Virus record (IMG/VR): IMGVR_UViG_3300025154_000277 | Coordinates: 1-34,117 of that record | Source: a virus | Strand: one strand, 5' to 3' | Length of the DNA: 34,117 nt | Part shown: piece after piece, positions 1 to 34,117 of the stretch | Numbering within the stretch: the stretch's first letter is position 1 | How the letters are laid out: each line of letters starts with the position of its first letter | Notes under the pieces: generated by a model | Seen by the model: the letters and a program-made list of their open reading frames with translations, nothing else | What the model was told of the DNA's origin: nothing | Databases searched by the model: none | Program-made: the position numbers and the translations under genes

Positions 1-1
1 A

Positions 2-58
2 AGCAGTGTTGAAAAATTGATTAAGACTGCGGCGGAAAAAGACATACCGCTTTTTTGA
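2..58 (+). CDS. C-terminal end of an unidentified protein (partial)
   Basis: An open frame enters from the left edge and ends at TGA 56-58, giving 18 residues ending AAEKDIPLF. The next gene starts 9 bases later, which fits the tight spacing of this genome. Nothing can be said of its function. The same stretch holds a weak hairpin (GCGG/CCGC) followed by a run of T, which may act as a terminator. Confidence 0.4.
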   Translation, partial: SSVEKLIKTAAEKDIPLF

Positions 59-67
59 AAAAAAAAT

Positions 68-535
68 ATGGAAACTGAAACTTACAAAATCCCGTTGACA
101 CAAGGCAAGTATGCCATAGTCGATAAAGATGACTACGAAAAACTGAGCGAGCATAAATGGTGCGTAGGGAAAGAGGGTAATGTTTTTTATGCTCAGAGAA
201 AAGAGCATCGCACCAAGACTATTAAAATGCACAACGTAATTATGAATACCCCGAAAGGATTTGAGGTTGACCATAGAGATAGCGATGGTCTTAATAATCA
301 AAAATATAATTTGAGAATATGCACCCACCAACAAAATATGTTTCATAAAAGACCGAAAAAAGGACGCAAATATAAAGGTGTTTATGCTTCCATCGGCAAA
401 TATAGCGTGGTGATTAACTGCAACGGCAAAAGTCTCCGCCTATGTGGATTTCGCAATGAAGTTGAAGCGGCCAAAGCCTATGACTTAAAGGCAAAGGAAT
501 TACACGGTGAGTTTGCTTATTTAAATTTTCCCTAA
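68..535 (+). CDS. HNH-AP2 homing endonuclease (free-standing)
   Basis: A predicted site-specific DNA endonuclease of the phage HNH-AP2 family, which spreads its own gene by cutting alleles that lack it. The 155-residue protein has the usual order. An N-terminal block (about 6-31) reads like LTQGKYAIVD...KW. The HNH core follows (about 54-95: H55, D68-H69, then GLNNQKYNLR). A C-terminal AP2-type DNA-binding domain (about 102-155) reads YKGVYAS...AAKAYD...FAYLNF. Length is typical and all core residues are present, so it looks intact. The start lies 9 bases after the preceding stop. Three relatives lie in this window (2746, 15319 and 23053). It sits directly 5' of the structured RNA region, but it is not an IscB-type protein and I see no intron core around it. 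Confidence 0.85.
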   Translation: METETYKIPLTQGKYAIVDKDDYEKLSEHKWCVGKEGNVFYAQRKEHRTKTIKMHNVIMNTPKGFEVDHRDSDGLNNQKYNLRICTHQQNMFHKRPKKGRKYKGVYASIGKYSVVINCNGKSLRLCGFRNEVEAAKAYDLKAKELHGEFAYLNFP

Positions 536-574
536 AGTTTAATGCTCTTTTTAAAAGTCAATAAATAAAAAACG

Positions 575-1010
575 ACCGTGCGAAATGAGCTTACGGTGAA
601 AGCCAAAAAAGGGCATAGGACAAATTTACCGGCTGGCTACTACCAGCAACCTATCCTCCGACCGCAGAGAGTGATTCCTGACGTTTCGCACAGTTTTTCC
701 GACAGGCGGGTCGTTATGTAGCCGCCCTGAAAAAAATTATCCGCAACGAGCGGATATTCTCCTCGGCAGTCCGTTCCTCTCCTCGGCGGACTGCTTTTTC
801 GGGGACGTAGCCGGGACGAATCCGGGCGATGCAGGGTCAAGCCTGCCGTCCCCTTTGATGTAAATTGACAAGTAAATAGGCCGAGTTCAAGCACTGCCCT
901 TTAGGCCGGGCTGGTTTGCAGAAATGCAAATCAAAGATGTTTGAATCGGGCGTTGGTGGCGAACGAAATTAACCGAGTTAACCGGTTTGAAATCCAGTCC
1001 AACGCCCCTT
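575..1010 (+). ncRNA. Large structured RNA candidate upstream of the tRNA
   Basis: No convincing gene exists between 536 and 1115, yet the sequence is dense in complementary segments. Helices read directly: 578-585/684-691 (8 bp, perfect); 615-619/650-654 enclosing 632-636/643-647; 703-709/722-729 with one bulged C; 739-744/750-755; 766-773/787-794; 801-807/847-853 closing hairpins near 811-827 and 831-835/842-846; 913-920/925-932 capped by a GAAA tetraloop; 948-956/999-1007 (9 bp) enclosing 971-975/983-987. The block ends 3 bases before a tRNA. Giant phage RNAs such as GOLLD and ROOL are known to lie beside tRNA genes, so this could be a relative or a new class. No conserved GOLLD or ROOL sequence was recognised. 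It could also be several short RNAs separated by the terminator-like hairpin at 766-799. Ends are approximate. Confidence 0.5.
766..799 (+). terminator. Rho-independent terminator-like hairpin
   Basis: A perfect 8-bp GC-rich stem (GCAGTCCG / CGGACTGC) with a 13-base loop is followed at once by five T residues. It has the form of an intrinsic terminator but lies inside the larger helix-rich block, so it may instead be one arm of that RNA. Confidence 0.55.
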
Positions 1011-1013
1011 TAT

Positions 1014-1085
1014 CGCAGCGTAGAGCAGAGGTAGCTCGTGAGGTTCATAACCTTGAGGTCGCAAGTTCGAATCTTGCCGCTGCAA
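1014..1085 (+). tRNA. Initiator-type tRNA-Met (anticodon CAT)
   Basis: A full cloverleaf can be drawn. Acceptor 1014-1020/1078-1084, D-stem GAGC/GCTC (1023-1026/1034-1037) with GG in the loop, anticodon stem 1039-1043/1051-1055 with loop TTCATAA (CAT at 1046-1048), T-arm GCAAG-TTCGAAT-CTTGC, discriminator A1085. CCA is not encoded. Two initiator hallmarks are visible: the first acceptor pair is a C-A mismatch (C1014, A1084), and the second D-stem pair is A-T (purine 11, pyrimidine 24) where elongators have the reverse. The anticodon stem has two of the three usual G-C pairs next to the loop (G30-C40, G31-C39), with A-T at 29-41. I therefore read it as tRNA-fMet rather than elongator Met. Confidence 0.9.
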
Positions 1086-1115
1086 TTAAAAATTATTTAA
1101 TACGGAGACCTTAAA

Positions 1116-1385
1116 ATGACAACAAGAAAATGTGAATGTATTTACCATCGTTATCACTGTGTACACATCTACAAAGACCGGCTGTATAGCCATAGTCAGG
1201 ACGTTTGGGATAGCATTTTTAAGTCTGCAAATCCTGATGAAATAGAAACATTCCCCTCTGAATTATATGTTCACGGAATGACAGTGAACGCTTTAAGACA
1301 AGCGGCTGGAAAGCAAGAGGTAGTTCAATCGGTTAGTGATTCTGAATTACAACCGCAAGATTTTGTTGAATGCGAATTTTGCTGA
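1116..1385 (+). CDS. Small protein with Cys/His-rich N-terminus, unknown function
   Basis: An 89-residue protein preceded by the leader ACGGAGACC five bases before the ATG; the same leader recurs before the genes at 1904 and 2054. The N-terminus is rich in Cys and His (C6, C8, H11, H14, C15, H17) and the C-terminus ends CEFC, so it could bind a metal ion. No family was recognised. The stop codon overlaps the ATG of the next gene (TGATG), suggesting coupled translation. First gene of a short run leading to the ATPase gene. Confidence 0.65.
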   Translation: MTTRKCECIYHRYHCVHIYKDRLYSHSQDVWDSIFKSANPDEIETFPSELYVHGMTVNALRQAAGKQEVVQSVSDSELQPQDFVECEFC

Positions 1386-1567
1386 TGAAATACAAATACA
1401 CAATTTTAATGCTCTGCATAATTTCGTCATTCATTTTGGCGATGGGAATTTTTTACAGAGCCATAAAGCAAATGCCAGTGCCAGAGCCGGAAATAAAATA
1501 TATTACGGTAACGGATGAGATGATGAAAGATTTGGGCGTAAGAGAACAAAGGGCGGGAATAAGATAA
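1385..1567 (+). CDS. Small single-pass membrane protein
   Basis: A 60-residue protein with a short basic N-terminus (MKYKY) and one strongly hydrophobic segment at about residues 6-25, then a polar tail containing a PVPEPE stretch. It probably sits in the inner membrane with the tail outside the bilayer. The ATG at 1385 is preferred because it overlaps the upstream stop by one base; an ATG 15 bases earlier is in frame but would add only a few residues. No separate ribosome binding site is seen, so translational coupling is likely. Function unknown; signal-anchor proteins of this size occur in lysis or superinfection-exclusion roles, but nothing here shows that. Confidence 0.5.
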   Translation: MKYKYTILMLCIISSFILAMGIFYRAIKQMPVPEPEIKYITVTDEMMKDLGVREQRAGIR

Positions 1568-1569
1568 TC

Positions 1570-1878
1570 GTGCAAACGCTTTTAGACCAACTTGAATCAC
1601 CCGCACAAACGAGCTTTGAAAAGTTCGATGAAGCGAATCCTGAAATATGGGAATTGTTCAAGAAGTATGCACACGCTCTTATACGCAAAGGCATAACGCA
1701 TTGGTCAGCAGATAACATCTTGCACAAGATAAGATTTGAAACGGCTGTAAAAAGTAAAGGTGATACGTTCAAGATAAACAACAATTATTCGGCTTATTAT
1801 GCCCGCAAGTTTATGAGCATATATCCGATGTATGACGGATTTTTTGAACTAAGAAAATCAAAATTAGATAACGAATAA
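1570..1878 (+). CDS. Conserved phage-type hypothetical protein
   Basis: A 102-residue soluble protein with a GTG start 2 bases after the preceding stop. Its pattern (NPEIWELFKKYA, then SADNILHKIRFET, then FKINNNYSAYYARKF, then GFFELRKS) resembles a small family I have seen in phage and prophage early regions, which has no assigned function to my knowledge. No catalytic motif or membrane segment. It belongs to the early cluster just before the recombination genes. Confidence 0.65.
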   Translation: MQTLLDQLESPAQTSFEKFDEANPEIWELFKKYAHALIRKGITHWSADNILHKIRFETAVKSKGDTFKINNNYSAYYARKFMSIYPMYDGFFELRKSKLDNE

Positions 1879-1903
1879 AAAAATTAAAATACGGAGACCA
1901 AAA

Positions 1904-2020
1904 ATGTCAGATAAATGCAAATGCAACGGTAGTAATTGTGGCGGAACTTGGAACGCTAAAAACGGCGATTGTGAATGTCCACCTGATTGCAAGCCAGAAG
2001 AATGCAAAGAACAAGAGTAG
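1904..2020 (+). CDS. Very small Cys-rich protein, metallothionein-like composition
   Basis: A 38-residue ORF starting four bases after the leader ACGGAGACC, which is shared with genes at 1116 and 2054 and supports real translation. Seven of 38 residues are Cys (5, 7, 12, 23, 25, 29, 34), arranged as CKC, CEC and spaced single Cys, with no hydrophobic core. The composition suggests metal binding in the cytoplasm. It is not recognisable as a named metallothionein or zinc-ribbon family, so metal binding is inference only. Confidence 0.55.
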   Translation: MSDKCKCNGSNCGGTWNAKNGDCECPPDCKPEECKEQE

Positions 2021-2053
2021 TAAAATAAAAAATTTTAATCACGGAGACCTAAA

Positions 2054-2734
2054 ATGAAAATCGAATTACTCAATATCGACATTACAAACTTCAAAGGACT
2101 CAAAGCCTTTAAGTTTTCACCAGACGGAGAAAACGCTTGTATCACGGCACAGAACGGCACAGGCAAAACCACTGTATATGATGCGTTTTTGTGGTTGTTA
2201 TTTGGCAAGGACAGCACAGGACGTAAGGACTTCGAGATTAGACCTCTTGACGAAGACAATCAACCCATTAAGGGACTTGTTGTTGCCACCGAAGCTACAT
2301 TGAGAATTGATAGTGAAATTCATACTTTCAAAAAAGAACAATGCGAAAAAACAATGAAAGAGAAATTTGAAGGTGAAATAAAAGAACGCATATCCTATCC
2401 AACATCTTGCTATATCGACGAAGTCCCTTTACTTGTCGGCGAATATCAGAAACGAATTGCCGAGTTTATCAGCGAGGATACATTCAAAACCTTAACAGAC
2501 CTGACGTACTTTAATAATCTGCATTGGACGAAACGCCGGGCTTTGTTACTCGAAATTGCAGGTGAAATCGGCACACCAAAAGGCTTTGATGAACTCTTGA
2601 ACAAGCTCAATGGCCGGTCGATTGATGATTATAAAAAGGTATTGGCAAGCCAAAGAGACCGCCTTAAAAAAGACCGCGAGGAAATCCCAAGCAGGATAGA
2701 TGAACTTCAACGAGGATTACCTGCCTACGTTTAG
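2054..2734 (+). CDS. SbcC/Rad50-like ATPase, N-terminal half (split gene)
   Basis: The N-terminal half of an SMC-type ATPase like those beside phage recT genes, which act with a nuclease in DNA end processing. It has the Walker A motif QNGTGKTT (about 33-40) after ITNFKGL, then the N-lobe, and ends as the coiled coil begins (QRDRLKKDREEIPSRIDEL). A stop follows at residue 227. The missing parts (coiled coil, zinc hook, signature and Walker B) are all in the ORF at 3230, with an HNH-AP2 gene between. Each half has a start and ribosome binding site, so two chains could assemble into one ATPase, as known for some phage proteins split by homing endonuclease genes. Leader ACGGAGACC precedes the ATG. 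Confidence 0.85.
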   Translation: MKIELLNIDITNFKGLKAFKFSPDGENACITAQNGTGKTTVYDAFLWLLFGKDSTGRKDFEIRPLDEDNQPIKGLVVATEATLRIDSEIHTFKKEQCEKTMKEKFEGEIKERISYPTSCYIDEVPLLVGEYQKRIAEFISEDTFKTLTDLTYFNNLHWTKRRALLLEIAGEIGTPKGFDELLNKLNGRSIDDYKKVLASQRDRLKKDREEIPSRIDELQRGLPAYV

Positions 2735-2745
2735 GATTAAAAATT

Positions 2746-3240
2746 ATGAAAACAATACCACTAACAAGAGAGCAGTTTGCTTTGGTAGATGATACTGACT
2801 TTGCCGAATTGTCAAAACATAAATGGCATGCTGTATTAAAAAGAAATACATTCTACGCCGAGGGCAGTAGTCCAAATAAGAGACGCGGCAATAGAATTGT
2901 TAAAATGCACCGACATATTTTAGGGTTAAAATATGGAGATGGCGTACAGGTTGACCACCGAGACGGAAACGGTCTTAATAATCAAAAAAGTAATCTACGG
3001 ATATGCACATATAAAGAAAATCAGATGAACAGAAGAACAGTAAGAGGGAGTAGCTGTTACAAGGGCGTACATTGGTGCAATAGAAACAAAAGATGGATGT
3101 CTAAGATTTTTTACAAAAAGGCAATTTTTATTGGCTCATTTAAAAGTGAGATTGAAGCGGCAAGGGCTTACAACACCGCCGCTATCAGATATTTTGGGGA
3201 ATTTGCAAATATAAACAAAGGAGTAGAAAATGGAAACTAA
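2746..3240 (+). CDS. HNH-AP2 homing endonuclease inserted in the ATPase gene
   Basis: A 164-residue intact member of the same family as the gene at 68. It has the N-terminal block LTREQFALVDD...KW (6-27), HNH core with H55/H57, D70-H71 and GLNNQKSNLR (76-85), and AP2-type domain from about 104 (YKGVHWC...AARAYN...FGEFA). It starts 11 bases after the stop of the ATPase N-half. Its last codons carry AAAGGAG, which serves as ribosome binding site for the ATPase C-half starting at 3230 (11-base overlap). With only 11 bases at the 5' side there is no room for an intron or intein, so this is a free-standing gene insertion. Confidence 0.88.
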   Translation: MKTIPLTREQFALVDDTDFAELSKHKWHAVLKRNTFYAEGSSPNKRRGNRIVKMHRHILGLKYGDGVQVDHRDGNGLNNQKSNLRICTYKENQMNRRTVRGSSCYKGVHWCNRNKRWMSKIFYKKAIFIGSFKSEIEAARAYNTAAIRYFGEFANINKGVENGN

Positions 3241-4561
3241 AGACCTTGAAAAACAAAGAAATAATATTCAAGCCAAAATTGCAAAAATTGACGGTATGAG
3301 GCAGAATGTTTTTGCACAGGAACAGGAACGACAAAAAAAGATTGAAGCTAAAAACGCCTTAGAGACAAAGAAAATCAGGCGTGAGAGCGAACTTGCAACC
3401 GACACAAGCGGAATTACCGACCTGCTGAACGAAAAGGCGGAGCTCGAAAAAGCAGTCGCAGAGTGTTCGCAAAATTCGGCTAATGCCTTGAGCGAAAAAA
3501 ATCAAATTAGCAACCAGATTAGCGATAAGAAATCAGAGATTGCCAGATTGACGCGGAATCGGACAGACATTATTGCTGAAATGAAATGTGCTGTCGAGGT
3601 CGATACTGGTATTAACGCAGAGCCAGAATCTGACACTTGCCCTTTGTGCGAACAGAAACTACCTGCCAAAAAGATTGCCGAAGCCAAAAAGAAGATTGAA
3701 GTCAATATCGCTTTGGCCGAGGCACGCAAACAGAAAAACATTGACGACATCAACGAAAGAGGCAATGCGGTCAAGGAGTCGATTGGAAAAGTTAATCAGG
3801 AAATCGAAAGCCTTACGTCTAAATTGCAAGCCGCTCAAAAAGCGTTTAGTGATGCACAGGGCAAGTTGGGTGTTGCTGAATCTGCCAAAACAAAACGCTT
3901 TGCCGAAATTGACGAACTGATTAAAAACAATCCGAAGCCAGACCCGGCCAAAGACCCTGAATGGCAACAGATTGTTACTGATATTGCAAAACTTGAAGCT
4001 GAAATAGGCGAGCCAACAGGCGACCAGATAACGGCTCTTGATAATCGCCGGACAATCCTGAATAACGACCTTGCAGAAGTCAACAAGGCTCTTGCTGATG
4101 CTGATAATGCAAAGAAAGCGAAAACCCGCATAGTTGAACTCGAAACACAAGAAAAGGCACTGGCTCAACAGTTAGCCGACATTGAACGTCTGCTTGCGAT
4201 GATAGGCGATTATACACAAAAAAAATCCGAGCTAATCGAATCATCTGTAAATGGAATGTTTAAGCACGTCAAATTTAAGATGTTTGAAACGTGTCTTAAC
4301 GGCAATATCGAGCCTGCCTGCGAAGCGACTTATAACGGCGTGCCTTACAGCGGACTATCAACAGGTCAGCAAATCTTTGTCGGCATCGACATTATCAACG
4401 TGCTGTCAAAACATTACGGAATATCAGCCCCATTGTTTATTGATAGAGCAGAATCGTTCACAATGAAAAACGAGGCCGAGTGTCAAACAATCGAACTCCA
4501 CGCAAAAATCGGAATCAAAAAATTAACCATAACAAGAAAGGAAGTATTAGCAAATGTCTGA
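3230..4561 (+). CDS. SbcC/Rad50-like ATPase, C-terminal half (split gene)
   Basis: A 443-residue C-half of the ATPase started at 2054. It opens within a long coiled coil, carries a Rad50-type zinc hook CPLC (C137, C140) between two coiled-coil arms, and ends with the C-lobe: ABC signature LSTGQQ (376-381) and Walker B PLFIDRAE (401-408). It lacks Walker A, which is in the other ORF. The ATG is supplied at the end of the inserted HNH gene, with AAAGGAG upstream. The stop overlaps the recT start by 8 bases, so all belong to one transcript. Whether the two halves associate into an active enzyme is inference; no frameshift is seen in either. Confidence 0.87.
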   Translation: METKDLEKQRNNIQAKIAKIDGMRQNVFAQEQERQKKIEAKNALETKKIRRESELATDTSGITDLLNEKAELEKAVAECSQNSANALSEKNQISNQISDKKSEIARLTRNRTDIIAEMKCAVEVDTGINAEPESDTCPLCEQKLPAKKIAEAKKKIEVNIALAEARKQKNIDDINERGNAVKESIGKVNQEIESLTSKLQAAQKAFSDAQGKLGVAESAKTKRFAEIDELIKNNPKPDPAKDPEWQQIVTDIAKLEAEIGEPTGDQITALDNRRTILNNDLAEVNKALADADNAKKAKTRIVELETQEKALAQQLADIERLLAMIGDYTQKKSELIESSVNGMFKHVKFKMFETCLNGNIEPACEATYNGVPYSGLSTGQQIFVGIDIINVLSKHYGISAPLFIDRAESFTMKNEAECQTIELHAKIGIKKLTITRKEVLANV

Positions 4562-5588
4562 AAACAAAAACCAAATTACGCCAATTTCAAAAGTCCGAAA
4601 CTATCTCGCTGACATAAATGTCAAAAAGAGATTTGAGGAAATACTCGGTAAGCACGCAGGGGCGTTCATAAACAGCATTGTAAATGTGGTCAATGGCAAC
4701 GACAAACTGCTTGCAATCGGTCAAAGCAATCCGCAAAGCATTATGACATCGGCCTTGCGTGCGGCAACAATGCTATTATCTATTGACCCTGCATTGGGAC
4801 AGGCGGCTATTGTTCCTTATGGCAATGCAGCGGTATTTCAAATTATGTATAAAGGCGTTACGCAGCTTTGCATTAGGTCTGGTCAATATGCAACAATCCA
4901 TTGCACAGAAGTTTATGCCGATGAAATAAAATTCCATAACCCATTAACAGGCGAAGTCGTTTTTAACGACCCCGCTACTTTTAAGATGCGGTATGCCGAC
5001 AAAGACAAAAACATTGTCGGTCATTACGCACACTTTGAATTGCTGTCTGGTTTTATAAAATCTGACTATATGTCAACGGGCGAAGCAATGGCACACGGCA
5101 GGAAATACAGCAAGTCATACCAATACGACCTTAGAGACCACAAACAAACCTCTAAATGGTCAACAGACCCCGTGCCAATGTGTAACAAGACGGTACTGCT
5201 TCGACTACTTACAAAATACGGCGTAATGTCGATTGAAATACAAGACGCACTTGTTGCCGATAGTGAGGATGCTGTTGATTTTTCCGATGCTCAAGATGCT
5301 GCGACAAAACAGATTGACGGCCAGTCTGGAAGCAAACTTATAGACGCTAATTTTGAAATCCCAGGCGAACCAGACCCCGCTACGAAAGCCAAAGCACAGG
5401 CGATGATTGACAATCTGAAAGCCGATGAAGCCGGACAATCGCAACAGCCACACGACAATGCACCGCCAGCAAAACTGCCTTATTACTGCCCAGCCTGCGA
5501 CACAGAGCATCCCTATCAAAAAGGCAACAAGTGTCCAATGGTCGATAAAGACGGCAACCCCTGCACCGGCAAACTTATAAAACAATAG
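4554..5588 (+). CDS. recT: RecT-family single-strand annealing protein with C-terminal zinc ribbon
   Basis: A DNA annealing recombinase that pairs complementary single strands during phage recombination and replication. Residues about 1-230 match the RecT pattern: FINSIVNVVNGND, then SIMTSALRAATMLLSIDPALGQAAIVPYG, then FQIMYKGVTQLCIRSGQY, ending with the PVPMCNKTVLLRLLTKYG block. After an acidic, Ala/Gln/Pro-rich linker the protein ends in a Cys4-like module (CPAC ... CPM ... C), which is not part of ordinary RecT. It overlaps the ATPase gene and is followed 11 bases later by the MBL-fold gene, the usual company of phage recT. Confidence 0.92.
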   Translation: MSENKNQITPISKVRNYLADINVKKRFEEILGKHAGAFINSIVNVVNGNDKLLAIGQSNPQSIMTSALRAATMLLSIDPALGQAAIVPYGNAAVFQIMYKGVTQLCIRSGQYATIHCTEVYADEIKFHNPLTGEVVFNDPATFKMRYADKDKNIVGHYAHFELLSGFIKSDYMSTGEAMAHGRKYSKSYQYDLRDHKQTSKWSTDPVPMCNKTVLLRLLTKYGVMSIEIQDALVADSEDAVDFSDAQDAATKQIDGQSGSKLIDANFEIPGEPDPATKAKAQAMIDNLKADEAGQSQQPHDNAPPAKLPYYCPACDTEHPYQKGNKCPMVDKDGNPCTGKLIKQ

Positions 5589-5599
5589 GACTTTGAAAC

Positions 5600-6325
5600 G
5601 TGAAATTTGAACAACTATATAGCAGCAGCTCAGGCAATTTATATACGCTTCAAACAATGACAGGCAAGACACTGTTAATTGAGTGTGGCGTACCTTACAA
5701 GAGACTGTTAAAGGCTCTTAATTATGATTTGAGCAACATTGAGGCTGTTCTTGTTAGCCACGAGCATAACGACCATTCTGCTGCTGTGATGGAGCTGATA
5801 GAGGCCGGACAAGATGTGTATGCGTCTGCCGGCACTCTGTCGGCTTTGGGAATAAAGGAGAACTGCCCGCAATATCGCAGATGCAAGATTATCGAAAATA
5901 ACACGCTTGTAAAATTACCGAGCTTTCAGGTGTTCGCTTTTAACGTTCATCACGACGCAAAAGAGCCTTTGGGCTTTGTCATACGAGAGACAGCTACGGG
6001 TGAGTTTATGCTTTTCGCTACTGATACCAGTCATATTGAGCAGCGATTTACTTATCCGTTTTCGATTATCGCTTTGGAATGTTCTTATGACGGCGAAATA
6101 CTCGGCCAAAGAGTGGACACCAAAACAATAAATGAGGAACTTGCTAAGCGGCTCCTGACTTCGCATTTAGAAAAAGGCCAAACTATGCGGTATATCAGCG
6201 AGTTTTGCGACCTGTCAAAATGCCGCGAATTACACTTACTCCACCTGTCGGCTGAAAATATCGACAAAGAGCAAACAATTAACGAATTTGAAAAGAGATT
6301 TTTTTTGAGGCCAATAACGGTTTAA
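5600..6325 (+). CDS. Metallo-beta-lactamase-fold hydrolase, likely recombination-associated nuclease
   Basis: A 241-residue MBL-fold protein with the metal-binding motif SHEHNDH (H54, H56, D58, H59), a further His pair at 118-119 and Asp in FATDT (about 143), in the arrangement of the YycJ/WalJ branch. It starts at GTG 5600 with an AGGA site 7 bases upstream. Lying right after recT, where many phages encode an exonuclease partner, it may process DNA ends. That role is inferred from context and fold, not shown by the sequence. Complete and without frameshifts. Confidence 0.8.
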   Translation: MKFEQLYSSSSGNLYTLQTMTGKTLLIECGVPYKRLLKALNYDLSNIEAVLVSHEHNDHSAAVMELIEAGQDVYASAGTLSALGIKENCPQYRRCKIIENNTLVKLPSFQVFAFNVHHDAKEPLGFVIRETATGEFMLFATDTSHIEQRFTYPFSIIALECSYDGEILGQRVDTKTINEELAKRLLTSHLEKGQTMRYISEFCDLSKCRELHLLHLSAENIDKEQTINEFEKRFFLRPITV

Positions 6326-6351
6326 AAAGTATTTTTCAAGGATGATATTTT

Positions 6352-7248
6352 ATGCCAAAAATAGAATACAAAGGTTTTAATTTCAGACCCAAATCGCTTG
6401 AGATTATAGAACAGGCTAATTCGATAATTGCTGAATATGATGCACAAGGCTATGAGTTGACATTACGACAACTGTATTATCAGTTTGTAGCGAGAGGCAT
6501 TATTCCGAACAGCGACCGTGAGTATAAAAAACTCGGCAGTGTTATTAACGACGGGCGGCTTGCAGGCTTGATTGATTGGGAAGCCATAACCGACAGAACG
6601 AGAATGAGCCGGGGAAATCAGCACTGGGACAGTCCGCAGCAAATTGTAACTGCAATCGGCAAACAATTTAAAATTAACACAAGAGCAGACCAAGACTGCT
6701 ATATAGAGGTATGGGTAGAAAAGGACGCTTTAATCGGTGTGCTTGAGCGGATATGCACGCAACTTGATGTACCTTACTTTTCCTGCCGGGGATATGTAAG
6801 CCAGTCGAGTATGTGGGAAGCTGCACAGCGATTTATTGAGCAAGAAGAAAACAACAAAGAAACACATCTGATACATCTCGGCGACGACCCCAGCGGTATT
6901 GATATGAGCAGAGATATTCAAGCTCGGCTGACGCTATTTGAAAGTAGCTGTGAGGTCGAAAGGATTGCCCTAACAATGGAACAGGTCAAGAAGTTCAGGC
7001 CGCCGCCAAACCCTGCCAAGCTAACAGACAGCCGTTGCAATGGATACATTGATGAATATGGCGATAAATCGTGGGAATTAGATGCACTCGACCCGCGAAA
7101 AATAACCTCTTTGATTGAGAATGAAGTTGAGCATTTTACAGACGAAGACAAACGAATTGCCCTGATTGCCGAACAAGATGACCATCGAAGCGATATTCTT
7201 TGGGCGGCTGAAAACTGGAACAAACTAACCAAAAAACATAAAAGCTAA
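6352..7248 (+). CDS. Stand-alone Topo VI-A/Spo11-like protein with TOPRIM domain
   Basis: A 298-residue protein with two parts of the Topo VI A subunit. A winged-helix-like segment has TLRQLYYQFVARG (37-49), matching the catalytic tyrosine motif (R39, Y42/Y43). A TOPRIM-like domain has acidic residues at E123 (EVWVEKDAL) and D178-D179 (HLGDDPSGID). It is shorter than Topo VI-A and no B subunit is nearby. Mini-A proteins on mobile elements have this form and may break or nick DNA. Its place after recT and the MBL-fold gene suggests a role in recombination or replication. The fold call is fairly sure; activity is unknown. Confidence 0.7.
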   Translation: MPKIEYKGFNFRPKSLEIIEQANSIIAEYDAQGYELTLRQLYYQFVARGIIPNSDREYKKLGSVINDGRLAGLIDWEAITDRTRMSRGNQHWDSPQQIVTAIGKQFKINTRADQDCYIEVWVEKDALIGVLERICTQLDVPYFSCRGYVSQSSMWEAAQRFIEQEENNKETHLIHLGDDPSGIDMSRDIQARLTLFESSCEVERIALTMEQVKKFRPPPNPAKLTDSRCNGYIDEYGDKSWELDALDPRKITSLIENEVEHFTDEDKRIALIAEQDDHRSDILWAAENWNKLTKKHKS

Positions 7249-7261
7249 AAGGACTGACCGA

Positions 7262-7696
7262 ATGTCAGGGATTGACAACATAATTTTATACGGCACAACG
7301 ATACACGGCAAGGCTTGTGCGATATGGAATGATTTATACAAAGCCTGCGAGCAATTCCACCGCTTCAAAATCGAAATCAGCGATGCTTCTGAAAACGCCG
7401 AAATTTCCTATCAGCAAATCCGCTGGTGGAAAGGCGTATTACTTCCTGCTCTTGCCAAAGATACCGGTGATTGCGAATGCGTTTGGGAAACACGTCTCAA
7501 ATTAGCAGTCCTGCCCGATGAATTTAAACCTGAAATAGTAACCGTATCAGGTACTTCTTATACGTTCATTCCGTCAATTACCACCCTAACAATGGGAAAA
7601 CTCAACACCTTAATCACCGGCAGCGTAGATAAATGCCACGACTGGGGATTCGACTGGGTAGAGTTGCCAGATTCAGCGAAAAGGAAACATAAATGA
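7262..7696 (+). CDS. NinB-like recombination accessory protein
   Basis: A 144-residue protein with AAAGGA upstream of the ATG. The central pattern SYQQIRWWKGVLLPALAKDTG, followed by a conserved strand-rich half ending in a helix with KCHDWGFDW, resembles NinB-type proteins (phage lambda Orf), which help load annealing or recombination proteins on single-stranded DNA. Context with RecT and RusA supports this. The similarity is partial, so the call is tentative. The stop overlaps the next start by 4 bases (ATGA). Confidence 0.5.
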   Translation: MSGIDNIILYGTTIHGKACAIWNDLYKACEQFHRFKIEISDASENAEISYQQIRWWKGVLLPALAKDTGDCECVWETRLKLAVLPDEFKPEIVTVSGTSYTFIPSITTLTMGKLNTLITGSVDKCHDWGFDWVELPDSAKRKHK

Positions 7697-8187
7697 AGCA
7701 ATGTACTAAATGCAAAGAATTTAAACCGCTAACTGAATTCTCAAAAGACAGTCAAAAGAAAAGTGGATTGAGACCATATTGCAAAAAATGTGCTGTTGTT
7801 TATATGACTAAATATCAACAAAAAGACACATCTAAAGAACAACACTATGAGGCGGTTAAGAAATATCGCTCAAAAGGCAAGGGCAAAGCTATTTATTGTG
7901 AGGCTGCTAAAAAATATAGAATAAATAATCCTGAAAAAAAGAAAGCCCATAACCTTTTCAATAGCGAAGTTCGCTTTGGCAGAATCTTTCCCCCGCGGAA
8001 ATGCGAAAAATGCTACGCTGTTTTACCACTAAAAGCACACCATTTTGATTATAAAAAACCTCTAATTGTTACTTGGGTTTGTCAAAAATGCCACACCGAA
8101 ATACATAGAAAAATTGAGAGTATGGAATTAATAAACTGCCATTGTCCAAAGCCAGACCCTGAATGGCGTAAAAACGAAAAGGAGTAA
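7693..8187 (+). CDS. HNH/endonuclease VII-like zinc protein
   Basis: A 164-residue protein with two zinc-binding parts. The N-terminal part, CTKCKEFKPLTEFSKD...CKKC (C4, C7, C30, C33), is common in phage endonuclease VII-like and HNH proteins. The C-terminal HNH-type core has C104/C107, HHFDYKKPL (H116, H117, D119) and WVCQKCHTEIH (C130, C133, H134, H138). A basic helix lies between them. It probably cuts or nicks DNA and may be mobile: it is followed after 2 bases by a methyltransferase fragment, which hints at insertion damage. Confidence 0.75.
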   Translation: MKQCTKCKEFKPLTEFSKDSQKKSGLRPYCKKCAVVYMTKYQQKDTSKEQHYEAVKKYRSKGKGKAIYCEAAKKYRINNPEKKKAHNLFNSEVRFGRIFPPRKCEKCYAVLPLKAHHFDYKKPLIVTWVCQKCHTEIHRKIESMELINCHCPKPDPEWRKNEKE

Positions 8188-8189
8188 AT

Positions 8190-8636
8190 ATGAAAAAAGA
8201 AGTTTTGCACTCTTTAAAAGTCGATAGGGTTTTATCGCAAAAGACCGTGATGAACAGCAGGCACACTGACAGGATACTTGCAGACATCGTTAAACCTGTT
8301 GCAGACCTGGCTATGAAAACAATTTACATACATAGCGAACAGGAACAGCGAAAAAATGGCACAGCAACCGCAAAGCTCTGCGATAACGACGAACGCCATA
8401 TATGCCCATTGCAACTTGATGTTATCGAGAGAGGCTTGCAACTATGGTCTAACCCGAATGATATTGTTCTAAGCCCATTTATGGGTATTGGCAGTGAGGG
8501 TTTTGTATCAATCAAAACTGGCCGGCGGTTTGTAGGGATTGAACTCAAGGAATCTTATTTTAATCAGGCCGTAAAAAATATGGAACGAGCTAAAAATGAA
8601 GTCAATCAAAGCAATCTATTTGAGGTTATAAATTAA
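8190..8636 (+). CDS. Truncated DNA methyltransferase (C-terminal part only)
   Basis: The last two thirds (from about 68) match the C-terminal part of phage N6-adenine or N4-cytosine methyltransferases: ERHICPLQLDVIERGLQLWSN, then the SAM-binding motif VLSPFMGIGSEG (93-104), then RRFVGIELKESYF (112-124). The catalytic DPPY-type motif, which precedes these in this class, is absent. Only about 67 unmatched residues lie upstream. The ATG has a good site (AAAAGGAG), so it may still be translated as a SAM-binding remnant, but methylation is unlikely. The HNH gene directly upstream may have displaced the missing part. Confidence 0.7.
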   Translation: MKKEVLHSLKVDRVLSQKTVMNSRHTDRILADIVKPVADLAMKTIYIHSEQEQRKNGTATAKLCDNDERHICPLQLDVIERGLQLWSNPNDIVLSPFMGIGSEGFVSIKTGRRFVGIELKESYFNQAVKNMERAKNEVNQSNLFEVIN

Positions 8637-8975
8637 ATGGCTGATGGACGAATGTTAAAAAAAAGAAGGTTAATATCCATTTTGATACGATGGCAGATTA
8701 TTATAAGAGATAACTGCACGTGTCAACATTGCGGAAAGCAAGGGGAATTTATTTTTAGATATGGCAAGCCTACGGTAGTAGAAAACCCCAAAAATTTACT
8801 TTTAAAAAAACGTAAATTCTATAATGGACGCGAGGTAATTCCGTTTCATTTCGACCATATCATAAATGTTTTTGAGGGTGGCAAAAATCATATTGATAAT
8901 TTGCAATTAAGTTGCTGCCGTTGTAATTGTTCAAAAGGAGCAAGGGATGGGAATAGGAGCCGGAAACGTGTCTAA
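8637..8975 (+). CDS. Small HNH endonuclease
   Basis: A 112-residue McrA-like HNH protein. An N-terminal basic helix is followed by NCTCQHCGKQG (C27, C29, C32), then a variable insert, then FHFDHIINVFEGG (D72, H73), HIDNLQLSCCRCNCSKG (N87, Cys pair near 92-95). This is the Cys-bracketed HNH fold. The ATG directly follows the stop of the methyltransferase fragment. It has no AP2 domain and is not closely related to the HNH-AP2 set. It may be a homing endonuclease or take part in packaging or replication; the sequence does not decide. Confidence 0.75.
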   Translation: MADGRMLKKRRLISILIRWQIIIRDNCTCQHCGKQGEFIFRYGKPTVVENPKNLLLKKRKFYNGREVIPFHFDHIINVFEGGKNHIDNLQLSCCRCNCSKGARDGNRSRKRV

Positions 8976-9858
8976 ATCAATAATCATAAATCATTGGGAT
9001 AAATTTCAGCAATATAAAGACCGCAGGCCAAACTGGATTAAACTCTTAATCGAAATTATTGACGAATTTGACGCTGATGGAAACCCTAAAAAATTTCATA
9101 AAATGCCCGATTCCGCAAAGCTAACTTTCATTCTTTTGGCTTGTCTGAGAGCTAATTATAACAGTTATATTCCATATCCTAACAACAAGTGGTTAAAAAC
9201 CAGACTTGGAATTGGTAAGTTAGATTTACAACCTGTTATAGATGCAGGGTTTATAAGTATAAATACAAACCCTGTACAAAACTGTACAGAATTATACGAA
9301 AAAGATACACCAGAGAGAGAGAATAGAGACAGAGAACAGAGAGAGAGAATAGAGACAGAAACAGATAGCTCTGACCGGAAAAATCCGGTCAAAGCCAACA
9401 TCGTCTTTGATTTTGAAAAAAGAGTATTTTTGAACATAACAGAAATTGACTTTACGGACTGGGGCAAGGCTTACCCGGCAGTAAGTATCCAGCAGGAAAT
9501 CTTAAAAGCGGCTCAATGGCTTTTGAGTAACCCGAAAAAGAGAAAATCAAACTATCGCAAATTTTTAACAAACTGGTTTGCTCGAACTCAAGACAATGGT
9601 GGGACGAAAGGTGTTGTGCCGACAACAAAACCTAATCAACCAAAACTGTGCCTTGTTGACAAAGAGCCGGCGGTTTTTCAGGTTAAGGCGGATGTTTATT
9701 TATGCGAAAACTGTAAGAAACTTTTTGACGCTGCACCTACTCCGTTGAGTTATAAGCAAAAACCAATACCGAAGCACTTACTCGAAAAACCGCAGATTGA
9801 AGATTTGATTTTAAAACAAAAAGCACGGACTGCTGATGCAAGCAGGGAAGCAAAATAA
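8947..9858 (+). CDS. Replisome organiser / helicase-loader-like replication protein
   Basis: A 303-residue protein built like phage replication initiators. The N-terminal winged-helix part has HWDKFQQYKDRRPNWIKLL (about 16-34) and LTFILLACLRANYNSYIPY. A low-complexity Arg/Glu linker sits at about 122-140. A DnaD-like C-terminal part has AYPAVSIQQEILKAAQWLLSNPKKRK and YRKFLTNWFAR, as in proteins that load the host helicase. A Cys pair (CENC) follows near the end. The ATG at 8947 has AAAGGAG six bases upstream; an in-frame GTG at 8968 after AGGAG is an alternative. The gene overlaps the HNH gene by 29 bases. Confidence 0.7.
   Translation: MGIGAGNVSKSIIINHWDKFQQYKDRRPNWIKLLIEIIDEFDADGNPKKFHKMPDSAKLTFILLACLRANYNSYIPYPNNKWLKTRLGIGKLDLQPVIDAGFISINTNPVQNCTELYEKDTPERENRDREQRERIETETDSSDRKNPVKANIVFDFEKRVFLNITEIDFTDWGKAYPAVSIQQEILKAAQWLLSNPKKRKSNYRKFLTNWFARTQDNGGTKGVVPTTKPNQPKLCLVDKEPAVFQVKADVYLCENCKKLFDAAPTPLSYKQKPIPKHLLEKPQIEDLILKQKARTADASREAK
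9311..9362 (+). repeat. 26-bp tandem duplication in the replication gene linker
   Basis: Two copies of a purine-rich 26-base unit (9311-9336 and 9337-9362) are identical over the first 23 bases. Because 26 is not a multiple of 3, the two copies are read in different frames and give different charged residues. It lies in the linker between the two domains of the replication protein. Confidence 0.8.
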
Positions 9859-9872
9859 CGGATTGATGAACC

Positions 9873-9894
9873 GAGCCACGGACGGCTCATTTTT
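9873..9894 (+). terminator. Weak terminator or attenuator hairpin
   Basis: GAGCC / GGCTC stem with a 6-base loop, followed by A and five T. It lies in the 52-base gap between the replication gene and the gene at 9911. The short stem suggests partial termination only. Confidence 0.45.
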
Positions 9895-9910
9895 GAAAGG
9901 AAAAATAACA

Positions 9911-10285
9911 ATGGCATATTTTAGCAACGGTACAGAGGGCGAAGCGTTAGACAATGAATGCTCTGATTGCATCTTGGGTGATTTAAGAGTTGGTGTTTGT
10001 CCGGTGTTCTATGCTCAAATTGAATATAACTACGAGGCTTGCAATAATCCTTTGGCAAGAAAAATTCTAAATCGCCTTGTCAAGCAAAACGAGGATTATG
10101 AATACATCGGATGCCAATTAAAATCATTGCTGCCCAAACTCAAAGATAAACAGCGTACTATTGCGGCTCTTGAAATTATGGTCAAAGATTTTCAGTGGCG
10201 AAAACAGCAAACAGGGCTTGATGCAGAAGATAGCCCGGAACTAAAAGAAGCGAAAGACTTGCTGGCGGAGTTAAAAAATGAATAG
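9911..10285 (+). CDS. Cys-rich conserved phage protein, unknown function
   Basis: A 124-residue protein starting at ATG 9911, chosen over upstream in-frame codons because AAAGGA lies 9-14 bases before it and the region before codes nothing plausible. The first half reads SNGTEGEALDNECSDCILGD...VCPVFYAQIEYNYEACNN...ILNRL, a Cys-containing pattern (CSDC, C, C) found in small phage proteins, possibly zinc binding. The second half is a charged helix. It overlaps the RusA gene by 8 bases. Confidence 0.7.
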   Translation: MAYFSNGTEGEALDNECSDCILGDLRVGVCPVFYAQIEYNYEACNNPLARKILNRLVKQNEDYEYIGCQLKSLLPKLKDKQRTIAALEIMVKDFQWRKQQTGLDAEDSPELKEAKDLLAELKNE

Positions 10286-10706
10286 CGACACAATGATAGC
10301 TTTTGAAGTGTTAGGCAATCCAAAAGGCTTAAAGCGGCATAGAATGTATCGTTGCCATAACAGACTGATTGCCTCTGACCCATCGAAAGCAGACAAGAAT
10401 GTTTTTGAGATTATAGCTCGTCAGCACGCTCCAGAAAAGCCGTTTGATTGTCCGCTGCGAGTTGATATGCAATTTTTCTTTCCACGGCCGAAGAATCATT
10501 ACGGCACAGGCAAGAATAGCCAGGTATTAAAGCCAACTGCTCCGAATTTCCATATAAGTAGGCCGGATATTGATAACTGCCAGAAGTTTGTACTGGACGC
10601 ATTGAACGGCGTATTCTGGAAAGACGACAGTATTGTTTGTGAAAGCAAAATCAAAAAGTTGTACTCGAACAGGCCGAGAACTGAAATCGTGATAACACAA
10701 TTATAA
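10278..10706 (+). CDS. rusA: RusA-family Holliday junction resolvase
   Basis: A 142-residue endonuclease that resolves four-way junctions formed in recombination. The conserved core is clear: SRPDIDNCQKFVLDALNGVFWKDDS (95-119) with acidic residues D97, D99, D107, D116 and D117 that bind metal, followed by a conserved basic segment (KIKKLYSNRPR) and a final strand. Length is close to the usual 120-140 residues. Together with RecT and the NinB-like protein it completes a recombination set. Confidence 0.9.
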   Translation: MNSDTMIAFEVLGNPKGLKRHRMYRCHNRLIASDPSKADKNVFEIIARQHAPEKPFDCPLRVDMQFFFPRPKNHYGTGKNSQVLKPTAPNFHISRPDIDNCQKFVLDALNGVFWKDDSIVCESKIKKLYSNRPRTEIVITQL

Positions 10707-10773
10707 GATTAAGAGTTTTATCAATTTCGATGTGAAGTTGAAAAATTATAAACATTTTTTTAGGAGTTTTATT

Positions 10774-11628
10774 ATGTCAGACGGAACAAAAGAAACAGGA
10801 GTTGATATTGTCAACAACCTTTTTGGAAATATCTCCAAAGGCAATAGCACGCTTATTGAAGTGTGCAACGAGTTGACAGAGGACGGCAAAAAAAATATCA
10901 AGTTTGCCGTAGAACAAAGGCAGGTATGCCCTGAGCAGCCGAAGCCGCCGATTAAGGCCGAAAGCCCGAAACGTGCACACGTTTTCCACGATGCAGTAGG
11001 CTTCGCAGAGTATTTGACAAAATACAAAACTACTGACACTGTTGTATTTATTGACATTGCCGGCCAGAAAGCGGTTGCGGTAATTAACGAAAAAGCTGAA
11101 AAAGGTTTTGAGACTGTGGAATTGTCGCCAGCATTACATCCGCTATTCACACCGTGGTTGCCTTTGTTGAATAACCAGCCAAAACCAATTCAGTTTTTTG
11201 CAGATTTTCTCACAGCAAACCGCAGGAGCATCACGCAGCCGGACGGCAAGACGTTGGTTCTTATGCTTTCACAGGTCAAGGTCTCACGCAAGATAACTCT
11301 GCAACGTGGTTTCGGAAAGCACTGTATCAATGGCCTCACCTGCGAAATGGATATTTTCGGGCAACAGCCACAAAGTGAGCAAATCGAATTGCCGGATTCA
11401 ATCAAGATAAGTGTCCCGCTGTATATCGCAACTGAGCCGGTCGAAATCGAAGTCGATTTGACGCTCGGTGCAGACGATGAAGAAATTTACGTCAAATGTC
11501 AGTCAGCCGATTTGACCGTAAAAACTGTCGAGGCGTTCAATGCTATGCTTGAGAAGGTCAGGGTTATTAAGGATGTAATTGTAACGCTCGGCAAACCTGG
11601 AACTGCAAGCTGGGACTATTTGCGATAA
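10774..11628 (+). CDS. DUF2303 (YfdQ-like) phage protein
   Basis: A 284-residue protein of the DUF2303 family, known from prophages (YfdQ in E. coli) and of unknown function. The pattern HDAVGFAEYLTKYKTTDTVVFID (about 81-103), LHPLFTPWLPLL and FADFLTANRRSI, then a strand-rich C-terminal half ending with a helix and GTASWDYL, fits the family. The ATG at 10774 is preferred because TTTAGGAGT lies just before it; an in-frame ATG 42 bases upstream has no such site. The 67-base gap upstream may hold a promoter but I see no convincing boxes. Confidence 0.8.
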   Translation: MSDGTKETGVDIVNNLFGNISKGNSTLIEVCNELTEDGKKNIKFAVEQRQVCPEQPKPPIKAESPKRAHVFHDAVGFAEYLTKYKTTDTVVFIDIAGQKAVAVINEKAEKGFETVELSPALHPLFTPWLPLLNNQPKPIQFFADFLTANRRSITQPDGKTLVLMLSQVKVSRKITLQRGFGKHCINGLTCEMDIFGQQPQSEQIELPDSIKISVPLYIATEPVEIEVDLTLGADDEEIYVKCQSADLTVKTVEAFNAMLEKVRVIKDVIVTLGKPGTASWDYLR

Positions 11629-11646
11629 GGCTATGTTGTCTTATCG
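11623..11646 (+). other. Stem-loop spanning a stop codon
   Basis: A perfect 7-bp inverted repeat (CGATAAG / CTTATCG) with a 10-base loop covers the stop codon of the DUF2303 gene and is followed by TTT. It may slow or partly stop transcription. Confidence 0.4.
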
Positions 11647-11681
11647 TTTGAAAAGGACTTTAGAATTTTAGGAGTAATACA

Positions 11682-12137
11682 ATGTCAGAAACAACAATGC
11701 TTGTGCCTCTCAATTTGGAACTCATAGACGAGGGGTCATTTATGGAAAACGCAAATAAGGCGTTGCTCAATTTACAGGCTCAGCTTGCCGAACACGTCAA
11801 CACTTACGGCCTTAAAGCCAAAGGGGCAAAGGCAAAGCTCAGCATCGAAATCGTTTTGGGCTGCATTGACACAGAACACGGAGCTTATGGCTGTGCATCG
11901 CAGATTAAAACAACGATGCCGTCTGTTCCGCCGGCAGTGTCAATGTTGATGTCAGGCAGTACGCAGACAGGCGAGAGTTGCTTGCTGTGTAAAAAAAGCG
12001 GCTCAAGTAAAGATTCACCGAAACAGGGCAAGTTTTTAACGGTCGATGGTAGAAAAATCGACCCGATTACCGGCGAAGTTATCGACCAAAGCTCTTTTAT
12101 AGAGCCTGCAAAAGTGATTGAATCCAACAAAGCATAA
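11682..12137 (+). CDS. Phage protein often paired with DUF2303, unknown function
   Basis: A 151-residue protein with TTTTAGGAGT before the ATG. It has a helical first half (GSFMENANKALLNLQAQLAEHVNTYGLKAKGAKAKL), a short strand segment with two Cys, then a loop-rich tail with the phrase DGRKIDPITGEV. I have seen this pattern next to DUF2303 genes in prophages, but no function is known to me. No membrane segment. Confidence 0.6.
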   Translation: MSETTMLVPLNLELIDEGSFMENANKALLNLQAQLAEHVNTYGLKAKGAKAKLSIEIVLGCIDTEHGAYGCASQIKTTMPSVPPAVSMLMSGSTQTGESCLLCKKSGSSKDSPKQGKFLTVDGRKIDPITGEVIDQSSFIEPAKVIESNKA

Positions 12138-12171
12138 AAACATTCGGATTGGTCTCCGATGAAAGCTGTGG

Positions 12172-12191
12172 GGGCTGTCGCAAGGCAGCCC
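12172..12191 (+). promoter_or_regulatory. GC-rich hairpin in the leader of the next gene
   Basis: GGGCTG / CAGCCC with an 8-base loop lies 28 bases before the ATG at 12219; a smaller dyad (CGGA / TCCG, 12145-12158) precedes it. No T-run follows, so this is more likely a leader structure than a terminator. Confidence 0.35.
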
Positions 12192-12218
12192 TGCACGGCG
12201 AATTTGAAAAGGCGAATT

Positions 12219-12989
12219 ATGAAAGCAATTACTGCACAAGATATAAAAGATTTATTGGCACTGAGGCACAGCAAGGATGTATTTGTATCAGAGTGTAAAA
12301 CCGGCGAATCATCTAAGGGGTGTGCGAGGATGGACGCTTGGGCTATGCGAAAATCTTGGTCTAATTTTGGCACAGTAGGCTACGAAGTAAAAGTGAGCAG
12401 GTCTGATTTTATTGGCGATAAAAAATGGACTTCGTATTTGCAGTATTGCAGTGAATTTTATTTTGTATGCCCGCCTAAAATTATTATGCCCGACGAAGTG
12501 GGGGATATGGCTGGATTACTGTGGGTGTCGGAAAACGGAGCACGCCTCTACACGAAAAAGAAAGCCCCTATGCGACACATAGAATCGCCTGAAAACGTAT
12601 ATGTTTATATACTTATGTGGCGGGCAAAAATAACGGGCGAATATAATACAAAAGGACAAGTTGAGCAATGGCGGGAATGGCTTGCCGAAAAAGATGAGCA
12701 CAAGCGACTTGGCTATAATGTTTCAAATAAAATACAACAGCTTGTAAAAAAACGTATTGATGATGTAGAGGATGAAAACCGCAGGATTAAGAGTGAAAAT
12801 GAACATCTTTTGGAAATTAAGAAATTCGCAGAGGATTTGAAAATAAATATCTATGGATGGGATGCTGAAAAGAAAATAAAAGAGCAGGTTGAAAAATTAA
12901 GTACAGCAATCCCAAAAGAATTTATTAGCAAAATAGAATCGGTCAAAAATGAGTGTCAAAAGTTGTTAGAGCAAATAACCAGTAACTAA
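12219..12989 (+). CDS. MmcB-like PD-(D/E)XK nuclease-fold protein
   Basis: A 256-residue protein. Residues about 1-140 match the MmcB-type restriction-endonuclease fold: RMDAWAMRKSW (D39), GYEVKVSRSDFIGDKKWTSYLQYCSEFYFVCP (E56 and K58 form the E-x-K site), then AGLLWVSENGARLYTKKKAPMR. MmcB-type proteins are linked to DNA repair; here it may nick damaged or foreign DNA. The C-terminal third is a coiled coil (about 175-255), which is extra. The ATG at 12219 is chosen over 12159 because the upstream stretch is a structured leader and the family start aligns here. Confidence 0.7.
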   Translation: MKAITAQDIKDLLALRHSKDVFVSECKTGESSKGCARMDAWAMRKSWSNFGTVGYEVKVSRSDFIGDKKWTSYLQYCSEFYFVCPPKIIMPDEVGDMAGLLWVSENGARLYTKKKAPMRHIESPENVYVYILMWRAKITGEYNTKGQVEQWREWLAEKDEHKRLGYNVSNKIQQLVKKRIDDVEDENRRIKSENEHLLEIKKFAEDLKINIYGWDAEKKIKEQVEKLSTAIPKEFISKIESVKNECQKLLEQITSN

Positions 12990-12990
12990 A

Positions 12991-13005
12991 CTGCGATTGT
13001 CGCAG
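12991..13005 (+). promoter_or_regulatory. Short perfect dyad between genes
   Basis: CTGCGA TTG TCGCAG is a 6-bp inverted repeat with a 3-base spacer, directly after the stop of the MmcB-like gene. It can form a tight hairpin or serve as a protein-binding dyad; T7 follows 13 bases later as part of the next ribosome-binding leader. Confidence 0.35.
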
Positions 13006-13040
13006 AGAGATAAAACCAATTTTTTTAGGAGTAGTACAAA

Positions 13041-13337
13041 ATGAAAATTTTGATTTTAGTTTTGATTGCGATGTTGTTTGTCGGCGGGTGTCAGGCATTT
13101 AAATATACAAAAGAAACTTACGACCCTAATACAAAAAACCTAACATCAAAAGAAACTTTAATCGTTGCCCAATCAATGGTAACGGCGGATATAAATGATA
13201 TGTGGTTTCGTCTGGATAAGAACAGATGGTTTGCTTGGGGAAGTATCTCAACGGTTTATGATGGCAATGACTGGGAACATATAGGAAACGCAGTAGCCAC
13301 CGGCAGGACTGGTGGCTTAAATAAGTTAGTTAAATAA
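13041..13337 (+). CDS. Small lipoprotein, unknown function
   Basis: A 98-residue protein with a signal peptide of about 16 residues ending in a lipobox (FVGGC, Cys 17), so it should be lipidated and membrane-anchored. The mature part starts KYTKETYDPNTKNLTSKETL and is otherwise featureless. TTTTTTAGGAGT precedes the ATG. Phage lipoproteins act in lysis (outer spanin) or superinfection exclusion, but it lacks the Pro-rich mature region of many outer spanins and I assign no role. Confidence 0.7.
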   Translation: MKILILVLIAMLFVGGCQAFKYTKETYDPNTKNLTSKETLIVAQSMVTADINDMWFRLDKNRWFAWGSISTVYDGNDWEHIGNAVATGRTGGLNKLVK

Positions 13338-13355
13338 TTTAGAAAGGAAAAGAAA

Positions 13356-13460
13356 ATGAGTAAGTTTTTAGGATGTGTTTTTATATTATTGGTGTTTGTA
13401 GCGATATGGGGGTGGTTAATATCTTTATTACTCTTGGCCGTGTCGTGGTTTTATATTTAG
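13356..13460 (+). CDS. Tiny hydrophobic membrane peptide
   Basis: A 34-residue ORF with AGAAAGGAAAAG just before the ATG. Almost the entire chain after MSKFLGC is hydrophobic and Trp-rich (four aromatic-rich turns), ending WFYI. It would form one membrane helix. Holin-like or immunity peptides can look like this, but nothing specific is seen. Confidence 0.45.
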   Translation: MSKFLGCVFILLVFVAIWGWLISLLLLAVSWFYI

Positions 13461-13540
13461 TATTTAATAGTCCCTTAGTAAGTAAAGGCCGAAAGACCAC
13501 CCCTTTATCTTCTGATTTATTTTTTGAAAGGAAATTGAAA

Positions 13541-13777
13541 ATGGCAAAGTATAAAATAAATGATTTTGTGATAGTTATAGACCCAGATAAGTCAGGTCTG
13601 ATTTGCTTGAACATCGAAAAGATAATCACCATCGAAACAAAATCCGGCTCAAGTATTCAGTATCAGGGCGGCCTTTGGCATAAACTTGAAAATAGCTGGT
13701 CTTTGGCAAAGGGCGAATGGGCATTCAATGAAAACCAACTATCAGGATTGTATTTTGTGAAAGCGGGCGGAAAATGA
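13541..13777 (+). CDS. Small beta-rich hypothetical protein
   Basis: A 78-residue protein starting at ATG 13541 with GAAAGGAAATTG upstream; a longer in-frame extension upstream is unlikely because it overlaps the membrane peptide gene. Alternating strand-like segments (KINDFVIVIDPD, KIITIETKSGSSIQYQGG, LWHKLENSWSLAKGEWAFNENQL) suggest a small SH3-like or beta-barrel fold. Overlaps the next start by 4 bases (ATGA). Confidence 0.6.
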   Translation: MAKYKINDFVIVIDPDKSGLICLNIEKIITIETKSGSSIQYQGGLWHKLENSWSLAKGEWAFNENQLSGLYFVKAGGK

Positions 13778-14235
13778 GTGATGAAAAAATAGATATTACG
13801 TTTTATGATTATGGAATGTTGCCAATAACCAGCGTAAGATATTGCCTTGAATCAGATGTTAAAAGATTTATTAACCGTCAGGCGGCGGAGATAGAAAAAT
13901 TGAAAGCCGACAATGTGGAAATTTTTTCTTCTGTCATTCCTTACGGCAAGCAAATATGTGTACTCAATCAACAGATTGCCGACCTCAAGGCGGAGATAGA
14001 GATAAAGGACGCAGAATTATTGGTCAGCGATGGGATAATCAAAGGAGATGGGCAGGAAATTACCGACCTCAAGGCAGAAAATGAACGGCTGAAAGATTTT
14101 CAGGGATATGCCCAGTATGTCGGCTCGTGTATTGGCAGTAATGAAATGCCTCTGAAATATCACGCTTGGCTAAAATTGGTTAATGAAGATACCAAAGAAA
14201 AATTAAACCAACAAACGATACAAGGCGGTAAGTAA
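13774..14235 (+). CDS. Coiled-coil hypothetical protein
   Basis: A 153-residue protein. After a short N-terminal segment, residues about 35-115 have strong heptad character with two similar stretches (QIADLKAEIEIKD and EITDLKAENERLKD), indicating an internal duplication. The C-terminal 40 residues form a different, globular-looking region. Function unknown; start overlaps the preceding stop. Confidence 0.6.
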   Translation: MSDEKIDITFYDYGMLPITSVRYCLESDVKRFINRQAAEIEKLKADNVEIFSSVIPYGKQICVLNQQIADLKAEIEIKDAELLVSDGIIKGDGQEITDLKAENERLKDFQGYAQYVGSCIGSNEMPLKYHAWLKLVNEDTKEKLNQQTIQGGK

Positions 14236-14379
14236 ATGAAAAATCCCGAATATAATTTAAAGGAATGCTGGAATTGCAAATGGTGCTACGGAATTGGTTC
14301 AGACCAGCCAGAGGCAATATGTACTTTGTGCAATAATCACGACAAATGGCAACCTATAAAGGAAAAAGATGAACAGTGA
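14236..14379 (+). CDS. Small zinc-finger-like protein
   Basis: A 47-residue ORF directly after the preceding stop. It has two Cys pairs, CWNCKWC (C11, C14, C17) and CTLC (C29, C32), spaced as in a treble-clef or zinc-ribbon module. It overlaps the methyltransferase start by 11 bases, which supports a real gene in this packed cluster. Confidence 0.5.
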   Translation: MKNPEYNLKECWNCKWCYGIGSDQPEAICTLCNNHDKWQPIKEKDEQ

Positions 14380-14944
14380 TAAGATAATTTTAGATTTATG
14401 TGGCGGGACAGGCAGTTGGTCAAAGCCGTACAAAGATGCTGGATATGACGTTAGACTTATTACGTTGCCAGGTAATGATGTACGGTTGTATATACCGCCA
14501 AAAAATGTTTATGGCGTACTCGCAGCCCCTCCTTGCACAGAGTTTTCTTTTGCAAAGCATTATCACGGCAAGGGTAATTATACGCACGATTTCAGGGCAG
14601 GATTAGAAATTGTTTCAGCTTGCATGCGTATTATCTTAACCGCAAAACCAAAATTTTGGGCATTAGAGAATCCAAGAGGATATTTACGCAGATTTATTGG
14701 TGAACCGGAATTCACTTTTAGCCCTCATTACTATGGCGACAAATATATGAAAACTACTGATTTATGGGGTGATTTTTTTACTTCAAAGCCCACGCACCCA
14801 ATGAGAGCTAAAAATCACCCCATAAATTCTATGTTAAAAAGTAAAGACATCGCCCCTGAATTCTATGGCAAATTGACAAGACAGGAACGCCGAGCTATTA
14901 CACCTGCTGGATTCGCAAAAGCATTTTATGAGGCAAATAAATAA
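14369..14944 (+). CDS. Small cytosine-5 DNA methyltransferase
   Basis: A 191-residue enzyme that would methylate cytosine in DNA from SAM. Motif I is ILDLCGGTGSWSKPY (7-21), the catalytic motif is APPCTEFS (53-60, C56), and ENPRG (100-104) is motif VI. The target recognition region is very short and the protein is about half the length of typical enzymes, as in several phage versions. It may protect phage DNA from host restriction. AAAGGAAAAAG precedes the ATG. No cognate restriction enzyme is seen. Confidence 0.75.
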   Translation: MNSDKIILDLCGGTGSWSKPYKDAGYDVRLITLPGNDVRLYIPPKNVYGVLAAPPCTEFSFAKHYHGKGNYTHDFRAGLEIVSACMRIILTAKPKFWALENPRGYLRRFIGEPEFTFSPHYYGDKYMKTTDLWGDFFTSKPTHPMRAKNHPINSMLKSKDIAPEFYGKLTRQERRAITPAGFAKAFYEANK

Positions 14945-14970
14945 TAATACCAGTTAAAGGAAAATAAAGA

Positions 14971-15057
14971 ATGAACTGTTTTATTTTTATGTTTGCGTAT
15001 GGATTGTTTTGCTACTGGCTCGGAATTAAAACATCAACAAGAGATAAAGGAAAATAA
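14971..15057 (+). CDS. Tiny membrane peptide
   Basis: A 28-residue ORF after TTAAAGGAAAATAAAGA. The first 18 residues are hydrophobic and aromatic (FIFMFAYGLFCYWLG), then a basic tail. It would make one short membrane helix. Short length makes this uncertain; the spacing and ribosome binding site are in its favour. Confidence 0.4.
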   Translation: MNCFIFMFAYGLFCYWLGIKTSTRDKGK

Positions 15058-15059
15058 CA

Positions 15060-15236
15060 ATGAATGTAAAAATAAAAGTTGGCGATACAATCAAAGTCAA
15101 GGAGCATAATCGGGTTTGCGCAGAAACGTATAAGGTTGATGAATCGAATGGCGAACTCGGCTTTTGGGACGACTGTATTTTTACGTCCATAGCAAGTTTA
15201 GGAAATCAGAAAGGGAAAATATGGAAAATAAAATAA
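15060..15236 (+). CDS. Small hypothetical protein (beta-rich)
   Basis: A 58-residue ORF with AAAGGA upstream of ATG 15060. It begins NVKIKVGDTIKVKEHNRVC and continues with short polar strands, like a small beta-barrel accessory protein. The end overlaps the start of the broken gene at 15221 by 16 bases. No family recognised. Confidence 0.5.
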   Translation: MNVKIKVGDTIKVKEHNRVCAETYKVDESNGELGFWDDCIFTSIASLGNQKGKIWKIK

Positions 15237-15322
15237 CAGACTGGCGTACCTTAAACTTACAATCGCTTGATATTATACTTTGCTCCGGCAGCGGGAAGAA
15301 ATTACAGGAAACAGTAATATGA
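15221..15322 (+). pseudogene. Remnant of a duplicated papain-like hydrolase gene (5' end only)
   Basis: This 33-codon ORF encodes MENKITDWRTLNLQSLDIIL and on to GSGKKLQETVI. It matches the start of the intact gene at 15809 (MEDKIYDWKTLNLQSLDILL ... GNGKMSQQIM) at about two thirds of positions. The match ends where the HNH-AP2 gene begins at 15319 (ATGA overlap). It therefore looks like the N-terminus of a tandem or displaced homologue disrupted by the homing gene. The rest of this copy is not seen in the window. The protein, if made, would be inactive. Confidence 0.75.
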
Positions 15323-15805
15323 AAACAATTCAACTTACACAGAACAAAGTGGCATTAGTAGATGATGAAGATTATGAGCAATTGTCAAAATATAAATGGT
15401 GCGCACATCGCATTGACAATAATTGGTATGCAGTTAGGTGTACATGGAATGGAGGCAAAAGAATCTTTATTCAAATGCACCGAGACGTTTTGGGACTCAA
15501 GAAAAATGATGGAAAGCAAACTGACCATAAAGACTTTTCTGGGTTGAACAACCAAAAATCAAATTTAAGGGTATGTACTTACCACGAAAACAATCAAAAT
15601 AGACGACAACACAAAAGAAATACTTCAGGATACAAAGGAGTATCTTTGGTGTAAATCGCTAAAGAAGTGGGCAGTTCGGATAGGTTACGACAATACAAAT
15701 CATCACGTAGGTTATTTTTCTAACAAAATAACCGCCGCCAGAACTTATGACGAAAAAGCAAAGGAACTTTTTGGGGATTACGCTTATCTTAATTTTAAGG
15801 AATAA
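15319..15805 (+). pseudogene. Frameshifted HNH-AP2 homing endonuclease
   Basis: Reading from ATG 15319 gives the usual family order: LTQNKVALVDDEDYEQLSKYKW, then MHRDVLG, then TDHKDFSGLNNQKSNLRVC, then SGYKGVS. It then stops at 15652-15654. The missing AP2 end continues in the +1 frame from about 15647 (WCKSLKKWAVRIGYDN ... AARTYD ... FGDYAYLNF) to TAA 15803-15805. One extra T in the run at 15645-15647 explains the shift. Removing it restores a protein of about 161 residues, like its relatives at 68, 2746 and 23053. It is either a true mutation or a sequencing error. Confidence 0.85.
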
Positions 15806-15808
15806 ATT

Positions 15809-16501
15809 ATGGAAGACAAAATCTATGACTGGAAAACACTGAATTTACAAAGCTTAGACATTTTATTGTGTTCGGGAAATGGAAAAATGTCCCAACAAAT
15901 AATGTGGTTGCAACGATTGCGGGGGCTTGTAGCTCCATCGGCAGACATAAGCCACGTTGCCTTTGTGTTGTCGATGCCAATGGCAGTAGCAGAAGTTTTA
16001 GATACATCTCTAAGCCCGACAGGATTGTACGCCTGTGAAACAACAACATTAAACAGTTGGCCTAAACCACCCAAAAAGGGATTGCAGGTAAATGATTTCG
16101 AGGGCTGGCTCGAAAACTACAACGGCAAAGTTTGGGTTCGACAGATAAGCAATCAAGCAATCGGACGGTTATATCAAAAAGAAATTATGCGGTTTGTAGT
16201 TGACCATTTGCGAGACCCTTACGCGCAACGGTACGAGAACGGAATCCCTGGTCTTTGGGATTTGTTCTGGTGCGAATTTGGTTTTAAAAAAGCATTATTA
16301 CAATCAGCGACTTTGCATTGTAGCGAATGGGACGCAGAAGTTTTGAGGGAGTTCAAAGTTTTGGGAGGTACAGTTTCCGGCAGTCGATTGCCGCCTAATG
16401 AATGGTGGAATTTGGTTTATAAAAAGAATGGCACTTGCAGGCCGAGCCTTGTTGACCAGCAGTTAATTGAAAAGCTTAATGAACCAATCAGAATCAAATA
16501 A
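15809..16501 (+). CDS. Permuted papain-like (YiiX/YaeF-type) cysteine hydrolase
   Basis: A 230-residue protein with the order of permuted NlpC/P60-like enzymes. DILLCSGNGKMSQQI occurs near the start. Catalytic His is in ADISHVAFVL (about 49-58), an acidic residue is in YACETT, and the nucleophile Cys is in ATLHCSEWDAEVL near residue 172. Such enzymes cut amide or acyl bonds in cell wall peptides or lipids, so a role in wall or envelope attack is possible. There is no signal peptide, so a holin would be needed if it acts outside. It starts 3 bases after the frameshifted HNH gene; a broken homologue lies upstream at 15221. Confidence 0.65.
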   Translation: MEDKIYDWKTLNLQSLDILLCSGNGKMSQQIMWLQRLRGLVAPSADISHVAFVLSMPMAVAEVLDTSLSPTGLYACETTTLNSWPKPPKKGLQVNDFEGWLENYNGKVWVRQISNQAIGRLYQKEIMRFVVDHLRDPYAQRYENGIPGLWDLFWCEFGFKKALLQSATLHCSEWDAEVLREFKVLGGTVSGSRLPPNEWWNLVYKKNGTCRPSLVDQQLIEKLNEPIRIK

Positions 16502-16516
16502 GAACTGGGTAGTGGA

Positions 16517-16693
16517 ATGCCGAATGAGCGTTATTTATATGATTTGTTAAACGATGAGGGTCTTTTGGGTTTTCATCGCAAAGGATTATAGGATGCTTCT
16601 GAATGTTTATATGTCGGAACTTTGCTGCAAATTGCTTATGAAAGTAGATTATTGCCAAGGCTGTTAAAAATAGCAGATATTTTAAGAAAGTGA
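16517..16693 (+). pseudogene. Small ORF with an in-frame TAG
   Basis: One frame runs from ATG 16517 to TGA 16691-16693 but is broken by TAG at 16589-16591. Before the stop it reads MPNERYLYDLLNDEGLLGF and on to HRKGL; after it reads DASECLYVGTLLQIAYES and on to IADILRK. Both parts look like real helical protein. A change from CAG to TAG (or a read error) would explain it. TAG is used as a normal stop elsewhere in the window (for example 2018-2020 and 2732-2734), so a recoded genetic code is unlikely. Function unknown. Confidence 0.45.
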
Positions 16694-16700
16694 GCAAAAA

Positions 16701-17111
16701 ATGAAACTACCAAAACAGATTGTAGATTTACTCAAAAAACAAGAGCAAAAGATTAACGAACAATACGAGCAAATCAAACGCCTTGAAAGCGATGTTGAGG
16801 CCAAAGACTTCTGGAAAGATATTGTAGTCAAAGATAACACGCTTGATGTTGAGCAGGTTAAAAAAGAGCTTGAGGACTTCAAGTTTATTATGCGGCAAAT
16901 ACCACAGGTTTATAGCCATATCACAGACGGCAATATGTCAAAGTGTATGTACACTGCCAAAGCCGTAATAGCCGTATTTGATGATTGCAGAACGAAAGAA
17001 ATTGACGAAGCTATCGCAGAAGCAACCAAAGACCTTAAAGAAGAAATTGAGGCACTTGAAACCGTAAATACCAAATATGTGATAACTTTAAAATCTTTGG
17101 GATTGTTATAA
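16701..17111 (+). CDS. Coiled-coil hypothetical protein
   Basis: A 136-residue protein with heptad-rich segments at both ends (KKQEQKINEQYEQIKRLESDVEAK at the start, EIDEAIAEATKDLKEEIEALE near the end) and a short central region with two Cys. No enzyme motif. It starts 7 bases after the broken ORF upstream, behind a GAAAGTGAG site. Function unknown; similar in style, not sequence, to the coiled-coil protein at 13774. Confidence 0.6.
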   Translation: MKLPKQIVDLLKKQEQKINEQYEQIKRLESDVEAKDFWKDIVVKDNTLDVEQVKKELEDFKFIMRQIPQVYSHITDGNMSKCMYTAKAVIAVFDDCRTKEIDEAIAEATKDLKEEIEALETVNTKYVITLKSLGLL

Positions 17112-17216
17112 ATGCCTGACCTTGACGAACTCAAATTATGGTTGCTTGCAATAGCATGTGTAATGGCTATCGGGCTGTATGTTTATTTAACAGAGATTAT
17201 CAATAAAATCTTTTAA
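17112..17216 (+). CDS. Tiny single-pass membrane protein
   Basis: A 34-residue ORF starting immediately after the preceding stop. It has one hydrophobic segment (about 8-28: KLWLLAIACVMAIGLYVYL) after an acidic N-terminus. It likely forms one inner-membrane helix. Function unknown; coupling to the coiled-coil gene supports translation. Confidence 0.5.
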   Translation: MPDLDELKLWLLAIACVMAIGLYVYLTEIINKIF

Positions 17217-17242
17217 CGGAGCAAGAAAGGCAGGCCAACGGA

Positions 17243-17479
17243 ATGACAGAACTTTTAACACCGGCAAAGAATCACCAGAACATCAACAGTCTTGAGCTTA
17301 TACGCCGCAGGCAGGCCGCAGGGTTGAGCCAGAGGGAATTGGCGGAGAAAATAGCAGATAGGCTGAACAAAATCTCATTAAGCCACGTTTATATCGTTCA
17401 GATTGAACACGGCAATAATCCAGACATACCCACGGAAATAGCGCAGGCAATCGAGCAGGTTTTAGCCGAATACGCCTAA
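17243..17479 (+). CDS. Xre-family HTH transcription regulator
   Basis: A 78-residue DNA-binding protein. The helix-turn-helix is clear: LELIRRRQAAGLSQRELAEKI (about 17-37), then SHVYIVQIEHGNNP (recognition helix and following turn), then a final helix. It is almost only an HTH_3 domain, the size of a small Cro-like repressor. ACGGAGCAAGAAAGG precedes the ATG. Directly downstream lie a weak terminator, a 16-bp palindrome and a TATAAT box, the likely place where it acts on the promoter of the late genes. Confidence 0.85.
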   Translation: MTELLTPAKNHQNINSLELIRRRQAAGLSQRELAEKIADRLNKISLSHVYIVQIEHGNNPDIPTEIAQAIEQVLAEYA

Positions 17480-17510
17480 AATACTACAAATCAATTCAGG
17501 GGTATTTTTT
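17478..17510 (+). terminator. Weak intrinsic terminator after the regulator gene
   Basis: AAAATAC / GTATTTT forms a 7-bp AT-rich stem with a 17-base loop, and the T-run continues to 17510. It begins at the stop codon of the regulator gene. AT-rich stem, so likely only partly efficient. Confidence 0.4.
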
Positions 17511-17538
17511 CGCAGTCATAATCTCATTCCTAAAAAAT

Positions 17539-17554
17539 GTAAGTAAAGACTTAC
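17539..17554. promoter_or_regulatory. 16-bp palindrome, candidate operator
   Basis: GTAAGTAAAGACTTAC is a perfect 6-bp inverted repeat around a 4-base centre. It lies 24 bases before the candidate -10 box, covering the usual -35 region, in the gap just after the Xre-type regulator gene. Size and place fit a repressor site. Confidence 0.5.
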
Positions 17555-17565
17555 CACCTGTTCTC

Positions 17566-17592
17566 TACCCTCATCGCATATAATACCCTCAT
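17566..17592 (+). promoter_or_regulatory. Candidate promoter -10 box between direct repeats
   Basis: TATAAT at 17579-17584 matches the sigma-70 -10 consensus. It lies between two copies of TACCCTCAT (17566-17574 and 17584-17592, 18 bases apart), the second overlapping its last base. No good -35 is seen at the right distance, so an activator may be needed. It would drive the genes from 17614 on. Confidence 0.45.
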
Positions 17593-17613
17593 ACCAATAG
17601 CGGAATTACGTCT

Positions 17614-17817
17614 ATGAGTTTTAGGGAATGCGACTTTTGCGGCTGTATCACTGATGGTAAATCAGAATGTAGTATTTGCTATGCCAGTCGCTTTATCACT
17701 TACGTTAATCCCGCAAGAACTGAAATACTGCCTCGAATAGCCGACTAAGAGTATCTGACGCGGCAGATTTTATGGGCAGCCGAGCGAAAGAAACATGAAT
17801 TAAAGGCAGCTATATGA
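17614..17817 (+). pseudogene. Small Cys-rich ORF with an in-frame TAA
   Basis: ATG 17614 opens a frame with CDFCGC and CSIC, a zinc-binding-like Cys set, and stops at TAA 17746-17748 after 44 residues. The same frame continues without another stop through EYLTRQILWAAERKKHELKA to TGA 17815-17817, which overlaps the next start by ATGA, as between true neighbours here. This suggests one gene of about 67 codons interrupted by a nonsense change. The first 44 residues may still be made. No function recognised. Confidence 0.45.
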
Positions 17818-19349
17818 AAAAGTATTTAGTATTATTGATTTTATTGGCGTTCTCGGCGGTGGGTTGGGGGGCGATTTCTATACATAGAGATTTCTATCAC
17901 GATCATCGTTGGTCTGTATACATTCCAGCCCAAAATGGATATACAACCAGATTCGATTTTGCCATTTCATCGACAGACGCTCAAAATGCCAATCACATGG
18001 CCTTGCAGGGGGCTTACTTCGGCAAATTAAGACCCGGAAAGGCATATCGTGCTGAAGATATGACACAGGCCACCGGTACTTGGGTAGCGGCGGTATTAAG
18101 TACTTATTGGAGTATTATAAATCCAACTGCATTAGCAAGCGGCGAAGCAAAACTTACTTGTTCAATCCCACAGAATTATGATTATATAATTGCATATCTT
18201 CAAGATAATAAATCATATTCGTTTAAATGGTCAGATGGCACAACGACTGGAATTGTCGCCGCGTATGCGTATCCAACATTTGGACTAACAGACATCGCTA
18301 ACAGTGCATCATTCGGCCAAGTAGTGATTGCTACTAACTGCGGGGCAAAAACAACAGCAGGTGCAGTTACGCTTGAATTATACGTCAATGCCACTTCCGC
18401 AAGAGTAGGCGGAATACACGCCTTTGATTCCGATGGCACAGGAGATTTGGCTGCCGCTACCGGTGGAATAGCAACCGGCCACGATTTGATACTTGGGGCA
18501 TCAACTATATTCTCGACTACTGTTCCGACGTTTGCAAGTGTTAACAAAGACGCTTGGCAAATTTTAAATCAGGTTAATTCGGAATTTGCAATATCAACTT
18601 CTGCTGATGGGGGAACGCCAGAATGGACATCTTTAAGCGGTCATTATGGGGCGGGCAACGCGGAATATGTCGATAAAACAACGAACGGAATCGTTATTAA
18701 AGTTGACGGTGTAGCGAAATCTAATTGTTATGTCGCATTGGCCACAACTCCGCATGGAACTCTTTATAGCGGTTCGGTAATTGATTTAGTTTATTCTGGT
18801 TGGTTTGATTGGGACGATGACGGGAATGAAAATGCAACCGAGCCAGACTATGCCGGAGATACGATATTGACAATCAAGGGACTATGGCATAACGGCTTAA
18901 TCACTTTCAACGCCAATGCAGAAGTAACCGATTTTTACAGTGGAATGGTAGGTTTAGCTTATGGAGTTCAGACTTTCACTGTTAAAAATCTAATCAATAC
19001 AAATCTATACACAGTAAATTCTCCATACTCTGATGGTTCTCAAAATTACCAGTACATAGCAGTCGGCGATAGGTTATGGGCATTCCCGTCTGGAAACGAT
19101 AAGGCTATTGTGAATATATTTACGCCAATGGCCTGCGATAACATCGTATTGAGATATGGCTCTTCTGTTTCTGTGTACCCTAAAGCATATCTCGATGTCG
19201 ATTGCGATGTTTTGCCCGGCGCAACAACAAAAGACGCAGATACCGTTGATGTTGTTAGTGGCTCGCTATGGCCTATTAGCACATTTATCGAAGTAAGCAC
19301 AAGACAGGAATACCCATTTGCTAAAAGCTCCGGCTGGTTTTCACACTAA
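17814..19349 (+). CDS. Large exported protein, unknown function
   Basis: A 511-residue protein with a signal peptide (MKKYLVLLILLAFSAVGWGA, cleavage near 19-20) and no later membrane segment, so it should be exported. The mature part is rich in Ser, Thr, Gly, Ala and aromatic residues, with strand-like spacing typical of beta-rich surface proteins. An acidic loop at about 332-343 (DWDDDGNENATE) resembles EF-hand/dockerin-like calcium sites. No known family is recognised. It sits between the regulator interval and the terminase genes, an unusual place for a secreted protein; it may act on the host envelope or surface, but this is inference. Confidence 0.75.
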   Translation: MKKYLVLLILLAFSAVGWGAISIHRDFYHDHRWSVYIPAQNGYTTRFDFAISSTDAQNANHMALQGAYFGKLRPGKAYRAEDMTQATGTWVAAVLSTYWSIINPTALASGEAKLTCSIPQNYDYIIAYLQDNKSYSFKWSDGTTTGIVAAYAYPTFGLTDIANSASFGQVVIATNCGAKTTAGAVTLELYVNATSARVGGIHAFDSDGTGDLAAATGGIATGHDLILGASTIFSTTVPTFASVNKDAWQILNQVNSEFAISTSADGGTPEWTSLSGHYGAGNAEYVDKTTNGIVIKVDGVAKSNCYVALATTPHGTLYSGSVIDLVYSGWFDWDDDGNENATEPDYAGDTILTIKGLWHNGLITFNANAEVTDFYSGMVGLAYGVQTFTVKNLINTNLYTVNSPYSDGSQNYQYIAVGDRLWAFPSGNDKAIVNIFTPMACDNIVLRYGSSVSVYPKAYLDVDCDVLPGATTKDADTVDVVSGSLWPISTFIEVSTRQEYPFAKSSGWFSH

Positions 19350-19403
19350 AAACGATATGAAATTAATCGGCTTAATGCCCGATAAGTGGTTGGAATAAAG
19401 ACG

Positions 19404-19913
19404 ATGCTAGATAAAGTAAAAATTGGACGTAATGAGAGTTGCCCTTGTGGGTCTAACCTCAAATATAAAAAATGTTGTTTAATTAAAGAAGAAAGTGAGC
19501 GTAGAAAAATGGTAGCACTAAATCCAAACGAAGGTCTAAAAAACGAGTTCAGAGACGAAGTGAAGAAGCAGGAAGTATCGCCAGCGGAGTTGTTACGCAG
19601 AGATAAGCTCGTAATGCTCAAGCAGTTGCAGGTACGCAAGATTCTCGTCGAGAGCGACCGCGTACACCTCTTGGCCAGCCTTGAAACACTGAAAGACTTT
19701 GCCGCAGAGATAGCCGAAATAGGCGACTGTGAGGGCAAGGATGGTGTGATTGTCAACCTTAAATCGCAAGTCGAGAGCTTGATGAAGCAGATTGAACAAT
19801 GCAAACTTCCGAGGCGGGAAGAAATCAGCCTAATGCTGTTGGAATCGGAACTTATTCCCGAAATAGTTGCAGGGCGAGAAGACAAAGATACCGCGAGCGA
19901 TGACGAACTATAA
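19404..19913 (+). CDS. SEC-C motif protein with coiled coil
   Basis: A 169-residue protein opening with a SEC-C zinc motif: KIGRNESCPCGSNLKYKKCC (C13, C15, C24, C25), best known from the end of SecA and found in many unrelated proteins. The rest is mainly helical and charged (LLRRDKLVMLKQLQVRKILVESD ... LKSQVESLMKQIEQCK). ATG 19404 aligns with the motif; an in-frame GTG 18 bases upstream is possible. It lies just before the terminase genes, so it may be a packaging accessory or a decoy for host translocation; the sequence does not say. Confidence 0.7.
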   Translation: MLDKVKIGRNESCPCGSNLKYKKCCLIKEESERRKMVALNPNEGLKNEFRDEVKKQEVSPAELLRRDKLVMLKQLQVRKILVESDRVHLLASLETLKDFAAEIAEIGDCEGKDGVIVNLKSQVESLMKQIEQCKLPRREEISLMLLESELIPEIVAGREDKDTASDDEL

Positions 19914-19931
19914 GTGAACAGGTCTAATTAA

Positions 19932-20444
19932 ATGGCTAAAAAAACTAAGAAAAAAGCGAAAAACAAAAAGAACGGTAAAACTCAAGGTGCAACCGAAAAA
20001 CCTTTCGGCTATGTCTTTGGCAGGCCGACAAAATATAGGCCGGAATACTGCGACCTAACTAAATATCTTGCCCATTGTGAAAAGAAAAACTACCTTCCGA
20101 GTAAATGTGGATTATCGGCTTACTTAGGAGTTGATGAAGATACTTTGACAAGTTGGGGCAAAAAATACCCTGACTTTCTCGGTGCTTTAAAGATTGTTAT
20201 GGTAATAGAGAAGCGAACTTTAACAGATAAAGGGCTTTTGGGGCTATACAACAGCACTATCGCAAAGTTGATTTTATCCGCTAATCACGGCCTTATGGAG
20301 CGGCTTGATACAACGACCGGCGGCGAGAAGATACAGCAAGAGCAATTGACTATCGAGCAGATTAAGGAGCGTATCGCTGCGGTTGAGGCGGTTGGCCTCG
20401 ATGGCATGGATGTCCGGAGTATAAATGGCGGAGGCGGTAAGTAA
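19932..20444 (+). CDS. Terminase small subunit
   Basis: A 170-residue DNA-packaging protein. After a Lys-rich N-terminal tail (about 1-28), it has FGRPTKYRPEYCDLTKYLAHCE and a helix-turn-helix-like segment (LSAYLGVDEDTLTSWGKKYPDFLGALK), the common form of phage small terminases that bind the packaging start site. The C-terminal half is helical and likely for oligomerisation. It overlaps the large subunit start by 20 bases. Confidence 0.8.
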   Translation: MAKKTKKKAKNKKNGKTQGATEKPFGYVFGRPTKYRPEYCDLTKYLAHCEKKNYLPSKCGLSAYLGVDEDTLTSWGKKYPDFLGALKIVMVIEKRTLTDKGLLGLYNSTIAKLILSANHGLMERLDTTTGGEKIQQEQLTIEQIKERIAAVEAVGLDGMDVRSINGGGGK

Positions 20445-22305
20445 AATGCTAACCGGAAAAGCCAAAACTGATTATCAACGAGAGCAGATTCAAGCAGGGT
20501 ATAGGCAAACTTCTTTAGGTTGGCAGTCAACCAATCTAAAAATTGTTAATAAGAAGTCTCGGCTTGTTCCATTTGTTCATAATCCGGCACAAAACAAGGT
20601 TTATAATCTAATCGCTTTGCAACAAAAGTACGGCTTTCCGGTTATGCTCGTAATCCTAAAGGCAAGGCAAGAGGGAATCTCGACATATATTGAAGCGAAT
20701 ATCTTTGAGAAAGCAAATAAACATCAAAACACTCACGGTTGCGTAGTCTCTGCTGACAAAGACGCAACGGAAAAAGTGTTCCGTATGTGCGAAACATTCC
20801 AGGCCGAAATGCCTGCCGATGCGAAACTTGAGACAGAGCGTTCTAATCGCAAAGAGATTGTTTATAAAGCTCCTCATCGAAGCTCGATTCTCTGTCAAAC
20901 TGCTGGTAAGCGGGTACTTGGCCGAGGAGGTACGACTAATTATGTACACGCGACAGAAGTGGCGTTCTGGTCTAATGCTGAAAAGCAACTGCTTGGCTTG
21001 CTCCAGGAAGTTCCCGACGATCCAAACACGATGATTGTGCTTGAAAGTACAGCAAATGGCGTTGGCGGGGCTTTCGCGGAGACCTACTGGGACGCTGTGA
21101 AGCGAATGAGAGGTCTTTATAATACTGACGGTTCAATCAACCCCGATGTTTTACGCGGCTATATACCGATATTCTTGTCTTGGCAGAGTTTTCCAGAGTA
21201 CGTTACGCCATTGCCGATTGGCACATCAGTTGTTCCATATTTCCTCATAACGCCTGAAATTCAGGAATATGTCCGCGAGGGCAAGGAAATGGGCGTTGAG
21301 TTGTCGCAAGAGCAACTTTACTTCGCAGTTTTAACGATTCAAAACAAATGCGGCGGCGATATTTCACGCTTCAAAGCGGAGTTTCCGCGAACAGCCAGAG
21401 AGGCTTTCCAGTCAACAGGCAGGATGGTTTTCAAGCCAACCGACTTGGACTGGATGGAGAAATCCTGCAAGCCGGCGATAGACCATATCGAATTTTACTA
21501 TGACAATATCACTCAAAAGGTTAAATACCGTCGCGTTGATAGGGAGATAAACTGCTGGTCTGTTTGGCGATACCCGCAAGAGGGTCATAGTTACGTCTGC
21601 TTTGGCGATGTTGCCGAGGGAATACTATCCGACCAGAATGATTCAAAGAGCGACCCTGATAGGTCTGTGGCTGCGATACTTGACCGTGGCGAGCACGATG
21701 TGCCTATGACTTACTATGGCAGGCCGGAAACAATTGAGTATGGCGACCAGATGTTATACGCCTCTGTTTTCTTTAATTATGCTTGGGCATCGCCGGAAAT
21801 GAACTCCATCGGACAAAGTGTTCTTGATACTTTCAAGCGGGCTGAATATGAATTTATTTACATCCGGACTCGCGGAGAATCGACCGCCAATACAGAAGAT
21901 TCCGACTTACTCGGCTGGAAAACGACTGTTTTAACCAAAAAGCCGATGATTGCAGACTTGCAAGAGGTTGTCAGTGAACACGGTTTAAGGGTTTATGACA
22001 TTCGCTTTATTGACGAATTAAGAGTGTTTATTTGGAATCCTCAGGGCAAGCCGATGGCTGAAACCGGCGAACACGACGACTGCGTTATTACTTTGGCCGG
22101 TCTTATTCAGCTTCACCAGAGATGCCCGATGAATGAGGACTTTGGCTTTGCCGAAGACGTGAAGTCCGGCAAGAACGAGATTGCTGTTATGGGTGCTGTT
22201 GATACAGGCACTGACGATGATGATGGATTAGACGGTCTTTACGAAAGCGAAACAGAACGATTACAGGTTGGTATTGACGATGATGATGTAGGAGAGTTGG
22301 GATGA
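20425..22305 (+). CDS. terL: Terminase large subunit (ATPase-nuclease)
   Basis: A 626-residue motor that pumps DNA into the head and cuts it. The ATPase part has the Walker A-like LKARQEGIST (78-87) and Walker B YVHATEVAFW (173-182, catalytic E178). The RNase H-like nuclease part has CFGDVAEG (D395), the DPDRSVAAILD segment soon after, and a late acidic cluster EHDDCVITLAG near 550. The N-terminal tail of about 40 residues is extra and overlaps the small subunit gene. Followed by portal and capsid genes in usual order. Confidence 0.93.
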   Translation: MAEAVSKMLTGKAKTDYQREQIQAGYRQTSLGWQSTNLKIVNKKSRLVPFVHNPAQNKVYNLIALQQKYGFPVMLVILKARQEGISTYIEANIFEKANKHQNTHGCVVSADKDATEKVFRMCETFQAEMPADAKLETERSNRKEIVYKAPHRSSILCQTAGKRVLGRGGTTNYVHATEVAFWSNAEKQLLGLLQEVPDDPNTMIVLESTANGVGGAFAETYWDAVKRMRGLYNTDGSINPDVLRGYIPIFLSWQSFPEYVTPLPIGTSVVPYFLITPEIQEYVREGKEMGVELSQEQLYFAVLTIQNKCGGDISRFKAEFPRTAREAFQSTGRMVFKPTDLDWMEKSCKPAIDHIEFYYDNITQKVKYRRVDREINCWSVWRYPQEGHSYVCFGDVAEGILSDQNDSKSDPDRSVAAILDRGEHDVPMTYYGRPETIEYGDQMLYASVFFNYAWASPEMNSIGQSVLDTFKRAEYEFIYIRTRGESTANTEDSDLLGWKTTVLTKKPMIADLQEVVSEHGLRVYDIRFIDELRVFIWNPQGKPMAETGEHDDCVITLAGLIQLHQRCPMNEDFGFAEDVKSGKNEIAVMGAVDTGTDDDDGLDGLYESETERLQVGIDDDDVGELG

Positions 22306-22532
22306 AGCAATTAACTGATTACCAAAAACATTATAGATATGTGTTCTGGCAAGATATTATTTTTTCTTGCCTGTTTCTGGCAATAACCATAGGTCTTCCT
22401 TTTTTGCCGATAGAACCTGAAATGAAATATGGATTGTATTATACGTCTTTTATGTTTGGATTGTTAACCATCGGCGTTTTTGCGATAGCAATGATAGCTA
22501 AATCCGAATGGAAGCGTGGAGAAATGGAGTAA
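22302..22532 (+). CDS. Small two-helix membrane protein
   Basis: A 76-residue protein with two hydrophobic segments (about 15-37 and 45-66) linked by a short acidic loop containing PIEPEM, and a charged tail. It starts within the end of the terminase gene (ATGA overlap). Holins often have this layout and size, but antiholins and unrelated inner-membrane proteins do too, and no lysin lies beside it. Confidence 0.6.
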   Translation: MKQLTDYQKHYRYVFWQDIIFSCLFLAITIGLPFLPIEPEMKYGLYYTSFMFGLLTIGVFAIAMIAKSEWKRGEME

Positions 22533-23056
22533 TGAAAATCTGCTCATACTGTCATTTGCCAATAACTGACGATGCTACCATAAAAGCACAAAGGACAACC
22601 TGTGTTTGTATGAAAGCACCATTAGATAACGTTATGAGGCCAACGCCAGTGCCGGATTTAAATCTTGCAGATTATTGTAATAACGAAACAAATATCAGGG
22701 CTTGGGGTGAAAAATTCCCTGTGTGTATCGAGGAATTAGATAAATCTTCTCATGTGCCAGACGATTGCATTGGTCGTTTAATAGTTGTTGCCAAAAACGA
22801 GGGCGGGTTTAATAGCACATCTGTTGACTTGTTGGATATTATTGAATGGACAAAGAAGAATAAGCCGCAACTTATAGGCATTTCTATTACCGCCCAACAC
22901 GCTCGTTCTCTATCGGAACTCATGAAGCACTACCGCAAAATGAAAGAACTTTTTAGCAGAGATTGTGTTGCTGAAAACATTGCAAAAGATAATCCAGACT
23001 CCACTCCACTGACATTGGATTATCTCGATGAACTGATTAAGGATTTGGAAAAATGA
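22532..23056 (+). CDS. Hypothetical protein with Cys-rich N-terminus
   Basis: A 174-residue protein. ATG 22532 overlaps the preceding stop by one base (TAATG) and has a GGAG site, so it is preferred to an ATG 24 bases upstream. It opens with MKICSYCHLPI and a TTCVCMK segment, a likely zinc-binding pair of CxxC/CxC. The rest is mixed helix and strand (GRLIVVAKNEGGFN, IIEWTKKNKPQLIGISI). The HNH-AP2 gene overlaps its end by 4 bases. No family recognised. Confidence 0.65.
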   Translation: MKICSYCHLPITDDATIKAQRTTCVCMKAPLDNVMRPTPVPDLNLADYCNNETNIRAWGEKFPVCIEELDKSSHVPDDCIGRLIVVAKNEGGFNSTSVDLLDIIEWTKKNKPQLIGISITAQHARSLSELMKHYRKMKELFSRDCVAENIAKDNPDSTPLTLDYLDELIKDLEK

Positions 23057-23538
23057 AAGAAATAAAACTAACACAAGGTAAAGTGGCAATTATTGATGAC
23101 GTTGACTACGCCGAATTATCAAAATATAAATGGTATGCTCGTCTGGAAGGGAAAGTATATTATGCTCAAAGAGGCGTAAAGAAAAGCAATGGAAAAAGAA
23201 CAATACAAAGAATGCATCGTTTTTTAATGAATCCTTCAGTTGGAATAGGCGTTGACCATATTGACGGCAATGGACTCAATAATCAACGAAGCAATTTGCG
23301 TCTCTGTAATCAGTCTGAAAATTGCAGAAATCAAAGAGCAGTTAGGGGTGGAAGTAGCAAATACAAGGGTGTGGATTGGTTTAAATTATTAAATAAATGG
23401 CGAGCAAAAATATATGTTAATCACAAGAGTGTTCATTTGGGTGTCTTTGCCTCCGAAGAAGATGCGGCATCGGCATATAACAATACCGCAGTGAAGTATT
23501 TTGGTGAGTTTGCAAAACCAAACGAGGTGGCAGCGTGA
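23053..23538 (+). CDS. HNH-AP2 homing endonuclease
   Basis: A 161-residue intact member of the same family as those at 68 and 2746: LTQGKVAIIDDVDYAELSKYKW (6-27), MHRFLMN (H55), GVDHIDGNGLNNQRSNLRLC (66-85; D68, H69) and an AP2-type C-terminus (YKGVDWFKLLNKWRAKI ... FGEFA). Both neighbours look whole, so unlike the copy at 2746 it seems to have entered between genes. It overlaps both by 4 bases, so it carries its own coupling signals. Confidence 0.88.
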   Translation: MKEIKLTQGKVAIIDDVDYAELSKYKWYARLEGKVYYAQRGVKKSNGKRTIQRMHRFLMNPSVGIGVDHIDGNGLNNQRSNLRLCNQSENCRNQRAVRGGSSKYKGVDWFKLLNKWRAKIYVNHKSVHLGVFASEEDAASAYNNTAVKYFGEFAKPNEVAA

Positions 23539-23765
23539 ACGAATATGCTTACATAATTTGTTATCTGCTCGGTGCAATTACCGGAGTAGCTTTGATGTAT
23601 ATCGGATTCCTGCTCGGCTTTAGGTCGAGTTATGAGATTAGAATGGGCAAGACTGATTTGCCTGAAAACACTGATAAAACGGGATTGTTCGGAAAACGTG
23701 AAAAAGAGCCAGCAGAATTTGCTATGTTGGACGAATACGATAAAAAACAGAAAGGTTTAATATGA
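23535..23765 (+). CDS. Small membrane protein
   Basis: A 76-residue protein with GTG start at 23535. A hydrophobic segment (about 5-28: AYIICYLLGAITGVALMYIGFLLG) is followed by a charged cytoplasmic tail of about 45 residues. Overlaps the HNH-AP2 gene by 4 bases and the next gene by 4 bases. Function unknown. Confidence 0.6.
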   Translation: MNEYAYIICYLLGAITGVALMYIGFLLGFRSSYEIRMGKTDLPENTDKTGLFGKREKEPAEFAMLDEYDKKQKGLI

Positions 23766-24256
23766 AAAAACTAATTGCAGTATTTGTGATGTTTGTGGCG
23801 ATGTCCTCAATTTGTTTTGCGACAACGACATCTGACAAAAGAATCAAAAACGGTAATATACAGATTTACTACCATACGTCTGGCGGGGTGGGAGACTTTA
23901 ATGATTCCAACACGACTGCTTTGGCTACTAATGTATGCTCTGCTTTTTACGGCGACACTTTAAGCATAATCATTGACCCGAATGGCGACGATGCAAGCTT
24001 TGATATTGTGCTTTATGTTGACCCTTATGAAATCGGCGAAACGCAGGTTAAGAAGCTATATATTGTTAAAACCTTTTCCGCTCTCAATGCGGCTACTGAC
24101 TATTTTTTCTATGTTATTACCTCTACTGATTCAGCGGCGAACATTTTCGGAGGGATACCGTTGACAGGCGACCTGTATATTGGCCGGCAAAATATAACCA
24201 ATACCGCAGCGGCGATGAACGATTTGAAGATTTATATAAACGGAACAGCCAATTAA
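23762..24256 (+). CDS. Exported protein, unknown function
   Basis: A 164-residue protein with a signal peptide (MKKLIAVFVMFVAMSSICFA, cleavage near 20-21). The mature part is beta-rich with an acidic loop (DPNGDDASFDIVLYVDPYE). No family recognised. With the protein at 17814, it is a second exported product encoded among the packaging and head genes. Confidence 0.65.
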   Translation: MKKLIAVFVMFVAMSSICFATTTSDKRIKNGNIQIYYHTSGGVGDFNDSNTTALATNVCSAFYGDTLSIIIDPNGDDASFDIVLYVDPYEIGETQVKKLYIVKTFSALNAATDYFFYVITSTDSAANIFGGIPLTGDLYIGRQNITNTAAAMNDLKIYINGTAN

Positions 24257-24270
24257 GAAAGGGAATCGAA

Positions 24271-24600
24271 ATGGCAGCTTATCATTACATCGAATACAAA
24301 ACATTAGCAGCCCCAAAGATGCGATTAGTTCGCGTAAGCGACTGTAAAATATGGGATAACACGAACAGTGAATTGTCTTCTACTCCCACTTATTCCGACA
24401 CAGTAATTACCCTGACCAGGAATACCTATGTCAATGGCATACCAGTTACCATTCCGGCCACATTGCCGTCAGGGAAATATGATATGTTGTTTTATGACAT
24501 CGCAACGCCTACAAATACCGACGAAGTATCGAAAGTTAAGCGTATATGGTGGGATGGCCAGAATCTTGAATACGCAATTCCACAAGTATTGGATGTGTAA
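24271..24600 (+). CDS. Small beta-rich protein, possible structural accessory
   Basis: A 109-residue protein with GAAAGGGAATCG before the ATG. Strand-like pattern throughout (YHYIEYKTLAAPKMRLVRVSD, TVITLTRNTYVNGIPVTIPATLPSGKYDMLFYD). The phrase LPSGKYDMLFYD is reminiscent of small phage virion proteins that act with head or tail components, but I cannot name a family. No signal peptide. Confidence 0.55.
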   Translation: MAAYHYIEYKTLAAPKMRLVRVSDCKIWDNTNSELSSTPTYSDTVITLTRNTYVNGIPVTIPATLPSGKYDMLFYDIATPTNTDEVSKVKRIWWDGQNLEYAIPQVLDV

Positions 24601-24603
24601 GAT

Positions 24604-26682
24604 ATGCAAAAAGCACCATTAAAAGGCGAATCTCGCAATTCCGTAGCAGTTGACGCTACCGTTGTTGACTTATATCCAGAGCTAAATACTCTGCTGGATA
24701 ATATGCGCGATGCCGGAATGTCAAAGACCAATGAATGGAAAGAGATATGGTTCTCTGCCATTCAATACGCCTGGGGTCAGCAGTTGCAGGGATGGGATTT
24801 AAAAGAAGATTGGCAGTATGTGGTTGTCAATCGCATATACCCGCTGATGTTTCAATCTATCTCGAAGTTGGCCGGCAATAATCCTAAGATATTCACACAG
24901 GCTTGGGACGATGACATTGATGGTTCGATTGAATATGCAGAAAAATGGGCTAACCATCTTCAATACCTCTGGGAATCGCCTTACGAACTCAGTATGCGGC
25001 TTAAAATAATACTCGGACTGCTTGACTGTTGCGTATTCGGTTATATGGTCGGCACGCCGAGATGGGAAACAAAGCCTCGCGGTGGATGGGATGACAAAAA
25101 TAAGAAATGGGTAGGCAAATCAGAGATTGAAATCATTCACCCTGCATTGTTCTGGTGCGACCCATCTGCGGAAAGTATCGCAACCGCTCAAAGTTGCGGC
25201 ACTACTCGCCGAGTAAAACTTGAATGGGCGGTTAATCGCTGGCCTGAACATAAAGACGCTATCGAAAAAGAGGCTTACGATTCCAAAGACGCAAGATACA
25301 CATCAGGAGACTTGATAACATATCAAAGCCAAAAAGGTTCTACGGTATCAACATCCAGACAGAATATGTTTTCTCGACTTGCTTCAAGGATACTCGGCAG
25401 CTCTGAAAACTCTGGCGATTCCGCAAATAGTAGTGAAAACACGCAGAAATATGTTGATATAGACCAGATTTACTGGTGCGACTACGAAGAAAAGCACGTT
25501 ATTATCAAAGACAATATCCCTAAAGAAGATTTGCTTGCACAAGGCAAGATAGTACAGGAAGAAATTACAGGTATCTTCATTGATACAGAAGCCAAAGCTC
25601 CGCTTGCTGAATGGCCTCAACAGGTTATCAATGAGTACGATGAGCCGGTATATCCAAATGGCCGGTTTGTTTTAAGGATAGGCAGGACGATACTTAACCC
25701 GAAAGAAGAAGACCAGAAATACAAAGAGAGCCGATGGCCGTTTATTGTAATGCCTTATCACATCTTACCGCATATGTGGCAAGGTGGCAATGCGGTAGAG
25801 GGCGTTAAAAGCAATCAGGACTTCTTGAATATCACCGTATCCTCTCTGGTTAATCAGGTTAGGAGAACGGCAGACCCGACAAAGATTATCGAGGCTGGAG
25901 CATTAGCGAAAGGCAGAGATGGCAAAACTCGAACAAAGAAAGACGACATAACCGGACTGGGCAGGATAATTGTAGCGGCTAAGGGCAAACTTGAAATGAT
26001 TTCTAATATGATTTATCCGCCAGTTGACCCTGCTGTTTATTCTCTATCGCAGGTTTTAAAACAAGATATAGATGATCAGATGTTTATGCAGGCCATAGCC
26101 CGGGGAGAATCGAACAAAGGGCAGCAGACAAGGGCAGAAGTCTTAACCCTTAACCAGAACTCGCTTGAATACGCCGGCTTACAGGGCATTTTCCTCGATA
26201 AATGGATAGACGATATAATGACTTTGGTTGCTGAAATATGCCAGAGGAATTACGAACCGGACAGGTTAATGAAAATACTTTCTGACGGCACTCGTGCCGG
26301 AACACAGATAACCCAGCCGATGCTTGACGTTCGATTTGATGTTAATATCGAGCCGGGTTCAACCTTGCCTTTTGACGAGATTAAGAAGCAGACCGAGTAT
26401 TCGACAGCATATAAACTTCTTGAAAGTCCTGTAGCGAATCCGCTTTTGGAAGATATGCTCCGTATTCTCAATATTTCGAAGCGGAAAGAAATACTCTCAA
26501 AGCATCAGGGAACGCAACTGTTTAAGCAATTCATCGGGGTATCTGCACAGTCAATGGCTATGTTATCGCAGTTGAATCCCCAGACAGTACAGACGGTTAT
26601 TACGCAGATACCGCAATTACAGCCGGTCTTACAACTTATGCAACAGGCGGCGGGGCTTGCGCCAAAGGCAGGGGTGAAGTAA
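24604..26682 (+). CDS. Portal protein
   Basis: A 692-residue protein placed between terminase and scaffold/capsid genes, the usual portal position. Its pattern fits P22-like portals: YVVVNRIYPLMFQSISKLAGNNPKI at about 75-99, a long core with repeated Trp and Pro, WPFIVMPYHILPHMWQGGNAVEGVKSNQDFLNITVSSLVNQVRR at about 380-425, and a C-terminal helical Gln-rich tail. The portal forms the ring through which DNA enters and leaves the head. No frameshift seen. The stop overlaps the next ATG. Confidence 0.85.
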   Translation: MQKAPLKGESRNSVAVDATVVDLYPELNTLLDNMRDAGMSKTNEWKEIWFSAIQYAWGQQLQGWDLKEDWQYVVVNRIYPLMFQSISKLAGNNPKIFTQAWDDDIDGSIEYAEKWANHLQYLWESPYELSMRLKIILGLLDCCVFGYMVGTPRWETKPRGGWDDKNKKWVGKSEIEIIHPALFWCDPSAESIATAQSCGTTRRVKLEWAVNRWPEHKDAIEKEAYDSKDARYTSGDLITYQSQKGSTVSTSRQNMFSRLASRILGSSENSGDSANSSENTQKYVDIDQIYWCDYEEKHVIIKDNIPKEDLLAQGKIVQEEITGIFIDTEAKAPLAEWPQQVINEYDEPVYPNGRFVLRIGRTILNPKEEDQKYKESRWPFIVMPYHILPHMWQGGNAVEGVKSNQDFLNITVSSLVNQVRRTADPTKIIEAGALAKGRDGKTRTKKDDITGLGRIIVAAKGKLEMISNMIYPPVDPAVYSLSQVLKQDIDDQMFMQAIARGESNKGQQTRAEVLTLNQNSLEYAGLQGIFLDKWIDDIMTLVAEICQRNYEPDRLMKILSDGTRAGTQITQPMLDVRFDVNIEPGSTLPFDEIKKQTEYSTAYKLLESPVANPLLEDMLRILNISKRKEILSKHQGTQLFKQFIGVSAQSMAMLSQLNPQTVQTVITQIPQLQPVLQLMQQAAGLAPKAGVK

Positions 26683-27086
26683 TGTCAGATGTTATTGATT
26701 ATTTGAATGGAATGTATAAAGAAGCAAATAAACTTTACAAAGAATCTTCTATGTTCAAGAATGAATCTGATAAATGCACGTTACGGTTGCAACAAGGCGA
26801 CCCCGAAATGATTGAACATTGGCGGTTTATAATGGCTATATCTGTGGTTGCCTTACAAGAAAATTATCAATTACTCGGAGTTGATATGCCATTGTGGGCG
26901 ATACGAGGTGAATCTTTTTACGCAGGACAAACACCTCTAACAGAAAAAGAGCTTGTGTGTGCGAAATTAACATTAGACTTTTTTGATAGTGATGGTAATT
27001 TTCCAACAACGGGTATATTAGGTGATTTTGGCAATAAAATGAGAAAGCGTTTTGCGGCACAAGAAAATGACACCGACAATAAGTAA
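26682..27086 (+). CDS. Hypothetical protein after the portal
   Basis: A 134-residue protein overlapping the portal stop by one base. It is helical at the start (DYLNGMYKEANKLYKESSMFKN), then has an amphipathic centre and a segment with ELVCAKLTLDFFDSDG. No motif or family is recognised. The tight overlap suggests a role in head assembly or a small accessory gene carried with the portal. Confidence 0.6.
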   Translation: MSDVIDYLNGMYKEANKLYKESSMFKNESDKCTLRLQQGDPEMIEHWRFIMAISVVALQENYQLLGVDMPLWAIRGESFYAGQTPLTEKELVCAKLTLDFFDSDGNFPTTGILGDFGNKMRKRFAAQENDTDNK

Positions 27087-27501
27087 TCAAATAATGCAAA
27101 ATATGACGGTACTCAAAGATGTTCCGATAACAGGAATCGTGCTTTACCTTATTATTCTGGCAGTAGTAGTAACGATTTCGGTTATGTGTTGGGTGCAGTT
27201 TAACGAAAACGGACAAAGTTTTTACAGAGTCTCTAAAAAACTGTTTAAGAGAGCAAAATTAAAGGATAACAGAACAATGGCAAAATTAAAGAAACCAGTA
27301 ACGGAAGTGGCAAGCGTTGAAAGTACACAGGTATCACAGGTGGAAACACAAGACGAGCCGGTTGTTACAAAAGCCGTCTGCCCCCGTTGTAAAGGCGACG
27401 GCGTATTCCACTCAACAAAGACCGGATACAGAGCAAAGACATCTGCCGAACCTTTGATTGACACATCAAGGCCGTGTCCTGATTGCGGCGGAAAGAAGTA
27501 A
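27067..27501 (+). CDS. Membrane-anchored zinc-ribbon protein
   Basis: A protein of about 144 residues (start uncertain; ATG 27067, or ATG 27094). It has one membrane segment (VPITGIVLYLIILAVVVTISVMCW), a basic stretch, a Val/Thr/Gln-rich linker and a C-terminal CPRCKGDGVF ... CPDCGGKK, a DnaJ-like or zinc-ribbon Cys4. An internal ATG at 27277 with AAAGGA upstream could make a soluble form holding only the zinc module. Function unknown. Confidence 0.55.
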   Translation: MTPTISNQIMQNMTVLKDVPITGIVLYLIILAVVVTISVMCWVQFNENGQSFYRVSKKLFKRAKLKDNRTMAKLKKPVTEVASVESTQVSQVETQDEPVVTKAVCPRCKGDGVFHSTKTGYRAKTSAEPLIDTSRPCPDCGGKK

Positions 27502-27584
27502 TAATTAAGTTTCCATCTATTGATGAACTGGTTTACCGGCAGGATTTGTCGGATGACGTTTTAACAGAAGAACAGGTCAGGTAA
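27483..27584 (+). CDS. Possible tiny ORF
   Basis: A 33-codon frame from TTG 27483 with protein-like content near the end (FPSIDELVYRQDLSDDVLTE). It has no clear ribosome binding site. An 8-bp inverted repeat (GGTTTACC / GGTAAACC) lies in its second half. Listed because it fills a gap otherwise without a gene. Confidence 0.25.
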   Translation: MRRKEVIIKFPSIDELVYRQDLSDDVLTEEQVR

Positions 27585-27605
27585 ACCGTTCTATCAACTG
27601 GTTTT

Positions 27606-27800
27606 TTGGAGAAAGAATGGAATTATTCTAATCTTCAAATTCCAATATATGTTATTGGGTCGGATATGGGATGTGCCATAATAACAGAACCGATATACAT
27701 TAAAGGGTGTGTTAAGCCGCCAACACATAGGATATTGATTTCATCGAAACATAAAGTTATACGGTTAGTTAAATGCGGCATACCGATTGGATTGGCTTAA
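27606..27800 (+). CDS. Possible small protein, unknown function
   Basis: A 64-residue frame that begins at TTG 27606, an unusual start with no obvious ribosome binding site; the first in-frame ATG is about 60 bases later (27666). The content looks protein-like (NLQIPIYVIGSDMGCAIITE ... THRILISSKHKVIRL), so a real gene is plausible but not certain. Confidence 0.4.
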   Translation: MEKEWNYSNLQIPIYVIGSDMGCAIITEPIYIKGCVKPPTHRILISSKHKVIRLVKCGIPIGLA

Positions 27801-27845
27801 TAATGAACTTTGCTTAAGAATGTCAAAAAAAAGGGAGTAAGGTAA

Positions 27846-28064
27846 ATGAGACATATAGAAATTAAAACACAAGGAAACGAAGTAGTAGTCGCTGGTAGCG
27901 GCAAAGCGATTAAGTGTTGTGTTCGGCCAGACCTGCCGTGCCAGGTGGACTGTGCGGCGTTTTTTATAGTTAGTCCTTGTGATGTAAATGAAAACGAAAT
28001 CGCTCTCTGTGACAATATGGCCATTGGCGAGATTGTCAACGGCAAGGCGGTGTCAAATTCCTAA
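27846..28064 (+). CDS. Small Cys-rich beta protein
   Basis: A 72-residue protein with AAAGGGAGTAAGG before the ATG. It contains several Cys in KCCVRPDLPCQVDC and later single Cys, with strand-like segments (EVVVAGSG, AAFFIVSP). Possibly metal or disulphide stabilised. Function unknown. Its end overlaps the next gene. Confidence 0.6.
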   Translation: MRHIEIKTQGNEVVVAGSGKAIKCCVRPDLPCQVDCAAFFIVSPCDVNENEIALCDNMAIGEIVNGKAVSNS

Positions 28065-28251
28065 TCCTCGACCAAAAGAATCTGAAAAGCAGTTTATGAC
28101 GAGATGTATTCCGTTTTGTGTTAAGGAAGGTCTAACGCAGAAACAGTCGGTATCAAAATGCACTGGAATTTGGAATCAGTCTAATAACAAAAAGCCGAAA
28201 TCTAAAGCGGAAATGAAAGCGATAAACAGCGAAAACAGTAATTATTTTTAA
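28057..28251 (+). CDS. Small phage protein of the PxPxPxES...RC...W type
   Basis: About 64 residues. The stretch PNPRPKESEKQFMTRCIPF, then QKQSVSKCTGIWNQ, resembles small phage proteins that begin MPxPxPxES and hold two conserved Cys and a Trp, often near portal or protease genes. The homologous start falls on ATT 28057, preceded by AAGGCGGTG; no ATG or GTG lies at this place. An in-frame ATG at 27988 would add 23 unlikely residues inside the previous gene. Start therefore uncertain. Confidence 0.55.
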   Translation: MPNPRPKESEKQFMTRCIPFCVKEGLTQKQSVSKCTGIWNQSNNKKPKSKAEMKAINSENSNYF

Positions 28252-28260
28252 GGATATAAA

Positions 28261-28506
28261 ATGAAAAGCGAAACAACAATAAAAGGCTCAACAATGCCGG
28301 CCGAGCCAAAGCGGTTTAAAATACCGTCAAGTTCTTATGGTGTTACCTGTGGTGAAGCGGCGGACATTTTACTTAGAGCCGCCGAGATTAAGGCAAATAA
28401 ACCTCTGCTCAAAGCGGCATTGGCCGACTTGAAGACAAGGAAAAAGGCATTATCCTCTGTTGTCGATGAATCGCCGGTAGATGAAGGCGCGGACGAAAAT
28501 ACTTAA
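28261..28506 (+). CDS. Small helical hypothetical protein
   Basis: An 81-residue protein with AAGGATATAAA before the ATG. It has a Pro-containing N-terminus, then a helical stretch (GEAADILLRAAEIKANKPLLKAALADLKTRKKAL) and an acidic tail. An internal ATG 33 bases in (residue 12) might be an alternate start. No family known to me; similar short helical proteins lie near phage head genes. Confidence 0.6.
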   Translation: MKSETTIKGSTMPAEPKRFKIPSSSYGVTCGEAADILLRAAEIKANKPLLKAALADLKTRKKALSSVVDESPVDEGADENT

Positions 28507-28533
28507 CCAGCTAATCAAGAAGAAAGGAATAAT

Positions 28534-28686
28534 ATGGAAAACACTATTGAACATTTAAAGAATGCCTTTGAGGTTGTATGCAAGCGGAAAATGGAGTTTT
28601 GCTCGGCTATGTTGGAAGCTAAAAATGCTCCAGATTTCGAGACGGCTAAAAACATATTACTCAATGCTCTTACTACTCAACCGTAA
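28534..28686 (+). CDS. Small helical hypothetical protein
   Basis: A 50-residue ORF with AGAAAGGAATAAT before the ATG. It is almost wholly helical with one Cys pair region (VVCKRKMEFCSAMLEAKNAP). The next gene starts 4 bases after its stop. Function unknown. Confidence 0.55.
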   Translation: MENTIEHLKNAFEVVCKRKMEFCSAMLEAKNAPDFETAKNILLNALTTQP

Positions 28687-28690
28687 AAGT

Positions 28691-28828
28691 ATGATACAGA
28701 AGATTTTACAATACATTGAAACGTTGTTTAAAGATAAGCCAAAATTTACAGGCAAGTTGATACTTGACTTTAAAGGCGGCCAGTTAATGCAGATTGAAGA
28801 ATTTAAGCGAACAAAATTCTCAGAGTAG
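28691..28828 (+). CDS. YezD-like (DUF2292) small protein
   Basis: A 45-residue protein. The pattern of a helix (MIQKILQYIETLF) followed by GKLILDFKGGQLMQIEEFKR resembles the DUF2292/YezD family, small proteins of unknown role that often end in a segment like VVQIEKxEKxR. The ATG is 4 bases after the preceding stop; no strong ribosome binding site, so coupling is likely. Last gene before the terminator at 28873. Confidence 0.5.
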   Translation: MIQKILQYIETLFKDKPKFTGKLILDFKGGQLMQIEEFKRTKFSE

Positions 28829-28872
28829 CTCTTTATATAAAACTGAATAATTGATTTAGCAAGACAAGCGAT

Positions 28873-28925
28873 AAAAAGCCCTTGTATTTGAGTTCCATAA
28901 CGGACTCGGTACGAGGGCTTTTTTT
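28873..28925. terminator. Strong bidirectional intrinsic terminator
   Basis: AAAAAGCCCT (28873-28882) pairs fully with AGGGCTTTTT (28914-28923), with an inner helix GAGT/ACTC, A-run on one side and T-run on the other. It should stop transcription in both directions, and separates the portal group from the scaffold/capsid group. The 250-base gap 28829-29076 otherwise shows only one doubtful ORF. Confidence 0.8.
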
Positions 28926-28952
28926 GTTGCCATATACAAACGGGAATCAGAG

Positions 28953-29087
28953 TTGCTCGTTGCAACTTTGTTAATAACCGAGGCAGCCAAACAGGTACGA
29001 CCTAAAGGGTTAAGCCAAGGGATATATGTTGTTCCGGAAAGAGACAAAGTTCTCAAACGAAAGGTAGGTAGTAAAAATGTTAAGTGA
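28953..29087 (+). CDS. Possible small ORF before the scaffold gene
   Basis: A frame from TTG 28953 to TGA 29085-29087 (44 residues) with protein-like content (LLITEAAKQVRPKGLSQGIY, then VVPERDKVLKRKVG). The same frame is open back to 28875, through the terminator, without an ATG. It overlaps the scaffold gene start. Start codon and binding site are poor, so it may be the remnant of a longer gene. Confidence 0.3.
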   Translation: MLVATLLITEAAKQVRPKGLSQGIYVVPERDKVLKRKVGSKNVK

Positions 29088-29931
29088 AACAAGAATGATT
29101 AGTTGGAAAAAAAAGGTTTTAGGATTGGCAAAAATCTATGGCACGTCTGCCAGGTTTTACCCTGGTGGCAACACCGGCGACGATGATGACATCATTGATG
29201 GCGATGTTGCTCTGGATACCGCCATAGAGGACGGCGAAAAAGCTGAACTGAAAGGCAACAAGGAATGGGACAAAGAACGTCAGCGAGCCGACCAGGAAGC
29301 CGCCAATGCAAAGAGAGCCAGAGAATTAGCCTCACAGGTTCAATCGGAACTCGAAACCACACGGTCAGAAGCAGAACAGTTGAAAGCGGAACTTACAAAA
29401 GCAAAGTCTGAAGCTGCTAATGCCGGTATCGAAGACGTTGAACTGAAAGAGGAAGAATACGACGGTTCAGACCTTACGTTGGTTAAGGCTATTAAGTCAA
29501 TCAAAAAAGAGATTGCGGCGAAAGATGCCGAAATCAAAAACCTTCAGGAAGCCAACAAGAAAGCGGAACAAGCCACGCAGCAGGACAGAGCGGCACAGAA
29601 ACGCAACGCTGACTACGAAGAACTTCTCTCTGCTTTGGACAATGAGTTTGACGCAGACTGCCGCAATGAAGCGGTTACGAAGTTTAACGACCTTGTCGCA
29701 GCAGGCAATGTTCCCAAAGGCAATCCCGCAAAAGCAACTTTGATAATGGCCAAGTGCTACAAAGAAGTTTTCGCGGTAAAGCACAAAGGCACAAAACCCA
29801 ACAAATCAGAATTGGCACTTGACACTGGTTCGGGCGGTGGCGCACGGACAAATCTGTCTGGCAGCAAGCTCAAGAAAGGTTCTCTTGAAGAAGTTGCAGC
29901 CCAGGCAGCAAAAATGTCAATAAAAACTTAG
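29077..29931 (+). CDS. Scaffold-like head assembly protein
   Basis: A 284-residue protein directly before the capsid gene. It has an acidic N-terminal part (GDDDDIIDGDVALDTAIEDGEKAE), a long coiled coil (about 65-180) rich in Glu, Lys and Ala, and a more globular basic C-terminus (GSKLKKGSLEEVAAQAAKM). This layout and place are usual for scaffold proteins that guide capsid assembly and then leave. No protease motif is seen. AAAGGTAGGTAG precedes the ATG. Confidence 0.75.
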   Translation: MLSETRMISWKKKVLGLAKIYGTSARFYPGGNTGDDDDIIDGDVALDTAIEDGEKAELKGNKEWDKERQRADQEAANAKRARELASQVQSELETTRSEAEQLKAELTKAKSEAANAGIEDVELKEEEYDGSDLTLVKAIKSIKKEIAAKDAEIKNLQEANKKAEQATQQDRAAQKRNADYEELLSALDNEFDADCRNEAVTKFNDLVAAGNVPKGNPAKATLIMAKCYKEVFAVKHKGTKPNKSELALDTGSGGGARTNLSGSKLKKGSLEEVAAQAAKMSIKT

Positions 29932-29953
29932 TTAAAATAGAAAGGGACATACT

Positions 29954-31030
29954 ATGTCTTTTCATCAGGATGTGGACAACCTCACAAGGGATATGCACGA
30001 TGCCTCGTGGGAAGTTGAATATATGCAGAAGAATCCGGTTACGGCTTTAATGCTGGAGCGGAAGAATCTGCGGTTTTCGGGCGGAAGTCAGTATTACAAG
30101 GAATTGGATACCGACACAGACGAAGACCTTGTGCAGGATTACGATGCCAATACCACACTCACTCACGGCGTTAAGGACACGACCGAACGCGCGACTTTCA
30201 AGAAAAAGAAATTCCAGTGTCCGGTACAGATTGACGTTGATGAGGAATTGGATAACGGCAAACAGTCAGCAGATGGTACGCAGTTGTATAGTCTGGCTAA
30301 ATACCGCGTCGAGAAAGCGAACAAGGCTTGTCGATTCCATATGCGAAAGTTGATGTATAGAGGCACTGGAGTCTCCGGTGCGGCTACGGACAGCAACAAG
30401 TATGTTCAGGGTCTCAATAACGCATTGAGAGTTGACCACACATACGGCGGTATCACCAGAACTTATTCAGCGGGTACATCTGCTGATACTGGCTTCTTCT
30501 GGCAGCCAATGGGTGGAACTATCACTACGACGGTACAGGATACCGAGACAGCAATCAGTATTTCGTGGTTGCGTGGCGTTCTCGAACCTCTCGAAGACCT
30601 CGAAAGCGATAACACCAGCCTCGTTACCATTGTCGGTGGCGTGCTGTGGTTAGCTTTGCAGGCCGAAGCAGAGGCTCGGAGCCTGCCTTATACGATTGAA
30701 AAGAATCGTATCGCTCGTCAGGGTTTTGAGGAAATGATAATTGATGGCCGCAGGGTCGTCAAAGACCCATTCCTGAAAGCCGCAAACAATACTGCGATGG
30801 GCGAAACATCGGCCAGTGCCGGTGCATTGGAACGGCGCATCTACTGCTTGAATCTTATGGATTGGGATATGTTCATCCATCCGGACAGAAACTTCAAGCT
30901 GACTGAGTTCTTCGACCAGAAGAACATCGCCGGCGGTTCTGATATGAAACTCGCAAGAGTTTTGTTTGCCGGAAACCTTGTCTGTTGGCATCCGAATAGC
31001 CAGTTGTACTATTCGAACATCATACCCTAA
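29954..31030 (+). CDS. Major capsid protein (HK97 fold inferred)
   Basis: A 358-residue protein after the scaffold gene, with a strong site (AGAAAGGGACA). Its N-terminal region (FHQDVDNLTRDMHDASWEVEYM), the mid helix rich in RVEKANKACRFHMRKLMYRG, repeated Gly/Thr-rich strands, then a C-terminal part with WHPNSQLYYSNIIP fit HK97-fold major capsid proteins of non-cleaved type. Assignment is from place, size and layout; fold is inferred. It would form the icosahedral shell. Confidence 0.8.
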   Translation: MSFHQDVDNLTRDMHDASWEVEYMQKNPVTALMLERKNLRFSGGSQYYKELDTDTDEDLVQDYDANTTLTHGVKDTTERATFKKKKFQCPVQIDVDEELDNGKQSADGTQLYSLAKYRVEKANKACRFHMRKLMYRGTGVSGAATDSNKYVQGLNNALRVDHTYGGITRTYSAGTSADTGFFWQPMGGTITTTVQDTETAISISWLRGVLEPLEDLESDNTSLVTIVGGVLWLALQAEAEARSLPYTIEKNRIARQGFEEMIIDGRRVVKDPFLKAANNTAMGETSASAGALERRIYCLNLMDWDMFIHPDRNFKLTEFFDQKNIAGGSDMKLARVLFAGNLVCWHPNSQLYYSNIIP

Positions 31031-31122
31031 TGGGTAAGTAAAAACGCTCGTTGTAACGGTGGCGCGTAATAACGGGTAGTAAAAAATAAAAGCCAAAACA
31101 ATTTAATTTGAAAGGTTTTACA

Positions 31123-31689
31123 ATGACAGTTGGAATTACAAGAGGTCAATTTTATCTAATTGACAGGTGGCCAGGTGAAGTTACTAACGGCCCGAATCCG
31201 TCGAGTTGGACTACGCTTTCCGACACAGAGGATTTTCCTCTCGGCACGAAGCGTATGATTTACAACGACACCCTTAAGGGCTGGTCAACGATGATGTGTC
31301 TCTATTACGTCAAAGGTACGGCGGCTTTGGCCGTGGCAGGTGCTTTGTGCGGTATTGACATATCGGAAATGGCCACTGCCGGCCAGTGGAATCGTGTTTG
31401 CAATGACGGTGGCGAAGTTGTACTGACAGGACCCATTGCCATCGCCCTTGCTACGCAAGTTGAGGCCACTCCGTATGGTTGGTGGTGGGTTGGTGGAGTC
31501 TGTCCTTCGGATGCAGTTACCGCATTTACCAGTACCTTCAAGTTCATTACCGATGGTAATGTAACTGCGGGTCTTGGTATGGTGATGGCTGATTCGACGA
31601 CAGCAGGTTACACCAAGTTCCATCTTGCAACTGCTACGGACATTGGCAATGTATCAGCGTTCTCGTTGGCCGCTGATAGCACATCGTAA
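31123..31689 (+). CDS. Likely head decoration or minor capsid protein
   Basis: A 188-residue protein 92 bases after the capsid gene. ATG 31123 is preferred, with GAAAGG upstream; an in-frame TTG 15 bases before is possible. The chain is rich in Gly, Ala, Thr, Trp and hydrophobic strand segments (YVKGTAALAVAGALCGID, VVLTGPIAIALATQVEATPYGWWWVGGVCP), with no charged helix. This fits a beta-rich capsid-binding protein. No family is recognised. The 92-base gap before it shows nothing else clear. Confidence 0.6.
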   Translation: MTVGITRGQFYLIDRWPGEVTNGPNPSSWTTLSDTEDFPLGTKRMIYNDTLKGWSTMMCLYYVKGTAALAVAGALCGIDISEMATAGQWNRVCNDGGEVVLTGPIAIALATQVEATPYGWWWVGGVCPSDAVTAFTSTFKFITDGNVTAGLGMVMADSTTAGYTKFHLATATDIGNVSAFSLAADSTS

Positions 31690-31731
31690 TTGAAACCTTA
31701 AAATAGCAACAATTTTTTAAGGAGTTCAATT

Positions 31732-32010
31732 ATGGCAGCGTTCGATACCACAAAGCAGAAGTTGGTAAAACTATCCGGTGTCCTTCAGGAAATCGGAGCA
31801 GGTGTTACTATTGCAAGTGTATCAGGCCAGACGTTCACAGTGGCGACGAAACTCAAGAAGGTACTTTCTGGACACGGAGTTATGGATACTGATGGTATGA
31901 CCGCGAAAGCGACCACCGGAGTAGTATCAAGTGGCCAGGTTACTTTCACGAGATACGCTCCCATTGAAACGAGTGCCGATACGCTCACCTATGAGTTGTA
32001 TGGTTACTAA
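31732..32010 (+). CDS. Small beta-rich virion protein, possible decoration protein
   Basis: A 92-residue protein with TTTTTTAAGGAGTTC before the ATG. It is made of short strands (KLVKLSGVLQEIGAG, VTIASVSGQTFTVATKL, GVVSSGQVTFTRYAP) as in small phage head or head-tail trimers. It ends directly before a terminator, so it closes the head block. Exact role not shown by the sequence. Confidence 0.6.
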   Translation: MAAFDTTKQKLVKLSGVLQEIGAGVTIASVSGQTFTVATKLKKVLSGHGVMDTDGMTAKATTGVVSSGQVTFTRYAPIETSADTLTYELYGY

Positions 32011-32025
32011 GTGATTAGCTTACTT

Positions 32026-32068
32026 CTTGCGGGGTCTGGCTTGGGGTCAGCCCCGCAAGGGGATTTTT
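32026..32068 (+). terminator. Intrinsic terminator closing the head block
   Basis: CTTGCGGGG (32026-32034) pairs fully with CCCCGCAAG (32051-32059); after GGGA comes TTTTT (32064-32068). It separates the head genes from the methyltransferase/radical SAM cassette, suggesting a distinct transcript beyond it, or partial read-through. Confidence 0.75.
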
Positions 32069-32090
32069 ACATAAGAAGAAAGAAATAAAT

Positions 32091-32792
32091 ATGCCAGAAG
32101 AAACTTTTAAAATAAGCGATGCAGAGGCGTTGTATAAGACAATGCACAGTTCCAATACCGCGTATATGGAAAATAATCAAGGTATCAAGGTGGCTTGTGA
32201 TTGGCTTCATTTAGTCAGAGATACGAGAGGTGAGATTCACAATCCGTGGTCTGATAAGCCTATCAAGATTCTTGAACTCGGTTGCGGAAACGGCAAACTA
32301 TGTAATTTCTTGTCGGAAATGGATTTGGACGTTACGGGAGTTGACATTGCTCTTGCTCCTGCTGTGTACGATAGGTCTAAATATAAATTCATCAAACACG
32401 ATTTAACAGAATTTCCTTATCCATTTGAAGACAATGAGTTTGATTACTGTCTCAATTTTGATGTTATGGAACACTTGCCAGAAGACAAGGTTATTGGCGT
32501 TTTAAAAGAGATGGCAAGAATAAGTCGCGGGATTATCGTTAAAATAGCTTGCAGTGGAAAACCGCCATTGCACATTACAGTTAAAAGCCCTGGCTGGTGG
32601 TTGAATCAGTTGATTGTAAGCTGTCCCGACTTTTCGTGGCAACTGTTAAGAAACTGTGAAAGAGTGTGTCAATTTACAGATGATACAAGTTACTGCCTTA
32701 ATGAATTTTCCGATATACGACCAATAAAGGATGAGGATTGTCATATTGTTTATGCTCCATTGTTTTATGGAAAGAGGGGCGTAATTGCTTAA
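32091..32792 (+). CDS. Class I SAM-dependent methyltransferase
   Basis: A 233-residue enzyme with SAM-binding motif ILELGCGNGKL (60-70), the acidic GVDIALA strand end, and FDYCLNFDVMEHLPED (a motif-IV-like segment). It resembles small-molecule methyltransferases more than DNA enzymes: no target-recognition region or DPPY motif. AAGAAAGAAAT precedes the ATG. Overlaps the radical SAM gene by 8 bases, so both likely act on one substrate. Substrate unknown. Confidence 0.8.
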   Translation: MPEETFKISDAEALYKTMHSSNTAYMENNQGIKVACDWLHLVRDTRGEIHNPWSDKPIKILELGCGNGKLCNFLSEMDLDVTGVDIALAPAVYDRSKYKFIKHDLTEFPYPFEDNEFDYCLNFDVMEHLPEDKVIGVLKEMARISRGIIVKIACSGKPPLHITVKSPGWWLNQLIVSCPDFSWQLLRNCERVCQFTDDTSYCLNEFSDIRPIKDEDCHIVYAPLFYGKRGVIA

Positions 32793-33825
32793 AGTAAAAC
32801 TCTATCTTTGCGGCGGAGAAGACCCTATAAGCGAATTTCCGCTTGGCCTGGGTTACTTGAAGTCGAACTGCTCCGGCGATATTACAATCGTTAATAGCAG
32901 AGATGAACTCAAAGATTGTGATTTAATCGGTCTGTCCTCAACGGTAGGCGGTTTGAAAGAGGCTGTTGACATTGTAACTCATACAGACATTCCAGTTGCT
33001 ATCGGCGGTCAGGGTACTATGTGGGACGGTTTAAGCGATTATTCATTCAAATATATCATCATTGGCGAGGGCGAAGAAGCCCTGCAAAGCATTATAAATG
33101 GTTCTGCCAGCGATAGGATTATGCGAACCACTAACCGGCCAGAACTTGATACTCTCAAATTTCCAGATAGAGGCCGATGCGGCAATGACGTGCCTGTTCT
33201 CACGAGCAGGGGTTGTCCGTGGCATTGTTATTTCTGTTCATCGCAGAATTATTGGGGCAAGGTCAGGTTTCATTCGGCAGAGTATTTTCTTGCCGAAGTA
33301 GATTTCATAGATAAGGCATATCCGAACTCAAATTTGCTTTACATAATGGACGATTTGTTCATAGCCAATGTCAAGCGTTTTAACGAGATATATGACAAGT
33401 GGATGGTTTTAGGTCTAAATCGCAGATTCAAATTAAAAGGCTTTGTCCGGTCTAACTGCCTTACTATGGATATTGCCAAGAAGATGAAATCTATGGGTTT
33501 TGAATCAGTCCGGTTCGGTGCAGAATCGGCAAGTGATAGGATGTTGAAAGTTCTCAATAAACAAGAAACCGTTGAAGACCATCAGCGATGTATTGATATT
33601 TGCAATGAAATTGACTTGCCGGTTCACTGTTCCTTGATGTGTTGCTTACCAACAGAAACGGTTGAGGATAGAGTGCTGACTTATAATTTCGTTGAGAAGA
33701 ATAAAGATAAAGTAGTTGTTTCGGGTCATTATAGATTTCAAGCATTCCCCGGTACAAAATTCTACAATGGTAGTAGCCCTCTCGATAAAGACATCGATTG
33801 GAGAACCAGGGGTAAGGTAAGCTAA
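32785..33825 (+). CDS. Radical SAM enzyme with cobalamin-binding-like domain
   Basis: A 346-residue enzyme. The N-terminal part (about 1-110) is Rossmann-like in the style of B12-binding domains (DLIGLSSTVGGLKEAVDIV, then IPVAIGGQG, then YIIIGEGEEAL) but without DxHxxG. It leads into a radical SAM core with SRGCPWHCYFC (C144, C148, C151), which holds the 4Fe-4S cluster, and later FESVRFGAESASD. Such enzymes methylate or rearrange unreactive carbons. Start is TTG with GAGGGG upstream. The C-terminal part may be short for the family. Unusual in phage; likely part of a carbohydrate or peptide modification cassette. Confidence 0.82.
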   Translation: MLKVKLYLCGGEDPISEFPLGLGYLKSNCSGDITIVNSRDELKDCDLIGLSSTVGGLKEAVDIVTHTDIPVAIGGQGTMWDGLSDYSFKYIIIGEGEEALQSIINGSASDRIMRTTNRPELDTLKFPDRGRCGNDVPVLTSRGCPWHCYFCSSQNYWGKVRFHSAEYFLAEVDFIDKAYPNSNLLYIMDDLFIANVKRFNEIYDKWMVLGLNRRFKLKGFVRSNCLTMDIAKKMKSMGFESVRFGAESASDRMLKVLNKQETVEDHQRCIDICNEIDLPVHCSLMCCLPTETVEDRVLTYNFVEKNKDKVVVSGHYRFQAFPGTKFYNGSSPLDKDIDWRTRGKVS

Positions 33826-33846
33826 CACAAGAAGAAAGATAAAATT

Positions 33847-34117
33847 ATGAAGATAGCAATTTTGACATTGACAGGGCAAAGGGATAAATACATTGACGAC
33901 TTGCTGGCCGAACAGTTGAGAGAATACGGCCATACGGTTACGGTTCGTAATTACATATACTCCGGCAAGGAGACGGTATGCTACGAAAAACCAGATGTCG
34001 TAATTCACCCGATGGCTGGCGGTCAGTACAAATATGATTTCATACAAAAATGCAAGGAATGGGGCGTTGAGGTTATTGTTCGACGCGGCGAAGCTGGAAT
34101 GGGAAGAACAGAGTTTG
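33847..34117 (+). CDS. Partial protein, carbohydrate-enzyme-like
   Basis: A frame from ATG 33847 runs off the right edge (90 codons). It starts MKIAILTLTGQRDKYIDDLL and continues AEQLREYGHTVTVRNY, a Rossmann-like opening of a glycosyltransferase-type fold. Later come a DVVIHPMAGGQY segment and VEVIVRRGEAGMGR, a phrase like those in surface-carbohydrate biosynthesis proteins. AGAAAGATAAA precedes the ATG. Only the N-terminal domain is visible, so the family is tentative. Confidence 0.5.
   Translation, partial: MKIAILTLTGQRDKYIDDLLAEQLREYGHTVTVRNYIYSGKETVCYEKPDVVIHPMAGGQYKYDFIQKCKEWGVEVIVRRGEAGMGRTEF

Follow-up and report, generated by a model that had tools for sequence, protein, structure and literature searches.

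A structured, gene-free stretch beside a phage tRNA-Met gene as a candidate small-RNA and leader region

We confirmed that the gene-free stretch immediately upstream of the tRNA-Met gene in a linear virus record of 34,117 bases (the whole record is called the window here) is, as a whole (571-1009), more structured than expected by chance, and the reading that we favour is an unclassified small-RNA and leader region, not a proven giant RNA. The stretch covers 477 nt (536-1012), from the end of an HNH gene at 535 to the tRNA, beyond which the next gene starts at 1116. Every gene of the window with a family match lies on the + strand, the tRNA-Met is the only tRNA gene of the window, and the GC content of the intervening stretch is 52% vs 42% for the genome. 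The features are listed below; the helices come from the partition function, and all have a mean pair probability (P) above 0.7.

68-535, + strand: free-standing HNH_3 homing-type endonuclease gene, the left border of the structured region
571-799, + strand: block A, a putative RNA of ~225 nt with a multi-branched domain, two hairpins and a terminator-like hairpin
578-691, + strand: multi-branched domain with a 10-bp closing stem, 578-587/682-691 (mean P 0.98)
594-600/625-631 and 632-636/643-647, + strand: helices
705-709/722-726, + strand: small hairpin
738-756, - strand: 7-bp hairpin, 738-744/750-756, with T7 after it on the minus strand, terminator-like on that strand
765-799, + strand: hairpin of 8-11 bp, 765-775/785-795, then TTTTT, intrinsic-terminator-like
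801-1009, + strand: block B, a putative structured tRNA leader (from the shuffle test)
801-853, + strand: three-way junction (mean P 0.90-0.99) whose outer stem has 7 bp, 801-807/847-853, with inner arms 810-812/825-827 and 831-835/842-846
885-946, + strand: second three-way junction (mean P 0.92-0.99) with outer stem 885-893/938-946, one arm at 896-899/908-911 and a 9-bp GAAA-capped arm at 912-920/925-933
948-1007, + strand: hairpin closed by nine perfect pairs, 948-956/999-1007, ending 5 nt before the tRNA
1013-1086, + strand: tRNA-Met (CAT) with an initiator-like C1:A72 (Rfam, 60 bits)

The original prediction had read at least ten helices by eye, and the partition function supports those it named, including the three-way junction closed by 801-807/847-853; the GAAA-capped hairpin (912-933) and the perfect 9-bp stem near the tRNA both have high predicted probability. 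The helices do stop just before the tRNA, the last stem ending at 1007. The description of the tRNA as a phage initiator held only in part, as the C1:A72 mismatch fits an initiator but the anticodon stem, as read from the sequence, has only two of the three G:C pairs. The claim that the region holds no convincing gene was borne out, and a check for a protein-coding pattern across it found none, with coding signal absent from 571-1009 on both strands. The sole ORF of at least 60 aa is antisense (640-894, 84 aa), and its codon score is -0.02 vs +0.05 to +0.32 for the window genes, a coarse measure by which some other antisense ORFs reach +0.23. It has no Pfam match and a PHROG match only at E 0.29, and we rejected an antisense protein for having neither codon signal nor family. 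Related HNH endonuclease ORFs occur four times in the 34 kb (68-535, 2746-3240, 15280-15654 and 23053-23538), all resembling one L120 gene, and the HNH/AP2 endonuclease ORF at 2746-3240 lies between the two parts (2054-2734 and 3230-4561) of a split SbcC-like gene whose L002 homologue is one ORF of 648 aa.

Fold strength was compared with 200 dinucleotide-preserving shuffles per strand, using ensemble energy and counts of confident stems. For 571-1009, none of the 200 shuffles per strand had an ensemble energy as low (z -2.9 for +, -3.2 for -), with concordant values from separate fold-energy runs (z -2.7 and -2.8), and on the + strand there were seven stems of at least 7 bp at P>0.8 against 1.84 in shuffles, none of which reached this count (0/200). 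Block B is clearly structured and favours the + strand, the same as the tRNA: 801-1009 gave z -3.4 on + and -2.5 on -, with four stems of at least 7 bp on + vs 0.72 in shuffles (1/200) and one on - vs 0.62. The signal in 571-800 was weaker (z -1.9 on +, -2.7 on -), and the strand of block A is not settled. Nine perfect complements of at least 7 nt were found where, as a rough estimate, some six to eight would arise at random, and a single stem picked by eye is therefore weak evidence.

These tests also bear on whether there is any functional RNA here, since the stretch might instead be a GC-rich intergenic remnant of insertions or degenerate tRNAs beside a mobile endonuclease gene. Among 567 pieces of 120 nt scanned across the window, the one at 721 came ninth (z -3.5), and the region is notable yet not this genome's extreme. 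The eight pieces with lower z would suit a remnant, as would the nearly equal fold strength of the whole stretch on the two strands, the adjoining homing-type endonuclease gene and the fact that no homologue retains the stretch. Such a remnant is nevertheless very unlikely in our view, given that all 200 dinucleotide-preserving shuffles were beaten, that block B prefers the + strand, and that among 38 tRNA-upstream stretches compared, the window's has the lowest z (-3.6).

We searched Rfam with cmscan, using gathering cut-offs for the window and E 10 for 520-1100, and besides chance matches at E 10 only the tRNA was found. The original prediction had proposed GOLLD, ROOL and HEARO as models to search, and none of them matched, even at E 10. 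GOLLD was rejected on this ground and because the stretch is 477 nt at most and has a terminator-like hairpin inside it; ROOL and group I and group II introns were rejected for want of a model match, and a HEARO or OMEGA-type RNA for the same reason, the neighbour at 68-535 being an HNH_3 homing-type endonuclease. A tmRNA was rejected as none was called by default ARAGORN or Rfam; very relaxed ARAGORN settings gave tmRNA permutations among 25 spurious hits. Read as degenerate tRNAs, 801-853 and 948-1007 offer an acceptor-like stem, but the T loop and D loop are unconvincing and default ARAGORN rejects them, and a by-eye comparison with self-cleaving ribozymes and riboswitches gave no convincing likeness.

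What remains of the proposed large, ornate phage RNA is a structured, gene-free stretch beside an initiator-type tRNA; its description as one GOLLD- or ROOL-type RNA is not supported, with no Rfam match, a length of ~440 nt and a terminator-like hairpin splitting it at 765-799. One large RNA that folds as a whole, either a very diverged GOLLD or ROOL relative or a new class, which might form multimers and share a transcript with the tRNA, would share its setting beside a phage tRNA with both families (PMC12286853), and the two three-way junctions, the GAAA hairpin and a possible long-range pairing between blocks A and B would be in keeping with it. That pairing is a perfect 8-bp complement (608-615/895-902), of which ~1.5 are expected by chance. 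We consider a single large RNA unlikely, as its length, the lack of an Rfam match at E 10, the internal terminator-like hairpin and the failure to find a homologue all weigh against it.

Collecting homologues from related phage contigs, as the original prediction had suggested, yielded none. No homologue of the stretch was found by blastn against phage and plasmid records, 27 related viral records, loci fetched via the SbcC gene or contigs of capsid relatives, nor by blastn of 798-1012 against E. coli genomes, nor among 38 loci retrieved through their tRNA. Single-sequence covariance models of three blocks gave only self matches, chance hits or tRNA hits in related viral records, and exact or degenerate DNA patterns had no match in viral and genome collections. 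An apparent match of 16 nt (87%, E 0.14) with the G037 stretch was dismissed as within chance, and the SbcC-gene scan was a dead end, L060 being the only one of the checked loci with a tRNA. Metagenome contigs were outside these searches, so the absence of homologues is not strong evidence.

Relatives gathered via terminase and capsid proteins were compared by position. Most of them have no detected tRNA, and both other capsid-sharing lineages found with such a setting have a structured gene-free stretch before the tRNA, unrelated in sequence. The closest capsid relative having a tRNA-Met is the L188 contig (capsid 72% identical), whose binning in a Planctomycetota genome is a weak host hint.

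Reverse complement of 35341-35602, L188 record (G039:C193; L194-L196): putative tRNA leader

This putative leader contains the promoter TTGACA-N17-TACACT, a fold of 145 nt (z -3.6) and a T7 run directly before the contig's only tRNA-Met. Its GGCCCTGTTGC can pair upstream with AACAGGGC or downstream with GCAACAGGGTC, the T7 coming after the latter, and these competing pairings make a terminator/antiterminator layout. G037 and G038, which are identical across this stretch, have a 321-nt fold (z -3.8) flanked by an integrase gene and a tRNA-like match, and in G037 the stretch could be an attachment-site region. G002 is related only via the SbcC-like gene, and its tRNA has no comparable stretch. 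The cases are few, and by position they favour a role at the tRNA, as leader or small RNA, over one conserved giant RNA. Separately, L137 (1501-1935, - strand) has a 114-nt tRNA-like match, not called by ARAGORN, next to a strongly folded gene-free stretch and the gene of a tyrosine-type integrase; this may be an attachment site.

We propose a phage tRNA locus that encodes small structured RNAs, in which a ~225-nt RNA is followed by a tRNA leader, and which sets tRNA-Met output or gives rise to small RNAs with other uses, and we give this reading an even chance of being right. The stretch would be read on the + strand, as the neighbouring genes are. The hairpin and T5 at 765-799 argue for at least two transcripts, and we infer from the sequence that the first RNA, of ~225 nt and running roughly from 571 to 799, would end there. 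For transcripts passing 799 or starting after it, 801-1007, with both junctions and the 9-bp hairpin, would serve as the tRNA-Met leader; if RNase P frees the tRNA, as general tRNA processing would suggest, a structured by-product of ~210 nt would be left. The leader would most likely set the amount of tRNA-Met through termination or processing, and alternatively it could be a free trans-acting RNA. We counted in favour of the leader explanation the fold strength exceeding all 200 shuffles, the preference of block B for the strand of the tRNA, the internal terminator-like hairpin at 765-799, the terminator/antiterminator layout before the tRNA-Met of L188, the 321-nt fold before the tRNA-like match in G037/G038 and the lack of a match to a single-RNA family. 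Counted against it were the absence of any promoter found within 571-1009, the 13-nt loop of the terminator-like hairpin (beyond the limit of 8 in the terminator scan, its T run having been read from the sequence), the unrelated sequences of the relatives' stretches, the chance that the one in G037 belongs to an attachment site, and the 608-615/895-902 complement linking blocks A and B, a feature in keeping with a single RNA.

A pattern scan with the window tRNA led to 13 other phages with the same short-D-loop tRNA-Met (L150, L153, L154, L155, L160, L165, L166, L170, L177, L178, L181, L182 and L186), in which arrays of recurring non-coding modules lie within ~500 nt of the tRNA-Met; Rfam hits the scanned arrays only at the tRNA. 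Each module has constant ends, with a self-complementary arm that varies, and similar arms recur in different modules, as if swapped. One of them, GGGAGTG-ATATGGTAAG-arm-AA-T arm-CACTTCC-ACTA, is tRNA-like, with an acceptor and T arm and without an anticodon arm. Once the interior of the arm is removed, 98% of cells in its alignment pair, and both sides have changed in 8/17 pairs vs 3.4 in shuffles (0/500). Some bias remains in these figures, as the arm ends were set by position beside the constant parts, one sequence was shifted by one base, and two divergent copies (that of L170 and the second copy of L177) were omitted.

These arrays lend some weight to the idea that the window stretch encodes one or more free trans-acting structured RNAs, for example a decoy or counter-defence RNA, that are merely adjacent to the tRNA, since the 13 phages carry them beside the same tRNA-Met type and the tRNA-like module is supported by covariation. 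The L150-type modules have no homology to the window stretch, and we judge this idea improbable. Slightly less doubtful, though still one that we lean against, is the broader suggestion, by analogy with the swapped-arm arrays of the L150-type phages, that phage tRNA genes might mark sites where unrelated, heavily structured RNAs are installed and exchanged as modules, the window being one such locus with its own undescribed set.

Another structured RNA was observed elsewhere in the window, at 28931-29079, where it leads the capsid operon, ahead of an ORF at 29077 and the major capsid gene at 29954. It is conserved in seven related phages, with both sides changed in 9/13 consensus pairs, and has two copies of AAA(G/C)-stem-loop-stem-AAA(C/G), the second of which includes the ribosome-binding AAAGG. 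The Rfam search gave no hit for it, and it looks like a new cis-regulatory RNA. At 28866-28927 there is a very strong hairpin (z -11) that has A and T runs and is probably a bidirectional terminator before the operon. The capsid-operon leader and the L150-type tRNA-like modules are better evidenced than the stretch beside the tRNA.

Taken together, the observation at the tRNA-Met is real and the locus is unclassified, ordinary in kind until homologues appear. Annotation easily misses gene-free structured stretches beside phage tRNAs. Should related lineages retain such a stretch at the same site, each with a sequence of its own, selection may be acting on the position itself, possibly for control of tRNA supply during infection or for holding counter-defence RNAs.

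Among known systems, GOLLD and ROOL are phage RNAs found near tRNAs, one GOLLD lying downstream of a Met-tRNA and many GOLLD members exceeding 800 nt, while ROOL is a phage or prophage RNA with complex secondary structure that is often near tRNA islands (PMC12286853). Like GOLLD, the window stretch is phage-borne, tRNA-adjacent and rich in helices and junctions, but it is about half the length of many members, has an internal terminator-like hairpin and shows no recognised conserved 3′ domain. It shares with ROOL the tRNA-adjacent phage setting and a complex predicted secondary structure, and differs in being shorter and having no Rfam match. The tRNA clusters of T4-type phages include stable small structured RNAs of unknown function, and the window would resemble them in having small structured phage RNAs in or beside tRNA genes, although it has one tRNA and no cluster. 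Transcription attenuators differ from the window, which has no established competing pairing and 210 more structured bases between hairpin and tRNA, but they share with it a structured leader whose terminator-like hairpin precedes the gene presumably controlled, and the related phage of L188 has competing pairings.
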